Positions 1 through 64,000 of a stretch of 64,000 nt of DNA are shown one piece after another; position 1 is the stretch's first letter; each line of letters starts with the position of its first letter. A program made the translations under genes and the position numbers. The notes under the pieces were generated by a model, which had not been told where the DNA came from, searched no databases, and worked only from the letters and a program-made list of their open reading frames with translations. Source of the DNA: Gammaproteobacteria bacterium HGW-Gammaproteobacteria-11 (GTDB lineage Bacteria; Pseudomonadota; Gammaproteobacteria; Pseudomonadales; Pseudomonadaceae); contig PGZJ01000005.1 in NCBI GenBank assembly GCA_002840055.1, positions 342,340 through 406,339 on the forward strand. Reading direction: 5' to 3'.

Positions 1-1020
1 CGCGAGCTTAACCACGCCGTTGCCGTGATCAATGCCCGTTTTGAACAGTCGCAGAAGACCGATACCACTCCCAACACGTTGTGGTGGGGTGGTGCCTATT
101 CCGAGATGTTGCCCCTGTGTGCGGATAATCTCCGTGGCAAGGTGATTATTGCGGATCAGGATCCTCGGCGTTTGCGAATCAGTACCGGGTTGGTGGATAA
201 CGCCAGTGGCGTTCGACTGCTGGCGCTGGCCGACTTGTCCCGCGATGCCAAAGCTGTTGAGTCAATGCTGCAGGGGGCGGTTATGCGTGATATCGACGCC
301 TACCTCGCCCTGGAAGAGCGATTGCGCTACAGCATTGAGCGCGCACCAGCGGTCGCTGACGGCTGGGCCAATAGCATTATCATGGATTTCGTTCTGAACC
401 GTATCGATACCATTGATGAGGCGAAGTTGCTCGCGGAGGCTTTCCGCTGTTTGAGTGCAACCGGCAGCGTCCTCTGCACCCTGCTGGTGAGTGATGAAGC
501 ACTGCCTGCGCGGCATAACGTCAAGTCAGCCCCGGCTGGAGCAGCGCTGCGCATCCCCTCGGAGGCAGCGATTATTGCGGCATTCGAGCAGGCTGGATTT
601 CACGGCATCAGCTTGCATTGGTCAGCAACGGCAGGGGAAGCAATTGACCGTATTGGCGATATCGAGGTGCGCATGGTCAGCATTCAAGCCTACAAAGGCA
701 AGCAAGGCCCCTGCTGGGAGCTGGGACAAGCGGTCATGTATCGCGGGCCCTGGTTGGAAGTGCGTGACGATGATGGTCATCTTTACCGTCGCGGCGAGCG
801 GGTTGCGGTCTGCGCAAAGACCTTTGACTTGATGATGCGTGCACCTTATCAGGGTGCTTTTCTGGGGCTGCGCAGTGTCAATGAGCCACCGCTGGCACAG
901 GCAGCGCCATTCGATTGCAACACGCCATCATTGCGCGATCCAAAGGTTACCAAAGGGCTAGTATCCTTTGATGGCGCTCAGACAGAGGCGTGCTGTTCAG
1001 CGGAAAACGGATGCTGCTAA
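1..1020 (+). CDS. Methyltransferase-like protein, 5' end outside window
   Basis: The reading frame is already open at base 1 (RELNHAVAV...), so the first in-frame GTG at position 25 is probably internal and the N-terminus lies outside the window. About 340 residues are visible. A segment ending GKVIIADQDPRR and a later SVLCTLLVSDE strand fit a class I SAM-dependent methyltransferase core. The C-terminal region, with AYKG and GERVAVCAKT, resembles the C-terminal domain of ArsM arsenite methyltransferases, and the last residues are cysteine-rich (CCSAENGCC). That makes a thiol- or metalloid-linked substrate possible but not proven. No ars gene lies beside it in the window. An SAM methyltransferase is likely; the substrate is unknown. 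Confidence 0.55.
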   Translation, partial: RELNHAVAVINARFEQSQKTDTTPNTLWWGGAYSEMLPLCADNLRGKVIIADQDPRRLRISTGLVDNASGVRLLALADLSRDAKAVESMLQGAVMRDIDAYLALEERLRYSIERAPAVADGWANSIIMDFVLNRIDTIDEAKLLAEAFRCLSATGSVLCTLLVSDEALPARHNVKSAPAGAALRIPSEAAIIAAFEQAGFHGISLHWSATAGEAIDRIGDIEVRMVSIQAYKGKQGPCWELGQAVMYRGPWLEVRDDDGHLYRRGERVAVCAKTFDLMMRAPYQGAFLGLRSVNEPPLAQAAPFDCNTPSLRDPKVTKGLVSFDGAQTEACCSAENGCC

Positions 1021-1024
1021 ATGT

Positions 1025-1053
1025 ACCAGTCAATCAACGGATGGCTCTATAAT
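1025..1053 (+). promoter_or_regulatory. Possible sigma-70 promoter for the LuxR-type gene
   Basis: A perfect TATAAT lies at 1048-1053, 36 bp before the ATG of the LuxR-type gene. I see no good -35 hexamer at the right distance, so recognition would depend on the -10 element or an activator. The gene's ribosome binding site (AAGGAAG) follows at about 1077-1083. Confidence 0.3.
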
Positions 1054-1089
1054 GGGGGAACTAGACACATCTACTAAGGAAGACTGAAC

Positions 1090-1773
1090 ATGGAAGGTGT
1101 CAAGAATAGTTGGCAAGTGCTTCAGGAAAGCATGCAGGCGCCATCCTTTCTGGAACTGGACGTGGACTGTACCGCCATTGGTATTACGGATGTAAATGGC
1201 CCTGCTGTGCACTTCAGGGAAATTCTCTTTCTTGAAGGCGAAATTCACGAAGAGCCAGAGACTCTCCAGAGTCACTGTGCGTCACTGGTTGCTCTTTGGA
1301 CCGCTATGCGCACCCCATCACTGGTTGATCTCGGCCAATGCACCTGCATTGGTCGGCGCCTGCTCAAGCAGGAGCCAACCCTTGGACGGCGTTTTGCCGT
1401 GCATGCCAGCCAGCTCGGTGAAAACAGCCTCCTGTTTGTTGTCATCAGCTCGACCAAGCGCTGGAACAATATTGAAGCCGTCAAGCGCATGGTGACCGAA
1501 CTGGTTGAGCAGGCCGGGCAGCTATACAGTAGCGATGACGCTCCTCCCTCTGCGCAGGCCGAGCAGGCCGACACAGGCCTGGACTGGTATCAGTTCACCG
1601 CCCGTGAAGTGCAGATCCTCAAGCTGGTTGCCAGCGGCATCAGTAACAAGCAGATTGCCCGCGAGCTCGGTTCCAGTCCGAATACGGTGCGCAATCAGAT
1701 CCATGCACTGTTTCGTAAAACCGAAGTTACAAACCGGACAGCGCTGGCCATGCGTGTCGCGGCAACCAAGTAG
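1090..1773 (+). CDS. LuxR-family transcriptional regulator
   Basis: A 227-residue DNA-binding regulator. The last 65 residues form a LuxR/GerE helix-turn-helix: FTAREVQILKLVASGISNKQ, then IARELGSSPNTVRNQIHALF, with the usual E...L...G.SNK.IA..L..S..TVR pattern. The N-terminal 150 residues show no receiver Asp pattern and no clear autoinducer-domain signature, so the input signal is unknown. The start is supported by AAGGAAG seven bases upstream. It stands between the methyltransferase-like gene and a TetR gene with no obvious operon partner. Family assignment is secure; the target is not. Confidence 0.85.
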   Translation: MEGVKNSWQVLQESMQAPSFLELDVDCTAIGITDVNGPAVHFREILFLEGEIHEEPETLQSHCASLVALWTAMRTPSLVDLGQCTCIGRRLLKQEPTLGRRFAVHASQLGENSLLFVVISSTKRWNNIEAVKRMVTELVEQAGQLYSSDDAPPSAQAEQADTGLDWYQFTAREVQILKLVASGISNKQIARELGSSPNTVRNQIHALFRKTEVTNRTALAMRVAATK

Positions 1774-1921
1774 GGCTCCGGCACTGGCTGCTGATCGTAG
1801 ATCACTTCAGCGCTGTTTGAGGCTGGCCCATCAGGCTACAATGGTCGGCGTACAAAGCCCGCAAGGCAATCTGCATGGTTAAAGTCAGGCGGTGCTCCAA
1901 TCCTTGAGTCAGGGCCTTTCC

Positions 1922-2506
1922 ATGTCTGCAGCACCACGCCATCGTCAGAATATTGTTTTGGCTGCGGCCAAGCTCTTTCGTCAGCGTGGCTATGCGAATA
2001 CCGGTCTTAAAGACATTCTGGCCGAGAGCAAGGCACCCAAGGGCTCGCTTTACCACTACTTCCCCCTGGGCAAGGAACAGTTGGGTGAAGAAGCGCTGCG
2101 GTTTTCTGCCAGCCAGGCATTGGCCACACTGGAACAATTGGCCTTGCAGCATGCCTCTGCTGCAGATCTGCTGGTGGCCTTTGCCGCTCAACTCGGGGCT
2201 TGGCTTGAGGCTTCGGCGTTCAGTGACGGCTGCCCGATGGCCACTACCATTCTGGAAACCGTCCCGCATTCCACCGCACTACGTCTAGCGGCCAGTGAAG
2301 GTCTGGAAGCCTGGCAGGCGGTATTTCGTCGCCTGTTGCAGGCAGAAGGCTTTTCTGTCGAGTCTGCCAACCGCTTGGCCAGCCTCAGTATTGCCGTGCT
2401 GGAGGGTGCGTTGATTCAGGCCCGGGTTGAGATGAGCGCTCGGCCACTGCAGGAGGCAGTGGCCGAAGTGGCGCAGTGGATGAGAATGCCGCAGCGCCCT
2501 GCCTGA
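1922..2506 (+). CDS. TetR/AcrR-family transcriptional regulator
   Basis: A repressor of about 194 residues. The N-terminal TetR helix-turn-helix is clear: RQNIVLAAAKLFRQRGYANT, GLKDILAESKAPKGSLYHYF. The C-terminal ligand domain (DGCPMATTILE..., residues about 100-185) is of the LmrA/YxaF type, often linked to reactive or lipophilic small molecules. I prefer the ATG at 1922; a GTG ten codons upstream (1892) is possible. It lies directly before two thioesterase genes and an RND efflux pair, and an 8-bp palindrome sits between it and the first thioesterase, so it probably controls those genes. Regulation is inference. Confidence 0.85.
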   Translation: MSAAPRHRQNIVLAAAKLFRQRGYANTGLKDILAESKAPKGSLYHYFPLGKEQLGEEALRFSASQALATLEQLALQHASAADLLVAFAAQLGAWLEASAFSDGCPMATTILETVPHSTALRLAASEGLEAWQAVFRRLLQAEGFSVESANRLASLSIAVLEGALIQARVEMSARPLQEAVAEVAQWMRMPQRPA

Positions 2507-2563
2507 TCATCCAGATCATCAATTGCCGGTTATCGGGTCAATTGATTAGGCTAAAATTATAGT

Positions 2564-2571
2564 GACCGGTC
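2564..2571. promoter_or_regulatory. Candidate TetR operator (GACCGGTC palindrome)
   Basis: GACCGGTC is a perfect 8-bp palindrome in the AT-rich gap between the TetR gene and the thioesterase, just downstream of a possible -10 (TAAAAT, 2552-2557). TetR proteins of the LmrA/NemR kind often recognise GACC...GGTC cores. Its position would let a bound repressor block transcription of the thioesterases. Confidence 0.4.
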
Positions 2572-2622
2572 TACATGAAGATGTTCTTATGGAAAATCCA
2601 TCCATTCGGAACCATGTATGCC

Positions 2623-3048
2623 ATGAATCAGCCAACCGAAATTCCACCGGGATTCAGTCGCCACACCCGATCCAGCGGTTTGACCGAGCCCTGGGAACCG
2701 ATTTACGCCGCCTTCGGTGATGACAGCTTCAGCCTCGGGCTGGCTGCTGCTCAAGCCCACGTCAACAGCCGCGGTTTTGTTCATGGCGGATTGCTCAGTG
2801 CGCTGGCGGATAATGCCATGGGGCTCAGCTGTGCCTATAAGCTGGGCGGCCGGACAGCGCTGGTCACCGTCAGTCTGAGCGTGGACTACCTGGGTAGCGG
2901 TCAGTTGGGTAACTGGATTGAAGTGCGGGCACAGCCGCGGCAAACCGGTAAGACGCTGTGCTTCGCTGACGCCAGCCTGTATGCCGATGGTCGTCTGTGT
3001 GCGACCGCCCGTGCGGTATTCAAGATAGCTGCACCCATTCCATCCTGA
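2623..3048 (+). CDS. PaaI-type hotdog thioesterase
   Basis: A hotdog-fold acyl-CoA thioesterase of about 141 residues. The motif VHGGLLSALADNAMGLSCAY is the PaaI/YdiI active-site helix, with HGG followed by the catalytic-region Asp; the following strands (TVSLSVDYLGSG) are typical. Start choice is uncertain. ATGs at 2575, 2614 and 2623 share the frame; the first is too close to the likely promoter, so I use 2623 (MNQPTEIPPGF). A second thioesterase starts 9 bp after the stop, so the two are probably co-transcribed. The acyl-CoA substrate is unknown. Confidence 0.8.
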   Translation: MNQPTEIPPGFSRHTRSSGLTEPWEPIYAAFGDDSFSLGLAAAQAHVNSRGFVHGGLLSALADNAMGLSCAYKLGGRTALVTVSLSVDYLGSGQLGNWIEVRAQPRQTGKTLCFADASLYADGRLCATARAVFKIAAPIPS

Positions 3049-3057
3049 AGAGGACTG

Positions 3058-3501
3058 ATGATGAATAACCCGGAGTTACAGCAAAGATTACGTGCGGTCT
3101 CACAGCTTGCCGCCTTCAATAACTGGCTTGGCCTGCAGGTGGATGAGGTGTCGTCCGGTGCCGTGCAGTTGTCGCTGCCGTGGCGCGCCGAAATGGGTCA
3201 GTATGCCGGCTTCATGCACGCCGGGATCCAGGGTGCGTTGATTGATACCGCCTGCGGATTTGCCGCCGCTACATTGAGCGGCCAGGTGTTGGCCTCGCAA
3301 TACACGGTACGTTGCTTGCGGCCTGCCGTTGGTGAGCATTTCCGTGTTGTGGCCAAGGTCATCAAGCCGGGGCGGCAACAAATATTTGCTGCGGCCGAGC
3401 TCTATGCCACCAGGAACGGTGAGGAAACGCTGGTCGCATGTGGTGATGTGTTGCTGGTGCCACAAGCGCAACAGAAAACAGAGTCCGAATTGCAGGGCTA
3501 A
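3058..3501 (+). CDS. Second PaaI-type hotdog thioesterase
   Basis: A 147-residue hotdog protein of the PaaI family. GFMHAGIQGALIDTACGFAA corresponds to the active-site helix; the first Gly of the usual HGG is Ala here (HAG), as in several DUF4442/PaaI relatives. GAGG-like sequence (GAAGAGGACTG) precedes the start. It follows the first thioesterase by 9 bp. The two proteins are only distantly alike and may act on different thioesters or form mixed oligomers. Both may belong to the regulon of the upstream TetR protein. Confidence 0.78.
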   Translation: MMNNPELQQRLRAVSQLAAFNNWLGLQVDEVSSGAVQLSLPWRAEMGQYAGFMHAGIQGALIDTACGFAAATLSGQVLASQYTVRCLRPAVGEHFRVVAKVIKPGRQQIFAAAELYATRNGEETLVACGDVLLVPQAQQKTESELQG

Positions 3502-3602
3502 GCATCCTGTTGCACTTTAATGCGTGGCGTGCGCTTTGCTTGTGTGGGTGATGTTGTAGTCTTGACGGCTATATCCAGTGCCAATACGGGGAAGTTGCGT
3601 TG

Positions 3603-4676
3603 ATGCGTTTATCGACAGGCGTGTGGGTCTTGCCATTGTTGCTTTCAGGCTGGTGTAGCCAGCTGTTGGCTGAGGACCGTCCTGAGGTGCGGATTGAGCG
3701 GGTTGATCAGACCGAGCTGTTCGCTGAGGTGTCGCTCAGCGGTACGGTCAATCCAATGCGCTCATCGGGTATTTCCGTTGCCGTTGCGGGACTTATCGAT
3801 CAGGTTGCGGTCGAGCCGGGCAGTGAGGTGGACGCCGGTGAGCTGCTGATCGGGCTGGATGATGAGCAAGCTGCCCTGGCTCTGCAGCAATCTGCGGCGC
3901 TGCTTGAAGAAGGCCGGGTGGCGTTGGCGGAGGCACAGCGCAGGCTGGATGAAGCGCGCTCGGTAGGTGTCGGGCGGAATATTGCTGCGACTGAAATCAG
4001 TACGCGGGAAAACGCGGTTGCAGCCGCCGTCGCGAGTGTGCGACGGCTTGAGGCTGAGCGTGATCAGGCAGAGGTGCTACTGCGGCGTCATCGGATTCTC
4101 GCACCCTTCGACGGGGTCGTCAGTCAGCGCCTGCGCGATCTGGGGGAGTGGGTGTCGCCGGGTGACGAACTGGTGCGACTGGTCGATACCAAGAATCTGC
4201 GTCTGGATTTTCAAGTGCCCCAGGCGCAGTACCAGGCGATCAACGAGCAGGCGGGTCTCTGGTTGATGCATCAGGATCAGGCTGTGCAGGCGCGCATAGA
4301 CGCGCTGGTGCCGGTCAGTGATTCTGCCTCGCGGACCTTTCTGCTGCGTGCCGTGGCGCCAGACAGCGTTGTCGCCTTGCCCGGCATGGCGGTGCAAGCC
4401 ACGCTGCGCACAACAACCGGGCAACAAGGGCTGACCGTGCCGCGGGATGCGATCAACCGTTACCCGGACGGACGGGTGACGGTCTGGCTGGCGCTGCCAA
4501 CCGAGCAGTCAGGGGTATTCAGTGTGACGGAGAAACGCATCCAGCTGGGTGCCGCCTTCGACGGACGGGTAGCCGTGACGGATGGGCTACGCGCAGACCA
4601 GCAGATTGTTACCCGTGGCAATGAGTTGCTCAGTGAGGGGCTTGAGGTGCAGTTGTCGGCACAGGACCAGCCCTGA
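3603..4676 (+). CDS. RND efflux periplasmic adaptor (membrane fusion protein)
   Basis: A 357-residue adaptor that links an inner-membrane RND pump to an outer-membrane channel. An N-terminal signal peptide (WVLPLLLSGWCSQLLAED) is followed by a lipoyl/barrel-sandwich half (AVEPGSEVDAGELLIGLDDE), an alpha-helical hairpin (residues about 95-165), the second lipoyl half (ILAPFDGVVSQRLRDLGEWV) and a beta-barrel domain. The ATG at 3603 is preferred over the TTG one codon upstream. The stop codon overlaps the pump start (TGATG), so translation is coupled. No outer-membrane partner is encoded next to it; a TolC-type channel elsewhere is presumably used. Confidence 0.9.
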   Translation: MRLSTGVWVLPLLLSGWCSQLLAEDRPEVRIERVDQTELFAEVSLSGTVNPMRSSGISVAVAGLIDQVAVEPGSEVDAGELLIGLDDEQAALALQQSAALLEEGRVALAEAQRRLDEARSVGVGRNIAATEISTRENAVAAAVASVRRLEAERDQAEVLLRRHRILAPFDGVVSQRLRDLGEWVSPGDELVRLVDTKNLRLDFQVPQAQYQAINEQAGLWLMHQDQAVQARIDALVPVSDSASRTFLLRAVAPDSVVALPGMAVQATLRTTTGQQGLTVPRDAINRYPDGRVTVWLALPTEQSGVFSVTEKRIQLGAAFDGRVAVTDGLRADQQIVTRGNELLSEGLEVQLSAQDQP

Positions 4677-7600
4677 TGTTTGCTGCGATTATCCGGCATG
4701 GCACCCTGGTCACGGTTATTGCCCTGATTGTATTGATTCTTGGTGCGGCGGCAGCACTGCGCATTCCGGTGCAGATGATCCCGGATCTTGAGGTGCGTAC
4801 GGTTACCGTCGAGACCCGTTGGGCCGGCGCAACGCCTCAGGATATTGAAAAGGAAATCCTGATTGAGCAGGAGCGTTTCTTACGCAATGTCCCGAACCTG
4901 AGCCGCATGACGGCTACCGCGTCCAGTGGCGCGGCTGAAATCGAACTGGAGTTTCCATTCGGGGTGGATATTACCGAGAGTCTTATCCAGATCAACAATG
5001 CCTTGAGTCAGGTTTCGGGTTACCCGAACAATGTTGATGAGCCGCGCATTGTGGCGGCCTCTTTTTCCTCCAACGCCTTCATGTATTTCCGTGTCGCCAC
5101 GCTGGAGGGTAATCCGCGCGAGCTGGACATCGAATTGATGCGCGACTTTATCGAGGACCGTGTGCGCCCGCGCATGGAAAGCGTCCCCGGCGTCTCGGAA
5201 GTGACGGTAGGCGGGGGTGCCGAGCGGCAGATACAGATTACCGTTGATGAGGCCGCACTGGCCCAGCGCGGGTTGGCGTTGACCGACCTGCGTACGGCGA
5301 TCAACAGCCGCAACCAGGATGTATCCGCCGGTGAACTGGACGCCGGGAAACGCCGCTATCTGCTGCGTACGGTGGGGCGTTTCGAGGATATTCCCGCGCT
5401 TGAACAGCTGGTCATTGCGCGCCGGGGTGACAGCGTTGTGCGACTGGCGGATGTGGCGACGGTGCAACAGGGCAGTTCACGGGTCCGTGAGCTGTCGATC
5501 GTCAACGGCCAGCGTAGCATTGGCTTGCAGGTCCGGCGCGAGAGTGGCTCCAATGTCATCGACATCAAGAACGCCATGCTCGATGAAGTCGCGGCGATCA
5601 ACCGTGAGGTGCTGGAGCCGGCGGGACTGCACCTGGGTCTGACCTCGGATGATGCGCGCTATGTCGAAGCCTCGGTGGCCAATGTCTGGACCAATCTGGG
5701 CATCGGCGCCGTCTTTGCCACGCTGGTCATGTACCTGTTCCTGCGCTCCGGGCGGGCCACCTTTGCCGGTGTTGTCGGCATCCCGCTGTGCGCCATTGCC
5801 GCGTTTATCGGCCTGCTGCTGGCCGGCCGAACGGTCAATGTGATTTCCCTCGCAGGCATAGCCTTTGCCATTGGCATGACGGTGGATAACAGTATTGTCG
5901 TGCTGGAAAATATCGAGCGACATCGACGCCTGGGCCTGGACCGCTTTGAATCAGCGCTCAAGGGCGTGATGGAGGTCTGGCCAGCGGTATTGGCATCAAC
6001 TGCCACGACCATTCTTGTATTTCTGCCGATTCTGTTCATTCAGCAGGAGGCCGGTCAGCTGTACTCTGATGTTGCCATTGCCATCTCGGCTGCGATTCTG
6101 GCGTCCATGCTGGTGGCAGTCACGGTGATTCCGACGCTTTGTGCTCGCCTGGATTTTGGGCGTACTGACGTAGCTACCGATGAGCATGGCAACGAGACCG
6201 GCGGGCGCTGGACCGCGCGACTGATGGCGGCGGTTCGCTGGCTGGTGGTCAGGCCGACGCGGCGTGCCGGTACCCTTGTCATCACCCTGCTGGGCAGTCT
6301 GCTGATCATGCTCTGGCTGACCCCGCCTGCCGAGTATCTGCCTGAAGGTGAAGAACCCAAGACCTTCGCGGTGATGACCGCGCCACCGGGCTACAACCTG
6401 ACGGAAATGCAGGCCATCGCCGAGCAGGTTGAAGACTATTTTCTACCCCATGTGAATGCGCAGGATCAGGCCTACCTCGCCGGGGAAACGCCCGTACCGC
6501 CGATGGCCTATCTGAATATGCAGGTGACGCCGACGCAGCTGCGGATCATTGCCGAAACCCTGAATCCGCGGCATATCGAAGCCCTGATGGATGAAATCAC
6601 CCGCTACTACCGGCAGTTTCCCGGTATGCGCGCCTTCGCCGCCAAGGGATCGATCATCTCCAGTAATGACGGGGGAACGCGCAGCATCAATCTGGACATT
6701 TCCGGTGCTGACCTGGCGTCGGTCTACCAGGCCGCCAATGCCGCCTATGCCCGGGCTGGTCAGATCTTCGACAACCCGAGAATCCAGAGCCAGCCCTCGA
6801 CCCTGACCCTGGCCCAGCCCTTGATCCAGATTCATCCGGACTGGGCGCGGATTGCAGAACTGGGGCTGGATACGGCAGACATCGGCTTTGCCATCGCCGC
6901 GGCGACCGAAGGGGCCTACGTCGATGACTTCTTTCTGGATGACGAGAAGATCGATATCTATCTGTATGGCAGTCAGGGCCTTGACCCCCAGCTTGACCGG
7001 CTGGCTGGCGTGCAGATTCACACCGCCACGGGGCAGGCACTGCCGTTGTCGAGTCTGGCCCGTATCGAGGAAACGGTGGATACCAGCATCGTCCGACGTG
7101 TCGATGGGCGTCGAACCGTCACGCTGAATATCATCCCGCCCGCCGACGTACCTCTGGAAGCCGGGGTGCAACGGGTCAGAAGCGAGTTGCTTGAGGTGAT
7201 GCGTGCCAGTGGCGAGCTGCCGGCCTCGATCAATGTGGATATCTCTGGCGCCAGCGATCAGCTCAATGCCACCCGCGATGCGCTGACGGGCAACTTCCTG
7301 ATTGCCATTGCCGTGGTCTATTTGTTGCTGGTGGCGATCTTTGCCCATTGGGGCTACCCCCTGCTGATCATGACGGCGATTCCGCTCGGGGTAGCTGCCG
7401 GCATAGTCGGTCTGGCATTGATGAACCTGGTCGGCGCCCTGTTGCCGGTGTTCGGTCTGCTGCCCCTGCGGCAGCCGTTCGACATGATCACCATGCTCGG
7501 CTTTCTGATTCTCATGGGTACGGTGGTCAACAACCCCATCCTGGTGGTCGAGCAGGCGCGGCTCAATCTGCGCCAGGTTGGCGTATCGGTGGTGGATGCC

Positions 7601-7840
7601 GTGCTGGCCGCCGTGCAGACCCGCTTGCGGCCGATTGCCATGACCACCCTCACGACCCTGTGCGGCTTGTCGCCGCTGGTCTTTTTGCCCGGCGAGGGGA
7701 CCGAGCTTTACCGTGGCGTGGGCGCCGTTGTGCTGTTTGGCTTGCTCGGGGCGGCCATTGTCACCGTCACCTTCCTTCCCGCGCTGACCATTCTGGTGTT
7801 GCGTTGGCGCGAACGCGCGTCAGCCACGCCCACCCACTGA
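4676..7840 (+). CDS. RND-family multidrug efflux permease (HAE1-like)
   Basis: A 1054-residue inner-membrane proton antiporter, the usual length of AcrB-type pumps. Twelve membrane segments and two large periplasmic loops can be followed (TM1 near residues 8-28; TM2-6 near 335-490; TM7 near 540; TM8-12 near 870-1045). The proton-relay helix reads FAIGMTVDNSIVVLENI: Asp404 is present but the second acidic residue of AcrB (DD) is Asn405, as in a number of other HAE1 pumps. It is translationally coupled to the adaptor. Substrates are unknown; the nearby TetR gene and thioesterases hint at a hydrophobic or acyl-type compound. Confidence 0.92.
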   Translation: MFAAIIRHGTLVTVIALIVLILGAAAALRIPVQMIPDLEVRTVTVETRWAGATPQDIEKEILIEQERFLRNVPNLSRMTATASSGAAEIELEFPFGVDITESLIQINNALSQVSGYPNNVDEPRIVAASFSSNAFMYFRVATLEGNPRELDIELMRDFIEDRVRPRMESVPGVSEVTVGGGAERQIQITVDEAALAQRGLALTDLRTAINSRNQDVSAGELDAGKRRYLLRTVGRFEDIPALEQLVIARRGDSVVRLADVATVQQGSSRVRELSIVNGQRSIGLQVRRESGSNVIDIKNAMLDEVAAINREVLEPAGLHLGLTSDDARYVEASVANVWTNLGIGAVFATLVMYLFLRSGRATFAGVVGIPLCAIAAFIGLLLAGRTVNVISLAGIAFAIGMTVDNSIVVLENIERHRRLGLDRFESALKGVMEVWPAVLASTATTILVFLPILFIQQEAGQLYSDVAIAISAAILASMLVAVTVIPTLCARLDFGRTDVATDEHGNETGGRWTARLMAAVRWLVVRPTRRAGTLVITLLGSLLIMLWLTPPAEYLPEGEEPKTFAVMTAPPGYNLTEMQAIAEQVEDYFLPHVNAQDQAYLAGETPVPPMAYLNMQVTPTQLRIIAETLNPRHIEALMDEITRYYRQFPGMRAFAAKGSIISSNDGGTRSINLDISGADLASVYQAANAAYARAGQIFDNPRIQSQPSTLTLAQPLIQIHPDWARIAELGLDTADIGFAIAAATEGAYVDDFFLDDEKIDIYLYGSQGLDPQLDRLAGVQIHTATGQALPLSSLARIEETVDTSIVRRVDGRRTVTLNIIPPADVPLEAGVQRVRSELLEVMRASGELPASINVDISGASDQLNATRDALTGNFLIAIAVVYLLLVAIFAHWGYPLLIMTAIPLGVAAGIVGLALMNLVGALLPVFGLLPLRQPFDMITMLGFLILMGTVVNNPILVVEQARLNLRQVGVSVVDAVLAAVQTRLRPIAMTTLTTLCGLSPLVFLPGEGTELYRGVGAVVLFGLLGAAIVTVTFLPALTILVLRWRERASATPTH

Positions 7841-7882
7841 ACTTTCCCTGACGTTCTGAGTGCGTGATTGACCTGATTTAAT

Positions 7883-7903
7883 AAATGTTACATTATTACG
7901 TTT
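7883..7903. promoter_or_regulatory. Candidate Zur box upstream of metal-uptake operon
   Basis: The 21-bp stretch starting AAATGTTACATTATTACG is an imperfect palindrome (13 of 21 positions match its reverse complement) and resembles the AT-rich Zur boxes of gammaproteobacteria. It ends 35 bp before the ATG of the His-rich barrel gene that opens a ZnuABC-like operon, as expected for zinc-repressed genes. No zur gene is in the window. Confidence 0.5.
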
Positions 7904-7938
7904 CATTTCTAGCTTGTTATCAATCAGGTCTGCCCACT

Positions 7939-9234
7939 ATGAATGTGTCACCCAAACCCCTTGCAGCCGCCCTGGCTGCCTTGTTTTTCAGTTCTTCACT
8001 GCTGGCCGAGCCGGCTACGCAAAGTCGTTCAAACCTGGACGTTGATATCGACATGTCACTGATCCTCGAAGGTGTGTATTACAACCGCATCACCGAGGGC
8101 AACGACGAGCCCGCCGGCTTTGCCAGTGGTCATGACCACGATCACGGTGGCCATGACCATGGCTTTGACGACGGTTTCAACATGGGGCATTCAGAGCTGG
8201 CCTTTCAGGCCCGTCTGGGTGACTTCATGGATGGCACCCTGCTGATCGGCTTCGACGACAGCGACTTTGAGGTCGAGGAAGCCTACCTGACCACGCGTTC
8301 ACTCCCGGGTGGCTTGCAGCTCAAGGCCGGCAAGTTCCTCTCGGACATCGGTTATATCAACAGCAAGCACGGCCATGACTGGGACTTTGTTGACCGCCCG
8401 CTGGTCAATCAATATCTGTTTGGTGACCACGGTCTGCAGGACACAGGCGTGCAGCTCAACTGGCTGGCACCGGTCTCAAGTTACACCCGCCTGGGTGTCG
8501 AGCTGCTGCAGGGTGAACAGGAGAACAGCGTTTCACAGTACAGCGATGAATTGCCGGTCAGTGAAAAAAGCGGTCCGCGCATTGTCACTGCCTTTGCCAA
8601 GTTGGCACCGGAGATGGGTGACCAGCATGCGGCCCAATACGGCGCCTCTGCCGGCTATGTCAGTCAGTACGGGCGCATTGAAGGCCATGATGGACATGCC
8701 CATGGACTTGAAGGCGATGCCTGGTTTGCCGGTCTGGATGCGGTGTACAAATTCGATGCGGGCAAGACCTATGGCCATGGCAACTGGAAACTGGCCAGTG
8801 AGTACTACTACATGCGCCGCGACCTCACCGAGTACGTCGAGCATGAGCATGATGATCACAGCCACTGGGACCAGCGCGACAGTTACAGCGAGCGCCAGGA
8901 TGGTCTGTATGTTGAGGCTGTGTACGGATTTGCACCGCGCTGGGAAGTGGGCTTGCGGGCTGAAGCGCTGGGCCTGACCAACAAGGCAGTAACATCGCAT
9001 CCAACCGGGGTGGAGAGCTTCGATACCTCCTATCGGCAAAGTGCGCAGTTGACCTTCCGTCCCATCGAGCCGGTGTTTCTGCGCGCCCAATTGAGCCGCA
9101 CCGATTTCGCCGCCAATGGCCATGACGATGACCATGATCACGATCATGGCCACAGCTCAGGCCGTGACCATGGCCTTGAGTTCATGCTGCAGTTGAATGT
9201 CGCGCTGGGTGCGCACGCCGCCCACAGCTTCTGA
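7939..9234 (+). CDS. Histidine-rich outer-membrane beta-barrel protein, metal-uptake associated
   Basis: About 431 residues. After the signal peptide (LAALFFSSSLLAEP) comes a mature protein with alternating amphipathic strands suited to an outer-membrane barrel. It carries three His/Asp clusters: HDHDHGGHDHG near the N-terminus, EHEHDDHSH in the middle and HDDDHDHDHGHSSGRDHG near the C-terminus; these probably lie in loops and bind zinc or a similar ion. A mild upstream start at 7885 would run through the Zur-like box, so ATG 7939 is preferred. It precedes a ZnuABC-type transporter, so a role in metal passage or capture at the outer membrane is likely. The porin subfamily is not certain. Confidence 0.7.
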   Translation: MNVSPKPLAAALAALFFSSSLLAEPATQSRSNLDVDIDMSLILEGVYYNRITEGNDEPAGFASGHDHDHGGHDHGFDDGFNMGHSELAFQARLGDFMDGTLLIGFDDSDFEVEEAYLTTRSLPGGLQLKAGKFLSDIGYINSKHGHDWDFVDRPLVNQYLFGDHGLQDTGVQLNWLAPVSSYTRLGVELLQGEQENSVSQYSDELPVSEKSGPRIVTAFAKLAPEMGDQHAAQYGASAGYVSQYGRIEGHDGHAHGLEGDAWFAGLDAVYKFDAGKTYGHGNWKLASEYYYMRRDLTEYVEHEHDDHSHWDQRDSYSERQDGLYVEAVYGFAPRWEVGLRAEALGLTNKAVTSHPTGVESFDTSYRQSAQLTFRPIEPVFLRAQLSRTDFAANGHDDDHDHDHGHSSGRDHGLEFMLQLNVALGAHAAHSF

Positions 9235-9321
9235 AGATCGGCGCGGACAGGGACGTTCGCAACTTGTACCTGATGCCGGTGTTGCCTGAGCAAGGCGGCA
9301 CCGGCATTTTCGGAGCCTTAC

Positions 9322-10230
9322 ATGCAAACAATGCTGAAACTGATCAAGCTCCCCAGAATCCTGCTGGCGCTGGCTGCTGTCCTGTTGCTGGTACAACCGG
9401 CCTTCGCAGGTTTGCAGATTGTCGCGACCACGCCGAGTCTTGGCATGCTGGCCAATGAAATTGGTGGCGACCAGGTGACAGTGCGGGTGCTGGCACCGGC
9501 GGATCGGGATGTGCACTACCTGGACGCTCGCCCCAGCTATATGGCGGCCATGCGCCGTGCCGATCTGTTGCTGCACATAGGTGCAGGCCTTGAAGCAGGT
9601 TGGTTGCCAGCGGCGCTCAGCGGTGCGGCCAACCCGGCCATCAATCAAGGGCGGCCCGGCGACTTTCGCGCCGCCAATTTTGTCAGCCTGCGGCAATCCA
9701 AAACCGTACAGGGCCCGAACATGGGCCATGTGCATGCCGAAGGCAACCCGCACTTTACCATCGACCCGCAGCGCCTGGCCTTGCTCGGCGAAGCACTGGC
9801 CCAGCGCATGGGGCAGTTGCAACCAGCCCAGGCCGACTTGTTTGCCGAGCAGGCTGCGCGTTTGGCGGACCGACTGAATGCGGAGGCCGAACGGTTGGCT
9901 GCCCAGGTCAGGCCAGGCCAGGACTATGTGGCGTATCACGAGGATCTGGACTATCTGAGTGAATGGTTGCCGGTCAAGGTGGTGGGCTATCTGGAGCCGG
10001 TACCGGGCATTCCGCCGACCGCGCGGCATTTGCGTGAGCTGACCGCCCAACTGGAGGACACCCAGGGTCATGTGCTGTTTGCGGTTTTTCAGCCGGAGCG
10101 CGGCGCGCGCTATCTGCAGGAACGGCTCGGTTGGTCGGTCAATCCCCTGCCATTGGAGCCGGCACAGCCAACACTGGATAGCTATCTGGCATTGATGTCG
10201 CAGTGGGCCGGTGTCTTTATCCATGACTGA
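9322..10230 (+). CDS. Metal ABC transporter substrate-binding protein (ZnuA/TroA-like)
   Basis: A 302-residue periplasmic binding protein of cluster A-I. The signal peptide ends near PAFA-G (residue 29). Metal-ligand histidines of the family are visible: His65 in DVHYLD, His144 in GNPHFTIDP and His206 in AYHEDLDYL. The long His-rich loop of classic ZnuA is absent, reduced to HVHAEGNPH, so manganese cannot be excluded. The fourth ligand near the C-terminus is not obvious. Its 3' end overlaps the ATPase gene by 8 bp, and it sits behind a His-rich barrel with a Zur-like box, which favours zinc. Confidence 0.85.
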   Translation: MQTMLKLIKLPRILLALAAVLLLVQPAFAGLQIVATTPSLGMLANEIGGDQVTVRVLAPADRDVHYLDARPSYMAAMRRADLLLHIGAGLEAGWLPAALSGAANPAINQGRPGDFRAANFVSLRQSKTVQGPNMGHVHAEGNPHFTIDPQRLALLGEALAQRMGQLQPAQADLFAEQAARLADRLNAEAERLAAQVRPGQDYVAYHEDLDYLSEWLPVKVVGYLEPVPGIPPTARHLRELTAQLEDTQGHVLFAVFQPERGARYLQERLGWSVNPLPLEPAQPTLDSYLALMSQWAGVFIHD

Positions 10231-10819
10231 AGCGCCTTGCTTGCTGGAGTGCAGCGCCCTGGTCATGGGCTTTCAGCGACCCCTGCTGGGGCCGCTGAAT
10301 CTGCGTATGCACCAGGGTGAGCGGCGCCTGATAACCGGACCCAATGGCAGTGGCAAATCACTGTTATTGCAGACATTGGCGGGCCGGGCACAGGTATTAT
10401 CCGGTGATATGCACTTGGCGGATGCTGCCTTGAGCTATCTGGCACAGGAACATCCGCGCCCTTCGCCCTGGCCCCTCAGTGGCTATGACTGGTTTGCCGC
10501 CATGCAGGCAACCACGCCGGATTTACCGGCCGTACAGGCCTTGCTGGGCAAGCGCCTGGATCGCCTGAGCGGCGGACAATGGCAAGTGCTGCGGCTGGCC
10601 GCGGTATTGCAGTCGGCGCGGACGGCTGGACGTCCAGGGCTGATTCTGCTGGATGAACCCTCCAATCATCTGGATGCCGAGGTACGCGCCACGGCCGTGC
10701 AACTGATCCAGCGTATTCCCGCCACCAGCACCTTGTTGATGACCAGCCACGACGAGAATTTCATGCGTGCGCTGGGCTTTACTGCTACCCCGATGGAGCA
10801 ATTGCTTGAGCCTGCATGA
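10223..10819 (+). CDS. Metal ABC transporter ATP-binding protein (ZnuC-like)
   Basis: A short ABC ATPase of 198 residues that would power import of the metal delivered by the upstream binding protein. Walker A is GPNGSGKS, the signature is LSGGQ, and Walker B is LILLDEP followed by SNHLD; the switch His is in MTSHDE. The ATG at 10223 overlaps the binding-protein gene; a GTG at 10211 is an alternative. It is shorter than typical ZnuC (about 250 residues), lacking the C-terminal extension. Cytoplasmic face of the inner membrane. Confidence 0.88.
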   Translation: MTEAPCLLECSALVMGFQRPLLGPLNLRMHQGERRLITGPNGSGKSLLLQTLAGRAQVLSGDMHLADAALSYLAQEHPRPSPWPLSGYDWFAAMQATTPDLPAVQALLGKRLDRLSGGQWQVLRLAAVLQSARTAGRPGLILLDEPSNHLDAEVRATAVQLIQRIPATSTLLMTSHDENFMRALGFTATPMEQLLEPA

Positions 10820-11579
10820 CTGGTTTCTCTTGCCACTGGTCAACGGTCTGTTGACCACCCTGTTGCTTGGCCTGGCCGGTGTCGGGCTGCTGCTGCGCGG
10901 CTCAGTCTGGCAAGTCTTTGCGGTTAGCCAGTGGGCAGCGGTCGGCGGCGTACTGGCCTCGGTACTGGCAGTACCAGTGCTGCTACCGGCGTTGCTGCTG
11001 GCCTCGCTGGCACTGGCGATCCAGCGCCGTTGGCAGGATGCCGAGCGGCTATCCCTGACGCTGTTTCTGGCGGGTCTGGCGCTGATTACCCTGCTGGTTG
11101 CCAATATCGCCACCGCCAGCCTGGCTGCGTCTCGCTGGGTCGATGGCCAGTTGTATTTCACCGGCCTGGCCGAGCTGATCGGGCTGGTCGTGCTGGTAGC
11201 AGTGAGCCTGATAGTGCTGCCAAGGCTGCGCAGCGTCTGGCTGTGGGCCCAACGACAACCGGATGTCAGTGCTCAGCCTGGCCCCGGCTGGCATTGGCAT
11301 ATGCTGGAGTTGGCCTGGCTGGTGCTGGTCATTGTACTGGGTGCCCAGACCCTGGGTGTGCCCGGCGCAATGGCCACGCTGCTGCTGCCGGCCTGGGCCG
11401 CCGCGCGCGTGGCGCACAATCTGGCGCAGTTGCTGATCTGGAGTCAGGTACTGGCCCTGCTGGCCTTTGTCATCGCCTGGGTAGTCAGTCTGTGGCTGGA
11501 CCAACCTTTTGCCCCCACCTTGATCGTCACGCAGCTGAGCATCACCGGCGTGTTGTTCACCCTGAATCGGCAACGCTAG
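10806..11579 (+). CDS. Metal ABC transporter permease (ZnuB-like, ABC-3 family)
   Basis: An inner-membrane permease with about eight hydrophobic helices (for example LVNGLLTTLLLGLAGVGLLL and LIGLVVLVAVSLIVLPRL), the pattern of ABC-3 metal permeases. The start is not an ATG. I favour TTG at 10806, with GGAG seven bases upstream, which overlaps the end of the ATPase gene; GTG at 10767 would lengthen the overlap to 53 bp. With this start the protein has 257 residues. It completes a four-gene metal-acquisition operon with the barrel, binding protein and ATPase. Confidence 0.82.
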   Translation: MSLHDWFLLPLVNGLLTTLLLGLAGVGLLLRGSVWQVFAVSQWAAVGGVLASVLAVPVLLPALLLASLALAIQRRWQDAERLSLTLFLAGLALITLLVANIATASLAASRWVDGQLYFTGLAELIGLVVLVAVSLIVLPRLRSVWLWAQRQPDVSAQPGPGWHWHMLELAWLVLVIVLGAQTLGVPGAMATLLLPAWAAARVAHNLAQLLIWSQVLALLAFVIAWVVSLWLDQPFAPTLIVTQLSITGVLFTLNRQR

Positions 11580-11644
11580 CCAGGCGCCTGTAACCTGGCC
11601 GTCATGTCAGTGAAATATTATCGCCGGAGCTCAGCCCTCTGGTG

Positions 11645-13996
11645 ATGATGTATCCAATGAAGATTTCTACGCGTTTAATGCTCGGTGCGTCGCTATTGAC
11701 GGTATTGGCGGTGGTGCTGTCATCCGGCTTTACCGGCTGGCAGGCGTTGGGCAGAAGCAGTCAGGTGGTTGATGACAGCGTCAAAATGCAGTTTCAGGCC
11801 GTTGCCGGCGGCCGGGCTACCAGCCTGCAGTTGCAGCTGCAAAGCCACCATGACCTGTTGCTGTCTACCGCCAACAACCGCATGACCCAGGAAGCCATCT
11901 ACGGTTTTGTCCGGCCCTTTGTCTCCTATCGGTATGAAGTGCAGGCGCCCTCTTTGGAGGCGCTTCAGGCCAGCATGACGCAGTGGTATACCGAGCAGTT
12001 TCAGCCGCTGTACGCTGAACGCACGCTGGGTCGTGAAGCGCCTTTCCAGGACTGGATCAGCCAGACCCGCTATGAAGGGCTGTTGATCCAGAACAGCTAT
12101 GTCCGGGATAACCCCAACCCGGCAGATCAACTGGCCCAGCTGGTTGACCGTGACGATGCCACCATCTACGGCCAGCAGCACCGGCGTTATCACGAAAGTT
12201 ATCGGGAGATAACCCAGCGTTATGGCTACCACGACCTGATGCTGGTGGATGCCGCCAGCCTCGAGGTGATCTACAGCGTCAGCAAAGGGCCGGTGTATGC
12301 CACCTCGCTGGCCACCGGCCCCTTTGCCGAATCGGCGCTGGCAGAGCTGGTAAGCCAGATGCGTGATCAGCCCGACAAGGACCGCTTCTGGGTTTCTGAC
12401 TTTTCGCGTTTCAGCGGCTATTTTGACCAGCATGTGGTGTTTTTTGCCGTGCCGGTCTTTCACCCGGTTTACAGCCCGGATAAACCCCTGGGTTTTCTGG
12501 TGGCGCAGCTGCCTGCCGAGCGCTTCACCAGCATCATGACCGAGCAGGGCAACTGGCAGGCGATTGGGCTTGGTCGTACCGGTGATGCTTATCTGGTGGC
12601 GGATGACGGACGCTTGATCACCGAGCCCCGGGCGATGTTCGAGAACCCGGAGCAAACCCTTGCGCAGTTGCCGCTGCAGGACCAGCAGGCCGAGGACATC
12701 ACGGCGATGCAGCGTTATCAGCGGCTTAATGGTCGTTATCGCATCAGCAGCCCAGGTGTCAGCGCAGCGATTGCCGGCAATAGTGGTATCGGTCTGGACC
12801 AGGGCCTGCTTGGCGAAGCGGTATTGAAGAGCTGGCAGCCGCTGCAGATCGGTGGTCGGAATTTTGCCCTGATTACCGAGCAGGCCATCAGCGAAAGTTT
12901 CGGGGCCCTGGATGCACTGCGCGAGAACATCATCATGGGTGTGCTGTTGTCCGTCGTTATTCTGGCAGCGCTGGCGGCCCTGGCCAGTTGGTGGCTGACC
13001 CGTCTGGTCGTCAAGCCACTGGATGGGCTTGCCCTGGCAATAGGTCAGGTCGCCCGTGAGCGCGATCTGCGCAGCAGAATGCCGGATGCCAGCCGGGATG
13101 AAATCGGCCTGATGGCCGGTGCGCTCAACCAATTGTTCGATACCTTTGCCGCGCTGGTCGGGCGCATTCATCAGAGTGCGGATGCCACGCTGGCAGCCAG
13201 TGCGCGCAACGTTGGTATCGCTCAGGACTGTCAGTCTGCTGCGCAGCGCCAGCAGGCGGCGCTGGCCGCCGTGGACCAGCAATCCAAGGCATTGCTGCAG
13301 GCCTTTGATGGCATCGCCGTGTTGGTGGCGCAATCGGCAGAGCTGGCCAGGCAAGCAGACAACAGCGCCAGCCTCGGTCAGGCTGCGGTAGACAAGGTCA
13401 GTCAGCAGGTCACACAACTGTCTGATGAGGTGGGGCAGTCCTGCCAGAGTATGGCCGAACTGCAAAAAGCCGCCGTGGATATCACCTCCGTACTGGACAC
13501 CATCGAGAGCATCGCCGGGCAGACCAATCTGCTGGCGCTGAATGCGGCCATTGAAGCCGCCCGCGCGGGTGAGCAGGGCCGAGGTTTTGCCGTGGTCGCA
13601 GACGAGGTCAGACGCCTGGCGCGCAGCACCCAGGATGCCACCGGGGAGATCCAGCAGATGCTCGACCGACTGCGTGCCACGGTTTCAGAGGCCTCGGCCG
13701 GCCTGGAGCGCGAACAGGCCAGTACGCGGCAGTGCCTGCAGGCCTCTGCCGAGGCCAGCCACCTGTTGGTTGGCATACTTGAACAGGTTGGCCAGATCAG
13801 CCAAGCCACACAGGGCATCGATACGGCCATTCAGGACGAGAACCAGCGGGCAGTGGTGATGGGTCATACCCTGGCGGATATTCACCGAGACGCCGAGGGC
13901 TCAGCGCGAGCCATGGACAGTTTGGCCGAGATTGCCAAGGCGCAGAACCAGTTGGCACTTGAGGGTAAAACGGCCGCCTCGGCCTTTGTTGTCTGA
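11645..13996 (+). CDS. Methyl-accepting chemotaxis protein
   Basis: A chemoreceptor of about 783 residues. A first membrane helix (residues about 10-32) precedes a large periplasmic region of about 380 residues, probably a double-Cache sensor. A second helix ([20 protein letters not shown]), a HAMP domain ([20 protein letters not shown]) and the signalling hairpin follow, with the family core [20 protein letters not shown] and [14 protein letters not shown]. It signals to CheA/CheW. The C-terminus ends ASAFVV, without the NWETF-type tether. Start is ambiguous among GTG 11642, ATG 11645, 11648 and 11657. The ligand is unknown. Confidence 0.9.
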
Positions 13997-14012
13997 CGCC
14001 GGGGTTGTTGGA

Positions 14013-14056
14013 ACAGAGCGCTGGGCAGTAGTCGTTGCCCAGCGCTCTGTTTGTTT
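14013..14056 (+). terminator. Strong rho-independent terminator after the chemoreceptor gene
   Basis: A perfect 15-bp stem (ACAGAGCGCTGGGCA, 14013-14027, with its complement at 14036-14050), an 8-base loop, and TTGTTT after it. It lies 17 bp after the chemoreceptor stop and between convergent genes, so it may also slow transcription from the minus-strand hydrolase operon, though the T-run exists only on the plus side. Confidence 0.85.
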
Positions 14057-14078
14057 ATCGCGTTGACGCCTAGGCGTA

Positions 14079-14939
14079 TTACTCGGCGGATTGTAGGTTG
14101 TGACTGTTAATCCACCCCAGCACCCCGGCAATCATCTGCTGGTCAGCCAGAATCCTGTTGTGGCCGCCGACCGGCAACCAGAGCGGCCGAGCGGTGGGGG
14201 CGTGAAGATTGTCCCTGGCATCGGATAACGGAACAATGGCATCGTCCTCGGCATGAACCAGCAGGATTGGCGCCGTCATAGAAGTTAATGCGTTATCAAC
14301 GCGGTAACGTTCCAGAGGCTCTCCCAGGGCTTCAGCAATCTGCACGATCATATGTTGTATGGCGCGCCTGCCAAGCCCCTGACGCTTGGCTTGAGCCAGG
14401 GCATAGTCCTCTGCGCCGCGTGGTGCGCTGATCAGCACGACACTGTGGGGCGTGAGTCCAAAATCTTCTGCTGCCAAGGCTGTCATTGCGGCGCCGATCG
14501 AATGGGCAATAACCGTACAGGGCTGCGTGAGCGTTGCTGCGACTTCAGCTATCGAGCGTGCCAGTAAAGGCAGTGGTGCCTGTTTTCCGTCTGCTTCACC
14601 GTGCCCGGGAAGGTCCAGGGCAGCAACCTGGAAGTTGGCCTCAAGCAAGGGTGAAACGAAGCCGCCCATGGCAAAATGGTCACGCTCCCAGCCGTGCACC
14701 AAGAGCACGGTTGGACCGCTTCCTTTGACCCAAAGCGGCACCTGATGGCCCTGAATGCAGAGGGTGCTGCGTGTAAAGCCGTCGAAGGCCTCTGACCATT
14801 GTTGTCTGCTGGTATTGGGTCGAGGCTGCAAAAAAGCGCGCGCCCCAAGCGCGCCGAAATAGCGCGGGAAAAGCGTCGACAGTAAAGTTGCGATTTTCAT
14901 TGTTGCTGATGTCTCAGGTCGTGATGTCTGACTGGTCAT
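14079..14939 (-). CDS. Alpha/beta-fold hydrolase
   Basis: A 286-residue alpha/beta hydrolase. The oxyanion segment is VLLVHGWERD, the nucleophile elbow is VIAHSIGAA (Ala instead of the first Gly of GxSxG), the acid is probably in LVHAEDDAIVP, and the catalytic His is in LPVGGHNRIL. GAGGG eight bases before the ATG supports the start. It is the last gene of a minus-strand operon after the DUF1302-type barrel (36-bp gap), whose first gene encodes an RND transporter. An esterase or lipase acting on a lipid or hydrophobic compound handled by the transporter is a reasonable guess, not shown. Confidence 0.82.
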   Translation of the reverse strand: MTSQTSRPETSATMKIATLLSTLFPRYFGALGARAFLQPRPNTSRQQWSEAFDGFTRSTLCIQGHQVPLWVKGSGPTVLLVHGWERDHFAMGGFVSPLLEANFQVAALDLPGHGEADGKQAPLPLLARSIAEVAATLTQPCTVIAHSIGAAMTALAAEDFGLTPHSVVLISAPRGAEDYALAQAKRQGLGRRAIQHMIVQIAEALGEPLERYRVDNALTSMTAPILLVHAEDDAIVPLSDARDNLHAPTARPLWLPVGGHNRILADQQMIAGVLGWINSHNLQSAE

Positions 14940-14975
14940 GCTTGCGCCCTCTTGTCTGGGTTTTTGATCTGACGG

Positions 14976-16292
14976 TTAGAACGCATAGCTGAGGCCTGCA
15001 TGAACTCGGTTGGCAGGTCTGAACTGACCGAACAAGCCATCGCTGTCGCCATAAAACAGATCGGCGCCCACTCGGCCTGACAGCGCACTGCTGATTTGAT
15101 AGCGGGCTTTTAGTTGAACCAGACCATCGTCCTGGTTGAGGCCGTGAATAACAAAGGCTTCCAGTGCTAAGGCCTCATTCAACAGGTTATGCCGGGCAAG
15201 CGCTGTAATCTGAGTCGTTGTTTGGTCGCGTACAACGGAACTGGCAGGCTCCGTGAGGTGGCTCTGAAACAGCTGGAAGCTAAGGAATGTGTCAGTTAAA
15301 CCGCTGTAGTCGATGCCGATGACATAAGCGAGTTCTGGGCTGGCATCAACGCCGTTGTCGTCCTGTGACGGGTCTGCAACCCAATAACGATCTGTCGAAT
15401 AGCCCAGCTCACCACGAAAGGCAAAGTCGCCAAAGGCATTGGATGCGGTTACCCCTACCAAATGTGAGCGCTCATAGGTCGGGGATACCCGCACGCTGTT
15501 CTGGCTTTGGCTCAAGTAGAAAACGGCTTGATCCTGATAGTGGTAGAGGTAGTTCAGACTCAGATCCCAGCCACCGACAAAGCCCTTCCAGCGCACACCG
15601 GTATCAGCGTCCTGCAGTGGTTTTTTTGGACGATCGTAGTCAACCAGCGTAACCGGCACATTCGAAGGTGCACTTGGAACCAGCAAGGGTGAACTGAAGG
15701 CAAAGGCCGCGTCGGAGGCGGGTAGTTGATCATAGGTCTGATCGGCGATCAGAACCCACTGCAACATGCCCACGCCGAGTGGGGTTTCGAGGTTCAGCAT
15801 CCACAAGGGGATTCGGCGGTCATCAACGTCAGGCAAAATAAACTCGCGATAGTCGATAGGGTTTAGCACATCCAGCACCCGTAAGCCGTCGGCCTGGCCC
15901 CATACCACCTGCTGCTTGCCCAGGCGGATATAGGTATCTTCAAGTGTCGCGTCGATATAAAGCTCTCTAAGCTCCAGATCCGCATGGCTACCCAGGTAGG
16001 CGCGGCGATTCCAGTGGCTGCGCGACGGCTGGGTTGGTTGTCCCGGAGCAAGCGTATCCACAGCGTCGGCCCGGCTGCGAAGGATCAGTGTGCTTCGGGT
16101 CGATTCGCTCAGATTGAAATCCCACCTGGGCGTCACTATCAGCTCTGACTTCTGGATGTCACCTCCCCCGGTGCGCAGCGCCAGGCTGTAGTCTGCAATA
16201 CCTTGGAAGGTCAGCGCCGAGGCCGGGTGACAGAGCCCTGCCGGGATTAGCAGCAGGATCAGTTTATTGAGCCAGGAATACCTGTTCCCCAT
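14976..16292 (-). CDS. DUF1302-type outer-membrane protein
   Basis: A 438-residue protein with signal peptide (LLLIPAGLCHPASA) and a predicted beta-barrel ending in the aromatic C-terminus LSYAF typical of outer-membrane proteins. The stretch LGKQQVVWGQADGLRVLDVL, followed by NPIDYREFIL and RIPLWMLN, is the signature I associate with DUF1302-family barrels. These often occur with RND (MMPL-like) transporters and LolA/DUF1329-like periplasmic proteins. Here the gene starts 1 bp after the stop of exactly such an RND/LolA-like fusion (TAACATG), so translation is coupled. Likely role: outer-membrane step of a lipid-like transport route. Confidence 0.75.
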   Translation of the reverse strand: MGNRYSWLNKLILLLIPAGLCHPASALTFQGIADYSLALRTGGGDIQKSELIVTPRWDFNLSESTRSTLILRSRADAVDTLAPGQPTQPSRSHWNRRAYLGSHADLELRELYIDATLEDTYIRLGKQQVVWGQADGLRVLDVLNPIDYREFILPDVDDRRIPLWMLNLETPLGVGMLQWVLIADQTYDQLPASDAAFAFSSPLLVPSAPSNVPVTLVDYDRPKKPLQDADTGVRWKGFVGGWDLSLNYLYHYQDQAVFYLSQSQNSVRVSPTYERSHLVGVTASNAFGDFAFRGELGYSTDRYWVADPSQDDNGVDASPELAYVIGIDYSGLTDTFLSFQLFQSHLTEPASSVVRDQTTTQITALARHNLLNEALALEAFVIHGLNQDDGLVQLKARYQISSALSGRVGADLFYGDSDGLFGQFRPANRVHAGLSYAF

Positions 16293-16293
16293 G

Positions 16294-19200
16294 TTATAGC
16301 CCCCTTACCAGCGTGCGCTGGTCGAAGGTGCGTTCAGGCACATCGCTCTGGTAGTCGACATTGGTGCTGGTCAGCAGGGTGCTATGGCCGCTCTTGTGGT
16401 TGCTGGCCCGTACCTGTAATACCGTCCAGATATCATCGATTTGCGCAATGTCGAGATTCTCGATGGTTTTAAGGTGATTGCCATTTACATCCCAATAGTC
16501 ACTTTTACGCGAGATCCAGATGTTCGGATCGATATGCCAAACTGCCCTGCTGTAGCCGAGCTCGTCGGCAATTTCATTATTCGCGGGTGTGCCTTCCACC
16601 ACCAGGCAGGTTATACCGCCTACCACATCCTGCCCGGTCACGCGGAAGGTGTAATCCTGCAAGCCAACCTTGTTCTCACTTTTGATTTCTTCGTAGCTGA
16701 AATCGGTGCCCAGAAAAGCGTCTCCGCGATTGGATGCCGGGATTCGTCTTACTTTGCGTAAGGCGGGCAAAAACAGCCACTGATCGTCTTCTGCTGCACT
16801 GTCGGGATAGTCGTAGGTAAGAAACCCCGTTCCCCTGACGTTTGCAGGTGCTGTATAAAACAGGATGGTGCGTTTTTCGTCGTCGAAATAACGGCGATAG
16901 GCCTTTATCTCCTGAGTTCGAGTTTGCCCGCGGCGGTCCGTCAGTTCCAGGCGCATGTCCCGGGAAACTTGCTGGCCCTCGTCACGGCTTGCAACGTTGC
17001 GCATGATGTCCAGCCCGTCGGGCAGCGCCTGAGCAGAAACGTCCGGTGCGTTAAAAGCGCCGAGCGTCATGATCGCCAGCATGGCCGCAGTAGAGGCGCC
17101 CTGCGTTACACCATTTGAAGTGGACGTTGATCTAATGATGCAGGCCGGTTTCAGCATCAGTACCAAAGCCGGCAGCAGCGTTACGCTGGCAACGAATGCG
17201 GTGCCCACGGCGAGTGCAACCAATCCACCGAAGCGGATCAATGGCGGTACATCACTCAGACAAAGTACGCCGAAACCCAGCGCGACGGCAGCGAGGTTGA
17301 ACAACAGTGCCCGGCCAGTTGTGGGAAAAAGCTCGGCCATGATTGCGATAGCAGGGCGTTCGGTTTGGCGGCCAAGTTCTCGCAGTCGCTCTAGGGTATG
17401 CATGGAAAAATCAACACTGAGTCCAATGGCAATGGCCGCAAACATCGAGGTGCCGACCCCGAGCCAGATGTTGAAAAAGCCCATGACGGCGTAGATCAGA
17501 AGAATGGACATGCCTACCGGAACAATCGCCAGTAGCCCGGCGGTCACGGACCTGAACAACAGGCTGGCCATCACCAGTACGGCAAGAAGCGAGACGACAA
17601 CACTGCTGGTATGGCTTTGGGCGATACCGTTAATCCAGTGATAGTCGACGTGGACACGCCCGGTCAGCGTGGCGCTCATGCCGGGCTCATTGAAATGCTC
17701 CGCAAGGTACGCTTCTACCTGTGGAACCAACTTTCGGTTGTTGCTGAAGGCATTTGTATCGAGATGCGCGCGAACCAGCGCTTGCCGGTGTGTGCTATCT
17801 ATTTCGTTCTCGAAATCGGTTGGGTTGCCCGAGGTTGAATACAGCAAAAACAGCTGAGCAATGAGCAGGCTGTCATCCGGAATGACATATTGATCCAGCT
17901 GGTTTTCGTTAACCGCGCGATTCATCTGTTTTACATAGTCAACGATGGATGTACTGCCGTTCACATGCGGCTGGTTTTCCAGGAAGCGTTGCAGAGCTTC
18001 AATCTTGCGCAGACGAGCCGGATCGTGCAGGCCTTCGATCTCTGCTGTCTCAACCAGCACGTCGAGGTGATAAGTACCATCCATGGCATTATTGATGCGC
18101 TTATCTGCTTGGTATAGAGGCTCTGATGATTTGAAATTCTCAATACGTTGGTCTTCGACCTGGACGCGGGATAGGCCAATGGCACCAATAATGCCAACCG
18201 TGACGCCCACTGCAACCACGGTACGGGGGTACTTCAGGACGATAGAGCCCAGCCCGGTCATCAGGCGCTGGCTCATTTTTCCGGACGGGTTGTCTGATTT
18301 GCCGCTGCGTGACGTCTTGGGTCGTGATTTCAGCAAGCTCATCGCGGCGGGTAACACCGTTAGGCTATAGAGCCACGCGACACAAACGGCCAAGGCGCCG
18401 AACAGGCCAAAGGCCTTGATCGGTGGCATATCCGATGTGCTGTACAAGGCCAGAAAGCCGGCCACGGTAGTGACGGTTGTCATGGTAATGGGGCGCGCCA
18501 TCACCAGCATGGTGCGAATCACCAGTTCTTGTTGATGTGCCGCTGGTGTTTTTGTCTGTTCTTCAAAATATTGGCTGAACACATGGATGGAGTCGGCCAC
18601 GGCAATGCCGATCATGCAGACGATCAGACCATTGGTAATGACATAAAACGGCGTAGCGCTGGCGGCCATAAGCCCCAGCGTTATTGCAACAGTGGCCAAT
18701 ATGATCAGATTTGGCAGCAGGGTGGCGGCAAGCGAACGAAATGCAAGAAACAGAATTAACGTAATAATCAAGCCGGCGAAGGGATTGAGCCGCTGGGCGT
18801 CCTGATCAATGTAGCTGGACAGGTAGCCGGCAACTGCACCTTCACCCGCGACCATCAGTTCATCTTCTGCGCCCGTGGGTGCATAGGAGATCAACTTCAG
18901 TATCTCGTCGTAGGTCTGCTGGGCTTGGTCCTCGTCCAGGATTTCCACGACAACCAGGGTTGCTGTTCCGTCACGCGCTACCAGGCTGCCTTGGTACAGC
19001 GGGAAATCGGCAATTGCCTGGCGAACCGCAGAAGCCTGAGCTTGTGTTGTCGGAAGCGGATCAAGAAATTCATCTACTTCCATGCCTATATCCGTACCGA
19101 CTACGTTTGACTCGGTGGACAGACTCATCACGCGGTCCGGATCAACGTTATCCAGTGCCGACACGGCGTTGGTCAGCCAGTCTACAAGCTTAAGGCTGGT

Positions 19201-19464
19201 AGGGTTGAAGATGCCTTCATCGCCCTCATTGACGATGGCCACTACAATCGGATCGCGCAGACCAAAGAGTTCTTCGACTTGTTCGCGGTAAAGCAGCGCC
19301 GGATTGTCGGGGTGAATGAATGCCCCGGCTGACGTGTCTTTGGTCAGCGTGGGTATTGCCGTCGCGGCAGCGGCAATTAATGCAGCCCCGAGCAGCAGAA
19401 TCAGCCAGCGCAACTTGAGCACCACGTGGAAGTATCGTTCTAGACGACCCAGTTTGGTGTGCAT
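16294..19464 (-). CDS. RND (MMPL-type) transporter fused to a LolA-like periplasmic domain
   Basis: A 1056-residue fusion. Residues about 1-775 are an RND/MMPL exporter with two repeats of six helices and charged helices (MIGIAVADSIHVFSQYF; AIAIGLSVDFSMHTLERL). A short linker leads to a signal-peptide-like hydrophobic segment (residues about 785-806, ending DVSAQA). Residues about 808-1056 resemble outer-membrane lipoprotein-sorting (LolA-like) proteins, with GTGFLTYDYP, QWLFLPALRKVRRI and FLGTDFSYEE. These are separate genes in many genomes. AAGGAG seven bases upstream fixes the start. A perfect palindrome lies 18 bp before the ATG. Likely exports or sorts a lipid-like molecule. Confidence 0.85.
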   Translation of the reverse strand: MHTKLGRLERYFHVVLKLRWLILLLGAALIAAAATAIPTLTKDTSAGAFIHPDNPALLYREQVEELFGLRDPIVVAIVNEGDEGIFNPTSLKLVDWLTNAVSALDNVDPDRVMSLSTESNVVGTDIGMEVDEFLDPLPTTQAQASAVRQAIADFPLYQGSLVARDGTATLVVVEILDEDQAQQTYDEILKLISYAPTGAEDELMVAGEGAVAGYLSSYIDQDAQRLNPFAGLIITLILFLAFRSLAATLLPNLIILATVAITLGLMAASATPFYVITNGLIVCMIGIAVADSIHVFSQYFEEQTKTPAAHQQELVIRTMLVMARPITMTTVTTVAGFLALYSTSDMPPIKAFGLFGALAVCVAWLYSLTVLPAAMSLLKSRPKTSRSGKSDNPSGKMSQRLMTGLGSIVLKYPRTVVAVGVTVGIIGAIGLSRVQVEDQRIENFKSSEPLYQADKRINNAMDGTYHLDVLVETAEIEGLHDPARLRKIEALQRFLENQPHVNGSTSIVDYVKQMNRAVNENQLDQYVIPDDSLLIAQLFLLYSTSGNPTDFENEIDSTHRQALVRAHLDTNAFSNNRKLVPQVEAYLAEHFNEPGMSATLTGRVHVDYHWINGIAQSHTSSVVVSLLAVLVMASLLFRSVTAGLLAIVPVGMSILLIYAVMGFFNIWLGVGTSMFAAIAIGLSVDFSMHTLERLRELGRQTERPAIAIMAELFPTTGRALLFNLAAVALGFGVLCLSDVPPLIRFGGLVALAVGTAFVASVTLLPALVLMLKPACIIRSTSTSNGVTQGASTAAMLAIMTLGAFNAPDVSAQALPDGLDIMRNVASRDEGQQVSRDMRLELTDRRGQTRTQEIKAYRRYFDDEKRTILFYTAPANVRGTGFLTYDYPDSAAEDDQWLFLPALRKVRRIPASNRGDAFLGTDFSYEEIKSENKVGLQDYTFRVTGQDVVGGITCLVVEGTPANNEIADELGYSRAVWHIDPNIWISRKSDYWDVNGNHLKTIENLDIAQIDDIWTVLQVRASNHKSGHSTLLTSTNVDYQSDVPERTFDQRTLVRGL

Positions 19465-19481
19465 GTGTATCTCCTTATTTA

Positions 19482-19493
19482 GTGTATATACAC
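19482..19493. promoter_or_regulatory. MarR-type operator in front of the RND operon
   Basis: GTGTATATACAC is a perfect 12-bp palindrome located just upstream of the ribosome binding site of the RND/LolA fusion gene. Nearly the same core (TAGTGTATATACA) recurs at the start of the neighbouring MarR gene, so the two are most likely binding sites of that MarR protein. Confidence 0.65.
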
Positions 19494-19569
19494 ATTAGGG
19501 GTTCAAAAAAATGCCCGCGAGGGCGTTGTTGAATAAAAGCGTGCTTCAGTTGCTCCTGTCCGTTTCGGT

Positions 19570-20016
19570 TTAACGACCTACATTCGCGAGTCTGATCATG
19601 GCTTCATGACTTTCCTGCCATCCTTGTGGGCCCAGCTCTTCGCGATACATTTTTTGCACGGACTGCCACAGTGGGTACGCCTGATCGAGCTTGGCCCTTC
19701 CTGATGTGCTCAACGTCATGGCCCGGGAGCGATGATGAGCACCAGCATGCGAGATGATCAGACCTTCATTCTCAAGTAATTTCAGATTGCGCGTCAGGGT
19801 TGTCCGCTCCATGGCCAGCCAATCAGCCAGCTCACCGATTGAGCCAGGTGATCCGTACCCTATTGCCACCAGCAAAGTAAATTGGGTGATGCGCAGTCCA
19901 CACGGCCGGAGTGCCTCGTCGTAGGCGCGGGTAATCGTGCGGTCTGCCATACGTGCTTTGCGGCACAGGCAGTCCTGGGCAATGATCGGGAAAAGGGCGG
20001 CATCTGCATTGGTCAT
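19570..20016 (-). CDS. MarR-family transcriptional regulator
   Basis: A winged-helix regulator of about 148 residues from ATG 20016 (MTNADAALFPII). The DNA-binding part shows the MarR pattern: ITQFTLLVAIGYGSPGSIGE, then LADWLAMERTTLTRNLKLLE, and the wing HHRSRAMTLSTSGR. Cysteines in QDCLCRKAR and PCGL could sense oxidants. A start five codons upstream (20031) would put the ATG inside the palindrome. It lies upstream of and in the same direction as the RND operon, with near-identical palindromes before itself and the operon: likely autoregulation plus repression of the transporter genes. Confidence 0.85.
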   Translation of the reverse strand: MTNADAALFPIIAQDCLCRKARMADRTITRAYDEALRPCGLRITQFTLLVAIGYGSPGSIGELADWLAMERTTLTRNLKLLENEGLIISHAGAHHRSRAMTLSTSGRAKLDQAYPLWQSVQKMYREELGPQGWQESHEAMIRLANVGR

Positions 20017-20020
20017 ATAG

Positions 20021-20030
20021 TGTATATACA
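20021..20030. promoter_or_regulatory. MarR-type operator at its own gene start
   Basis: TGTATATACA is a perfect 10-bp palindrome 4 bp upstream of the proposed MarR start codon. It shares the extended core TAGTGTATATACA with the site at 19482-19493. So close to the start it could block both promoter clearance and ribosome access, fitting tight autorepression. Confidence 0.6.
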
Positions 20031-20196
20031 TTATTGAATTCAGAGGGTCAAACCTTTCAGCTTTTATTTGACCTGGGGGGCGTAACGGCGTTGCGCAATA
20101 ATCGTGATGATGCAGGTAGCGTTGTGTTGCGATGATATTTAGACGCAGGGCTTTCGAACAGCAGTGGCGAGAGGCCTTTGTACGCATCAAGGCAAC

Positions 20197-20217
20197 CTCG
20201 GCTCCAATGGAGCCGAG
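20197..20217 (-). terminator. Hairpin after the OmpA-type lipoprotein gene
   Basis: A 9-bp perfect stem (CTCGGCTCC / GGAGCCGAG) with a 3-base loop, 17 bp after the stop of the minus-strand OmpA-type gene. No clean U-run follows on the minus strand, so termination may be weak. Confidence 0.45.
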
Positions 20218-20233
20218 TATTTGCCCATACCCT

Positions 20234-21052
20234 TTAATTGCTTGAGACAGGATGGCTGATGATGACCTCGACCCGACGGTTCATCTGGCGACCGGATGTT
20301 GTGTCGTTACTCGCGACGGGCGCGCTTTGGCCCTGGCCTGAAGCACTCAGACGATTGCCACTGATGCCATGCGTTTGCAGATAGTTTTTCACCGAATCGG
20401 CGCGGCGTTGCGACAGGGCCAGGTTGTAGCTGGCATTGCCTACGCTATCGGTATGTCCCTCAATCAGCACAGTGCGCTCCGGCTCCTGCTGAAGAAAGGC
20501 CACCAACTTGTCCAAATGGCTGGCGCCGCCGCCCAGAAGCTCGGCCTTGTCCGTGGCAAACAGCACATCACCCAGGGTAATGGCCAGACCGCGTTCTGTT
20601 TCCTGGGCGTTCAGATCAGCAAGTTGCACTCTCAGCGCCTCGTTTTCTGCATAGGCCATATCCGTTGCACGATGGGCCATATCCGCTTCACGGGTACGTG
20701 ACGCCAGGCGGGCACTTTCGCGCTGGCTGCTGAGCTGTGTACGTTGTTCTTCCAGCAGCCGGGTTTCGGCCAGGGCACGCGCGGTTTCCACCTTGCGGTC
20801 GGCAATGATCACCCGGTGCTGCCCCAGCGCTTCGTCGTCAGTCGGCTTTTCGGCGGCGATCACCGCTGTTTCAGCCAGCTTGATTGCTACGGGCGCGCGA
20901 TTGGCCAGTTGTGGGTCGCCTTGCAGGCTGATCAGCTTGCTGCGCGTATCGGCGGCACCCATAGGCGCACTCGGACCACTGGCGCACGCACCAAGCAGCA
21001 GAGAAGCGGCGATAACGCTGAGCAGCGCCGGAACCTTATGGACAGTGTTCAT
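20234..21052 (-). CDS. OmpA-family lipoprotein with DUF4398-like N-terminal region
   Basis: A 272-residue envelope protein. The lipobox is LLLGACAS (lipidated Cys near residue 23). Residues about 30-150 form a charged helical region resembling DUF4398. Residues about 155-265 are an OmpA C-terminal domain that binds peptidoglycan: TLGDVLFATDKAEL, VLIEGHTDSVGNASYNLALS, RRADSVKNYL and GRQMNRRVEV. It probably tethers the outer membrane to the cell wall. It overlaps by 4 bp (ATGA) with the upstream DUF4398 gene, which is frameshifted. Confidence 0.88.
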   Translation of the reverse strand: MNTVHKVPALLSVIAASLLLGACASGPSAPMGAADTRSKLISLQGDPQLANRAPVAIKLAETAVIAAEKPTDDEALGQHRVIIADRKVETARALAETRLLEEQRTQLSSQRESARLASRTREADMAHRATDMAYAENEALRVQLADLNAQETERGLAITLGDVLFATDKAELLGGGASHLDKLVAFLQQEPERTVLIEGHTDSVGNASYNLALSQRRADSVKNYLQTHGISGNRLSASGQGQSAPVASNDTTSGRQMNRRVEVIISHPVSSN

Positions 21053-21452
21053 TGTTGACCCCCAGTGTTGCGCTGCATTTCCTGTCTCAGGCTGGTGTTG
21101 CTCCTGAGCATTTCATCGTTGACCTTTTTCGCGTTAACCGCCTGCGACTTTGCCAGTGCCAACTCGGCTTCAACCTGGGATTGCTCGGCCAGACGTTCGG
21201 CACGCAGCATGTCCTCCTCGGCTACGGCGGCATTGGCAGCCGTCAGTTTCTGGCGGGCCATGCCCAGTTCAGGGGAGGCGTAATCCGCAACCTGCGCCCT
21301 TTCTGCGTTGGTGATCGCCGTTTGCGCCGCTTGCAGTGCGCTGGTGGGTGCAGTGCTGGCGCGGTGCAGGCACTCAGTATGAGTAAGCCAAGGCTAATGC
21401 TGAGAATACGCATTGCAGCCTGGCCGCTGGAGAAAGGCTTGGTCCGAAACAT
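21049..21452 (-). pseudogene. DUF4398-type lipoprotein gene with a frameshift
   Basis: The N-terminal part, from ATG 21452 (AAGGA eight bases upstream), reads MFRTKPFSSGQAAMRILSIS then LGLLILSACTAPA, a lipoprotein signal peptide with lipobox. The rest of the protein (STAPTSALQAAQTAITNAER, then ELGMARQKLTAANAAVAEED and NTSLRQEMQRNT to the stop) is in another frame. The two halves join near 21345-21360, inside a repetitive GCA/CCA-rich stretch, so a single-base indel separates them. The helical repeat-rich body resembles DUF4398 proteins, and the 3' end overlaps the OmpA-type gene. Either a real pseudogene or an assembly error. Confidence 0.65.
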
Positions 21453-21600
21453 GATAATGTCCTTATAACGCGTGGAAACGCTTTGGTTGCCTGCATCTCC
21501 TTTCACTGCGCACGGAGCACCGGTTGAGACGTCAGGACGAACACCATCTCAGGCTAACGGGTGCCTGTCGGTACGTTGCAGCGCATAGCATCAACAATTC

Positions 21601-22929
21601 TCAGGTGCCATTGAGCACATTAAGCTCTGCTTCAAAGCCGTCTTGTCGTCCCGTTGCAGGGGACCGCAAATGCAGCGTCATTCCGGCTCCAGAGGCAATT
21701 GCGTCAGCGATAGCCAGGCCGAGACCGGACCCCGTCGCATCGGTTGTTGAGCGAACAAACCGGTTGCGTAACAGGGCGAGCTGTTTCGCTGGCACGATGT
21801 CGCCAGCGTTGCTCACGCGCAAGGTGCCATCGCCCTGCATGCTGACTTCGACCGGTTGTGTCTGGGCACCGTGCTTGAGCGCATTCTCAATCAGATTGCG
21901 GATCAAGATGGCAAAGGCGTCGGGGTCAATAAAGGCGTTCACGTCTAGCGCTGGAAGGGTCAGGGCGATCCGTCCCGGTACCTGAGACTCAAAATCGTGG
22001 CAGATCAATGCGAGAATCGGTAGCAGATTATGCCGATCAGGCGTGACTGCTCCCCCGCCTTCGGCTTTGGCCAGTTCAAGCAGCTTACCGGATAGATCTG
22101 ACAGATTGCGCAGCGCGTGCTCAATCTCAGCAACCTTGTTTTTTAGTTGGTCATTCGGTACCTGGGCTTTCAGGCGCTGCACTTTAGCGAGAGCCGTGGC
22201 CAAGGGGGTGCGCAATTCATGCGCGCTGTTGGCAGTAAAGCTACGCTCTGCTTCAAGTGCGCGGTGTAATCGTGCCAACAGTCGATTGACAGCAACGGCA
22301 ACCGGCTCAAACTCTTTCGGCAATCTACCCTCGGCAACAGGAGAAAGGTCGCCAGCCCCTCGCGATTCGATTGATTGCTGGAAATCGATTACCTGGCGCA
22401 AAGAAAGGCGAACTATCCACCAAATGCCCACCAGGCTGACCGGGATCAGGAATACCAGAGGCAGCAATAGCGCCAACCCCGCTTCCAGCGCCGCTTCACG
22501 CCTGTGCGCCAGGGGCTCCGCCACTTCCAGGTAGAGGCTCTCGCTGACAGCAGAGACACCGTAGATCCGGTGTGTCGCTGTGTTTGAGAATCCTTCCCGG
22601 GGCAGGGTGGAAAAAACCTGCGGATCAGCATCGTGGGATTGCAGCAGGAGCTGTCCGTGTTGGTCTCTGACCAGATAGGTGAGGTATTCGTCATGGTCTT
22701 TCAGGGCGGGAGCTCGTTGGAGACCTGCATTCTTTTCCCGGTTCAGAATATCGGTAACCGCCAGCGGCAGGATACGTTGGGCGGTTTCTTCCAGGGCACT
22801 GTCGAACACCTCGTTCATTTCGTGTTGTGCCACCAGACCGGAAGCGGCAACACCCAGCAGCCAGAGCAGCGTAACGCCCAGTGTGAGGCCAATGCCCAGT
22901 CTCTTTTGCAGGCTGGTCCGGTTAGTCAT
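21601..22929 (-). CDS. Two-component sensor histidine kinase (QseC/TctE-like)
   Basis: A 442-residue membrane kinase. TM1 lies near residues 12-34 and TM2 near 150-170 (LALLLPLVFLIPVSLVGIWW), with a periplasmic sensor between them. A HAMP-like segment, the H-box FTANSAHELRTPLATALAKV (phospho-accepting His), the N-box LIRNLIENALKHGAQT and the G-box GSGLGLAIADAI follow. The start ATG at 22929 overlaps the response-regulator gene by 8 bp. The pair is divergent from a PepSY/DUF2271/flavoreductase operon, its likely target. The signal is unknown; such kinases next to PepSY operons often respond to metals or cell-envelope cues (inference). Confidence 0.88.
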   Translation of the reverse strand: MTNRTSLQKRLGIGLTLGVTLLWLLGVAASGLVAQHEMNEVFDSALEETAQRILPLAVTDILNREKNAGLQRAPALKDHDEYLTYLVRDQHGQLLLQSHDADPQVFSTLPREGFSNTATHRIYGVSAVSESLYLEVAEPLAHRREAALEAGLALLLPLVFLIPVSLVGIWWIVRLSLRQVIDFQQSIESRGAGDLSPVAEGRLPKEFEPVAVAVNRLLARLHRALEAERSFTANSAHELRTPLATALAKVQRLKAQVPNDQLKNKVAEIEHALRNLSDLSGKLLELAKAEGGGAVTPDRHNLLPILALICHDFESQVPGRIALTLPALDVNAFIDPDAFAILIRNLIENALKHGAQTQPVEVSMQGDGTLRVSNAGDIVPAKQLALLRNRFVRSTTDATGSGLGLAIADAIASGAGMTLHLRSPATGRQDGFEAELNVLNGT

Positions 22930-23584
22930 GTGTTTCCAGGCGGTAGCCCATGCCCCTGACAGTGATAATGGCCTCACGCCCCAGCTTCTTGCGCAGACGG
23001 CTGATGTAGACCTCAATGGTATTACTTTCGATTTCTGCACCGAAGGCGTAAAGGCGATCTTCCAGTTGCGCTCGTGATAGCAACATGCCGGGGCGCTGGA
23101 TGAAGCCCTCAAAAATGGCCCATTCACGAGCTGTCAGATCGATCGGCAAGCCGCCGCGACTGATACGATGATCACCCAGGTCAATTTCCAGGTCGCGCAG
23201 GTGTATCAGCGGGTTAGGGTCACCCCGGTAGCGCCGTGCAACCGCGGCAACGCGGGCCGACAGCTCAGAAAGGTCAAAGGGCTTGACCAGGTAGTCATCG
23301 GCGCCTGCGTTGAGCCCTTCAATCCGGTCAGAGACCTGATCACGTGCAGTAAGAATGATCACAGGCGTGGCATTGCCGGTTGCTCTGTGCTTTCGCAAAA
23401 ATTCAATTCCGTGGCCGTCCGGTAGCATCAGGTCGAGCAGAATCAGGTCGTAGGCCGTGGCCTGCATACTGGCGTCAGCAAAGCGCAAGGTTTGTACCCA
23501 GTCGACGGCGTGGCCATCATCGCTGATCTGGTCCCGCACCGCTTCGCCCAGACCAACCGTATCTTCAACCAGCAATACCCGCAT
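22922..23584 (-). CDS. OmpR-family response regulator
   Basis: A 220-residue DNA-binding response regulator. The receiver begins MRVLLVEDTVGLGEAV; the phospho-acceptor Asp is in YDLILLDLMLPDGHGIEFL; the conserved Lys is in DDYLVKPFDLSE. The C-terminal winged helix shows LTAREWAIFEGFIQRPGMLL, SNTIEVYISRLRKKLG and TVRGMGYRLE. The start at 23584 fits the receiver fold; longer frames upstream are not protein-like. It forms an operon with the histidine kinase and lies 257 bp from the divergent PepSY gene. Confidence 0.9.
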   Translation of the reverse strand: MRVLLVEDTVGLGEAVRDQISDDGHAVDWVQTLRFADASMQATAYDLILLDLMLPDGHGIEFLRKHRATGNATPVIILTARDQVSDRIEGLNAGADDYLVKPFDLSELSARVAAVARRYRGDPNPLIHLRDLEIDLGDHRISRGGLPIDLTAREWAIFEGFIQRPGMLLSRAQLEDRLYAFGAEIESNTIEVYISRLRKKLGREAIITVRGMGYRLETHD

Positions 23585-23841
23585 AGTTCCTCTCCGATCC
23601 AGCTTCGGTAGCACGATACTACAGGTACAAGCTGACAGTAGCCTTAAGCGTGCCCCCTTTCCGTCAGGCAAGGGACTATGGCGTATTCAGAGCCGGTCAG
23701 AAGCAACCGTACGGACGCACTGGGGTGAGTGACTCCGCTTTTCTCTGGTTTGTTTTCAGGATGCGCTTGGTCCGCCTTGTTCAGCTCAGTGTCAGGAATG
23801 ATCGTTAGAGTCCGAGGTGTGGATATATCAGGAGACGTGCC

Positions 23842-24219
23842 ATGAAAACCCAAAGCCTATTTATTGGTCTCGCCCTCGCCTTTCTAAGTACCGCGTCATT
23901 CGCTGACGAGGATTGTGATGATCCAGTTACCAGCTGGCAGCCTCGGGAAAATCTGCGCCTTAAACTGGAAGCCGAAGGCTGGAGGGTATACCGCATCAAG
24001 GTCGATGACGGTTGCTATGAGGTCAAGGGGCTGGCTCCGGAGGGCTATCGAGTCGAGGCGTATTTTGCACCCGCCTCACTGCTGTTGATGGAAATGGAAC
24101 GCGAAGATGACGATGACCATGATGACCGTCATAGCCATCGATCGACTGAGGGCGCAGGCACTGTGACCGCCCCTTCTTCTGTGAATGACAATGTTCAGCC
24201 CAGCGCAAGGATCGAATGA
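23842..24219 (+). CDS. PepSY-domain periplasmic protein
   Basis: A 125-residue secreted protein. The signal peptide (LFIGLALAFLSTASFADE) is followed by a single PepSY domain (NLRLKLEAEGWRVYRIKVDD, GCYEVKGLAPEGYRVEAYF) and an acidic, His-containing tail (EDDDDHDDRHSHR) that may bind metal. AGGAGA six bases before the ATG is a strong ribosome site. It opens an operon with a DUF2271 protein and a PepSY-containing flavoreductase, divergent from a two-component system. In related clusters such proteins accompany membrane electron transfer; the exact function is unknown. Confidence 0.82.
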   Translation: MKTQSLFIGLALAFLSTASFADEDCDDPVTSWQPRENLRLKLEAEGWRVYRIKVDDGCYEVKGLAPEGYRVEAYFAPASLLLMEMEREDDDDHDDRHSHRSTEGAGTVTAPSSVNDNVQPSARIE

Positions 24220-24247
24220 TCCGTTCACCTTTTACCGGAGAGACCTT

Positions 24248-24712
24248 ATGAAAAAGTGCTTGATTGTTCTGGGCCTGGTGATCGCTATATCGGATCTTGC
24301 ACAGGCGCGTGAGGTGACCTTCACGACTGAACTGCTCAACTACCGAGGTGAGGGCGCCTATCTGGCGCTGTACCTGAAAGATGCAGCCGGGGGATATGAG
24401 AAGACGCTCTGGGTCGCAGGAGATAAACCCAAATACTACAAGCACCTCATTGGCTGGGCTCGTGGAAGTGGACTGGAGCCGGCTGAATACGATGGTATTA
24501 CCGGGGCCAGTGTAACCAGTGGGCGCACATTGGAAGTGGTGCTGGATCTGGATGATTCGCTGATCGACAACGGCTATGAGATTCATATCGACACCGCCGT
24601 TGAAGATAGACGGGACAATCGCTCGGATATCGTCGTACCGCTGACCAGCGAAGGTGTGGGTCAGTCGGTGTCAGGCAACGGTTATGTCCGTTCCTTTCGC
24701 TACGATTTTTAA
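24248..24712 (+). CDS. DUF2271-family periplasmic protein
   Basis: A 154-residue secreted protein with signal peptide (CLIVLGLVIAISDLAQA). The body is beta-rich with GAYLALYLKDAAGGYEKTLW and YDGITGASVTSGRTLEVVLD, the pattern I associate with DUF2271 proteins, found next to PepSY and flavin-transfer genes. A possible flavinylation-type segment (DGITGASVTSG) is notable: the DGxTGAT/S motif is where ApbE attaches FMN in other redox proteins. The start at 24248 follows GGAGAG. It lies 28 bp after the PepSY gene and 20 bp before the reductase gene. Confidence 0.8.
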   Translation: MKKCLIVLGLVIAISDLAQAREVTFTTELLNYRGEGAYLALYLKDAAGGYEKTLWVAGDKPKYYKHLIGWARGSGLEPAEYDGITGASVTSGRTLEVVLDLDDSLIDNGYEIHIDTAVEDRRDNRSDIVVPLTSEGVGQSVSGNGYVRSFRYDF

Positions 24713-24732
24713 CGGACGGGAGGCTGACAGTA

Positions 24733-26958
24733 ATGTTGCGTAAACTGCACGGTATACCAGCGCTGTTCGCAGCGCTAGGGCTCATCATGCTTGCTGTCAC
24801 AGGCGCAGCTTTGTCCCTTGTGCCTGTCCTGGACAGAGCTGCAACGGTGATACCGGCTGCTGGTGAGGTAACTGTGGCGGAGCTGGCAGGGCGGATCGTT
24901 GCCCACTACCCCGGAACCGAACAGATTGTGCATGGCCCATCTGGCCGCGTCATCGTCTATTACAGCGACGAAGGACGGCCTGGCGCTGATCTGGTCAACC
25001 CCTTGACCGGCGAGGGCATTGCGCCCTACGAGCCCTCGGCCTTTTTCACGTGGATCAAGGACCTGCATCGCTCGTTTCTGCTGAACAATCCTGGCCGAAT
25101 GTTAGCCGGGTTGATGGCGGGAGTGATGCTCCTTCTTTGCTTCTCCGGCATTCTGCTTTTGCGTCGCCGAGTGGGCAGCTGGCGAGCATTGTTGCAGCCC
25201 TTCAGCGGCTCAGGCAGCAGTCGCATTCACGCCGAATTGGCTCGTTTTGTTGTTCTAGGATTGCTGTTGTCGGCATTGACGGGTGGTTATATGTCAGCGC
25301 TACGTTTCGGCCTGTTGCCCGAGCCGGTGGAAACCGGGCCGTCTTTTCCCGCCGAGGTGTCTGGTGGGCGGCCGGTTCCGGTAGCGACCCTGAGCGCCTT
25401 AACGCATGTTGACCTCAGCGAGTTACGGGAACTGGTATTTCCCTATCCCGGAGACGCGCAGGATGCGTTCTCGCTGACAACCAGTGATGGCGCCGGATTT
25501 GTTGATCAAGCGACCGGAGCGTTGCTGAAGTTTCAGCCGCATGCCGCAGAAAGCGTGTTTCAGCACTGGATGGTTCGTTTGCACACTGGCGAAGGCCTGT
25601 GGTGGCTGAGCTTGATGCTCGGTGCTGCGGCGCTCGCTGTTCCGGCTCTGTCATTCACGGGTATTACCCTCTGGTGGCGGCGATATCGTATGTCAGTAAC
25701 GTTACCAGGCAGTGTCAGCCTCGCTGAGGCTGAAGCCATCATTCTTGTCGGATCCGAAAACAATGCCACCTGGGGCTTTGCCCGAGAACTCCAATCCGGC
25801 CTGAGCAAGGCGGGTGTTCGGGTGCATTGCAGTGAGATGAACGCACTGGCTGAGCATTATCCACAGGCATCCCGGCTTTTTGTATTGACCTCGACTTATG
25901 GTGATGGCGATGCACCGGCATCCGCGCAGCGGTTCATGTCCAGGCTGGCCCACTTCACGGGTCACAAGGATTTGAAATATGTTGTACTGGGTTTTGGAGA
26001 CAAACAGTTCCCTAGCTTTTGTCAGTTTGCCTTGGAAGTAGATGCGGCGCTTGCCGAGAAAGGATTGTCCAGGCTGCATAAGATTGAGCTGATAGATCGC
26101 TGTTCCAGCCTCCAGTTCAACCAGTGGGGAGACAGCATTAGCCAGATAATAAAGGTGCCACTGTCGCTGACCTTTGACCCATTACCTCAGGCTACAGTAA
26201 GGCTGGAGCTTGTTGATCGAGCTGATTACGGAATCGCCGTGCAAGCGCCTACCAGTATCCTGCGCTTCAAAGTGGCAGAAGCAGAGCGTGGCCGGTGGTG
26301 GCGATTATTCCGCCAGCCTCGTGACCGGCTGCCGCGTTTCGAAGCGGGCGATCTGCTGGGTGTTATGCCGCCGAACGGGGAGCCCGCGCGATTCTACTCG
26401 CTGGCCTCCTCTGCGACTGATGGTGTTCTGGAAGTATGCGTCCGTAAGCAGCCAAGGGGCTTGTGCTCCAGCTTTTTGCACGAGCTTGCCCTGGGCGATC
26501 AAATTGATGGGTTTGTTCGCCTTAACCCCGGATTTCGACCAGCCAGTGGAAACACCCCGGTTATTCTGATTGGTGCTGGTGCCGGGATTGGGCCGTTGGC
26601 CGGATTTATCCGCAAAAACACCGCACGCTCTCCGATGTATCTCTACTGGGGTGGGCGCAGCGAGCAGTCGGACTTTCTTTATCAGCCGGAGCTTGGGCGC
26701 TATCTTGAAGACCATCGGCTGACCGGTCTGAATACGGCTTTTTCTAGGTCTCAGGAGCCTGTTTATGTTCAGGATAAGCTCAGACAGGATCAGGCTGAAC
26801 TGCGCCAGATGATTGAGAAAGGTGCTCAAATCTTGGTTTGCGGTGGCCAGAATATGGCGGCAGGAGTAAGGAGCGTGATTAACGAGATGCTCAAACCGCT
26901 GCGGCTTGACGTTGACACACTTAGAGTTCAGGGCCGGTATCTGGAAGACATCTATTGA
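24733..26958 (+). CDS. PepSY-TM / flavodoxin / ferredoxin-reductase-type flavoprotein
   Basis: A 741-residue multi-domain membrane reductase. The N-terminal 320 residues carry about four membrane helices and PepSY-like periplasmic segments with helix-borne His (KDLHRSF, MVRLHTGEG) that may bind haem. Residues about 335-470 are a flavodoxin domain (ILVGSENNATWGFARELQSG, TSTYGDGDAPASA). Residues about 490-741 form an FAD/NADPH module like sulfite reductase alpha subunit: RFYSLASS, GLCSSFLHELALGD, VILIGAGAGIGPLAGFIR, YLYWGGRSEQSD. It likely passes NADPH electrons across the inner membrane to the periplasmic PepSY and DUF2271 proteins. Confidence 0.85.
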   Translation: MLRKLHGIPALFAALGLIMLAVTGAALSLVPVLDRAATVIPAAGEVTVAELAGRIVAHYPGTEQIVHGPSGRVIVYYSDEGRPGADLVNPLTGEGIAPYEPSAFFTWIKDLHRSFLLNNPGRMLAGLMAGVMLLLCFSGILLLRRRVGSWRALLQPFSGSGSSRIHAELARFVVLGLLLSALTGGYMSALRFGLLPEPVETGPSFPAEVSGGRPVPVATLSALTHVDLSELRELVFPYPGDAQDAFSLTTSDGAGFVDQATGALLKFQPHAAESVFQHWMVRLHTGEGLWWLSLMLGAAALAVPALSFTGITLWWRRYRMSVTLPGSVSLAEAEAIILVGSENNATWGFARELQSGLSKAGVRVHCSEMNALAEHYPQASRLFVLTSTYGDGDAPASAQRFMSRLAHFTGHKDLKYVVLGFGDKQFPSFCQFALEVDAALAEKGLSRLHKIELIDRCSSLQFNQWGDSISQIIKVPLSLTFDPLPQATVRLELVDRADYGIAVQAPTSILRFKVAEAERGRWWRLFRQPRDRLPRFEAGDLLGVMPPNGEPARFYSLASSATDGVLEVCVRKQPRGLCSSFLHELALGDQIDGFVRLNPGFRPASGNTPVILIGAGAGIGPLAGFIRKNTARSPMYLYWGGRSEQSDFLYQPELGRYLEDHRLTGLNTAFSRSQEPVYVQDKLRQDQAELRQMIEKGAQILVCGGQNMAAGVRSVINEMLKPLRLDVDTLRVQGRYLEDIY

Positions 26959-27704
26959 TATTTCCCGTGTTTCAGAGAAAGACTCAGTCGTTCCTCAAGA
27001 CCATGGAGTGTTATGTGCTATACCCCAGACTCAAGAACATAGTTGCCTGAATTATCTTGAGTTTCCAAATACCCAAGTTTTGCCGTGAGTGGGTATTCTC
27101 GGGCATTTCCGTATTTGGATCCGGTTGCGTTAGAAAGGTCTTGCTGATCAAACGTTCAACAAAAAAGGCCCAGCATTCGCTGGCGCCTTCGGAGGGCAAA
27201 AATTAATGCATGCGTGCTAAATGTTTTAATTAATGTTGCTAGCTGTTAATAGTGTATTTATCGCATAAAGCATTGATTAGTAACTAAAAATAGGTATCAC
27301 ACTTTGTGCCATTTTATGCCGATTTTGGTGGGCGCTTAACAAGCATCTGTAAGTTTGGCACAAAATACGGCACATAATATGAAGTGGCTTTTGACATAAA
27401 GCTTTTCGTGGATACGCCGTTGTAAGAACGCGAGCTTAACTGGAGCGCTCGTAGCAAGCTGTTCCGGAAAGTCTCGGTCAGGCAGCGTCCAAGGGGGCCG
27501 CGGGTTAAGTTCTTTAGACGCTGAACGCCTGCAATCGGCCAGAAGCGGAATTCCACGGACGTTTATCGAAGCGGTGAGAACTCATTAAATCTAGTACTGC
27601 AAACAAGGGTTATTTTCATCTGCCCCCTATTTATCCTGAATTGATTTATCCTAAAAAAGAAGCGTAGTGTCTGCTGCGAAAGCTTCACCTACGGAGAAGG
27701 ACCA
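26959..27704. other. AT-richer intergenic stretch without a recognisable gene
   Basis: About 750 bp of lower GC than the flanks. I find no open frame that looks like a protein and no RNA gene. It contains a minus-strand terminator-like hairpin (27161-27189) with no gene left upstream of it, which suggests that a leftward gene was lost. The segment marks the change from the flavoreductase operon to the metal-resistance island. Confidence 0.5.
27161..27189 (-). terminator. Rho-independent terminator, leftward
   Basis: Read on the minus strand: GGCGCCAGC, loop GAAT, GCTGGGCC, then TTTTTTG. The stem has one bulge and the T-run is good. No intact leftward gene feeds into it. Confidence 0.6.
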
Positions 27705-27806
27705 ATGAGCAAGAGTTTTCGCGACCGCATCCAAACAATGAATGAGATGTACAAGCTGCCCATCCACGAGATCCCGCACCTTTTCCCAGATGCGGAGGAG
27801 CGTTGA
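27705..27806 (+). pseudogene. N-terminal fragment, possibly MazG-like pyrophosphohydrolase
   Basis: A good ribosome site (GGAGAAGG, four bases before ATG) starts a 33-codon frame (MSKSFRDRIQTMNEMYKLPI...PDAEER) that stops abruptly. The NEMYKLP segment reminds me of the N-terminus of a MazG-like nucleotide pyrophosphohydrolase of more than 120 residues; I cannot confirm it. If so, this is the 5' remnant of a truncated gene, in keeping with the degenerate surroundings. Confidence 0.3.
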
Positions 27807-28535
27807 ATATTGCTATCCACTGCGGGCGTTGCGTCACCGTCACAGGCGCTACCACAGGATTTTCTCATGCTACTATTCCACTTGACCAATGTGTGATGCC
27901 ACTCAAAACCATATAGTAGCCATATATGGTATAGCTGAAAGAGGATTGGCTGAAGAGACTGAGGCGCATTGGTCAGTTGGCACGATTAGTAGGGCTGTGC
28001 ACAAACTCCCCTTCCTATGCACAGCAGGCTTGCTACCCCATCCTGATCGGCAAGAAATCAATTACGTGCCTATACCGACAAGCATGGTAAGTGGCTGGTC
28101 TTCATTCGCAGCAGCCGAACACTTGATCTGTCATTGGCAGAGGCTTCCGAGCCTCCGAGCTATCAGGCTGATCGTCGCCAGTCTTGTACCGCCATCATTG
28201 TCTTGCTCGATAGTCACATCTCTCATATGCGGCCACAGATAATCGCTCTGCAAGCAGTTGAGAAGCAGCTTATTTTACTGAGCGCGGGATGCAAAGATGA
28301 TCGGGAAACCGAGCAATTCGGTGTTCTTACAGATTACCAGTAGGTGGAGCCCGAAGCTCTGGCCTCAATCTAGCGATAAAGTTTCATCTGGAAGTGCTCA
28401 TGGCCAAGCGCGAGCATATAGCCCGAAGGGACTGTTGCAGCGCTATTTTACGGAGCTGGAATCTTAACAGCATCACAGAAATTGCAGTATCGGATGGCCA
28501 TGGCTTGGTCAGCGCACGCCATGGCTAGCTGCAAG
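27807..28535. other. Degenerate region with broken coding-like pieces
   Basis: No intact gene. Two short coding-like pieces lie on the plus strand in different frames: about 27933-28093 (with IGQLARLVGLCTNSPSYAQQ) and about 28047-28342 (with LRAYTDKHGKWLVFIRSSR). They may come from one decayed regulator- or plasmid-type gene with frameshifts. I could not name the family. Confidence 0.3.
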
Positions 28536-28551
28536 ATAACAGAATTGTAAT
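28536..28551 (-). promoter_or_regulatory. ATTACA-type box upstream of small secreted protein gene
   Basis: On the minus strand it reads ATTACAATTCTGTTAT. It resembles the boxes at 29341 and 29402 (ATTACA, 3-5 bases, TG(A/T)(C/T)A). It lies about 85 bp upstream of the 28636 gene. Possibly a binding site of a metal-responsive OmpR-type regulator. Confidence 0.35.
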
Positions 28552-28635
28552 GTTCTGCTCATCTTTGCGTTATCGGAAGCAGTTTAAACTAAAGAAGAAA
28601 TTTCATCATCAACACTCGAATAAGTGAGGCTTCCG

Positions 28636-28866
28636 ATGACCATTATTATACGTCTATTAGCTGTAGGGATGCTGATGGGCTTTTTGAGTCCAGTTTACGC
28701 AGTTAACGAGCAAGCAAATGGTGGCCTTGATCGTATGAGGGCGTTCCATGAGAATTTCAGGTCCAACCAGGAACGCTTGCGAGCTGAACGGGCGTCAGCG
28801 GCCCAAGTAACCGAAAGCGATCAAGAGAAAGAAAAAGTTTCTGATGAATCCCGGGATAATGGTTAA
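28636..28866 (+). CDS. Small secreted charged protein in metal-resistance region
   Basis: A 76-residue protein from ATG 28636 (GTGAGG seven bases upstream). A clear signal peptide (LLAVGMLMGFLSPVYAV) leaves a mature part of about 53 residues, highly charged and helical (RMRAFHENFRSNQERLRAER, ...SDQEKEKVSDESRDNG). I do not recognise a named family. Small periplasmic proteins of this sort lie near metal-efflux operons in Pseudomonas. A hairpin follows the gene, so it is probably transcribed alone. Confidence 0.6.
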   Translation: MTIIIRLLAVGMLMGFLSPVYAVNEQANGGLDRMRAFHENFRSNQERLRAERASAAQVTESDQEKEKVSDESRDNG

Positions 28867-28900
28867 CGCTTGCTGTTATTTTCTGATATAAGCGAATAGT

Positions 28901-28927
28901 GAAATGCCAGGAAATGCCTGGCATTTC
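28901..28927. terminator. Hairpin after the small secreted protein gene
   Basis: A perfect 11-bp stem (GAAATGCCAGG / CCTGGCATTTC) with a 5-base loop, 35 bp after the 28636 gene. It is followed by AATTTG, a weak T-run, so it is probably but not certainly a terminator. Confidence 0.5.
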
Positions 28928-29145
28928 AATTTGTGCTAGTTCTTGCAGCTGCCCTAATTTTCCCCTGGGCATCTTGATAGCATGGAATACCTTATGGTTT
29001 CCAACTCCCCGTTTGAATTTTCAAATGTCGACATTCTTTTGAAAACACCGCAACTCTTTGGGTCTCTTGAAACTCGAATCGAGTTTGCGATGTCAAGCTT
29101 CATTCCGTATTCATAATCTTTTACTGCAGGGACTTTTTGCCCTGT

Positions 29146-29274
29146 TTATTCGGCATAAGACTCTACAAAGCGCTCATGCTCTTCTAGGAGTGCTTGGTTG
29201 TCACCATAGAATGAAGTGGCTTGCGCCGTTAGTGTAAAAACAAAAAGTAAAGCCGCTACTGAAGTCTTAATCAT
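29146..29274 (-). CDS. Very small secreted peptide
   Basis: A 42-residue peptide encoded on the minus strand. It begins MIKTSVAALLFVFTLTAQA, a textbook signal peptide, leaving a mature part of about 23 residues (TSFYGDNQALLEEHERFVES...). Its short helical charged mature part resembles that of the 28636 product in style. It is divergent from the CDF exporter gene, with two similar ATTACA boxes in the shared intergenic region. No family known to me. The ribosome site is only moderate (GGGGGCGAGG). Confidence 0.5.
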   Translation of the reverse strand: MIKTSVAALLFVFTLTAQATSFYGDNQALLEEHERFVESYAE

Positions 29275-29340
29275 ACCTCGCCCCCATAAGTGTATTTACA
29301 ACAGCATACCGATTTAAGCTGTCCTGCAGAGGACTGAGAA

Positions 29341-29357
29341 ATTACAAAACTGACAGG
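29341..29357 (+). promoter_or_regulatory. ATTACA-type regulatory box 1
   Basis: ATTACAAAACTGACAGG. It shares ATTACAAA and a TG(A/T)CAGG end with the box 61 bp downstream. The pair sits between the divergent secreted-peptide and CDF genes. The layout fits an OmpR-type metal-response regulator of the CzcR/CopR kind, such as the one encoded at 37980. Confidence 0.45.
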
Positions 29358-29401
29358 AAGTATTTGCGCCGCTTTGTCTTAATAAAAAGCACCGTACAGG
29401 G

Positions 29402-29418
29402 ATTACAAATTTGTCAGG
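29402..29418 (+). promoter_or_regulatory. ATTACA-type regulatory box 2
   Basis: ATTACAAATTTGTCAGG, the better-conserved copy; the central ACAAATTTGT is itself a 10-bp palindrome. Located 61 bp (close to six helical turns) from box 1. Confidence 0.45.
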
Positions 29419-29652
29419 TGACATAAGACAATGGATAGGTTACATATATGGCGAGGCGTTTCGCGGGATCGTCCAGTTATCTGTATGTGGACGAAAGTGA
29501 CGGCACGAATTCGCACAGCGCTGGTCGTATTGTAATCGGTGGAGTGCTGGCAAATTATTGCCTTGTCAAACGGTGTTGACGCTATTGCCCTTGGGTCGTT
29601 CGGATCTATCCTGTGGCTTTACGTTGGCTTTTTCTAGGAGCGGTTAAGAAAA

Positions 29653-30567
29653 ATGAGCCATAACCATAACCCCGAAACCTTAGGCGATAAGCGTCTGGTT
29701 GCTGCTATCGGCGTCAACATCGTATTGACATTCGCACAAGTCGTAGGTGGAGTGCTCTCTGGCAGCCTATCACTCATAGCTGACGCGCTACATAACTTGA
29801 GTGATGCCGCATCGCTGATAATAGCGCTCATCGCACGTAAGATCGGCCGCAGACCACCAGATGCGTTTAAAACCTTTGGCTATCGACGTAGTGAAACCAT
29901 AGCGGCTTTGATCAACTTGGTCACACTGATTATCATCGGTCTCTACCTTATTTACGAGGCTATAGGTCGCTTTTTTTCCCCCCAACCGATTGAGGGGTGG
30001 ACAGTGGTCGTGGTGGCGGGAATAGCCTTAATTGTAGATGTCGTCACAGCCAGCCTAACCTACACGATGTCTAAGAACAGCATGAATATAAAGGCGGCGT
30101 TCTTGCATAATGTTTCGGATGCATTAGCCTCCGTTGGTGTTGTTATAGCTGGGACATTGATCCTTCTGTACGGCTGGTACTGGGCGGATACTGTACTGAC
30201 ATTAATCATTGCTGGATACGTCTTGTGGCAGGGGTTTAGTATGCTACCCAAAACCATTCACCTACTAATGGAGGGGGTGCCGGAAGGAGTGTCCATTCCT
30301 GATATCATCTATGTCATGGAGGATATGAGCGGCGTTGAGAGCGTCCATCATGTACATGTTTGGGAAATCGCCGAACATACTATTGCCTTGGAAGCCCATG
30401 TTGTCATAAGGACGGTTGATTTGCCCGACATCGAGCGGCTGAAGGCTGAATTAAAACGTGTGCTTCATGAGCAATTCAAAGTTGACCACTCGACACTTGA
30501 AATGGAGCTGGACAGCAATGTATGTATAGATACTAGGGAGACCGACAGTCATCGCAACCAAAGCTAG
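29653..30567 (+). CDS. Cation diffusion facilitator exporter (CzcD/ZitB-like)
   Basis: A 304-residue CDF-family metal/proton antiporter in the inner membrane that exports Zn, Co or Cd from the cytoplasm. Helix 2 carries SLSLIADALHNLSDAASLII with the HxxxD metal site (as His-Asn-Leu-Ser-Asp); helix 5 carries FLHNVSDALASVGVVIAG, the matching HxxxD. An N-terminal MSHNHN and a cytoplasmic domain (SVHHVHVWEIAEHTIALEAH) add histidines. Six membrane segments are visible. TAGGAG precedes the start. It opens the czc-type cluster. Confidence 0.9.
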   Translation: MSHNHNPETLGDKRLVAAIGVNIVLTFAQVVGGVLSGSLSLIADALHNLSDAASLIIALIARKIGRRPPDAFKTFGYRRSETIAALINLVTLIIIGLYLIYEAIGRFFSPQPIEGWTVVVVAGIALIVDVVTASLTYTMSKNSMNIKAAFLHNVSDALASVGVVIAGTLILLYGWYWADTVLTLIIAGYVLWQGFSMLPKTIHLLMEGVPEGVSIPDIIYVMEDMSGVESVHHVHVWEIAEHTIALEAHVVIRTVDLPDIERLKAELKRVLHEQFKVDHSTLEMELDSNVCIDTRETDSHRNQS

Positions 30568-30681
30568 GCTGCAACCCAGATAAGGTAGGGGTGGATTACA
30601 CTGACTAAGTTTTTTGCGGTTACAGATTTTCACTAGCCAGGTATATTGCGCGATGTTTGCATCTCTGATAGCCTCCCGATC

Positions 30682-31035
30682 ATGAACAGATTTTCCCATC
30701 TACATAGGCTAATGATCGTCGCGTTGCTTCTGGGAGCATTCGCGATCATACCTCTTGTTGATGCTGCTGCTTGTATGATAGAGGTTGGGACGGTTGATGT
30801 CCCCATCGCTGCCGATGGGGGTAAACAGCCTGATCATCAGACACAAGAAAAAGGAAGTTCTTTTGCTTTCGTGGATGGCCATTGCGATCATGGCCATTGC
30901 CACCATACAACATCACATGTCTGCGCAACTGCCTCAGGCACAGCGCCGGTCGACCGCGTAAGATATGACTTGATGGACTTTAAGAAGGCTCTTTCTCACT
31001 CGCCCGACGGATTGATACGCCCCCCCAAAGCTTGA
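30682..31035 (+). CDS. czcI: CzcI-like small secreted metal-resistance protein
   Basis: 117 residues from ATG 30682. The signal peptide (LMIVALLLGAFAIIPLVDAA) is followed by a His/Cys-rich mature part (DGHCDHGHCHHTTSHVC). Position directly before a czcC-type gene, size and composition match CzcI-type proteins that occur in czc clusters and are thought to influence metal-dependent induction. Identification rests on context and composition more than on a strict motif. Another short ATTACACTGACTA element occurs upstream at 30595-30607. Confidence 0.6.
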   Translation: MNRFSHLHRLMIVALLLGAFAIIPLVDAAACMIEVGTVDVPIAADGGKQPDHQTQEKGSSFAFVDGHCDHGHCHHTTSHVCATASGTAPVDRVRYDLMDFKKALSHSPDGLIRPPKA

Positions 31036-31093
31036 CGAGCTTCCATACCTGCTTCCGCAGGTGCTTTGTCAACCATCGCTTTGGGAGTTTTGC

Positions 31094-32344
31094 ATGCCTA
31101 TGCTACTTGACCGATCGCTGCGTGCGCTCGGGTGTACCATGGTGGCCGCGTCAATCATATCGACACCATCGATACTGGCCGCCCCAGCACCATCTTATGA
31201 AGTTCTGATCGACCAACTCGGCCTTTCACCTGCCACGCTCGAAGCCGAAGCTCTGTACGACGCCGCAGAAGCTCAGGCGCGACAGGCACGAGCTTTACCC
31301 AACCCCTCTATAACGCTAGAGGCAGAAAATGCCTATGGCAGCGGTCCTTACTCCGGTTACGGTAGCGCGGATTCCACGATATCTATCAGCCAGCCGCTGG
31401 AGCTCTGGGGACAACGCGGAGCGCGTATCCATGCGGCGCAGGCCGAAGCGGAAGCTGCTGGGCTACGTCGAGACCAGACACGCTGGATGACAGCTGGTCG
31501 TCTGGCTATCGCCTATGCTGAGGCAGAAGCTGCCACCTTGCGCCACAAGCTGGCAGGTGAGGCATTATCTTTGACACAGCACGAATTGCGAGCGGCGCAA
31601 GCGCTCGTGGATCAAGGCCGGGAACCCACGTTGCGCGCTCTTCAAGCAAACAGCGAGGTGGCCGCTGCCCAGGCGAGATTGGACGAGGCCCGGGCAAACC
31701 GTGACGCCGCCTTGGCTCAACTTACCGCACTGGCGTCATTGGACGAACCAGCCAGCTCGATCAGTTACAGCCTGCTCGACCGCGTACCCGAAGAGCCTGA
31801 TGCATTTTCAACTGTGCCAATGGCAGTGAGGGTCGCGGAAGCTGAGCTGGACGCTGCTGAGGGCCTTGTCACCGTAGAGCAGCGCCGTGCTCGTCCGGAC
31901 GTCACAGCATCGCTTGGCATGCAACGATTCGGTGAGACCAGTGATAAGGCTTTCATGTTTGGGGTCAGTCTATCAATTCCAATATTTGACCGTAACAAGG
32001 GTGCTATTAGCGCAGCACAAGCTCAGCAGCGGGCCGCCGAGGCGAGACTCGCCTATAGCAGGTCGGAAGTCCTGGCGGCCCACCGGGCGGCCCAAGCCAG
32101 CCTCGGCGCCTCCAATAGTAGAACGCACGCTGCTGATAGTGGCGTGGCGGCGGCTACGGAAGCCTATCGCCTGGCACGTATCGGTTACGACGCGGGACGT
32201 ATCTCGCAGTTGGAATTGCGCAGCATCCGTACAGCATTAATTGACGCCCGTTACGCAGCTGTAGATGCCCGCCTCGCGCGCGTCCGCGCAGAAATTGACC
32301 TGGCGCGCCTGGAAGGGCGCGTACCTTTTGGGGAAGCACCATGA
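31094..32344 (+). CDS. czcC: CzcC-type outer-membrane efflux channel
   Basis: A 416-residue TolC-superfamily outer-membrane factor for the CzcCBA pump. GGGAG six bases upstream of ATG 31094 fixes the start. A signal peptide (MVAASIISTPSILAAP) is followed by two OEP repeats of long helices rich in Ala, Glu and Arg (ALYDAAEAQARQARALPNPS; AQQRAAEARLAYSRSEVLAA) and the strands ITLEAENAYG and VSLSIPIFDRNKG. The stop overlaps the czcB start by 4 bp. Confidence 0.88.
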   Translation: MPMLLDRSLRALGCTMVAASIISTPSILAAPAPSYEVLIDQLGLSPATLEAEALYDAAEAQARQARALPNPSITLEAENAYGSGPYSGYGSADSTISISQPLELWGQRGARIHAAQAEAEAAGLRRDQTRWMTAGRLAIAYAEAEAATLRHKLAGEALSLTQHELRAAQALVDQGREPTLRALQANSEVAAAQARLDEARANRDAALAQLTALASLDEPASSISYSLLDRVPEEPDAFSTVPMAVRVAEAELDAAEGLVTVEQRRARPDVTASLGMQRFGETSDKAFMFGVSLSIPIFDRNKGAISAAQAQQRAAEARLAYSRSEVLAAHRAAQASLGASNSRTHAADSGVAAATEAYRLARIGYDAGRISQLELRSIRTALIDARYAAVDARLARVRAEIDLARLEGRVPFGEAP

Positions 32345-33558
32345 TTAATGTAAGAAATCGCCGTTTCTCTGTCATCGCCTTGTTTGTAGCGGTACTCGTG
32401 GGATTTGGCTTGGCCAACCTCGTGGACTGGCCAGCTCAGGCTCTCGTTCACAGCACTGCTGAAGATGCGAATCATGATCACGAGGATAACGGCCCCGCTC
32501 ACGATGATAATGACGATCATGGCAGCGAGAGTGGCGCCGAACATGAAGACGAGGGTGTCGTTAGCCTGACCTCTCGACAGATAGAGGCCTCCGATATATC
32601 CATTGTCATGGTGGGCCGTGGCGGTGGCCACGAAACCAGGCTGACCGGACGAGTCATCTCAGCTATAGATGCCAAGGCAGCCATCGCCGCACCGGTAAGC
32701 GGTCGTGTCGTGCAGGTAAATGTTGCCCCCGGCAACACGGTTGAAGCAGGTCAGGCTCTCGCCATACTCGTCAGCGGTGAGGCTGCAACACTCTATGCAG
32801 ACACCGACACTGCTATTGCAGCAGCGGAAGCTGCACGTCTCATCTACCAGCGCGACCTGAAGCTGGTTGAACAAGGCGTAGTTGCCCGTCAAGAGCTGGA
32901 GGCCTCCCGTGCCAAGTCGCTGGCTGCTGATGCGGCCGCACGCGCCGCCCGGGCACAGATGGAGGCTGTCGGTTCACCGGACGCCCAAGGGCGCATTGCG
33001 ATCACCAGCCCGCTGGCAGGTACGGTCGGTGCTGTCGAAGTCACGCCCGGTGGTTTTATGTCATCCGGTGGCATTGTCGCAGAAGTGTCCGACCCAGCTA
33101 GAACAGAATTAGCCTTCTCCATGCCGGCAGCCTTCGCCGCACAAGTCGCGCCAGGTGCCCGCATGCGCGTCACTAGCCCTGCTGGGAGTGTGGAAGCGGT
33201 GGTGGTGGGAGTCGCTCTTGATGCCAGCGAGCGCAGTGGTGCTGCACTTGTACGTGCCACTCCGACCGCTGGAAAGCTACCGCCTGTTGGCTCGCCCGTG
33301 TCTGGGAGCATCATTACCAACCAGCAGGATGGCGGCCTGACAGTGCCAGCCGACGCAGTTCAAATGGTGGATGGTCAATCTGTGGTGTTCGTGTTTACCG
33401 AAGAGGATTTCCGTGCCACACCGGTACTTGCCGGGCGTCGCGCTGGCGGTCAGATCGAAATCCTCAAGGGACTATCGGGTAATGAGCGCATTGCCGGCAC
33501 TAATGCCTTCTTGCTAAAAGCCGAACTCGCCAAAGGCGAAGCCGAGCACGTTCACTGA
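32341..33558 (+). CDS. czcB: CzcB-type periplasmic adaptor, His/Asp-rich
   Basis: A 405-residue membrane fusion protein. An N-terminal membrane anchor (SVIALFVAVLVGFGLANLV) is followed by an acidic His-rich segment (residues about 42-78: NHDHEDN, HDDNDDHG, AEHEDEG) likely to bind Zn, Co or Cd. Then come the lipoyl domain (AAPVSGRVVQVNVAPGNTVE), the helical hairpin, ITSPLAGTVGAVEVTPGGFM and the beta-barrel. It couples the CzcA pump to CzcC. Overlaps czcC by 4 bp; czcA begins 10 bp after its stop. Confidence 0.9.
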   Translation: MINVRNRRFSVIALFVAVLVGFGLANLVDWPAQALVHSTAEDANHDHEDNGPAHDDNDDHGSESGAEHEDEGVVSLTSRQIEASDISIVMVGRGGGHETRLTGRVISAIDAKAAIAAPVSGRVVQVNVAPGNTVEAGQALAILVSGEAATLYADTDTAIAAAEAARLIYQRDLKLVEQGVVARQELEASRAKSLAADAAARAARAQMEAVGSPDAQGRIAITSPLAGTVGAVEVTPGGFMSSGGIVAEVSDPARTELAFSMPAAFAAQVAPGARMRVTSPAGSVEAVVVGVALDASERSGAALVRATPTAGKLPPVGSPVSGSIITNQQDGGLTVPADAVQMVDGQSVVFVFTEEDFRATPVLAGRRAGGQIEILKGLSGNERIAGTNAFLLKAELAKGEAEHVH

Positions 33559-33568
33559 GGACACCATC

Positions 33569-36500
33569 ATGTTCAAGTTGATTATCGAAACAGCGGTTCG
33601 CTTCCGCTGGGCGGTGGTGTTCATCGCGGCACTCATCTGTACCTATGGCCTTTTCCAGCTTAGCCAGTTGCCGATCGACGCGGTGCCTGATATCACCAAT
33701 AGACAGGTACAAATCAACACCGTAGCGCCTGCATTGGCACCAGATCAGATCGAGCGCCAAGTCACCTATCCGCTCGAAACCGCGCTCGCCGGTATCCCCG
33801 GCCTGACTAGCACACGCTCCCTGTCGCGTAATGGCTTCTCACAGGTAACAGCCATCTTTACCGACCAGACTGATATCTATTTCGCGCGTCAGCAAGTCGC
33901 CGAAAGGATGCGTGAGGTGCAGGAGGAACTCCCCGAGGAGGTCACGCCGATGATGTCGCCCGTCACCACCGGGCTGGGTGAGGTGCTAATGTGGACGGTG
34001 GATTTCATACCGTTCGATCCAGAAACCGCGAGCACGTCCAGTACGCCTGGCTGGCAAACTGATGAAAGCTATCTGACACCGGAAGGCGATCGGCTGACAA
34101 CCCCCCAGGAACGTGCCACGTATTTGCGTACTGTACAGGACTGGATCGTCGCGCCACAAATGCGGTCTACGCCGGGACTCGCGGGCGTCGACACGATTGG
34201 CGGTTATGTTAAGGAATATGCGATCAGGCCTGATGCCGACCGCTTGGCCGCTTATGGCCTGAGCTTGAATGACTTGGTGCAGGGGCTGAAACGTTCGAAC
34301 GTGCAGGCTGGTGCAGGCTTCATACAACGTGCCGGCGACGGCCTCATCGTCCGAGCCGATGCTCTGGCGCAAACCGTTGATGATCTGGCGCGGGCTCCGG
34401 TCGCCAACCGCAACGGCATGGTGATCCGCGTTGCTGATGTGGCAGATGTTGGCTTAGGCCAGGCACCGCGGCTAGGCGCTGCGACCCGAGACGGTCATGA
34501 AGCGGTACTCGGTACGGCATTGATGATCGCCGGGGGCAACAGCCGCACCGTCGCACAAGCTGCCGCTGAGCGTCTGACAGAGGTCGGCCGCTCCCTACCA
34601 CCAGGGATTGTGGCCCAACCGGTGCTCGATCGCAGTGTGCTGGTTAACGCCACGATTAAAACAGTGGCCAAGAACCTGACTGAAGGTGCCCTGCTGGTCG
34701 TTGTTGTATTGTTCCTGCTATTGGGCAACATCCGCGCCGCTGCGATCACTGCACTGGTTATACCGTTGTCCTTCCTGTTTGCGGTGATTGGGATGAATCG
34801 CTTCGGCATCAGCGGGAACCTGATGAGCCTGGGCGCACTCGATTTCGGCTTGCTGGTCGATGGCGCGGTGATCGTGGTAGAGGCAACGCTGCTCATGCTT
34901 GGGCAAAAGCGGGCGGAGCTGGGTCGTTCGCTTTCGGCCAGCGAACGCATGGGAGTGGCGATCCAAGCAACGCGCAAAATGGTGCGGCCTGCTGCGTTCG
35001 GTCAGCTCATCATTCTGTTGGTGTTTGTACCGCTGCTCACCCTGGAAGGGGTGGAAGGCAAGACGTTCCAGCCAATGGCCGCAACCTTCATGCTCGCCTT
35101 GGCCGGTGCCTTTATCTTCTCCTTTACCTTCGTGCCAGCAATGGCAGCGCTATTTGTCCGTGAACCCAAAATCAATGTATCGCACGAAGGAAATGCGGGG
35201 TACGAAGGCGAACACGAGACGCGAATCATCCGCTACGTTCGGAGCAAAGTAGAGCCTATCATCCGCGCTGCGGTGCGGCGGCCACGCACCGTCCTCGCAG
35301 GCGCGGCCGTCATGCTTGCGATCGGTTCTACCGCATTCATGTCGCTGGGACGGGAATTCGTACCGACCCTTGATGAAGGCAACCTGGCACTACAGGCATT
35401 ACGGGTACCTTCTGCATCGCTGGAGCAATCTCTCGCGATGCAGCTTGCGTTGGAGAAGGCGATCACGAGTGAGCCCGAGATCGAAACCATTTTCTCGCGC
35501 ACAGGAACTGCAGAAGCAGCCCTTGACCCTATGCCGGTCAACATCAGTGACAGTGTTATTGTCCTCAAACCGAAGTCTGAGTGGCCGGACCCGTCTCTCG
35601 CAAAAGACGCTCTGATCAGCCGGCTTGAGTCGGTGGTCAGCAACCAGATCGGCAATGCTTTTGAGTTCAGCCAGCCCATCGAACTGCGCTTTAACGAGCT
35701 GATCTCGGGTGTACGTACGGATCTCGCGGTGATGGTGTATGGCGATGATTTCGGTATTCTGGAGGGCGTGGCCAATCAGATTTCGCAACAACTGCGTAAC
35801 GTGGACGGCGCAGCGGATGTGCGCGTTGAGCAGGTATCTGGTTTGCCGACACTAACCGTACGCATAGACCATACTGCTGCGGCGCACTACGGATTGACTG
35901 CGGCAGACGTCAGTGAGGCATTGGCCACCGGCATCGGCGGCACCGCAGCGGGTCAGATATTCGAAGGCGATCGCCGTTACGATGTCGTAGTTCGCTTCGA
36001 CGAAGCGACACGCAACGACCCGGCTCAATTAGCTGCTCTGCCCGTCATCGGTGCGGACGGTACGGTCGCTCCCCTTTCATCCGTCGCTCGCATTGAAGTT
36101 AGCGAAGGTCCCAACCAGATCAGCCGCAATAACGGTAGCCGCCGGATTGTTGTGCAGGCCAACGTACGCGGCCGCGATCTTGGCGGTTTCGTAGCTGAGG
36201 CCCAGAAGGCAGTGGCTGATGTCTCATTACCGGCCGGAGTCTATCTCGATTGGGGCGGCCAATTCGAAAACCTTCAACGCGCCGAAGCCCGGCTAATGCT
36301 CGTGATTCCGGTGGTGTTTCTGGTGATCTGGAGTCTGTTGTACATGGCGCTCGGCACCGTACGCGAAGCCGCATTGGTGTTCGCCTGCGTACCGCTGGCA
36401 TTAGTGGGCGGCGCGCTTTCGTTATTGGTACGGGACATGCCGTTCTCGGTGTCGGCAGCGGTCGGCTTCATCGCCGTTTCAGGGGTAGCAACACTCAACG

Positions 36501-36796
36501 GCTTGGTCCTCATGCAGGCAATCCGCGAACGCCTGGATACTGGCCTTTCCGGCCTAGAAGCCGCAACTATCGGTGCCGCGAGTCGCCTACGAGCGGTGCT
36601 TACAACTGCCTTGGTCGCCATCGTGGGCTTTATCCCGATGGCCATTGCCAGTGGAGCGGGAGCAGAAGTACAAAAGCCGCTGGCGACCGTGGTCATTGGC
36701 GGCCTGTTGACAGCAACAATCCTCACGTTGTTGGTGCTACCCACCTTTGCCGCGCGCATCGCCAAGCCCCGGCTGGAACCCGTGCGCATTGAATAG
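33569..36796 (+). CDS. czcA: CzcA-type heavy-metal RND efflux pump
   Basis: A 1075-residue HME-RND antiporter. The fourth membrane helix reads GALDFGLLVDGAVIVVEATL, matching the DFGx3DGAx3VE pattern of the Zn/Co/Cd subgroup (HME1), with Asp425, Asp431 and Glu438; the residue after Glu is Ala rather than the usual Asn. N-terminal TM1, two large periplasmic loops and all twelve helices are present. With CzcB and CzcC it exports divalent metals from the periplasm or cytoplasm. An insertion after FIPFDPE (residues about 152-190) is a little longer than usual. Confidence 0.92.
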   Translation: MFKLIIETAVRFRWAVVFIAALICTYGLFQLSQLPIDAVPDITNRQVQINTVAPALAPDQIERQVTYPLETALAGIPGLTSTRSLSRNGFSQVTAIFTDQTDIYFARQQVAERMREVQEELPEEVTPMMSPVTTGLGEVLMWTVDFIPFDPETASTSSTPGWQTDESYLTPEGDRLTTPQERATYLRTVQDWIVAPQMRSTPGLAGVDTIGGYVKEYAIRPDADRLAAYGLSLNDLVQGLKRSNVQAGAGFIQRAGDGLIVRADALAQTVDDLARAPVANRNGMVIRVADVADVGLGQAPRLGAATRDGHEAVLGTALMIAGGNSRTVAQAAAERLTEVGRSLPPGIVAQPVLDRSVLVNATIKTVAKNLTEGALLVVVVLFLLLGNIRAAAITALVIPLSFLFAVIGMNRFGISGNLMSLGALDFGLLVDGAVIVVEATLLMLGQKRAELGRSLSASERMGVAIQATRKMVRPAAFGQLIILLVFVPLLTLEGVEGKTFQPMAATFMLALAGAFIFSFTFVPAMAALFVREPKINVSHEGNAGYEGEHETRIIRYVRSKVEPIIRAAVRRPRTVLAGAAVMLAIGSTAFMSLGREFVPTLDEGNLALQALRVPSASLEQSLAMQLALEKAITSEPEIETIFSRTGTAEAALDPMPVNISDSVIVLKPKSEWPDPSLAKDALISRLESVVSNQIGNAFEFSQPIELRFNELISGVRTDLAVMVYGDDFGILEGVANQISQQLRNVDGAADVRVEQVSGLPTLTVRIDHTAAAHYGLTAADVSEALATGIGGTAAGQIFEGDRRYDVVVRFDEATRNDPAQLAALPVIGADGTVAPLSSVARIEVSEGPNQISRNNGSRRIVVQANVRGRDLGGFVAEAQKAVADVSLPAGVYLDWGGQFENLQRAEARLMLVIPVVFLVIWSLLYMALGTVREAALVFACVPLALVGGALSLLVRDMPFSVSAAVGFIAVSGVATLNGLVLMQAIRERLDTGLSGLEAATIGAASRLRAVLTTALVAIVGFIPMAIASGAGAEVQKPLATVVIGGLLTATILTLLVLPTFAARIAKPRLEPVRIE

Positions 36797-36812
36797 ACAG
36801 AGGAGCAAGCAC

Positions 36813-37883
36813 ATGCAAGCTCATGACACTGAACAAACGATAGCCTCGGGAACACTGTTGCGCATCGATCTGCCTATTTTGCTGCCGAATGTCCCGGATG
36901 TTGCCGACGCCTGCGTGGAACGGCTGGTCGCTGCGTTACGCGGTCAGCCGGGGGTGAAAAGGGTTTACCTCTATATGCAAGACGATGGGACAAGCCAGCT
37001 GTGTGTACATTACGATCCGGATGCGCTGACATTGGCGCGCATCCGTGAACTTTTGACGGCGGCCGGTGCGCAGGTCACGGAGCGTTTTGGTCATGGACTG
37101 TGGGAAGTAGAAGGTATCACCCATCAGCGCCATGCGCAGACGATAGCCGATCAGCTGCGCGCTCTCACAGGTGTTTTAGAAGCGGATGTGAGCGCAGTCG
37201 GCAGGGTCCGTGTTGAGTACGATCGTGAACAATGCTCGGAACAGGCGATCCTGGAGCTGCTGAAAGGCCTGGGCGTGAAACCCATCGATATTGACGCCCC
37301 GGCGGCTCGCGCCGAAGGGGCGCAGCCGCACGATCAAGAGGAGGGTCACAAGCATAGCGGCAAGCATCATCACGGCCACAGCGGTCTTTTCGGGTCGAAC
37401 AGCGAACTGATCTTTGCCCTCACCAGTGGCGTTTTGTTGGTGCTCGGATTCGCCATGGAAAAGCTGGTGTTCGGCACGCCGCCGTGGTTACCGGTAACCT
37501 GTTATATCAGCGCTTACTTTTTTGGCGGCTTCTTCACTGTGCGCGAGGCGCTGGATAACCTGCGACTCAAAAAATTCGAGATTGACACGCTGATGCTGGT
37601 GGCTGCGGTTGGCGCTGCTGCATTGGGTGCCTGGGCTGAAGGGGCATTATTACTATTCCTGTTCAGCCTCGGTCACGCGCTCGAGCACTACGCCATGGGC
37701 CGTGCGAAACGGGCCATTGAGGCACTAGCAGAGCTTGCACCGAAGCGCGCAACAGTGCGTCGGGACGGCAGAACCCACCAGGTACCGGTTGAAGAGCTGG
37801 TCATCGGTGACGCCGTACTCGTCCGTCCCAACGAGCAATTACCATTGGGCCGGCAGTTGCGATACACGAAGGTTCTACCTTGA
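36813..37883 (+). pseudogene. Truncated metal P1B-type ATPase (CadA/ZntA-like)
   Basis: 356 codons encode only the first part of a Zn/Cd/Pb-exporting ATPase. Two HMA-like N-terminal regions (without a clear CxxC), a His-rich linker (GHKHSGKHHHGHSG), helices 1-4 and the start of the actuator domain (APKRATVRRDGRTHQVPVEE, LVIGDAVLVRPNEQLP) are present. The frame then runs into unrelated sequence (LGRQLRYTKVLP) and stops. The CPC helix, the DKTGT phosphorylation site and the ATP-binding domain, more than half of the protein, are missing. The break near 37845 is followed at once by an AT-rich two-component pair, so a rearrangement removed the rest. It probably cannot transport. Confidence 0.8.
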
Positions 37884-37979
37884 TCGTCGTCTTCGACGCA
37901 CTTCGATTACTTGCCTATCGCGATCATGCGTGAATACCAATGTCATCCGTCACCCTCCAGACCTGTATGGAAAAGAATG

Positions 37980-38657
37980 ATGCGAATTCTCCTTATTGAG
38001 GATGAAGTAAAAACTGCTGACTATATGCGTCAAGGATTGACTGAGAGTGGTTATGTCGTAGATGTTTCCAATAACGGCGTGAACGGCTGTCATTTAGCAT
38101 TGACTTATAATTATGACGCAATCATATTGGATATTAATCTTCCTGAAATGGAAGGATGGGATGTTCTTAAAAAGATTAGAGAGCATAAAGAGGCGGGGAT
38201 AATCATAGTGTCGGCACGAGGCCGCCTTGAAGAGAAGGTGCGCGGTCTCGATCTAGGGGCAGATGATTATATAGTCAAACCTTTTCAGTTCCCTGAGCTA
38301 CTAGCCAGAATAAAGACCTTGATCCGCCGAACTGATAGTAGCCCTCTCTCCCCGGATGTGCTTGTAGTTGATGACTTGCAACTAGACCAAGGGCGCCATA
38401 GAGCGGTGCGTGCGGGAAAGCGTATCGACCTCACAGCCAAGGAGTTCACTCTTCTGCATTTTTTGATGCGACACGCTGGTGAAGTTCTTACACGCACGCA
38501 GATAGTATCAACGGTATGGGACATAAACTTCGATTGTGATACCAATGTTGTCGAAGTAGCGATTCGACGGCTTCGTGCAAAAATTGATGACCCGTTTGAT
38601 CGCAAGTTGATACATACGTTGCGTGGTGTGGGCTATGTTTTAGAGTCGAGAGAATGA
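37980..38657 (+). CDS. Heavy-metal-type OmpR-family response regulator (CzcR/CopR-like)
   Basis: A 225-residue regulator. The receiver begins MRILLIEDEVKTADYMRQGL; the phospho-Asp is in YDAIILDINLPEMEGWDVL; the Lys in DDYIVKPFQFPE. The winged helix has LTAKEFTLLHFLMRHAGEVL and TNVVEVAIRRLRAKIDD. ADYMRQGL and the ending RGVGYVLE are typical of CzcR/CopR/CusR regulators. ATG codons at 37977 and 37980 are tandem; GGAAAAG lies just upstream. Codon use and base composition are clearly more AT-rich than the czc genes to the left. It overlaps the kinase gene by 4 bp. Confidence 0.88.
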   Translation: MRILLIEDEVKTADYMRQGLTESGYVVDVSNNGVNGCHLALTYNYDAIILDINLPEMEGWDVLKKIREHKEAGIIIVSARGRLEEKVRGLDLGADDYIVKPFQFPELLARIKTLIRRTDSSPLSPDVLVVDDLQLDQGRHRAVRAGKRIDLTAKEFTLLHFLMRHAGEVLTRTQIVSTVWDINFDCDTNVVEVAIRRLRAKIDDPFDRKLIHTLRGVGYVLESRE

Positions 38658-40042
38658 GGCCGAAACGTTTATCGACCCGCCTAGGTATTGCAGTAGGCCT
38701 CATGGGTGTGATCGTGGTGCTTTTGATAATCGCTTTCACCTATTTCGAAATTGGCCGGCAACTTGACATCCGAGCACGTGGCTCCTTAAGCGAAAAGCTA
38801 AACCAAATAGAACATGGCCTTTTGGAAAGCTATAGTGCGAAATCCGAAGTTATATTGACTCCGCACATATTGAACGATTATGTTATTGGGCACGATTATC
38901 TTGCATTAATTGTTAGGGATGCAGAGCATCCAGGTGCTCCTATATTGAGTGTGGGAAATGAGGCGGCTCTTAAGGTATTCTCGGATATCGCTAAATATAC
39001 CTCTGGGTACGAGGAATATTTTCCACCCACAGGCTACGCTATACTCGGCATGAATAAGATGATTAGGCTGGCTGATGGCAATGATATAGTAGTCACTTTG
39101 CTGTTGGAGCGTGAAAGTGATGCGGCTCTATTAAAGTCCTACATAAAATCTACCTTCTTATCTCTTCCACTTATTTTGATTCTTGTGGGTGGATGTGGAT
39201 GGTGGCTAGTCCGCCATGGATTATCCCCTTTATATAAATTTAGTGCGATTGCCGCTCGAATCTCTGCTCACGATCTTGATCATCATATAGATTTTACGAC
39301 TTTTCCTGAGGAGCTGAAAAATTCTGCGCACGCGATAAATTTTATGCTGGAGCGATTAGATAGGGATATTCAAAAATTACTGCAGTTCTCTGATGATCTC
39401 GCACATGAGTTGCGCTCTCCACTCAATAATATTTTAGGGAAAGTACAGGTGACGCTGTCCAGAGCGCGAACTCCTGAAATATACAAACAGGCGCTCGAAA
39501 GCTGTGCTGAAGAGCTTGATCGCATATCGCAAGTGATATCGCAGATGTTGTTTATTGTTTCCGCCAACAGTCCAACTCTCTCTTTGACCCTTGCTTCTGT
39601 TAATCTTCGCGAGGAGGTTGTCAAAGTGGTTGATTTGTTTTTAGACGAAGCCCAAGAGAAAAATATATCTCTTGAGGTAGTGGGTGATGCCCACACTAAA
39701 GCAGACAGCTTGATGATGCAAAGAGCTATTTACAATCTCTTATCGAACGCTATTCGACACAGCTCTTCTCGAAGCATAATAAGCTTGGAGCTAAGCGAAA
39801 ATAAAGATTATGCCATTATAGCTGTACGAAACAGCGGCGAGGGAATAGCTGCAGAGCATATGACACGGATATTTGACAGATTCTATCGTGTTCCCTCTAG
39901 CCGCTCCCGCCAGCTTGTTGGTACTGGTCTCGGACTGTCTATAGTAAGAGCAATCATGGACTTACATGAAGGAATGGTTACGGTTGCCAGTATTCCAGGA
40001 GAGTCGACCGTCTTTACGTTGTTTTTCCCAAAAGATATTTAG
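38654..40042 (+). CDS. Heavy-metal-type sensor histidine kinase (CzcS/CusS-like)
   Basis: A 462-residue membrane kinase. TM1 is at about residues 12-33 and TM2 at about 165-185 (LSLPLILILVGGCGWWLV), enclosing a periplasmic sensor. HAMP, then the H-box (FSDDLAHELRSPLNNILGKV), N-box (AIYNLLSNAIRHSSS) and G-box (GTGLGLSIVRAIMDLHEG) follow. The shape matches the heavy-metal sensor kinase family. It is AT-rich like the regulator gene and ends 11 bp before the left end of a decayed IS66-type element, so this pair has a different history from the adjacent czc genes. Confidence 0.88.
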   Translation: MRPKRLSTRLGIAVGLMGVIVVLLIIAFTYFEIGRQLDIRARGSLSEKLNQIEHGLLESYSAKSEVILTPHILNDYVIGHDYLALIVRDAEHPGAPILSVGNEAALKVFSDIAKYTSGYEEYFPPTGYAILGMNKMIRLADGNDIVVTLLLERESDAALLKSYIKSTFLSLPLILILVGGCGWWLVRHGLSPLYKFSAIAARISAHDLDHHIDFTTFPEELKNSAHAINFMLERLDRDIQKLLQFSDDLAHELRSPLNNILGKVQVTLSRARTPEIYKQALESCAEELDRISQVISQMLFIVSANSPTLSLTLASVNLREEVVKVVDLFLDEAQEKNISLEVVGDAHTKADSLMMQRAIYNLLSNAIRHSSSRSIISLELSENKDYAIIAVRNSGEGIAAEHMTRIFDRFYRVPSSRSRQLVGTGLGLSIVRAIMDLHEGMVTVASIPGESTVFTLFFPKDI

Positions 40043-40052
40043 TGCCTTTTCC

Positions 40053-40510
40053 GTAAGCGTCCGGTAATCCCGTCTTGAGCCTGTCGTCTCCGGCGTCAGG
40101 ATAGTGTCCACTTATTTTCTAGTGGACACTTAATATGAGCACTGTAAGCGTAACCAAGCCTTGTCAAAAACGTCGTCGCCACTTGCAATGAACCGGGAGC
40201 CTCCGTCTCACGCGTTGCGCTGGATAACGGCCTCCACGCCAATCTGGTGCGACGCTGGATCAGTGAGTCACGCCGAACCGATAATGCGCTCACGTCGATT
40301 CCAGCGTTCCTTCCGGTTAACCTGCCAGCTCCGTCTACCGTTGCAAACAGTAAGCCGCACAACAACATCGAGATCCCCCATGTCAGTGGTGCCGTTCCCT
40401 ATGCCTACCTGAAAGATGTGCTGACCCGGCTGCCAAGGCATAAGAACGCCATAGAAGAGCTGCCACACAACTGGAAACCTGCCACCAAGGTGTGATTGCC
40501 GAATGCTTAC
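40053..40510 (+). mobile_element. Internally deleted IS66-family element
   Basis: The left end GTAAGCGTCCGGTAATC (40053-40069) matches 14 of 17 bases of the inverted right end GATTGCCGAATGCTTAC (40494-40510); GTAAGCG is the typical IS66 tip. Inside are remnants of two IS66 genes: SVSRVALDNGLHANLVRRWI (the small TnpA-type ORF) and AVPYAYLKDVLTRLPRHKNA (the C-terminus of the large transposase), joined by deletion and frameshifts. A 9-bp hairpin (GTGTCCACT / AGTGGACAC, 40104-40129) lies near the left end. The flanks (CCTTTTCC and AACTGGCA) show no 8-bp target duplication. It cannot encode a working transposase. Confidence 0.75.
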
Positions 40511-40937
40511 AACTGGCAAGCCAAGATGAATGGCCAAAATTAACCTGGCCAATTTAACCCCGGATAATAATTTCTTAGCCAGCCAACACCAGACCCGCCA
40601 GTATGGGTATGGTCAATTTGGCCAGGCATGGAAGGCTAGACATGACCGGCAGCAAACGGCCAAAAGCGGACAGTCATGGCGTCTACGATACTATGCGCGA
40701 CTCACACAGCACGTCCGCGAACGTCAGGGTAGGGGTAATTGGTGTCAGGTGAACATAACTCGTCTGATCGTCCGCCGTTAACAATTTTTCTGCCTTGATC
40801 CGCCTATCGGAAAGGCCATGCCAGCTGCCTGTTTGTCAGAAATTTTCATCTGAACCCAGTTTTGCCGGAAAGGCAGTCGCCCTGCTCAAGAAAACCAATG
40901 GTCGGCATGCCCTCGCCAAACAGTGTATTGGCGGCTA
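40511..40937. other. Gene-poor stretch with a coding-like remnant
   Basis: About 430 bp without a recognisable intact gene. Near its right end a plus-strand frame reads GKAVALLKKTNGRHALAKQC and IGGYQGVATVLDRL before stopping inside the 3' end of the phosphatase gene. It looks coding-like but I do not recognise it. Probably mobile-element debris continuing from the IS66 remnant. Confidence 0.35.
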
Positions 40938-41681
40938 TCAAGGCGTTGCCACTGTCTTGGACCGGCTATGAACCAGTGCGGCTAGCGGCTCAGCCTGACT
41001 CATGAACCAGCTTGTCAGACGGCACCAGGCCAAGGGGTTGGTACTGCACTCGCCCGCCTCGATGGCCTGTTTAACCGCATCCACATCCACCCGGTTCATA
41101 TAGCCCACCGCATCGTCCATGCGCCCGGCAGTGCCAAAGCCACCCTCAAGCATTTCTGCCATGGCCTCTTCACGACTCCAGCCATCATAAACGATGCGGT
41201 ACATGGCGCTGATCAGACCGGTGCGATTCTGGCCGTGCTTGCAGTGCACCAGCACACCACCCTGTTGCTCGCCCGCGCGAATGGCGCGCAAGACAGTAAT
41301 GACCTGTGTGTCGGTGACGCGGTCTCCCCGCAAAGGGATATGAATACTGCGCATGGCATCGTCGCCGAGCCATATCGCATCACTTTGCTGATGAAGATTG
41401 ATCACGGTGCGGATGCCCCGTTGGTGCAACTGCACAAGATCGTCAGTTTGCGGCACCGCACTTCGATAGAGTGAAGGGCTCAACGCATACAAGCGAAAGC
41501 CGGCATCCAGCGGAGTAGCCCAGGTTGTCGGTCGCGCCTGTTGTTCGCCCAGCATAGGCGGCGGGACATCAACATGGCTACTGCGTAGTACATCCGGACG
41601 CCATAGCGCCACGATGGCCAAAATGCACAGCGGTAACAACAACCAAGCCGCATAACGTAGCGGACGTTTAAACAGCGCCAT
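40938..41681 (-). CDS. Membrane-anchored dual-specificity/tyrosine phosphatase-like protein
   Basis: About 247 residues from ATG 41681 (GGAG nine bases upstream; longer frames to 41717 exist). One N-terminal membrane helix (AAWLLLPLCILAIVALW) places the catalytic domain in the periplasm or leaves it anchored. The Cys-phosphatase loop VHCKHGQNRTG (CX5R) is intact, and RGIRTVINLHQQSD precedes it as in DSP and phosphoinositide/PgpP-like enzymes. Substrates may be phospholipid head groups or phosphoproteins. It is the last gene of a minus-strand operon with an LTA-synthase-like enzyme, pointing to lipid or envelope metabolism. Confidence 0.8.
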   Translation of the reverse strand: MALFKRPLRYAAWLLLPLCILAIVALWRPDVLRSSHVDVPPPMLGEQQARPTTWATPLDAGFRLYALSPSLYRSAVPQTDDLVQLHQRGIRTVINLHQQSDAIWLGDDAMRSIHIPLRGDRVTDTQVITVLRAIRAGEQQGGVLVHCKHGQNRTGLISAMYRIVYDGWSREEAMAEMLEGGFGTAGRMDDAVGYMNRVDVDAVKQAIEAGECSTNPLAWCRLTSWFMSQAEPLAALVHSRSKTVATP

Positions 41682-41820
41682 GCTGAACATCTCCGTAAAG
41701 GCTTCTGGAGGCATCAACGCTCGGCGGTTGCCGTTGCAGCATCAGAGCCATCAAGCTGAGCGGTAGTGCCAGCCAAAGTCGGAAATTGAATGGTCTGGAA
41801 ACCTGTATTTGCGCCCTCAT
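41668..41820 (-). CDS. Small single-pass membrane peptide between LTA-synthase-like and phosphatase genes
   Basis: A 50-codon frame whose ATG overlaps the stop of the LTA-synthase-like gene (ATGA, 41817-41820) and whose end overlaps the start of the phosphatase gene by about 14 bp. The product begins MRAQIQVSRPFNF and contains one hydrophobic helix (RLWLALPLSLMALML). The tight overlaps on both sides suggest translational coupling. I do not know a family for it. Confidence 0.4.
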   Translation of the reverse strand: MRAQIQVSRPFNFRLWLALPLSLMALMLQRQPPSVDASRSLYGDVQHGAV

Positions 41821-43775
41821 CTCTGGCTGATCCGCGCTTTGGGTTCCATCAGGGCATGCCAGGCCAGCAAATCATGCCCGAAGGCATAGCTGGAGCCCTC
41901 GTAGTAGGCAATGCTCCTCGCGATCAACGGATCGCTCTGGTCGGTCGTACTTTCAAGACTGTCACCCAGCGCATCGTCGTGCAGACGCATCAATTGACGC
42001 GGGCTGAGAATCGCCAGATTCTCGCCATCAAATAGTCCCAGATGCTGATAATTGCCAATCAAGGCGCGCCCCGGCGCGGCATCCTCGCGCAGTACATTGC
42101 GGCCAAAGAAAGTCGAGGTGTAATCCATGTTCAACAAACCGAGCAGCGTAGGAGCCAGGTCAATCTGACTGGTCAGAGTGGTCACCTCAGCTGGCTTTAC
42201 CAACTGCGGTGCATAGATGAATAACGGAATGTGATAGCTGCTGACAGGCAGATCTTCCTTGCCGGCACTGCCCGCCGTATGGTCCGCAATAAACACAAAT
42301 ACCGTGCTATCAAACCAGGGCTTCTGCCGCGCTGCCCGCAGGAACTCGCCGATAGCATAGTCGGTGTACTTCACAGCACCTTCGCGACCACTGCCTGACG
42401 CAATATCGATGCGGCCTTCCGGGTAACTGTAGGGTCGGTGATTGGAGGTCGTCATCAACTGCAGCAGGAACGGGCTGCCCTTGGCAAAGTCGGCATCAGC
42501 TACTTTCAGGGCCTGGGTATACAGGTCTTCATCACTCATGCCCCAGGCATTGGTAAAGGTCACTTCACTGTCCGGCACACTGGCCTGATCGACAGTGCGA
42601 TAACCATTACCCTCAAAGAAAGCGTTCATATTGTCGAAGTAGCCACGCCCGCCATACATGAAGACGCTGTCATAACCCTTCGCGGTAAATTGCTGCCCCA
42701 GGCTGGCGAAACCGCTTTCGCGGCCAACGCGCTTGACGATCGAGCGGCCGGGGGTTGGCGGGATCGACAGGGTAATGGCCTCCAGCCCACGCGTGGTACG
42801 GGTCCCGGTCGCGTACAGGTTGCTGAAATACAGACTCTGCTGGCGCAGCGCGTCCAGCTCCGGACTTAGCCCGCGGGTATCGCCTTCGCTACCCAGGTAT
42901 TTAGCGCTCAGACTTTCGATGGTCACCAGAATCACGTTCATGGGCACCGGTTGGCCAGGGTTGTCGATAAGGCGGCGAATGCTCAGGGGATTGCTGTCCA
43001 CAAACACCGCATTAGACTCACGCACTTCATCGCGCATGCGTTCGGCGACCTGCTTCAGTGGCAGCACAGGATAGAACTGTTCGTAATCCAGCTGATTGTT
43101 ACGAAAGGCTGCAAAAAACTGATAAGGCCCATTGGCTGATAATTCGTGCTGGTAAGCGTTACCACCGCTGTTTCGCGGAAAATCCTGTCCCACCATGCTG
43201 ACACTCAGCGCTAACAACAACGCCCAGCTGCCAAGGACCATACCCCGTTGGCGCCAGGACAACAGGGGTGCCACTGCAACACGGCGCATGGCACCACGCA
43301 GGCTCAGGGTGATAGCGACAGCAATCAACGCCAATACACCCAGCAGTGGATAAACCGGATAGGATTCGAGAATGTTGTTGAGCACTTCATCGGAGTACAC
43401 CAGATAATCGACCGCGATGAAGTTGAAACGCACGCTAAACTCATCCCAGAACAGCCATTCGGATATCGCCGTGAACAGCATGATGAAAATGCTCAGGGTA
43501 AGTAAAAGCTGCAGCAGTCGCTGATTCCAGCGGCTTTGCCACACCCGCCTCGGACACAGCAACAGGTAAAGAGTCATTGGAGCCAGCGCGTACAGCAGAA
43601 AGACCAGATCATAGACGCCACCCTGGCCGTAAAGCGCCAAGGTGCTGACCAGGCCTAACTGTGCCTCATCGAGGTGAGTCGATAGCAACAGGGTGCGAGT
43701 CAGGATGAATATTGCCAGCCAGACCAGGGAAATAATGGCGAGATAACGTGCTTGCGCAAACTTGAACAGGTGCAT
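41817..43775 (-). CDS. LTA-synthase-like sulfatase-fold membrane enzyme
   Basis: A 652-residue protein: five membrane helices in the first 200 residues, then a periplasmic alkaline-phosphatase/sulfatase-fold domain of the LtaS/MdoB family. Metal-site motifs are visible: NVILVTIESLSAKYLG (Glu with the nucleophile region), GTRTTRGLEAITLSIPPTPG, WGMSDEDLYTQAL and VFIADHTAGS. Such enzymes in Pseudomonas transfer phospho-groups such as glycerophosphate or phosphoethanolamine from phospholipids to envelope glycans. It is divergent from colR across a 114-bp gap and ends in a 4-bp overlap with a small membrane peptide gene. The acceptor is unknown. Confidence 0.82.
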   Translation of the reverse strand: MHLFKFAQARYLAIISLVWLAIFILTRTLLLSTHLDEAQLGLVSTLALYGQGGVYDLVFLLYALAPMTLYLLLCPRRVWQSRWNQRLLQLLLTLSIFIMLFTAISEWLFWDEFSVRFNFIAVDYLVYSDEVLNNILESYPVYPLLGVLALIAVAITLSLRGAMRRVAVAPLLSWRQRGMVLGSWALLLALSVSMVGQDFPRNSGGNAYQHELSANGPYQFFAAFRNNQLDYEQFYPVLPLKQVAERMRDEVRESNAVFVDSNPLSIRRLIDNPGQPVPMNVILVTIESLSAKYLGSEGDTRGLSPELDALRQQSLYFSNLYATGTRTTRGLEAITLSIPPTPGRSIVKRVGRESGFASLGQQFTAKGYDSVFMYGGRGYFDNMNAFFEGNGYRTVDQASVPDSEVTFTNAWGMSDEDLYTQALKVADADFAKGSPFLLQLMTTSNHRPYSYPEGRIDIASGSGREGAVKYTDYAIGEFLRAARQKPWFDSTVFVFIADHTAGSAGKEDLPVSSYHIPLFIYAPQLVKPAEVTTLTSQIDLAPTLLGLLNMDYTSTFFGRNVLREDAAPGRALIGNYQHLGLFDGENLAILSPRQLMRLHDDALGDSLESTTDQSDPLIARSIAYYEGSSYAFGHDLLAWHALMEPKARISQR

Positions 43776-43843
43776 TGTATGATCCGCATTGATGAGACTG
43801 GCGCAAGTGTGGGCATACTGCTGTCAGCAGCTCGTTAAGGCGC

Positions 43844-43860
43844 TGTGAAAAAAGTGTTAG
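43844..43860 (-). promoter_or_regulatory. Candidate ColR-type site between LTA-synthase-like gene and colR
   Basis: Read on the minus strand: CTAACACTTTTTTCACA. It resembles the T-rich ...TTTTCAC motif that I recall for ColR-controlled promoters, with one extra T in the run. It lies in the only intergenic region that could serve both the LTA-synthase-like gene and colR. My memory of the consensus needs checking. Confidence 0.35.
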
Positions 43861-43889
43861 TTACAGGTTCCAATTGATGAGGCCGATGG

Positions 43890-44573
43890 ATGCGTATTCT
43901 GGTAATCGAAGACAATCGTGACATTCTGGCCAACGTGCTGGATTACCTGCAGGGCAAGGGCTACACGGTAGACTGCGCCCAGGACGGGCTGTCCGGCCTG
44001 CATCTGGCGGTCAGCGAGCATTACGATCTGATCGTGCTGGATATCATGCTGCCAGGCATCGACGGTTATCAGTTGTGTCAGCGTCTGCGCGACGATGCCC
44101 AGCGCGACACACCAATCATCATGCTGACCGCGCGCGACCAGCTGGAAGACCGTCTCAAAGGCCTGAAAAGTGGTGCTGATGATTATCTGGTCAAGCCCTT
44201 CGCACTGTCCGAACTGGTAGCACGCATAGAAGCCATACTGCGGCGCAGCCAAGGCGGCGCCAAACATCAACTGCAGGTAGCCGATCTCAGTTACGACCTC
44301 GATACCCTGCAGGTAACCCGTCAGGGCAAAACACTCAAACTCAACCCCGTAGGTCTGAAGCTACTGGAGGTATTGATGCGCAAAAGCCCGGCGGTGGTTC
44401 GTCGCCCGGTATTAGAGGAAGCCCTGTGGGGCGAGGAACTGCCCGACAGCGACAGCCTGCGCAGCCATGTGCACCAGCTACGTCAGGTGATCGATAAACC
44501 CTTTGCCCGGCCCCTGCTGCACAACCTGCATGGCATGGGCTACTGTCTTGCCGAGCGCAACAATGAAGACTAA
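43890..44573 (+). CDS. colR: ColR-type response regulator
   Basis: A 227-residue OmpR-family regulator. The receiver (MRILVIEDNRDILANVLDYL; QGKGYTVDCAQDGLSGLHLA; phospho-Asp in YDLIVLDIMLPGIDGYQL; Lys in DDYLVKPFALSE) is very close to what I know of Pseudomonas ColR. The C-terminal winged helix has LNPVGLKLLEVLMRKSPAVV and DSLRSHVHQLRQVID. ColR controls membrane-stress and zinc/iron tolerance genes, including lipid A and LPS modification functions. The neighbours (colS, methyltransferase, InaA-type kinase, DgkA) support the name. Confidence 0.85.
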   Translation: MRILVIEDNRDILANVLDYLQGKGYTVDCAQDGLSGLHLAVSEHYDLIVLDIMLPGIDGYQLCQRLRDDAQRDTPIIMLTARDQLEDRLKGLKSGADDYLVKPFALSELVARIEAILRRSQGGAKHQLQVADLSYDLDTLQVTRQGKTLKLNPVGLKLLEVLMRKSPAVVRRPVLEEALWGEELPDSDSLRSHVHQLRQVIDKPFARPLLHNLHGMGYCLAERNNED

Positions 44574-45825
44574 GCATCCGCTGGTACGCCGCATCATCAT
44601 CGCGTTTACCCTGATGACACTGATCGTCAGTGGTGGTTTCTCCCTGGGTATTGTCGCGATTGTGCACTTTATTGAAGAACACCTGGTTACCCAGGGCATG
44701 GCAGAGGAGCTGGACAGCATTCTCCAGAAGGATCTGGCCCAGGGCCTGCCCCCCAGACTGGACGCCAAAACCCGACTATTTTCTTCGCAAATACCGGGCT
44801 ATGAGATCCCCAAGAATTTTATTGGCATGGATGAAGGCTACAGTGAAGTCGTCGACGATACTGGTGCCTATTACTTGTTCATCCGTGATACACCCCAACA
44901 ACGTTTCATACTAGTGCAGGAACAGGCTGAATTCGAAGCACGCGAGAATGCACTCTTCACCGTCGTCTTTGCTGGCTTTATTCTCAGCGGTCTGGTGGCC
45001 TGGCTACTCGGCTGGATGATGGCACGTACCATCATAGCGCCTTTGGCACGCTTGGCTCAGCAGGTTCGTCATCGCGATCAACTACATACCTTGGCACCCA
45101 ATCTTGCGCCAGACTATCCGGATGATGAAGTAGGTCATGTTGCCACCGCCTTTGATGAAACTCTCGGGCAGCTACGCAGCTCGCTGGAGCGCGAGCGCTT
45201 TTTTACCAGCGACGTCAGCCATGAGCTGCGTACCCCCCTGATGGTCATCGCTTCTTCCGCAGAGTTGCTTGAGACCGCTGAGCTGGATGAGCGCGAACAC
45301 CGCCAGTTAAACCGCATAAAACGCGCCAGCGCAGAAATAAGCGAACTGGTCGAAACCTTCCTGTTGCTGGCCCGAGCCAACAGCAACCAGAATCCCATGA
45401 GTGGCAGCGCCACACTTGAGCAGGTTGCACGCGAGCAAGCGAAGCGCTGGGCCCCCCGCTTTGCTGAACAGGGCCTGGCCTTCCGTCTCATTACAGAGGA
45501 GCCCAACGAAATGCTTTTCCACGGGGGGTTTCTCAGCACCGTCATGTCCAATCTGATCCGCAACGCCCTGCATTACACCGCACAGGGCGAGGTACGTTTG
45601 CTGCTATCAGCCAACGGCTTCCGGGTAGAAGATAGTGGCCAAGGAGTACCCAGCGCGCAGCAGGACGAAATTTTCAAACCCTTCGTGCGCGGCTCAGGTG
45701 CCCGAGGCGAAGGATTGGGACTGGGGTTGTCTCTGGTCAAGCGGATCTGCACGTACCAGGGCTGGGAAGTGCGGATGTATTCTCTGCCTACCAAGGGTAG
45801 TTGCTTTGAAGTGATTCTGAAGTAG
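44563..45825 (+). CDS. colS: ColS-type sensor histidine kinase
   Basis: A 420-residue kinase from ATG 44563, overlapping colR by 11 bp. TM1 (IIIAFTLMTLIVSGGFSLGI) and TM2 (VVFAGFILSGLVAWLLGWMM) enclose a periplasmic loop of about 100 residues; Glu residues there (for example in ARENALF upstream segments and MDEGYSEVVDD) may form the metal-sensing site. HAMP, H-box (FTSDVSHELRTPLMVIASSA), N-box (SNLIRNALHYTAQG) and G-box (GEGLGLGLSLVKRI) follow. In Pseudomonas ColS senses excess zinc and iron. Confidence 0.85.
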   Translation: MKTKHPLVRRIIIAFTLMTLIVSGGFSLGIVAIVHFIEEHLVTQGMAEELDSILQKDLAQGLPPRLDAKTRLFSSQIPGYEIPKNFIGMDEGYSEVVDDTGAYYLFIRDTPQQRFILVQEQAEFEARENALFTVVFAGFILSGLVAWLLGWMMARTIIAPLARLAQQVRHRDQLHTLAPNLAPDYPDDEVGHVATAFDETLGQLRSSLERERFFTSDVSHELRTPLMVIASSAELLETAELDEREHRQLNRIKRASAEISELVETFLLLARANSNQNPMSGSATLEQVAREQAKRWAPRFAEQGLAFRLITEEPNEMLFHGGFLSTVMSNLIRNALHYTAQGEVRLLLSANGFRVEDSGQGVPSAQQDEIFKPFVRGSGARGEGLGLGLSLVKRICTYQGWEVRMYSLPTKGSCFEVILK

Positions 45826-45842
45826 CTCGCTTTCACGAAATT

Positions 45843-45870
45843 TTGACACTCCTTTGACAAGCGCTTGACC
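45843..45870 (+). promoter_or_regulatory. Three TTGAC repeats at exact 11-bp spacing
   Basis: TTGACA at 45843, TTGACA at 45854 and TTGACC at 45865 start exactly 11 bp apart, 48-75 bp before the ATG of the methyltransferase gene. Direct repeats of 5-6 bp at 11-bp spacing are typical for OmpR-family regulators. The middle copy could also be a -35 hexamer with a weak -10 (TGCATA, 17-bp spacer). ColR, encoded just upstream, is the natural candidate. Confidence 0.5.
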
Positions 45871-45917
45871 GACCTTTGCATATTCTGGCCTGGATAAACC
45901 TATCCGAGAGCCCTGTA

Positions 45918-46610
45918 ATGTCCAAAGCCAAAGCGATCAAGCTGGAATTTTCCGAGAAGTATGATCAGCAGCATGCCTATCAGTATCTGCAGAAACACCA
46001 GGCCGGGCTGGCTCGTCGTCTTTCGAACTGGCGCGATATGCAATTGGCGCGACGCGCACTGAAAGATGCCGGCGAGCCCAACCTGGTGCTTGATCTGCCC
46101 TGCGGTGCAGGAAGGTTCTGGCCGCTGCTGGCAGAAGCACCCAATCGCGTAATCCTGGCAGCCGACAACTCCGCCGACATGCTGGCAACAGCGATAGCCG
46201 GCCAGCCACCTGAAATAGTTGAAAGGGTCAAAACATTCCAGACCTCAGCCTTTGACATCGATCTGGGTGACAATTCGGTGGACAGCATTTTCTGCATGCG
46301 CCTGATCCATCACGTTGCCGACCCCGAACACCGTCTGGCCATGCTGCATGAACTTTGCCGAGTCACCCGCGACACGGTGATCATCTCCCTCTGGGTCGAT
46401 GGCAATTACAAGGCCTGGAAGCGTAAACGGCTGGAGGCGCGCCGCACCGCCAGGGGCAGTCGTTCAGAGAACCAGAACCGCTTTCTGGTCAGCCGCGACA
46501 CCATCGAGAGCGAGTTTCGTCAGGCCGGCTTCAGTATTCTCAATCACCATGATTTTCTTCCCGGTTACGCCATGTGGCGCGTCTATGTTCTGCGTAAGGT
46601 GCGCCCGTGA
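45918..46610 (+). CDS. SAM-dependent methyltransferase, WarB/Orf222-like
   Basis: A 230-residue class I methyltransferase from ATG 45918. Motif I is LVLDLPCGAGRFWPLL, the acidic motif II region is VILAADNSADML, and the middle strands are DNSVDSIFCMRLIHHV. In Pseudomonas the gene after colRS encodes such an enzyme (Orf222/WarB), acting with the next gene, an InaA-type kinase, on the LPS core. Here it overlaps the kinase gene by 4 bp and is preceded by 11-bp-phased TTGAC repeats, so ColR control is likely. Confidence 0.78.
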   Translation: MSKAKAIKLEFSEKYDQQHAYQYLQKHQAGLARRLSNWRDMQLARRALKDAGEPNLVLDLPCGAGRFWPLLAEAPNRVILAADNSADMLATAIAGQPPEIVERVKTFQTSAFDIDLGDNSVDSIFCMRLIHHVADPEHRLAMLHELCRVTRDTVIISLWVDGNYKAWKRKRLEARRTARGSRSENQNRFLVSRDTIESEFRQAGFSILNHHDFLPGYAMWRVYVLRKVRP

Positions 46611-47329
46611 GTAGCGCATCCTGGCAGCCCAGCGGGCTGCTTTCCAGCTTCAGTCAATATGGCTTTGAGCACTGGTGGAGCATGGACGGTGAATGGGTCG
46701 AGGAGCAGAACCAGCGTCGCGGCGGTGAGAGTGGCGTCAAGCTGCTACCACCGCTGCAGCCCGGCCAACCCCCGCTTTACAGCAAGCGCCAGATCGGCCA
46801 TCTGTTTCGTTCCTGGCGCCATCCATTTGGCCTGCCAACCGTATTGCGTGAAGAGCAGGCACTGATCGCCTGCGAGCAGTTGGGCGTCACTGTGCCCAAG
46901 CGAGTTTTCTGCGCCGCGCGAAAACAGCTAGGCCGGTGGCAGGCACTGCTGATCACCGAAGAGCTGAGTGGCTTTGTCAGCCTGGACCAATGGTATGCCG
47001 AGCACGCGCCCAAGCTGGACGAAAACAGCCGCAAAGCCGTGCTGCGCCGCCTCGCGCTGGTACTGCAAAGACTGCATCGCGGACGCAGACAGCACGGTTG
47101 TCTGTATAGCAAGCATGTTTACATCAGCCTGACTGCAAAGGTGCCGGAAGTGGCTCTGTTGGATCTGGAGAAAAGCCGCATCAGGCTCCTGCGTAGCAAG
47201 GCAATAAACCATGATCTTTCCCAACTCCGACGCCACCGTGGTGGCATGCCTGAGGCAGACTGGAATTATCTGCTGGAGTGTTATCACAACCCACAACTGG
47301 AATATCAGGTAGATACAGATGAAGCCTGA
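46607..47329 (+). CDS. inaA: InaA-type LPS-core kinase-like protein
   Basis: A 240-residue protein of the lipopolysaccharide (Kdo/Rdo-type) kinase family. Visible kinase features: substrate/ATP-lobe KRQIGHLFRSWRHPFGLPTV with the Glu in REEQAL, the catalytic loop region RLHRGRRQHGCLYSKHVYIS (HG...LYxKH) and the metal-binding Asp in EVALLDLEKSR. It overlaps the methyltransferase gene (4 bp) and dgkA (11 bp). Known Pseudomonas counterparts (inaA/warA, wapQ-like) affect LPS phosphorylation and lie next to colRS. Confidence 0.82.
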   Translation: MSSASWQPSGLLSSFSQYGFEHWWSMDGEWVEEQNQRRGGESGVKLLPPLQPGQPPLYSKRQIGHLFRSWRHPFGLPTVLREEQALIACEQLGVTVPKRVFCAARKQLGRWQALLITEELSGFVSLDQWYAEHAPKLDENSRKAVLRRLALVLQRLHRGRRQHGCLYSKHVYISLTAKVPEVALLDLEKSRIRLLRSKAINHDLSQLRRHRGGMPEADWNYLLECYHNPQLEYQVDTDEA

Positions 47330-47711
47330 TCCCGCATCCAGCAGCAACGCACTGGCGTTTAAAAGCCGTGGTGGTTTCGGCCGGGTATTCAAGGCAACGG
47401 GCTACTCAATAGCCGGTCTGCGGGCGGCCTTCACTGGAGAGGCTGCGTTCCGCCAGTTGCTGGCACTGAGCGCGGTACTGATTCCGCTGGCCGTCGTGCT
47501 GGACGTCAGCGCTATCGAGCGCGCCATACTGCTACTGGTGGTATTTGCGGCGCTGATCGTAGAACTGCTCAACTCGGCTATAGAAGCTGTAGTTGATCGT
47601 ATTTCATTGGAACTGCATCCCCTATCCAAGCAGGCCAAGGATATGGGCAGCGCTGCGCAGCTTGTCTCGCTACTGATGATTCTTACCGTCTGGCTGGTGA
47701 TATTGATCTAG
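47319..47711 (+). CDS. dgkA: Diacylglycerol kinase
   Basis: A 130-residue small integral-membrane kinase. Three helices and the family core are present: VELLNSAIEAVVDRISLELH, with Glu and Asn of the active site, and HPLSKQAKDMGSAAQ. The N-terminal amphipathic stretch (GFGRVFKATGYSIAGLRAAF) is typical. It recycles the diacylglycerol released when enzymes of the LtaS/MdoB/EptA kind use phospholipid head groups, fitting the two LTA-synthase-like genes in the block. Overlaps the kinase gene by 11 bp. Confidence 0.9.
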   Translation: MKPDPASSSNALAFKSRGGFGRVFKATGYSIAGLRAAFTGEAAFRQLLALSAVLIPLAVVLDVSAIERAILLLVVFAALIVELLNSAIEAVVDRISLELHPLSKQAKDMGSAAQLVSLLMILTVWLVILI

Positions 47712-47740
47712 CCGACAACGCCTGTTGCGTCCCCACCTGA

Positions 47741-49855
47741 ATGGAAATCCCCAAATTCATGCGTACTTCTCCTGGTACCGCTGAGCTGCCTCGGTCGACC
47801 GTTGGCCTGCGTAGCCAATTACTCTTTGTGCTTTCGACACTGTTTGCGCTCACCCTGTTACTGACATGCCTGCGTGTGGCGCTGCTGACCTTCAACTGGG
47901 AGCTGGCCGCAGACGCATCCTGGAGGGATCTGGCCGAAGGCATCTACAACGGCCTGCGCTTTGACATGCGCGTGGTAATGATTGCAGGCGCACCGTTGAT
48001 CCTGACTTTCCTCAGCTCCAGGCTCATGCAACTGCGCACGTTGCAGTGTATCTGGCTAACACTGGCAGCACTGTTGCTGAGTTTGTTGGGTGTGATAGAG
48101 CTCAATTTCTACCGAGAATTTCATCAGCGCCTGAACGCACTGGTGTTTCAATACCTGCAGGAAGATCCCACTACCGTGCTGCGCATGCTCTGGTACGGTT
48201 TTCCTGTAGTACGGCTGATGCTGGCCCTGGCGATTGTATCGCTACTGATGTACCGGCTTTTCCGCTGGCTTGACCGTCACACCCGCCAGCCAGCAGATGC
48301 CAACAGAATAAGAATGACCCAAAGAGGAGCGATGACGGCCCGGCTGGGCGTGCTGGTTCTATTGCTGCTCAGCGCTACCGTATTGGCCCGAGGCACGCTG
48401 CGCCAGGGTCCACCGCTGCGCTGGGGTGATGCCTTTACTACCGACTCGATGTTCGCCAACCAGCTGGGACTGACACCCTCCTTGACCCTCTATGGCGCAG
48501 CCAAAGCCCAGTACTCGGAGCACCGCGACAACGCCTGGGTCGACTTGATGCCTGCGGAGCAGGCGACTGGAATTACCCGACAGATGCTGCTCGGCGTACA
48601 CGACCAATTGGTCGAACCTGAGCTGGCTCCGGTGCGCCGCGACTATCAACCGCCCGAGGACGCTACCCTGCCGATCCGCAACGTGGTCGTGATTCTGATG
48701 GAGAGCTTTGCGGGCTACTACACTGGCGCGCTCGGCTCCTCGCTGCAGATAACCCCCGAGTTCGACAAACTCAGCAAGCAAGGGTTGTTGTTTACCCGTC
48801 ACTTCTCCAGCGGCACCCACACTCACCAGGGCATGTTCGCCACCATGGCGTGCTTTCCCAACCTGCCCGCGTTCGAATATCTGATGCAGGAGCCGGAGGG
48901 TGGCAATCAGTTTTCAGGCTTGCCTCAGCTGCTTGGCGCACGCGGTTTCAACGACTTGTACGTCTACAATGGCGACTTTGCCTGGGACAACCAGCGCGGC
49001 TTTTTCGGTAATCAGGGCATGACCCGATTCATCGGCCGCAATGACTACGTAAACCCGGTGGTGTCTGACCCCACCTGGGGTGTTTCTGACCAGGACATGT
49101 TTGATCGAGCCGTCATAGAGCTACGCCAGCTCGATCCCGATCGCCCCTTTTACGCACTGCTGCAGACCCTGTCGAACCACACGCCCTATGCTCTTCCCGA
49201 TACCCTGCCCGTGGACGAGGTCACCGATCAGGGAAGTTATGCCAACGAGCACCTGAGCGCTATGCGCTATTCCGACTGGGCGTTGGGCCGCTTCTTCGAA
49301 CAGATCAGGGATGAGCCGTACTACGACCAGACACTGTTCGTCATCGTCGGCGACCACGGCTTTGGGACTCCACAGCAGCTGACGGAACTGGATCTGCTGC
49401 GCTTCCACGTACCCTTGCTACTGATCGCTCCGGGCATGATCGAGCGCTTTGGCGAGCAGAATGACGTCGTCGGTACCCAAGTGGATATCGTACCCACCAT
49501 CATGGGCCGACTGGGTGGCGCGGTTCGACACCAATGCTGGGGCCGCGACCTGCTTACCCTGCCAGCAGATGATCAGGGTATGGGTGTGATCAAGCCATCC
49601 GGTGGAGGCCAGACCGTGGGCATCATCCGCGGAGATAACGTACTGATTCAACCGCGCGACGAAGAACCCAGGCTTTACCAGTATCAGTTAGGCGCCGAGC
49701 CGAAGGCCATGCTGCAACCAGCGGTGCCAAAGCCAAAGCGCTTGCAAGAGGAGCTTGAGGCCTATGTGCAAGCTGCAACACAGGCCCTTTTAGACGATAA
49801 AGCAGGGGTTGAGGTATCGAAAAACCGAAGCGCAACTGAGGCGACGGTGCCCTAG
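47741..49855 (+). CDS. Second LTA-synthase-like sulfatase-fold membrane enzyme
   Basis: A 704-residue protein with about five N-terminal membrane helices (residues about 25-220) and a periplasmic LtaS/MdoB-type catalytic domain. Motifs: NVVVILMESFAGYYTGALG, FSSGTHTHQGMFATMACFPN (nucleophile Thr region), WGVSDQDMFDRAVIELRQLD and LFVIVGDHGFG. It resembles the 41817 product only at family level. It follows dgkA by 29 bp, a functional match since such transferases release diacylglycerol. Product polymer or modification unknown. Confidence 0.82.
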   Translation: MEIPKFMRTSPGTAELPRSTVGLRSQLLFVLSTLFALTLLLTCLRVALLTFNWELAADASWRDLAEGIYNGLRFDMRVVMIAGAPLILTFLSSRLMQLRTLQCIWLTLAALLLSLLGVIELNFYREFHQRLNALVFQYLQEDPTTVLRMLWYGFPVVRLMLALAIVSLLMYRLFRWLDRHTRQPADANRIRMTQRGAMTARLGVLVLLLLSATVLARGTLRQGPPLRWGDAFTTDSMFANQLGLTPSLTLYGAAKAQYSEHRDNAWVDLMPAEQATGITRQMLLGVHDQLVEPELAPVRRDYQPPEDATLPIRNVVVILMESFAGYYTGALGSSLQITPEFDKLSKQGLLFTRHFSSGTHTHQGMFATMACFPNLPAFEYLMQEPEGGNQFSGLPQLLGARGFNDLYVYNGDFAWDNQRGFFGNQGMTRFIGRNDYVNPVVSDPTWGVSDQDMFDRAVIELRQLDPDRPFYALLQTLSNHTPYALPDTLPVDEVTDQGSYANEHLSAMRYSDWALGRFFEQIRDEPYYDQTLFVIVGDHGFGTPQQLTELDLLRFHVPLLLIAPGMIERFGEQNDVVGTQVDIVPTIMGRLGGAVRHQCWGRDLLTLPADDQGMGVIKPSGGGQTVGIIRGDNVLIQPRDEEPRLYQYQLGAEPKAMLQPAVPKPKRLQEELEAYVQAATQALLDDKAGVEVSKNRSATEATVP

Positions 49856-49917
49856 CGAATGACTTCTATCAGGATCTGCCGCAGACCGGTCATCCTCCAT
49901 AACGTGCAGGAAAAGCC

Positions 49918-50532
49918 ATGAACACCAATGTTCCTCGTGAACCCTGGAATAAAGGCAAGCTAGTCGGGCAGAAAGCACCGCTTCGGCTCAGAGATATTTG
50001 GTCCATTCGAGTAAGGCTTCAGATTTCGGAGAAAACCCGAGATCTAGCTCTTTTCAATCTGGCCATCGACAGCAAGTTGCGGGCTTGTGATTTGACGAAG
50101 CTCAGGGTCCGCGACATAGCCCATGGTATGCAAGTGACGCCCCGGGCCATTGTGATGCAGCAGAAAACTCATCGGCCAGTCCAGTTTGAAATCACTGACC
50201 AAACCCGGGCTGCGCTTGAGGCCTGGATACATCAAGCCCAGCTGCGAAATGAGGATTTCCTGTTTCCGAGCAGGCTGCACAGGTCAGATCATCTCTCCAC
50301 TAGACAATATGCTCGGATCGTCAAGGCTTGGGTAACTTCTATTGATCTTGATCCCGCCATGTACGGCACCCACACGCTTCGACGCACCAAAGCGTCACTG
50401 ATCTACCGTAGGACCAAGAACCTAAGGGCAGTGCAGCTTTTACTCGGCCACACCAAGCTGGAAAGCACGGTTCGCTATCTGGGAATCGAAGTGGAAGACG
50501 CTCTTGATATGGCAGAGCATACTGAAGTTTGA
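49918..50532 (+). CDS. Solo tyrosine recombinase (catalytic domain only)
   Basis: A 204-residue tyrosine recombinase without the usual N-terminal core-binding or arm domains. The full catalytic set is present: Arg55 (SKLRACDL), Lys83 (QQKTHRPV), His152/Arg155 (THTLRRT), His178 (LLLGHTK) and Tyr187 (VRYLGI). Nearly identical-style proteins of about 200 residues, beginning NTNVPREPWNKGKL, are widespread on proteobacterial chromosomes; their job is not known to me. It starts 62 bp after the LTA-synthase-like gene and marks the left edge of the recombinase region. Confidence 0.88.
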   Translation: MNTNVPREPWNKGKLVGQKAPLRLRDIWSIRVRLQISEKTRDLALFNLAIDSKLRACDLTKLRVRDIAHGMQVTPRAIVMQQKTHRPVQFEITDQTRAALEAWIHQAQLRNEDFLFPSRLHRSDHLSTRQYARIVKAWVTSIDLDPAMYGTHTLRRTKASLIYRRTKNLRAVQLLLGHTKLESTVRYLGIEVEDALDMAEHTEV

Positions 50533-51046
50533 TCAGCAATAGCGGCGGCTAAAGCCAGGCCGGCGCTATCCCGCCAGAAGCCGCCGGTGAGGAGCGGCTG
50601 CTTTTGGCCGACAGCAGCCCGTCATGAGGGACTGCAGGTGGTCAACTGCTGTTTCAGGATTTCTCCTCAGCATGCCGGATTGGTCTGAGCACTATCTCGC
50701 CGTCAATCAAATCGATACTTAGTGAATCACCGAGACCGACGTACATTTCTGCCAGGATTTTGGTGGGAGCTTAACAATAACATCCCCTGTGTAATGCGCC
50801 GGCATGTTGGCATTTCACAATCGTCCGTACTGTTCCGCTCATGGGAAGTTAGCCTCAATCTTGACCAAAGCTTGTTGTTTACCGAAATCGATATCCTACG
50901 TCAGGGGGCAGGCGATCAACAGCCTTTGGCCGTATCCAGCCTCTTGCAACGATTCGGTGGATCGTATCTAGGATGATGAAAGCCAGTGACAGCACATAGC
51001 TAGCTTGTTAGCCTCACCAGATGACGAAGGTTACGAGTCCTGGTGA
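50533..51046. other. Intergenic region with antitoxin remnant
   Basis: 514 bp between the solo recombinase and the 512-residue protein. It contains the frameshifted AbrB-type antitoxin remnant on the minus strand (50654-50805). The first 100 bp (with GCTGCTTTTGGCCGACAGC) look like intergenic repeat-type sequence. The remaining 240 bp hold no gene that I can support. Confidence 0.5.
50654..50805 (-). pseudogene. Frameshifted AbrB/MazE-type antitoxin remnant
   Basis: From ATG 50805 on the minus strand: MPAHYTGDVIVKLPPK, then after a one-base shift at the AAAA run near 50757: ILAEMYVGLGDSLSIDLIDG followed by EIVLRPIRHAEEKS and TGA. The reconstructed 50-residue protein has the SpoVT/AbrB swapped-hairpin pattern (G.VVLP...L..LGL..GD.L.....DG.IVL.P). 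The span is 152 bp, one base short of a whole frame. No toxin gene is next to it. Remnant of a toxin-antitoxin operon. Confidence 0.6.
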
Positions 51047-52585
51047 TTGATGCATGCAAATAAGCTGAACGCAGAGAACGACGGTGACACTGGCGGTGTG
51101 CTTACGGAGATAGTGGGCAGTTCGCCGTGCGCGACCACTGTGCAACAGATTGAACGACTACTCGGGATCGATCGCGATTTCCCTGCTGCGTTGAATCTGG
51201 TTGAGAAGCTGCTGGGTATTCTTCAAGTAATACCTGTTAAAGATGTATCCGTGTTGGAGTGGGTTCGAGCGCTCGAGTCCGTCCAAGACGCCGGTAAGCT
51301 TAGGAAATATGATCTGTCCTGGACGCGGCTTGCTGCCACCAGTCTTGCAGGCAACCCCTTGGGTGGGAAATTCAAGCGCTATCCCTTGCCAGCGTTTTTG
51401 CTGCAGGAGCCCCTGGCCGAACTTGGTGAACAAGCCAACCTGATACATCGCCTCTTTCTGGAAGTTGCGATTCAACAGAAAACCTTTAGGGGTATTCAAG
51501 CGATTGCGGATGAGTTGAGGAAGTTGATCGCTATCAGCAATCCAAAATCCAGCATGGGTCAATTGCCTACAGACGTGTCTACTGACTGGTCCGCTTGGGC
51601 AGAATATCTTGCAAATCTGCCTGCTAACGATGCCCTTTCAGTAATGCTCAACAAGCTTTTGAGACTGCGTGCCTCCAGTAGCTCTCCGACATCCAGGCAA
51701 ACGTCTCCAATTTCGCTTATCTCTCAAACCGACTCTAATCCGCTCTCTGGTGTTGGCATCAGTGTTGGTCCTACGTATTGCTCTATGGTCATCGAGCCTG
51801 GCGACAGTCAAACGGCTGAACCTCCAAAATCTGTGGATTTGCACCTGACTCCACAAGAGGAAGAAGAGGATGAGCCGGCGTCTGAACACGAGGTTGATGC
51901 CCAGTGCCGCGAGACACGTCATTGGATTTCCCGTCATCAACGCCTAACGCCAAATGATTCCGGTCGGTTAACCCCAATCGAGCGTAGCTGGCTCGCATCC
52001 CGGCTACGAGAGCTCACGGTTAGCGAGGATATCGGCCTGCGATCAGGCGCTGGCATTGTGGCGCTCATGTATGTCACCGGAATGCCCCTAGATGACGTGC
52101 TGCAGGCTGCTGTTGGGCCAGAAGGAACTTTTGACGTCGGCGGAGCGTATCGACGGACTATTCGCCTGCCGAGCAATGCTTACACTCCGAATGCTGATGT
52201 GGCGGAGCAGTTTCTGCCCAGAGAAACGACGTTAATACTCCAGTTGCCCGATATGGTGACGAACTGGATGAGCGCGAACGTTCAGCATCAAAACTGTGCG
52301 TTGGCGCAAGCTTTGGGTGTTGAGCTGAGTAATGCAAAAGAAGATGTCGATAAGGTAATGGAATGCCTTCGTGCTGGGGGCCGTTACACACGGATCCGCC
52401 GCGAACGCATTCGTGCAGCGTTGGCCATTGAACTGAACCTGCGGTATCGCGATTTTGGAGTTGTTCACCATTTGGCGTCCGGCCCAGATCAGGTTGCGCC
52501 GATGATCAATTATTACGTGGTGCATTTCATTGACGATTTGAAGCACCGATACACGGAGGTTACTGAGGATATGCTGCGAGTCTAA
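51047..52585 (+). CDS. Unknown 512-residue protein, probable catalytically degenerate recombinase
   Basis: I do not recognise a named family. The N-terminal 240 residues are helical; residues about 245-300 are a low-complexity acidic linker (LTPQEEEEDEPASEHEV). The C-terminal 210 residues look like a tyrosine-recombinase fold whose catalytic residues are lost: AGIVALMYVTGMPLDDVLQA stands where GLR..EL is expected, and HHLASGPDQVAPMINYYVVH where LGH......YY is expected. The gene runs straight into the 1258-residue recombinase gene (TAATG overlap), so the two are co-translated and the proteins probably act together. The 5' end is uncertain; the ATG at 51053 is near the TTG start used by the longest frame. 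Confidence 0.6.
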   Translation: MMHANKLNAENDGDTGGVLTEIVGSSPCATTVQQIERLLGIDRDFPAALNLVEKLLGILQVIPVKDVSVLEWVRALESVQDAGKLRKYDLSWTRLAATSLAGNPLGGKFKRYPLPAFLLQEPLAELGEQANLIHRLFLEVAIQQKTFRGIQAIADELRKLIAISNPKSSMGQLPTDVSTDWSAWAEYLANLPANDALSVMLNKLLRLRASSSSPTSRQTSPISLISQTDSNPLSGVGISVGPTYCSMVIEPGDSQTAEPPKSVDLHLTPQEEEEDEPASEHEVDAQCRETRHWISRHQRLTPNDSGRLTPIERSWLASRLRELTVSEDIGLRSGAGIVALMYVTGMPLDDVLQAAVGPEGTFDVGGAYRRTIRLPSNAYTPNADVAEQFLPRETTLILQLPDMVTNWMSANVQHQNCALAQALGVELSNAKEDVDKVMECLRAGGRYTRIRRERIRAALAIELNLRYRDFGVVHHLASGPDQVAPMINYYVVHFIDDLKHRYTEVTEDMLRV

Positions 52586-55500
52586 TGAGTACGTCAACGG
52601 TTACTGGTTTCTTTCCGGAGTCTCAGGTGATTTCCAGCTTACCTGAGATCAGTCTGACGCGTTTGCAATCAGCCATTCATGGCAAAGGGAGCCTTGCGGA
52701 GCAGCATAACGCATTCACTGACTATTGCCTTGCGCTGCTTTTTTGCTGCACAGGACATCGTGGCGTTAAAGACCCCTTCAGCGAGCTAAAACACTTTGAT
52801 TTTGACCGAGGGTTACTGCTTATTTGCGACAAGGTCAGCGATGAGTCGCGGGCTTGGCGGCTGGTTTCACTACCAGATACGGCGGTAGAACAAGTAAGTG
52901 TTTATTGTAATTATTTGCGCCTGTTGGCATCTCAACTTGAGGGGGGCTCGCCTCTTGGTGAATTGTCGGCGCTGATCTGGGATGTATCTCAGGGCAACGC
53001 CCGGATACCGTTCTTTTTCTATCTGCAGGAAAGTTGTAACGGTTGGGAGCCGGTCACGCCGGCAACTCTCTCAAAGCGCTGGCAAGACCGCTGGACATTG
53101 CCGGTGAATTTTCTTCGCCATGTGATGGCAGACACGCTGTTGCATCTTACTCGTCGGGCTGACTGGGTCAGCATCCAGCTAGGGCATGCCGACGGAGTCG
53201 ATCATCCATTTGGAGCGACATCGACGAAACCAGCGTTGGACACCTTGGGCCAGATCCGTCCTTACTTGGAAGAGGGGTTAAAGAAAATTGGATGGACAGT
53301 GGCCCGATCACCTTTGCATGGCTCTCGAATCAGACACCGGCCTGTAAAGCGGTCATGGCTTAATACCTCTTCAGAAGCGTTGTTTGGCTACCAGCGACGT
53401 GAGGCTGTGCGTAAGGGAAAACGTTCAATCGCTGCAACATTCTTCAGAGAGCTGTGGAGTGAGCAGTTTCCCACAGGTGCTGCTTTGAACCGGACAGCGG
53501 TCCAGCGCATAGTTGAACAGATTATTATTCAGGCACAAACTAGAGGACACTCGGTAAATTGGTGTCTCAGGCTTCTCTATAGTCACCTGCGTTCCCGTCC
53601 AGGTGGGCTAGCAATACTCCGCCAAATTGCGCGATATCGTCAGATAGAAATGGAACCCACGCCATTTCATGCCGGTTCACTCACCGACTATCAGGCAGGT
53701 CAGTGCATTAGAGCCGCATATTTGGGCTACCTAGAGCAACAGGGGAAGAATGAGGCCTCATTGGATGTGCATGTTCGGTTTGCGGAGATTGTGGTTAGCG
53801 CGGCCATTTTTAGTGGAATCGCTAATGCGGACAGGCTGAAAGTCCTGGGAAGCGCTCTGCTAACGCAAACCTACCTTCTGAAGCGCTCCGTGTTTGTCGA
53901 TGTGCCCTTAGGTCATGGAGCAGTCTTCAGGTGGTTTCCTGATCAGGTATCGCAGAAACTCATCTATGGTTTGTTCCGAGCCGAAACCGCAGGCCAGAAG
54001 ATACAAGAAAACAAGACGAGGAAAGCTTTGAACTCGCTGGTTTGCGAGCTTGTGGGTTCAGCTGGCGGGTGTCCTTATGATCGTTTGGTCCGTATCTCGA
54101 GAGCGGTCTCGGGAATAGAAATGCCGGGCTACATTTCGTCTTGTCTCAGTGGTGTTATACCGGCCGTATCGCTTCCGTTGCCTCAATGGGTGCGAGTGGT
54201 AACGGGTAAATCATTAACGTCTGGCGGCGAACCAGCCGCAAATCAGCCAGACAAGTCCGATAACTGGACACCCGTTATAAAAAATTCGAAACGGCAACAC
54301 ACTGCCGGGGAGGGACGGGCTTTTTTACGGGAGTTTCGTCGCCTGATTTCTGCTGCCCGGAACACTAAACGTACTGGTAACCAGCTAGCGCGTACCCGTA
54401 GCAAGCGTGAGCTCGTGAAGACGTTGCAGCTAGCCTGCGAAAGTTCAGGCTGGTCCGCCCTTCAGATGATGCTCGCAGGCTGGACGGTCCATCTATGTCG
54501 GCATGGAACGCGGAGCAAAAAAGTTCTGGCCTATTCCACGGTTGAAAAATACTCCGTCCTCGTGGCATCAAGGCTGGTTCCAGTGAGCGTAAATCTTGAT
54601 GTCTATGCCCTGGATGAGGTCGCGTACGAGGAGATGTACCTGCGCGCTGTTGAGCGTGAAGAGCCCAAACGCCGGTTTGAATTAGCCTGCCGATTACGCG
54701 AAATACATGCTTTCTTTCAAGATGTTTATTTGATGGAAGATCTGGACTGGTCCGCCATTATGGGAGCTGCTGGTGGCCCTGCTCAGACCCGTTTTGCAGA
54801 AGCAAATATCATCACTTCTGCGGAATATCGGCGTGCTTTGACTGCGCTAGTCGACGACGTGTCTCTGGGGGAGCGTCGCCGATGGCAGTATGCTGGGCTT
54901 TTACTTCTGGGATTTCGGTTCAACTTGCGTTTTGGAGAGGCGCTAAGATTGCGTTTTACCGACGTGCAGCGCGACGGGGAACAGGTTTATGTTTGGGTGC
55001 ATAACTCTATTTTTGCTGAGACAAAATCACATGCGGGTGTTCGGGTTGTACCTCTGATAGAACGACTGGATGCGCTGGAAACACGCGTTTTGGACCGGTT
55101 GTTGGCTGCAGGCGAATTTGACTTTGATGATAATCCCGCTGCTATGCTTATGGCTGAGCATTCTGGGGCAGCGGAGCTGATTGATCTAGCGGAGGCTGGG
55201 CGTGTTCTAAACGGTTTGCTTCGTCGAGTGACGGGTGATAGCAGTAGCCGCTTTCATCATCTGCGCCATGGTTGGGCGACACGAGCGGTGGCGTCTCACA
55301 TTGGCTTGGTAACCCCCGGTTTTTATGAGCAGCTATCCGAAGCTGTCTGGCCAGAATTTTATGGTAGTGACGCGGGGTTTCCGCTCCGGAGTATTGCCGT
55401 GGCTGCTGGTCATGCCAATGAGAGCACTACTCTGGGTAGTTACACACACTGCGCTGACCAAATGGTGTCAGATTATTTACCCGAGCCCCAGCTCTCAGAT

Positions 55501-56361
55501 CACACGGTGGCTTATGCAGAGCAGATAGCCTACGCCACAGTCCGGACACGGCGTCGAGGCTCGCGTAGGGCATCTGAGGGACGCCTGCCTGCGATACCGA
55601 AGCCTGCGATTGCTACTCGGACGCCCCAGGTTGCCACCCTCTCAGGCCTCATATGTCAGTCGCTGGAGACTGGGCCTCCTAGTCTAACGGACGTTGACAT
55701 GCTGCTGCGCAGACTCCGGAATAGCGTGCAGTCCGTAGATGTAGTGGCGAGAACGTTGGGCCTGAACATACAAGCGTCTAGGCGCGCGGTAGACCGCGCG
55801 TTGAGTTTGGAGGTTCGAACCGGATATGACGGCTATCGGCTGGCAACGCGTTCTGACGATTTTTTAGCTTGGGCCGTTAGCGACAGAAAAGCTCGGCAAT
55901 TCAAGCGTGAGGATGACAATGTAATCGAGCGCCTTAGGGTACTTGATCGCCAGATAAGAATGTCTTCGCCACCAGAGTTGGATGAAATATTGTCTGGATT
56001 GCGAGCATTAGAGGAGACAGTTGATGCCAAGAGTGGTGACTACTATGTGGTCCGGGTAGAGCAGTTGAGCTCAATAGCAAAGCTCGCAGCACTACTTGAT
56101 GCCCGCGTCAGCGCGGCAGTATCAGCCTTGATAAACACCTGTGCGCTGCGTGAATTGCTTCAGGTCCATGGTGTGGAATGGCGTTATTGGAACACTAGGC
56201 GGGCCGGACTAAGGCTCAGCCTGACCCCTGCCAGCGGACCGAAGCGCACGTTACAGCGCCTGCTACTAATAATTGCGGTGGCGATTCCCGACAAGTATCA
56301 AACAGTTGCTGTTGCGGATATCAAGTCTGATGACAGTGCTGCAGGCTCCGCCGTTTCCTGA
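52585..56361 (+). CDS. Giant tyrosine recombinase with two recombinase-like domains
   Basis: A 1258-residue protein, three to four times the usual integrase size. Residues about 40-215 already look like a recombinase catalytic domain: Arg59 (CTGHRGVKDP), Lys83, Asn175xxArg178 (VNFLRH), His201 (QLGHADG), but no tyrosine follows. Residues about 600-960 contain a core-binding-like part and a complete catalytic set: Arg782 (NLRFGEAL), Lys814 (TKSHAGV), His891/Arg894 (HHLRHGW), His943 (AAGHANES) and Tyr953 (GSYTH). About 300 further residues follow, helical, function unknown. Probably the active recombinase of a mobile module, translationally coupled to the 512-residue gene. Confidence 0.8.
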   Translation: MSTSTVTGFFPESQVISSLPEISLTRLQSAIHGKGSLAEQHNAFTDYCLALLFCCTGHRGVKDPFSELKHFDFDRGLLLICDKVSDESRAWRLVSLPDTAVEQVSVYCNYLRLLASQLEGGSPLGELSALIWDVSQGNARIPFFFYLQESCNGWEPVTPATLSKRWQDRWTLPVNFLRHVMADTLLHLTRRADWVSIQLGHADGVDHPFGATSTKPALDTLGQIRPYLEEGLKKIGWTVARSPLHGSRIRHRPVKRSWLNTSSEALFGYQRREAVRKGKRSIAATFFRELWSEQFPTGAALNRTAVQRIVEQIIIQAQTRGHSVNWCLRLLYSHLRSRPGGLAILRQIARYRQIEMEPTPFHAGSLTDYQAGQCIRAAYLGYLEQQGKNEASLDVHVRFAEIVVSAAIFSGIANADRLKVLGSALLTQTYLLKRSVFVDVPLGHGAVFRWFPDQVSQKLIYGLFRAETAGQKIQENKTRKALNSLVCELVGSAGGCPYDRLVRISRAVSGIEMPGYISSCLSGVIPAVSLPLPQWVRVVTGKSLTSGGEPAANQPDKSDNWTPVIKNSKRQHTAGEGRAFLREFRRLISAARNTKRTGNQLARTRSKRELVKTLQLACESSGWSALQMMLAGWTVHLCRHGTRSKKVLAYSTVEKYSVLVASRLVPVSVNLDVYALDEVAYEEMYLRAVEREEPKRRFELACRLREIHAFFQDVYLMEDLDWSAIMGAAGGPAQTRFAEANIITSAEYRRALTALVDDVSLGERRRWQYAGLLLLGFRFNLRFGEALRLRFTDVQRDGEQVYVWVHNSIFAETKSHAGVRVVPLIERLDALETRVLDRLLAAGEFDFDDNPAAMLMAEHSGAAELIDLAEAGRVLNGLLRRVTGDSSSRFHHLRHGWATRAVASHIGLVTPGFYEQLSEAVWPEFYGSDAGFPLRSIAVAAGHANESTTLGSYTHCADQMVSDYLPEPQLSDHTVAYAEQIAYATVRTRRRGSRRASEGRLPAIPKPAIATRTPQVATLSGLICQSLETGPPSLTDVDMLLRRLRNSVQSVDVVARTLGLNIQASRRAVDRALSLEVRTGYDGYRLATRSDDFLAWAVSDRKARQFKREDDNVIERLRVLDRQIRMSSPPELDEILSGLRALEETVDAKSGDYYVVRVEQLSSIAKLAALLDARVSAAVSALINTCALRELLQVHGVEWRYWNTRRAGLRLSLTPASGPKRTLQRLLLIIAVAIPDKYQTVAVADIKSDDSAAGSAVS

Positions 56362-56448
56362 GAACGTTAGCGCATAGTCGATAATAGCTTGATCTTTAGG
56401 TGCTGGAATTTCAACGTATGCCCGGTGATAGGCTTTTTCTATTCATGT

Positions 56449-57264
56449 CTAGTCAACCAGCGAACCTTGGACAGGAACGTCTATTGTTCGGAGTATCTCT
56501 TGCAGCGTTCCGCCCCGCATTCTGCGTGTCCCGTTCTCTATCTGGTACGAAGGAGTCACACGCAACTCGACAGATTTGCGGTGTAACTGAGCATCAAGCA
56601 ATCGCTCTCTGAAATGCCCACTCCGCGGAATGTGCAGCTGGGTGCACTGACCGTCAGGCCCGCGGAGTAGCATGGTCCTGGCCTTATCATTTACCGCTAA
56701 TACCTCTCCGCTTAATTCTAGGTCCCGGCTGTCCAGAAGAATCTCACTAGATCCGCGCTTCGGGACGAAGCTGAAGCTGGTAGGGCTGTCCGGATCAACC
56801 TCGACTCCAGACGCTGGCAGGTGGGTTCGCAAAACTGCAGCCAGCTCAGCTATCTCCTTTGGAGCTCTGATGTTCGATTCGGAGCTTTGTTCTGGATCGC
56901 CTGAGCTGATTGAGATTAGCTCCGCAGGCAGAGAGGATGCTGCGACCTGGCGCACGACCTGACTTGCGTCGCGGAACTGCTGCAGGATTGCGTCAGCGCC
57001 GCTTGATCCAAAGGGCAATTCGGGGTGCCCGAAAATAGCCACCAAGATGCTCTCCACTCGCTTCCCGTCCGTTTGCTCAAGAGCCTGTAGACGAACTTGA
57101 TCGCCCATTTTGCGTTGGAGCCTTGCCGCTAAGGATTCCAGGTCTTTGAGCTCACTGCGCTTTTTCGCATCTATAACCGGCCAAGTGATGTGCTCATCTT
57201 GGCGCACAGCGCCGGAAATATTGGCGCGCAGAAGTGTGACTTTATGAGTATTACTGTTTTGCAT
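56449..57264 (-). CDS. Unknown 271-residue protein opposite the giant recombinase
   Basis: No family recognised. The N-terminal half is helical (KRSELKDLESLAARLQRKMG; ADAILQQFRDASQVVRQVAA), the C-terminal half strand-rich (GEVLAVNDKARTMLLRGPDG; ELRVTPSYQIENGTRRMRGG). No signal peptide or membrane segment. It converges on the giant recombinase gene (88-bp gap) and belongs to the same module by position and similar base composition. It could be an accessory or regulatory protein, but nothing in the sequence shows it. Confidence 0.6.
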   Translation of the reverse strand: MQNSNTHKVTLLRANISGAVRQDEHITWPVIDAKKRSELKDLESLAARLQRKMGDQVRLQALEQTDGKRVESILVAIFGHPELPFGSSGADAILQQFRDASQVVRQVAASSLPAELISISSGDPEQSSESNIRAPKEIAELAAVLRTHLPASGVEVDPDSPTSFSFVPKRGSSEILLDSRDLELSGEVLAVNDKARTMLLRGPDGQCTQLHIPRSGHFRERLLDAQLHRKSVELRVTPSYQIENGTRRMRGGTLQEILRTIDVPVQGSLVD

Positions 57265-57835
57265 AATAAGTCCTTATTAGAGATTCTCTGTTATTAAATT
57301 ATTCCTCTGTGCAATAATCTTCAAATGGTTTGTTTTATGTTATTAAACCGAAGTATTATCGGCTTGGTGGTTTTTCAGATAGCATTAACCCTATGATATA
57401 TATAGTGTTTTTCATGATATGTTCTCTGCGGAGTTTGACCTGCTATTGTATAGTGATATCAAATAATATGTTTTGCGGGTGGTTTTGCAATTATCTACTA
57501 ATTTCGGACCCTGAAATGGGTGGTAAAGTTATCGCCACAACTCAGATGTTCCATGACAAGACAGCGTTGTAGACTTTTAGCGCGTTCGAAAATATTTGCA
57601 GCGTTGATGGTTCTGGATCAAAGTTACGATCATTTAGGCAAGAAAATGCTTATGCAACGAAGAAACAGTTAGTTCTTCAGCCGCCGGTTTTCATCTTCAA
57701 GCTCTTTAAGCCTGGCCATCATGGATGCATTCATGCCGCCAAACTTGGAACGCCTGTCAGCGATTCAGGATCTGATGTGCGCATTGTCCTGTAATCACTT
57801 TGGACGCGTCATCTTGGATAACGGCTTAGCCTTAC
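57265..57835. other. AT-rich region bounding the recombinase module, with IS3 remnant
   Basis: 571 bp. The first 300 bp are strikingly AT-rich and contain the promoter side of the 271-residue gene; an open frame at 57330-57572 has no protein-like features. The second half carries an IS3-type transposase fragment. This is a likely junction between the recombinase module and the integrative element to the right. Confidence 0.5.
57669..57760 (-). pseudogene. IS3-family transposase OrfA C-terminal fragment
   Basis: On the minus strand: RRSKFGGMNASMMARLKELE followed by DENRRLKN and a stop. This is the conserved coiled-coil/leucine-zipper end of IS3-group OrfA proteins (GGM..S...RLKELE.EN.RLK). 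Only about 30 codons remain, without ends or the OrfB part. Confidence 0.65.
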
Positions 57836-58144
57836 TCAGTCCTTGAAATAGTTATCACGCTCAACCAGGCCGAACGGAGCGTCAGGTTTGATCGCCTGAT
57901 CGGGTACTTCGTCGAACATATGCTCAACCATCCGCTGTCGTCGCAGAGCCGACAAGGTGTTGAAAAAGCAGCTTTCGCATAGTTGTACCTCATACCGCTC
58001 GCCATCATGCTGCGAGCCATATCCCCAGTGTGCTGACAGCACGCCAAACTGTGCCGATGTGCCGGGCTTTGTGGTGGATGTGCCGCATACATCACAGAGC
58101 ACATCGGTAGTGACCGGAACGTTTTGTGTCTCGCAGATTTTCAT
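57836..58144 (-). CDS. Small CxxC-motif protein
   Basis: 102 residues from ATG 58144 (GGAGAGGACC upstream). Two CxxC pairs (LCDVCGTST and LCESCFF) would bind one zinc ion; between them lies QFGVLSAHWGYGSQHDGERY, a pattern I have seen in small hypothetical proteins of genomic islands. The function is unknown. It is the last gene of the leftward cargo of the integrative element. Confidence 0.65.
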   Translation of the reverse strand: MKICETQNVPVTTDVLCDVCGTSTTKPGTSAQFGVLSAHWGYGSQHDGERYEVQLCESCFFNTLSALRRQRMVEHMFDEVPDQAIKPDAPFGLVERDNYFKD

Positions 58145-58278
58145 TGGTCCTCTCCAACATGTTACGTTGTCAGCCATGATAGCGCATGGCAGGTTGCCAT
58201 TTTCGGCGAGTCAGCCCGCGTTTTACGCTTGGTTTCCAATGAACCGGTTCACGGATCAAGGGACCTCCAGCGACCATG

Positions 58279-58338
58279 GAGAGCCTTGCCTCAAGAAAAT
58301 TTTGAATTGTGCAGCCTTACGGGATTAACAAGGCTCTC
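58279..58338. repeat. Inverted repeat GAGAGCCTTG / CAAGGCTCTC
   Basis: Perfect 10-bp arms at 58279-58288 and 58329-58338 with a 40-base loop, between two minus-strand genes. The right arm is followed by TTTTCT. It could be a weak terminator or a trace of element ends; I cannot decide. Confidence 0.4.
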
Positions 58339-58350
58339 TTTTCTACGTAG

Positions 58351-59556
58351 TTACTGGGTCCCGTGATTTGTTGCTTTAACATGCTTGCCATCAGTCGCAT
58401 GGGGTAAAAGCAGCAAGTCCAGTAATGCCAGGGCCTGCTGGTAGATGCCTGGGCAGCGTGCCTCACTGGGACCGGCGACATTAAGTTTGGCTGGTCTGTG
58501 CGTGGTGCGCCAGGCGAGCCATTGACTCAGGATTTGATCTGTAGGGGTATCCAGATTCAACGGTCGGCAGGCTTTGCCGAATTTGTTGGCAAACTCCTGT
58601 GTCAACCGGCTGCCGCCCTCAAGCACGCCGCGATAGATGATCAGTGTGGCATCACTGTGCTGGACGTTAAGCTTGTTGCGTTGGCGGTAGCCGTTAGATT
58701 CCGTTTCGCTCAGCTGGTAGCGCCGGTCCAGTACTCCGTCAGCCGCTATCCGTCCTGCAGGACACCAACCGCCATGTTCAAGGTTGTTGGTGATGGCCCA
58801 GTCAAGGGCGGCGCGGTCGACGCCGGTCTGTCCGCCAGACATCAGCAGGGTTGGCCGCTCGGGAAACATGGATAGGATTTCACTCACCGATAGCAGTGTC
58901 GGGCAACCGGTCATTTCCAATGTATCAATCCACAACTGGTTACCCTTGCGGATGATCTGATCAGCACCAATATGGCCTGAAACCACGGCTGTAATGCCAT
59001 GGATGTGTGTCGTGACTGGCTGATAGCTGCGTGACCAGTCCCACGTGCAGCGTTTGGCCAGCGACTCAGAAAATATCAATGAGTCCAGGCTCTGCCAATC
59101 GTCCATCGGGCTTTGCGCATGCACAATGCCAATGTCACCGCGCGGATGTTCGATTGTCAGTGTGAGGGGGAGGTTTTGCTGGATACGCACAGCTAGCGTA
59201 CGGACTTGATCGGGCGAGAGATTATCAGTCCAGCAACCACCCATCTGGCGACGCTTCTGCGCGAGTTCTGGGCGTTCCTGTGCAGCCAAGAGCATCAGTT
59301 CATGGTTGCCCGCCACGCTGTAACAAAAAGGCGAATCAAGCACCCAGTTCAGCGTTTCCAGTGAGCAGGGACCGCGGTCGGTCAGATCGCCAAGGAGAAT
59401 CAGTCGGTCAATTTGTGGGTTGAAGCCGGCCTTGTTGAGTCTCTCCTTCAGCAGTGGCAGATGACCGTGCAGGTCTGAGCAAACCCAGTCGGTACCTTGA
59501 CTATTGGCTGCAAGCCTGTGGTTTACAGCCAGTGCTGGTTGAAGTGGAGCGTTCAT
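58351..59556 (-). CDS. Ser/Thr-phosphatase-like domain fused to molybdenum-carrier-like domain
   Basis: A 401-residue fusion. Residues about 24-225 are a calcineurin-like phosphoesterase: Asp28-Leu-His30 (CSDLHGH), Gly-Asp57 and Asp60-Arg (LLGDLTDRGP), Asn84-His85 (AGNHELM), HAQSP and SGHIGADQ complete the metal-site set, closest to bacterial PrpA/lambda phosphatases. Residues about 235-375 match the putative molybdenum-carrier (YpsA/LOG-like) family: MSGGQTGVDRAALDWAI, GGWCPAGRIAADGVLD, YQLSETESNGYRQRNKLNV, SDATLII. The remaining C-terminus is unassigned. Cytoplasmic. The link between the two activities is unknown. Confidence 0.8.
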   Translation of the reverse strand: MNAPLQPALAVNHRLAANSQGTDWVCSDLHGHLPLLKERLNKAGFNPQIDRLILLGDLTDRGPCSLETLNWVLDSPFCYSVAGNHELMLLAAQERPELAQKRRQMGGCWTDNLSPDQVRTLAVRIQQNLPLTLTIEHPRGDIGIVHAQSPMDDWQSLDSLIFSESLAKRCTWDWSRSYQPVTTHIHGITAVVSGHIGADQIIRKGNQLWIDTLEMTGCPTLLSVSEILSMFPERPTLLMSGGQTGVDRAALDWAITNNLEHGGWCPAGRIAADGVLDRRYQLSETESNGYRQRNKLNVQHSDATLIIYRGVLEGGSRLTQEFANKFGKACRPLNLDTPTDQILSQWLAWRTTHRPAKLNVAGPSEARCPGIYQQALALLDLLLLPHATDGKHVKATNHGTQ

Positions 59557-59648
59557 CTGGAAAGACCTCTAGTTGCCCGTAAATCGGTCCGGTCATGCCA
59601 TCAAATGCTTAGCGTGAAGCCCGCCGCAGTACCGCTGTCATTGGCATC

Positions 59649-60047
59649 TCACCAAGTGCTATTGAGCAAACTTTCAATTCGGCGATAGGTTTCGACAAGG
59701 TCCTGCATGCTGCCCTGGGCAATAACATCGAGCGGCGCACGTCCATCAAAGAACGCATTATCGTTGGGTCGCGCCATAAAACCGTATACGTTTGCCGGGT
59801 TTTCAAAAAGCGTACGCATGGCTGCGTGGATGTTCAGCACGATACTGATGCGCATAAGCTGCTCGCCGTCCAGTTTGGGTGGAGCATTGCCGGCGGTGAC
59901 TTGATCCAGCGCGTACCGAGAAATGCGCAATATTTTCTGAATCTGGCTTCGTCTGGCTTTCCAACCCTTTAGGATTGTAATAGCCGTACGTAAGCCAATT
60001 ATGTGCTTGTCTTTTTCGCTAGGCAGGCCAGTTTCTTGCGCAACCAT
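59649..60047 (-). CDS. MbcA/ParS/Xre-type antitoxin-like protein
   Basis: 132 residues. The N-terminal half is a short helical DNA-binding-like part (AITILKGWKARRSQIQKILR, ISRYALDQV). The C-terminal half resembles the DUF2384/ParS toxin-binding domain: IVLNIHAAMRTLFENPANVY and GFMARPNDNAFFDGRAPLDV, followed by LVETYRRIESLL. Such proteins pair with RES-domain toxins. No RES toxin gene lies adjacent, so here it may act alone or with the next gene. Confidence 0.7.
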   Translation of the reverse strand: MVAQETGLPSEKDKHIIGLRTAITILKGWKARRSQIQKILRISRYALDQVTAGNAPPKLDGEQLMRISIVLNIHAAMRTLFENPANVYGFMARPNDNAFFDGRAPLDVIAQGSMQDLVETYRRIESLLNSTW

Positions 60048-60104
60048 AATCTTGCTGCTCTTTATGTGAGTGACTTAAACGCAAACCCTAATCCTGGCAC
60101 CTGC

Positions 60105-60416
60105 TCAGAAAACATAGCCTTCGATCAGCCTGATCAGATCGGCGATGACCTCATCGCGTGTATTTGCGCCGGTTTTGATGCAGTGCAGCGGTGTCTTCCC
60201 ACTCAGGCGGGTCAGGGGTTTTTGTAGATAATGCTTTGCTTCTGCAGTACTGCCAAACACCAGTAGGCTGAGCGCCAGAGTTTCTGTGGCGTCAATGTCT
60301 GCAAGCAGATTGTTGCTGGTCGGGTCATCAAGGCCTTCCAGCAGGCGGGGTACCTGTCCAATCGACATTTCAAAATCCGCCAGCAGCGACGCCGCCAACC
60401 CATCACGAATTTCCAT
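60105..60416 (-). CDS. Small ParS-like (DUF2384-like) protein
   Basis: 103 residues. The C-terminal half (LVFGSTAEAKHYLQKPLTRL, SGKTPLHCIKTGANTRDEVI, ADLIRLIEGYV) has the layout of the antitoxin toxin-binding domain: W/Y-L..P...L.G..P........ ..V...L..IE.G. The N-terminal half is helical without a clear helix-turn-helix. It lies 57 bp upstream of the second ParS-like gene in the same direction, and both may be descendants of one antitoxin type. Assignment is by pattern only. Confidence 0.5.
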   Translation of the reverse strand: MEIRDGLAASLLADFEMSIGQVPRLLEGLDDPTSNNLLADIDATETLALSLLVFGSTAEAKHYLQKPLTRLSGKTPLHCIKTGANTRDEVIADLIRLIEGYVF

Positions 60417-60551
60417 TGTTTTAGCTCCTTAATGATCAGCCCTCGTCAACTAGCTTGAGGGGCTGAGCGCTCTTGGCAGGGCAGCTATGCAGCCGCTGCC
60501 GCCACTACCCGTTTCAATGCCTGCATCATCGGTAACGTGTTGCAGGTTGGC

Positions 60552-60950
60552 CTAGCAGATGCTCATGATGGCGTTCAGTGAGGTCGTCTTGCGCCTTCCT
60601 GTCCCTAGCAAGATATAGACAGTGTTGGTTGTTTCGAAAATGCCGGGTGATGTAAAGCCAAGTAACGGTGTGGTTCTAACCCAGTTACCCGGGGCGAAGC
60701 GATGAGTGCTGTCGAATACCACCTCGTGGGCATAGACCATCACTGGCTGCAGCCCCTGATGCTTGAGATCTGCGGCAATCTTTTCACCTACATCCAGGTC
60801 AGCCCAGATCCAGTCGCGCACGATCCTGAAGGGCTTGTAGCCAGGGTGGCTGGTAGCTAGTTTTTTTGCGTCTTCCAGCGTCAGGTCTGCACCCTGGATT
60901 GGTTCGCCGTCGCTGTACAGTAGGTCTGTCGCTGACTCTATTGCGTTCAT
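60552..60950 (-). CDS. Hypothetical protein of a Pseudomonas island family
   Basis: 132 residues, no signal peptide. DLTLEDAKKLATSHPGYKPF, RIVRDWIWADLDVGEKIAAD and APGNWVRTTPLLGFTSPGIF followed by NTVYILLGTGRRK resemble a conserved family I have seen in Pseudomonas integrative elements (possibly DUF6957), with no known function. It is the first gene after a perfect LexA-type box and so probably the first gene of a damage-inducible leftward operon. Confidence 0.6.
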   Translation of the reverse strand: MNAIESATDLLYSDGEPIQGADLTLEDAKKLATSHPGYKPFRIVRDWIWADLDVGEKIAADLKHQGLQPVMVYAHEVVFDSTHRFAPGNWVRTTPLLGFTSPGIFETTNTVYILLGTGRRKTTSLNAIMSIC

Positions 60951-61007
60951 ATGGTTGTCCTTTTGGTTTTACAGGCCTTCGTGGGCACAGTGAAATTCCA
61001 ATTTATG

Positions 61008-61023
61008 CTGTATATAAATACAG
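61008..61023. promoter_or_regulatory. LexA (SOS) box
   Basis: CTGTATATAAATACAG fits the CTG-N10-CAG LexA consensus exactly, with the AT alternation of strong sites. It is 58 bp upstream of the 60950 start codon, in a promoter-like AT-rich region that serves the leftward cargo genes. Integrative elements often use LexA to couple cargo or transfer genes to DNA damage. Confidence 0.75.
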
Positions 61024-61119
61024 TATTATTGTTTGTGTGTCATCCGTGACTAGCCTGCACCGTATGCGGGCTAGTCGGGTCGGTTGGTTGAGGTAAAAAG
61101 AGTGTTGGACTGAACGAGC

Positions 61120-62049
61120 TTAGGGCGGTCTTGGCAGCCAGTAGGTGCTGGCAGGGCCTGGGCCATCCGACTTGGCAAAGGTCTGCCAGTCGGGTTTGCT
61201 GCTGAACGCCCGATGTCGGTTGTCAGCGGCTGCACTCATCACGTCAGCTTGGCGGATCGTCAGCGCGATGGGCATCATCGGCCTTTGCTGGCGGGGGTGC
61301 AGTATCCAGCCGAACAGATAGCGCAGTGCGTTGGCGCCATCGGACCAGACGCTATCCAGATGAGTCAAAGCGGGCACAATTAGTTCGAATCCAATCAGTT
61401 CATGGCTGATCAGATACCCGGTTTCTGTACGTCGCCCGTCGGCATGAAAGCAGCTTACCTTGCCCAAATCATGCAGCAGACCCACCACGGCGGCCAGCCA
61501 GCGTTCATGTTCGGCAAAACTACTGCTGACTGCATACACTGCTTTCGCAACTTCCAGGCTATGCTGCGCCAGGCCACCTTTATGGCAGTGGTGGTGATTG
61601 CTGCTGGCAGGCAGGCTGAAAAATCTACAGCCAACAGAAGGTTGCCCCAGTACCTGATAGACAAAGGCTTTGAGTGGCGTATAGGGACAGGGTTGAAGCC
61701 ACTGCTCGACAGCCATCACTTCATCCACCGAAGCAATCAGGCTGGCAGGCAAATGGCTCAGCGACTGAAAGCTCTCCGGGGTAACCAACTGCCCGCTGGA
61801 TCCAAGCAAGTGATTGCCATATCGACTTACCCGAATACTCACGGCAACCAGACCACTGGTGGGCCAGTTGCCGGGGTGGTCATGCAGTTCAAGCAATACC
61901 TCATGGCTGCCGGAGAGATTTTCGATGCTTAGAAATATCCCGGCGTTCAGTGGCGATACCTGATAGGCCTGCTGGGCAATCAGGCAGCCCGTCAGCCAGA
62001 AGGTATCCTGGAGTGGTTCCTGCATAGCAGGCAGTATGGACTGACTCAT
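61120..62049 (-). CDS. HD-domain protein (TraI_2-like)
   Basis: 309 residues from ATG 62049, which overlaps the preceding gene by TGATG. An HD phosphohydrolase-like core is visible: NHHHCHKGGLAQHSLEVAKA and VVGLLHDLGKVSCFH, with the His...His-Asp pair, then LISHELIGFELIVPAL. The fold resembles the HD domain of TraI_2-type proteins of integrative conjugative elements. The C-terminal part (SKPDWQTFAKSDGPGPASTY) is short. Possible role in element DNA processing or nucleotide hydrolysis. No relaxase motif is seen. Confidence 0.7.
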   Translation of the reverse strand: MSQSILPAMQEPLQDTFWLTGCLIAQQAYQVSPLNAGIFLSIENLSGSHEVLLELHDHPGNWPTSGLVAVSIRVSRYGNHLLGSSGQLVTPESFQSLSHLPASLIASVDEVMAVEQWLQPCPYTPLKAFVYQVLGQPSVGCRFFSLPASSNHHHCHKGGLAQHSLEVAKAVYAVSSSFAEHERWLAAVVGLLHDLGKVSCFHADGRRTETGYLISHELIGFELIVPALTHLDSVWSDGANALRYLFGWILHPRQQRPMMPIALTIRQADVMSAAADNRHRAFSSKPDWQTFAKSDGPGPASTYWLPRPP

Positions 62050-62294
62050 CAGGCAGCCCCCCACTGATTCAGTGTGCGTTCCAACCGTTCCAGAAGGTAG
62101 GGCAAAACTGCACGCCCGCATTCTTCCTCGAACTGCGGCAGTGTTTCCCTGACCCAGGTTTCCAGTGCCGCCAGATTGCTCGACTCTGTTCCTTGGCCGA
62201 TCAGAAAAACCAATGCATCGCCTTCTGGGATTTGTAGGGCAGCCTGCATGGCGCTGGCCAGACGGTGGCATGTATTGTTGGAGAATTCATGCAT
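62049..62294 (-). CDS. Small hypothetical protein between integrase and HD-domain gene
   Basis: 81 residues from ATG 62294, starting 8 bp inside the integrase gene and ending in a 3-4 bp overlap with the HD-domain gene. The sequence (HEFSNNTCHRLASAMQAALQ; EEECGRAVLPYLLERLERTL) is helical and acidic. No family recognised. The overlaps show that it is part of the integrase-HD operon. Confidence 0.6.
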   Translation of the reverse strand: MHEFSNNTCHRLASAMQAALQIPEGDALVFLIGQGTESSNLAALETWVRETLPQFEEECGRAVLPYLLERLERTLNQWGAA

Positions 62295-63489
62295 GGTCGT
62301 GCTCCTCATCTGCAAGCTGGCTCGTGTTCAGCGTCTGTAGCAGCAATCGCTCCATCGCCGAGCCGTCGCGCCGGGTCAGGTTCGGCACATAGCGGGAATA
62401 CACACGAAACAGCATTTCGGTAGTGGTGTGGCCCATTTGCCGGGCAATCCATTCAGGGGCTTCGCCAGCGGCTAGCCACAGCGTCGCCGCTGTATGCCGC
62501 GTCTGGTAGGGTCTGCGCTGGCGCAGCCCCAGATGCCGAAGCAGCGGATACCAGACGCGTTGAGTGACATTGCGATGTGCAACCGGACTGCCGTTGCGGG
62601 TACAGAACACATACTCGAACTGACCAGTGGCCTTCTTCTGTTCCTGCAGCGCGTCATATACTGGGCCTGACATATCGATAGTGCGAAATGAGCCGTCGTT
62701 TTTGGTGTAGACCAGCTCATCTCTGACCAGCGCCTGTCGAACCAGAATCTGCCGCCTTTCAAAATCCACGAACTGCCACTGCAGTCCGTCGATCTCGCCG
62801 GTGCGCATGCCGGTGAAGAACCGCACGGTGTAATAGTTGCGGTAGTCCTCGCGAACCGTCTGCAGAATCAGTCTTACCTCCTCAACCGTAAAAGGCTCGA
62901 CATCGGTTCTTGGCACCTTGAGAGACTTGATGCCCTGATAGGGTGAGGTAAACTCATGCCGGTCGGCTGCTTCATTAAGAATCATGCGCAAAGGCGTCAT
63001 GATGTGGTTGATTCGCTCTGCTGACAGGGGTTTGCCTTTACCGTTTCTGACTTTGGCGAGATGGGAACGGAAAGACAAAACCTCTGCCTTGGTGATGGAG
63101 CCGACCTCCTTCTCACCAAACGCTGGCTTCAAATAGGCGCGCAAGGTGCCTGCGACAGTCTCTATATGGGAGCGTCGCCATTGAGCCTGCATTTCGGCAA
63201 ACCAGGTATCAGCAAAGTCGCTGAACAGTGGCGTGGCGTGCTGCATCAACACTGTTCTGGGTGCATTAGCTTCACTGAACTTGCGCGCATTGCTGCTGCC
63301 CGGGAAGTACCGTGCATACTCGAAGGTGCCAAGGGTTATCTCGGCTTCGATCTTTTTCAGAATAGCCTCGAGCTTGCGACGGTTGGCCGGCGTGTCATCC
63401 AGTGCCGTCTGTTCGCGACAACGTTTGTTTCTGTAGCGGAAATCGAAGAACAGTTTTCTTGTCTGTTCTCGTACACGGATACTAGCCAT
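62287..63489 (-). CDS. Site-specific integrase (tyrosine recombinase)
   Basis: 400 residues from ATG 63489. The N-terminal arm-binding part (MASIRVREQTRKLFFDFRYR, LEAILKKIEAEITLGTFEYA) is of the DUF3596 type. The SAM-like core-binding domain spans about residues 85-195. Catalytic residues: Arg in FFTGMRTGEIDGLQW, Lys in VYTKNDGSFRTIDM, Arg in YQTRHTAATLWLAAG (Tyr in place of the first His of HxxR, normal for this group), His in RQMGHTTTEM and Tyr in RVYSRYVPNLTRRDGSA. Its start overlaps the excisionase-like gene by 8 bp. It drives integration of the element filling the right end of the window. Confidence 0.9.
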   Translation of the reverse strand: MASIRVREQTRKLFFDFRYRNKRCREQTALDDTPANRRKLEAILKKIEAEITLGTFEYARYFPGSSNARKFSEANAPRTVLMQHATPLFSDFADTWFAEMQAQWRRSHIETVAGTLRAYLKPAFGEKEVGSITKAEVLSFRSHLAKVRNGKGKPLSAERINHIMTPLRMILNEAADRHEFTSPYQGIKSLKVPRTDVEPFTVEEVRLILQTVREDYRNYYTVRFFTGMRTGEIDGLQWQFVDFERRQILVRQALVRDELVYTKNDGSFRTIDMSGPVYDALQEQKKATGQFEYVFCTRNGSPVAHRNVTQRVWYPLLRHLGLRQRRPYQTRHTAATLWLAAGEAPEWIARQMGHTTTEMLFRVYSRYVPNLTRRDGSAMERLLLQTLNTSQLADEEHDHA

Positions 63490-63715
63490 GCATGACACCT
63501 CCATTAGCCATGGGGATAGCCAGAGGACGGCTGGATGTGCCGCCCATGTCGCGTTCAATGGTTTCCCATATGTAGAGGATTTTGCGTCCACCAAAGGGAC
63601 GGATGTAGTGAATGCCTTCGAGCAGCACACTGTCCTTGAGGCGGTCGCGAATTGTTCTGGCGTCATACTTGATGCGAGCGGCTAGCTCATCAGTAGTTAG
63701 GTAAAGCTGTGACAT
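63482..63715 (-). CDS. Excisionase-like helix-turn-helix protein
   Basis: 77 residues. MSQLYLTTDELAARIKYDAR, TIRDRLKDSVLLEGIHYIRP, FGGRKILYIWETIERDMGG is the winged-helix layout of AlpA/Xis-type proteins. It precedes and overlaps the integrase gene, as directionality factors of phages and integrative elements do. It probably bends att DNA and favours excision. Confidence 0.75.
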   Translation of the reverse strand: MSQLYLTTDELAARIKYDARTIRDRLKDSVLLEGIHYIRPFGGRKILYIWETIERDMGGTSSRPLAIPMANGGVMHG

Positions 63716-63801
63716 GGTCTTTTTCCTCTGCTATGGTTCGGTTTGGAGAGCATCCAGATCTTCGGTTGATCAAAATGTCCTCCTGCAGACCATTATGCGC
63801 A

Positions 63802-63847
63802 CAAAAAGACCTTTTGCAAGTCTTTTTGATCTTCTGTGGATCAAAAA
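63802..63847. promoter_or_regulatory. Nested operator palindromes for the element repressor
   Basis: Two overlapping inverted repeats: CAAAAAGAC (63802-63810) with GTCTTTTTG (63820-63828), and TTTTTGATC (63823-63831) with GATCAAAAA (63839-63847). Further GATCAAAA half-sites occur near 63768. They lie between the divergent excisionase-integrase operon and the XRE repressor gene, so they probably switch between the integrated and excised programmes. Confidence 0.6.
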
Positions 63848-63862
63848 GGCTTTTGGTGGAAC

Positions 63863-64000
63863 ATGATCAAGTGTCATTTATCGACCCTGATGGGGGCGAA
63901 GAAGCTAAAGCTGATAGATGTGGCAAGGGATACCGGCATCAACCGGGGGACTATCACGCGCCTTTATCACGAAACGGCGACACGTGTTGACCTAGAGGTC
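63863..64000 (+). CDS. XRE-family (CI/Cro-like) repressor, 3' end outside window
   Basis: The first 46 residues are in the window: MIKCHLSTLMGAKKLKLIDV, then ARDTGINRGTITRLYHETAT. This is a compact Cro/CI helix-turn-helix of the HTH_26/YozG type (CHLS.LMG.KKL...DVAR.TG..R.TI.RLY.ETA). It is divergent from the excisionase and integrase genes, with operator palindromes between, and likely represses excision or itself. The start follows a GGTGGA motif three bases upstream of ATG 63863. Confidence 0.75.
   Translation, partial: MIKCHLSTLMGAKKLKLIDVARDTGINRGTITRLYHETATRVDLEV

What the first reader, a model, noticed from the sequence alone, without database searches (positions are those of the whole stretch)
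51047..57264. Multi-recombinase module: 512-aa partner, 1258-aa giant recombinase and a 271-aa companion
Two translationally coupled genes encode a protein that looks like a dead recombinase and a 1258-residue protein with two recombinase-like domains, only the second with a full R-K-H-R-H-Y set. A third gene of unknown function faces them. Sizes and domain order do not match Tn554 TnpABC, RIT recombinase trios or gamma-mobile-trio modules as I remember them. It may be an undescribed self-mobile module.
Basis: partly seen in the sequence, partly recalled or inferred. Interest (0 to 1): 0.8.

Follow-up and report, generated by a model that had tools for sequence, protein, structure and literature searches.

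The report
Three-part recombinase at genomic-island ends
Two neighbouring genes encode the two pieces of a long three-part DNA-recombining protein whose relatives often sit at the end of DNA islands inserted into tRNA genes; it may be an undescribed island-mobilising system, but that it moves DNA by itself is not shown.

Summary
In detail: A (511-512 aa) and B (1258 aa) overlap as TAATG; B has two tyrosine-recombinase domains, only the second with R-K-H-R-H-Y; A is probably a degenerate recombinase (weak fold match). In 34 aligned sets the same 1,738-1,950-residue, three-domain protein is split after domain 1 (5, the window among them), after domain 2 (18), or unsplit (11). Domain 3 keeps the catalytic residues; domain 2 keeps R, K, R, H but has Asn for one His and no conserved Tyr; domain 1 keeps only a Tyr (34 of 34).

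In 21 of 42 loci a tRNA anticodon-loop sequence (Asp, Arg or Met) lies 118-470 bp upstream of the module. Occupied and empty sites show insertion for one relative; four islands of 53-77 kb were delimited. The window itself is no tRNA case: its left junction (50600) is a palindromic intergenic repeat, and no right end was found. All five islands examined also carry an Arm-type integrase (window 62287-63666), so autonomy is unproven. The 271-aa gene is not a conserved part. No searched family library covers the architecture; nine literature searches listed no description of it.

The parts
50600..50611 (.). Left junction of the mobile stretch: GCTTTTGGCCGA, part of a palindromic dispersed intergenic repeat
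   Evidence: G021 and G007 chromosomes match the window from the left up to 50610 and 50617; the G021 module copy, in another context, matches from 50600 rightwards. Repeat copies: 10 in G000, 6 in G021, 4 in G007, 4 in G027, reversed-pattern control 0.
51047..52585 (+). Gene A: N-terminal piece of the three-domain protein, with degenerate recombinase domain 1 (about residues 280-512, invariant Tyr490)
52585..56361 (+). Gene B: 1258 aa, domains 2 and 3
52672..53289 (+). Domain 2 in B: R, K, N, R, H conserved, catalytic Tyr absent
54292..55479 (+). Domain 3 in B: complete catalytic set R782 K814 H891 R894 H943 Y953
56449..57264 (-). 271-aa facing gene, variable companion or cargo; only a sub-threshold AraC_binding_2 hit
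   Evidence: 70% identical in G021; no other homologue in ORFs of 41 fetched loci; no detected relation to the third genes of relatives
62287..63666 (-). 459-aa Arm-type phage-like integrase, candidate partner or rival driver of the island
   Evidence: Pfam Arm-DNA-bind_2 and Phage_integrase; homologues in 12 of 41 other family loci and in all five islands examined
49918..50532 (+). 204-aa single-domain recombinase gene of the left flank, 68 bp before the junction; outside the element
   Evidence: Pfam; same place in G021 and G007 without A/B

Best explanation
A and B are the two pieces of one three-domain tyrosine recombinase that typically marks the distal end of integrative genomic islands and takes part in their site-specific recombination. 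Shown: the three-domain architecture with two alternative split points and an unsplit form; a full catalytic set kept only in domain 3; in half of the loci, a module start 118-470 bp inside a junction in a tRNA anticodon loop; an occupied-against-empty comparison for one relative. Inferred: domain 3 cleaves and rejoins at the island end, domains 1 and 2 act as non-cleaving protomers that hold the att arms and build the synapse, and the Arm-type integrase of the same island does the other part of the reaction or shares it. In the window, the stretch entered a palindromic intergenic repeat at 50600, beside a chromosomal 204-aa recombinase gene.
For: 34 sets: 5 split after domain 1, 18 after domain 2, 11 unsplit. 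Domain 3 R, K, R, H, Y 34 of 34, H891 28 of 34; domain 2 R, K, N, R, H 34 of 34; domain 1 Tyr 34 of 34. Anticodon-loop core within 1 kb upstream in 21 of 42 loci: Asp 4, Arg 7, Met 10. Conserved blocks of close relatives start at these cores. G016: left flank found in 36 of 37 genus genomes; of 25 loci pulled, 15 have an intact tRNA-Asp behind it (empty), one is the occupied G016 site, nine show no exact core; the restored tRNA end in G016 aligns to the empty site of G024 at 86%. Islands with matching tRNA ends in G008, G011, G427, G319.
Against: The window and G021 copies have no tRNA core, no right end was found for the window, and in G021 the module lies 15.6 kb inside a probable tRNA-Arg island, not at its end. 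21 of 42 loci show no such core; of the 12 loci with an Arm-type integrase in the fetched stretch only 3 (L031, L033, L076) have one. The Arg core variants were chosen after seeing the loci. All five islands examined also hold an Arm-type integrase. Nothing shows activity.
Confidence: 0.58

Rival explanations
1. The Arm-type integrase alone moves these islands, as a classical tRNA integrase; A/B is a conserved distal-end gene with another job (direction control, copying, exclusion of other elements) or a passenger.
For: One Arm-type integrase in each of G427, G319, G008, G021, G011 (only the two ends of G008 and G011 were read). It lies about 1.1 kb from the restored tRNA in G319 and 2.7 kb in G008, and about 1.2 kb and 0.6 kb from a tRNA-Arg right end in L040 and L036, the usual place of a tRNA integrase (PMC2647930, one passage). 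Comparison loci of 366,716 bases held one hit, in L151, between two modules of G370 (that set also contained L149, inside the G427 island).
Against: It does not explain why the module starts 118-470 bp from the opposite junction in 21 of 42 loci, nor the invariant catalytic residues of domain 3. In G427 the integrase is about 22 kb from one end and 47 kb from the other, and in G011 it is near the module. No Arm-type integrase was seen in the fetched stretches of 29 of 41 loci, though these are short.
Confidence: 0.25
2. The window copy is a relic or hitchhiker: its junction at 50600 was made by the neighbouring 204-aa recombinase or by exchange between repeat copies, not by A/B.
For: The 204-aa gene lies 68 bp from the junction and the same site carries different DNA in G021 and G007. 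A second copy in G021 (83% at protein level) is also followed by different DNA. No right end found.
Against: The same left boundary occurs in G021 away from that gene; A and B are intact and B is under purifying selection.
Confidence: 0.12
3. It is a strongly diverged member of a named system: GInt, SE, RIT, Tn554-type or gamma-mobile-trio.
For: Shared theme: several recombinases at one element end, one lacking catalytic residues, coupled genes; in SE and GInt a dead recombinase-fold partner (Tfp, GinC) is present (PMC10214605, PMC5385486).
Against: Different gene number, sizes and order, natural fusion of all three domains, different targets. Presumed GMT proteins: best profile match E 0.0007 at 26% probability, over a short stretch of the catalytic region. 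GInt, SE, RIT and Tn554 sequences were not compared.
Confidence: 0.07

Closest known systems
GInt (ginABCD), PMC5385486 (outline and parts 1-3 of 6 read)
   Same: Several recombinases at one end of a cargo island, one (GinC) lacking a catalytic Arg; site-specific junctions; cargo starts right behind the last module gene.
   Different: Three separate recombinase genes plus ginD; sites at gene ends such as ssb, not tRNA anticodon loops; no fusion of three domains reported in the parts read. Sequences not compared here.
SE (intA-tfp-intB-srap), PMC10214605 (outline, passages, Background part 1, Discussion read)
   Same: Coupled recombinase genes with a recombinase-fold protein lacking catalytic residues and one large recombinase.
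   Different: Two active recombinases, four genes; here one complete domain, two degenerate ones. Sequences not compared here.
Gamma-mobile-trio (GmtX, GmtY, GmtZ); defining paper not held, names from NCBIfam and recall
   Same: Multi-gene recombinase module of islands; occurs in the same genus.
   Different: No NCBIfam match for A, B or nine proteins of relatives; no convincing profile match.
RIT and Tn554 (TnpABC), as summarised in PMC10214605
   Same: Several tyrosine recombinases encoded together.
   Different: RIT: three proteins of 315-410 aa, all with catalytic Tyr; Tn554: TnpA and TnpB active plus TnpC. Here 512 + 1258 aa with one complete domain.
Classical tRNA islands with one phage-like integrase (for example PFGI-1, PMC2647930, one passage)
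   Same: Junction inside a tRNA gene; an Arm-type integrase is present in each of the five islands examined.
   Different: A/B is at the other end and has three recombinase-like domains.

Membership tests
Tyrosine recombinase superfamily (B, domain 3) | Catalytic R-K-H-R-H-Y in a recombinase fold | tested here: met
Tyrosine recombinase superfamily (B, domain 2) | Recombinase fold with full catalytic set | tested here: not met
   Fold by profile met; Asn for His in 34 of 34 and Tyr position Tyr in 13 of 34, Thr in the window
Tyrosine recombinase superfamily (A) | Recombinase fold | tested here: inconclusive
   13 best fold matches are recombinases, E 0.13-2.2; no sequence family match; profile against domains 2 and 3 weak
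Gamma-mobile-trio | GmtX, GmtY, GmtZ homologues | tested here: not met
   No NCBIfam match; GmtY model exists; that NF040692 is GmtX and that a GmtZ model is held is recalled or inferred; profile comparison with presumed GMT proteins of L065 and L066
GInt | ginABCD: three recombinase genes plus a small helix-loop-helix gene | tested here: not met
   Gene organisation only; sequence homology to Gin proteins not tested
SE | intA-tfp-intB-srap with 6-bp footprint | tested here: not met
   Gene organisation only; NF040692 (recomb_assoc), which could correspond to a Srap-like or GmtX protein, absent from G000; footprint not tested
RIT | Three adjacent recombinases of 315-410 aa, all with catalytic Tyr | tested here: not met
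   definition from PMC10214605
Tn554-type | TnpA, TnpB, TnpC | tested here: not met
   Gene organisation only; sequences not compared
tRNA-integrated genomic island | Junction in a tRNA gene, with an empty site in relatives | tested here: not met
   Met for the relative in G016 but not for the window copy

The most novel reading that the evidence does not exclude
The module has a split active site: domain 1 gives the one catalytic-type residue it keeps, the invariant Tyr490, to domain 2, which keeps R-K-R-H invariant but has lost its own conserved Tyr, while domain 3 is a second, complete site. One polypeptide (or the A/B pair) would supply several protomers of the four-protomer synapse, with the island's Arm-type integrase as remaining partner: an obligate mixed assembly that works on anticodon stem-loops from both island ends.
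Probability: 0.12. Interest if true: 0.85.

Novelty: new variant of a known kind. Interest (0 to 1): 0.6.

Why it matters
Islands that carry several recombinase genes and no other known mobility genes also carry defence systems, and a survey of E. coli says it is not clear how they move (PMC10121019, passages read). Here is a family with defined protein parts, mapped ends, one empty-site comparison and natural split and fused variants, present in 29 of 390 genomes drawn from the order (own genome included, E up to 1e-5). It makes the role of catalytically incomplete recombinase partners, which SE and GInt elements also have, testable by point mutation.

Tried and rejected
Gamma-mobile-trio: no model match (GmtY model), no convincing profile match. 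Defence genes: no PADLOC match to A, B or the 271-aa protein. Phage or plasmid origin: no relative of a B-based profile in viral contigs, none of a fused relative in phage or plasmid records, none of A in plasmids; B had three weak hits in the plasmid collection, two of them to pairs of about 740 + 1,000 aa in Vibrio cyclitrophicus and Ketogulonicigenium vulgare. A shared third gene: the facing genes of 274-299 aa in fused relatives are related among themselves but not detectably to the 271-aa gene. Right end of the window copy: no second repeat copy downstream at up to 7 of 27 mismatches; the flank that follows the same site in G007 has only a 46-base match in G000. The G021 left flank is an insertion-sequence end, so it gave no empty site. 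Scan with the domain-2 alignment: too diverse. The first genome-contig scan found no relative; a closer alignment gave two loci, one with the length and match positions of the G013 contig and named Pseudomonas neustonica SSM26. The dN/dS printed for the Arm-type integrase is invalid (stop in the relative's reading) and unused.

Full report
What is there. Gene A (51047-52585, ATG at 51050) and gene B (52585-56361) overlap by one base, TAATG. A 271-aa gene (56449-57264) faces them. A has no hit at E up to 1 in Pfam, PADLOC or NCBIfam and 0.18 at best in PHROGs; B hits Phage_integrase in Pfam and two integrase families in PHROGs. The window lies in contig 33 of a draft genome, 76% complete.

Relatives. 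B matched 18 of 144 relatives and 29 of 390 genomes of the order at E up to 1e-5; A matched 4 of 390 at E up to 1e-3. All three counts include the window's own genome. G021 has A and B at 95% and the 271-aa protein at 70% identity; G013 has A at 38% and part of B at 41%. In many relatives the start of B and the rest of B lie in two genes (738-875 and 995-1137 aa), often behind a smaller gene of roughly 140-230 aa; in others all lies in one ORF of 1755-1916 aa.

One protein, three domains. I laid the module genes of 34 loci end to end and aligned them. Of the 42 loci used below, 8 were left out (L023, L031, L036, L041, L077, L078, L079, L086: partial or near-duplicates). Five are split after domain 1 (columns 930-931), eighteen after domain 2 (columns 1238-1277), eleven are unsplit. 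Domain 3: R782, K814, R894, H943, Y953 are 34 of 34 and H891 28 of 34. Domain 2: R59, K83, R178, H201 are 34 of 34, N175 stands for His in 34 of 34, and the likely Tyr position is Tyr in 13, Phe in 7, Thr in 5 (the window among them), others in the rest. Domain 1: only Tyr490 is 34 of 34. The domain-2 profile finds XerC-like and XerD structures (1.3e-6, 7e-5 and 9.7e-5); the B profile finds Tn1549 integrase over domain 3 (4.3e-5). The B model (986 residues, pLDDT 82, pTM 0.76) matches XerH and Cre, best E 3.6e-5, with high rmsd. The A model (pLDDT 77, pTM 0.47) has recombinases as its 13 best matches, E 0.13 to 2.2. Profile matches of domain 1 to domains 2 and 3 are weak (probability about 6%). 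That A is a degenerate recombinase is likely, not proven.

Where the modules sit. An anticodon-loop core lies within 1 kb upstream of the first module gene in 21 of 42 loci: tRNA-Asp 4, tRNA-Arg 7, tRNA-Met 10, the nearest copy 118-470 bp away (Met type 118-196); one Arg core (L029) is in the opposite orientation. Whole loci held 5 Asp, 16 Arg-variant and 17 Met matches on both strands of 757,753 bases, so most lie in these upstream stretches. Loci include near-duplicates, and the Arg variants were chosen after seeing the loci, so this is not 21 independent events. Conserved blocks of close relatives begin at these cores. In G016 the left flank runs through the 3' half of tRNA-Asp and then into the element. 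The same flank occurs in 36 of 37 genus genomes; of the 25 loci pulled, 15 show it followed by intact tRNA-Asp, one is the occupied G016 site, nine show no exact core in the stretch. The restored tRNA-Asp end in G016 lies on another contig and aligns to the empty site of G024 at 86%.

Islands. From matching tRNA ends: G008 71.1 kb and G011 77.1 kb (tRNA-Asp), G427 71.0 kb (tRNA-Arg, a window-type module), G319 52.8 kb (tRNA-Met); no empty site was compared for these four. G021 has a probable 48.5 kb island between tRNA-Arg sites; its module begins 15.6 kb inside it. In G021, G427, L036 and L040 the right end shows an intact tRNA-Arg and, 103-137 bp on, a second core with half a tRNA.

The window copy. 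G021 and G007 chromosomes match the window from the left up to 50610 and 50617 and then differ; the G021 module copy matches from 50600 rightwards with another left flank. The shared GCTTYTGGCCG belongs to a palindromic repeat. So the left boundary is real, but no tRNA. Window-type relatives L023, L062 and L069 do have a tRNA-Arg core; L143 has a core-like sequence; L063 has none. No right end was found up to the contig end.

The second integrase. The Arm-type integrase at 62287-63666 has homologues (37-82% identity) in 12 of 41 other family loci and one in each of G427, G319, G008, G021, G011 (only both ends of G008 and G011 were read). Only 3 of the 12 loci have an upstream tRNA core. In 366,716 bases of comparison loci there was one hit, between two modules in G370; that set was not free of island DNA. 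I therefore do not claim that A/B moves an island alone.

Literature. GInt and SE papers were read in the parts named under Closest known systems; the gamma-mobile-trio paper is not held. Nine full-text searches listed no paper on this architecture; most subscription papers are not in that library.

Verdict. A new multi-domain variant among multi-recombinase island systems: strong evidence for the family architecture, good evidence for its place at island ends in half of the loci, moderate evidence for its role, none for activity or autonomy.

Noticed in passing
window 27185-27541: 357 bp, 88% identical to the left end of the G021 tRNA-Arg island, with the core CCTTCGGAGGGC: a second island end in the window, without an A/B module beside it.
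   Followed up: partly
window 49918-50611 and L107 12577-13167: A 204-aa single-domain recombinase gene followed by hairpin-like DNA and then different DNA in G000, G021, G007 and a second G021 copy: looks like a hotspot of its own.
   Followed up: partly
window 50600; 10 places in G000: Palindromic dispersed intergenic repeat CTTYTGGCCGAYAGCAGCC (up to 2 mismatches), with none in the reversed-pattern control.
   Followed up: partly
L022 31-8809 (G021): About 8.8 kb of extra DNA inside the non-coding left end of the G021 module copy, with a short repeat of CGTACTGT-like bases at both sides, as after a transposon insertion.
   Followed up: no
G021, G427 (L150), L036, L040 right ends: An intact tRNA-Arg(CCG) followed 103-137 bp later by a second core and half a tRNA-Arg: the elements may carry a spare tRNA gene.
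   Followed up: partly
G370 C1 577768 and 613462 (L075, L076): Two fused modules in the same orientation, 35.7 kb apart, each behind a tRNA-Met core: possibly tandem islands.
   Followed up: no
window 61120-63666: An HD-domain gene next to the Arm-type integrase; the same pair lies beside modules in L022, L031, L033, L034 and L085.
   Followed up: no
window 58351-60416: A calcineurin-like phosphatase fused to a SLOG-type (cpYpsA) domain and two ORFs with the Xre/MbcA/ParS antitoxin domain, possible cargo.
   Followed up: no
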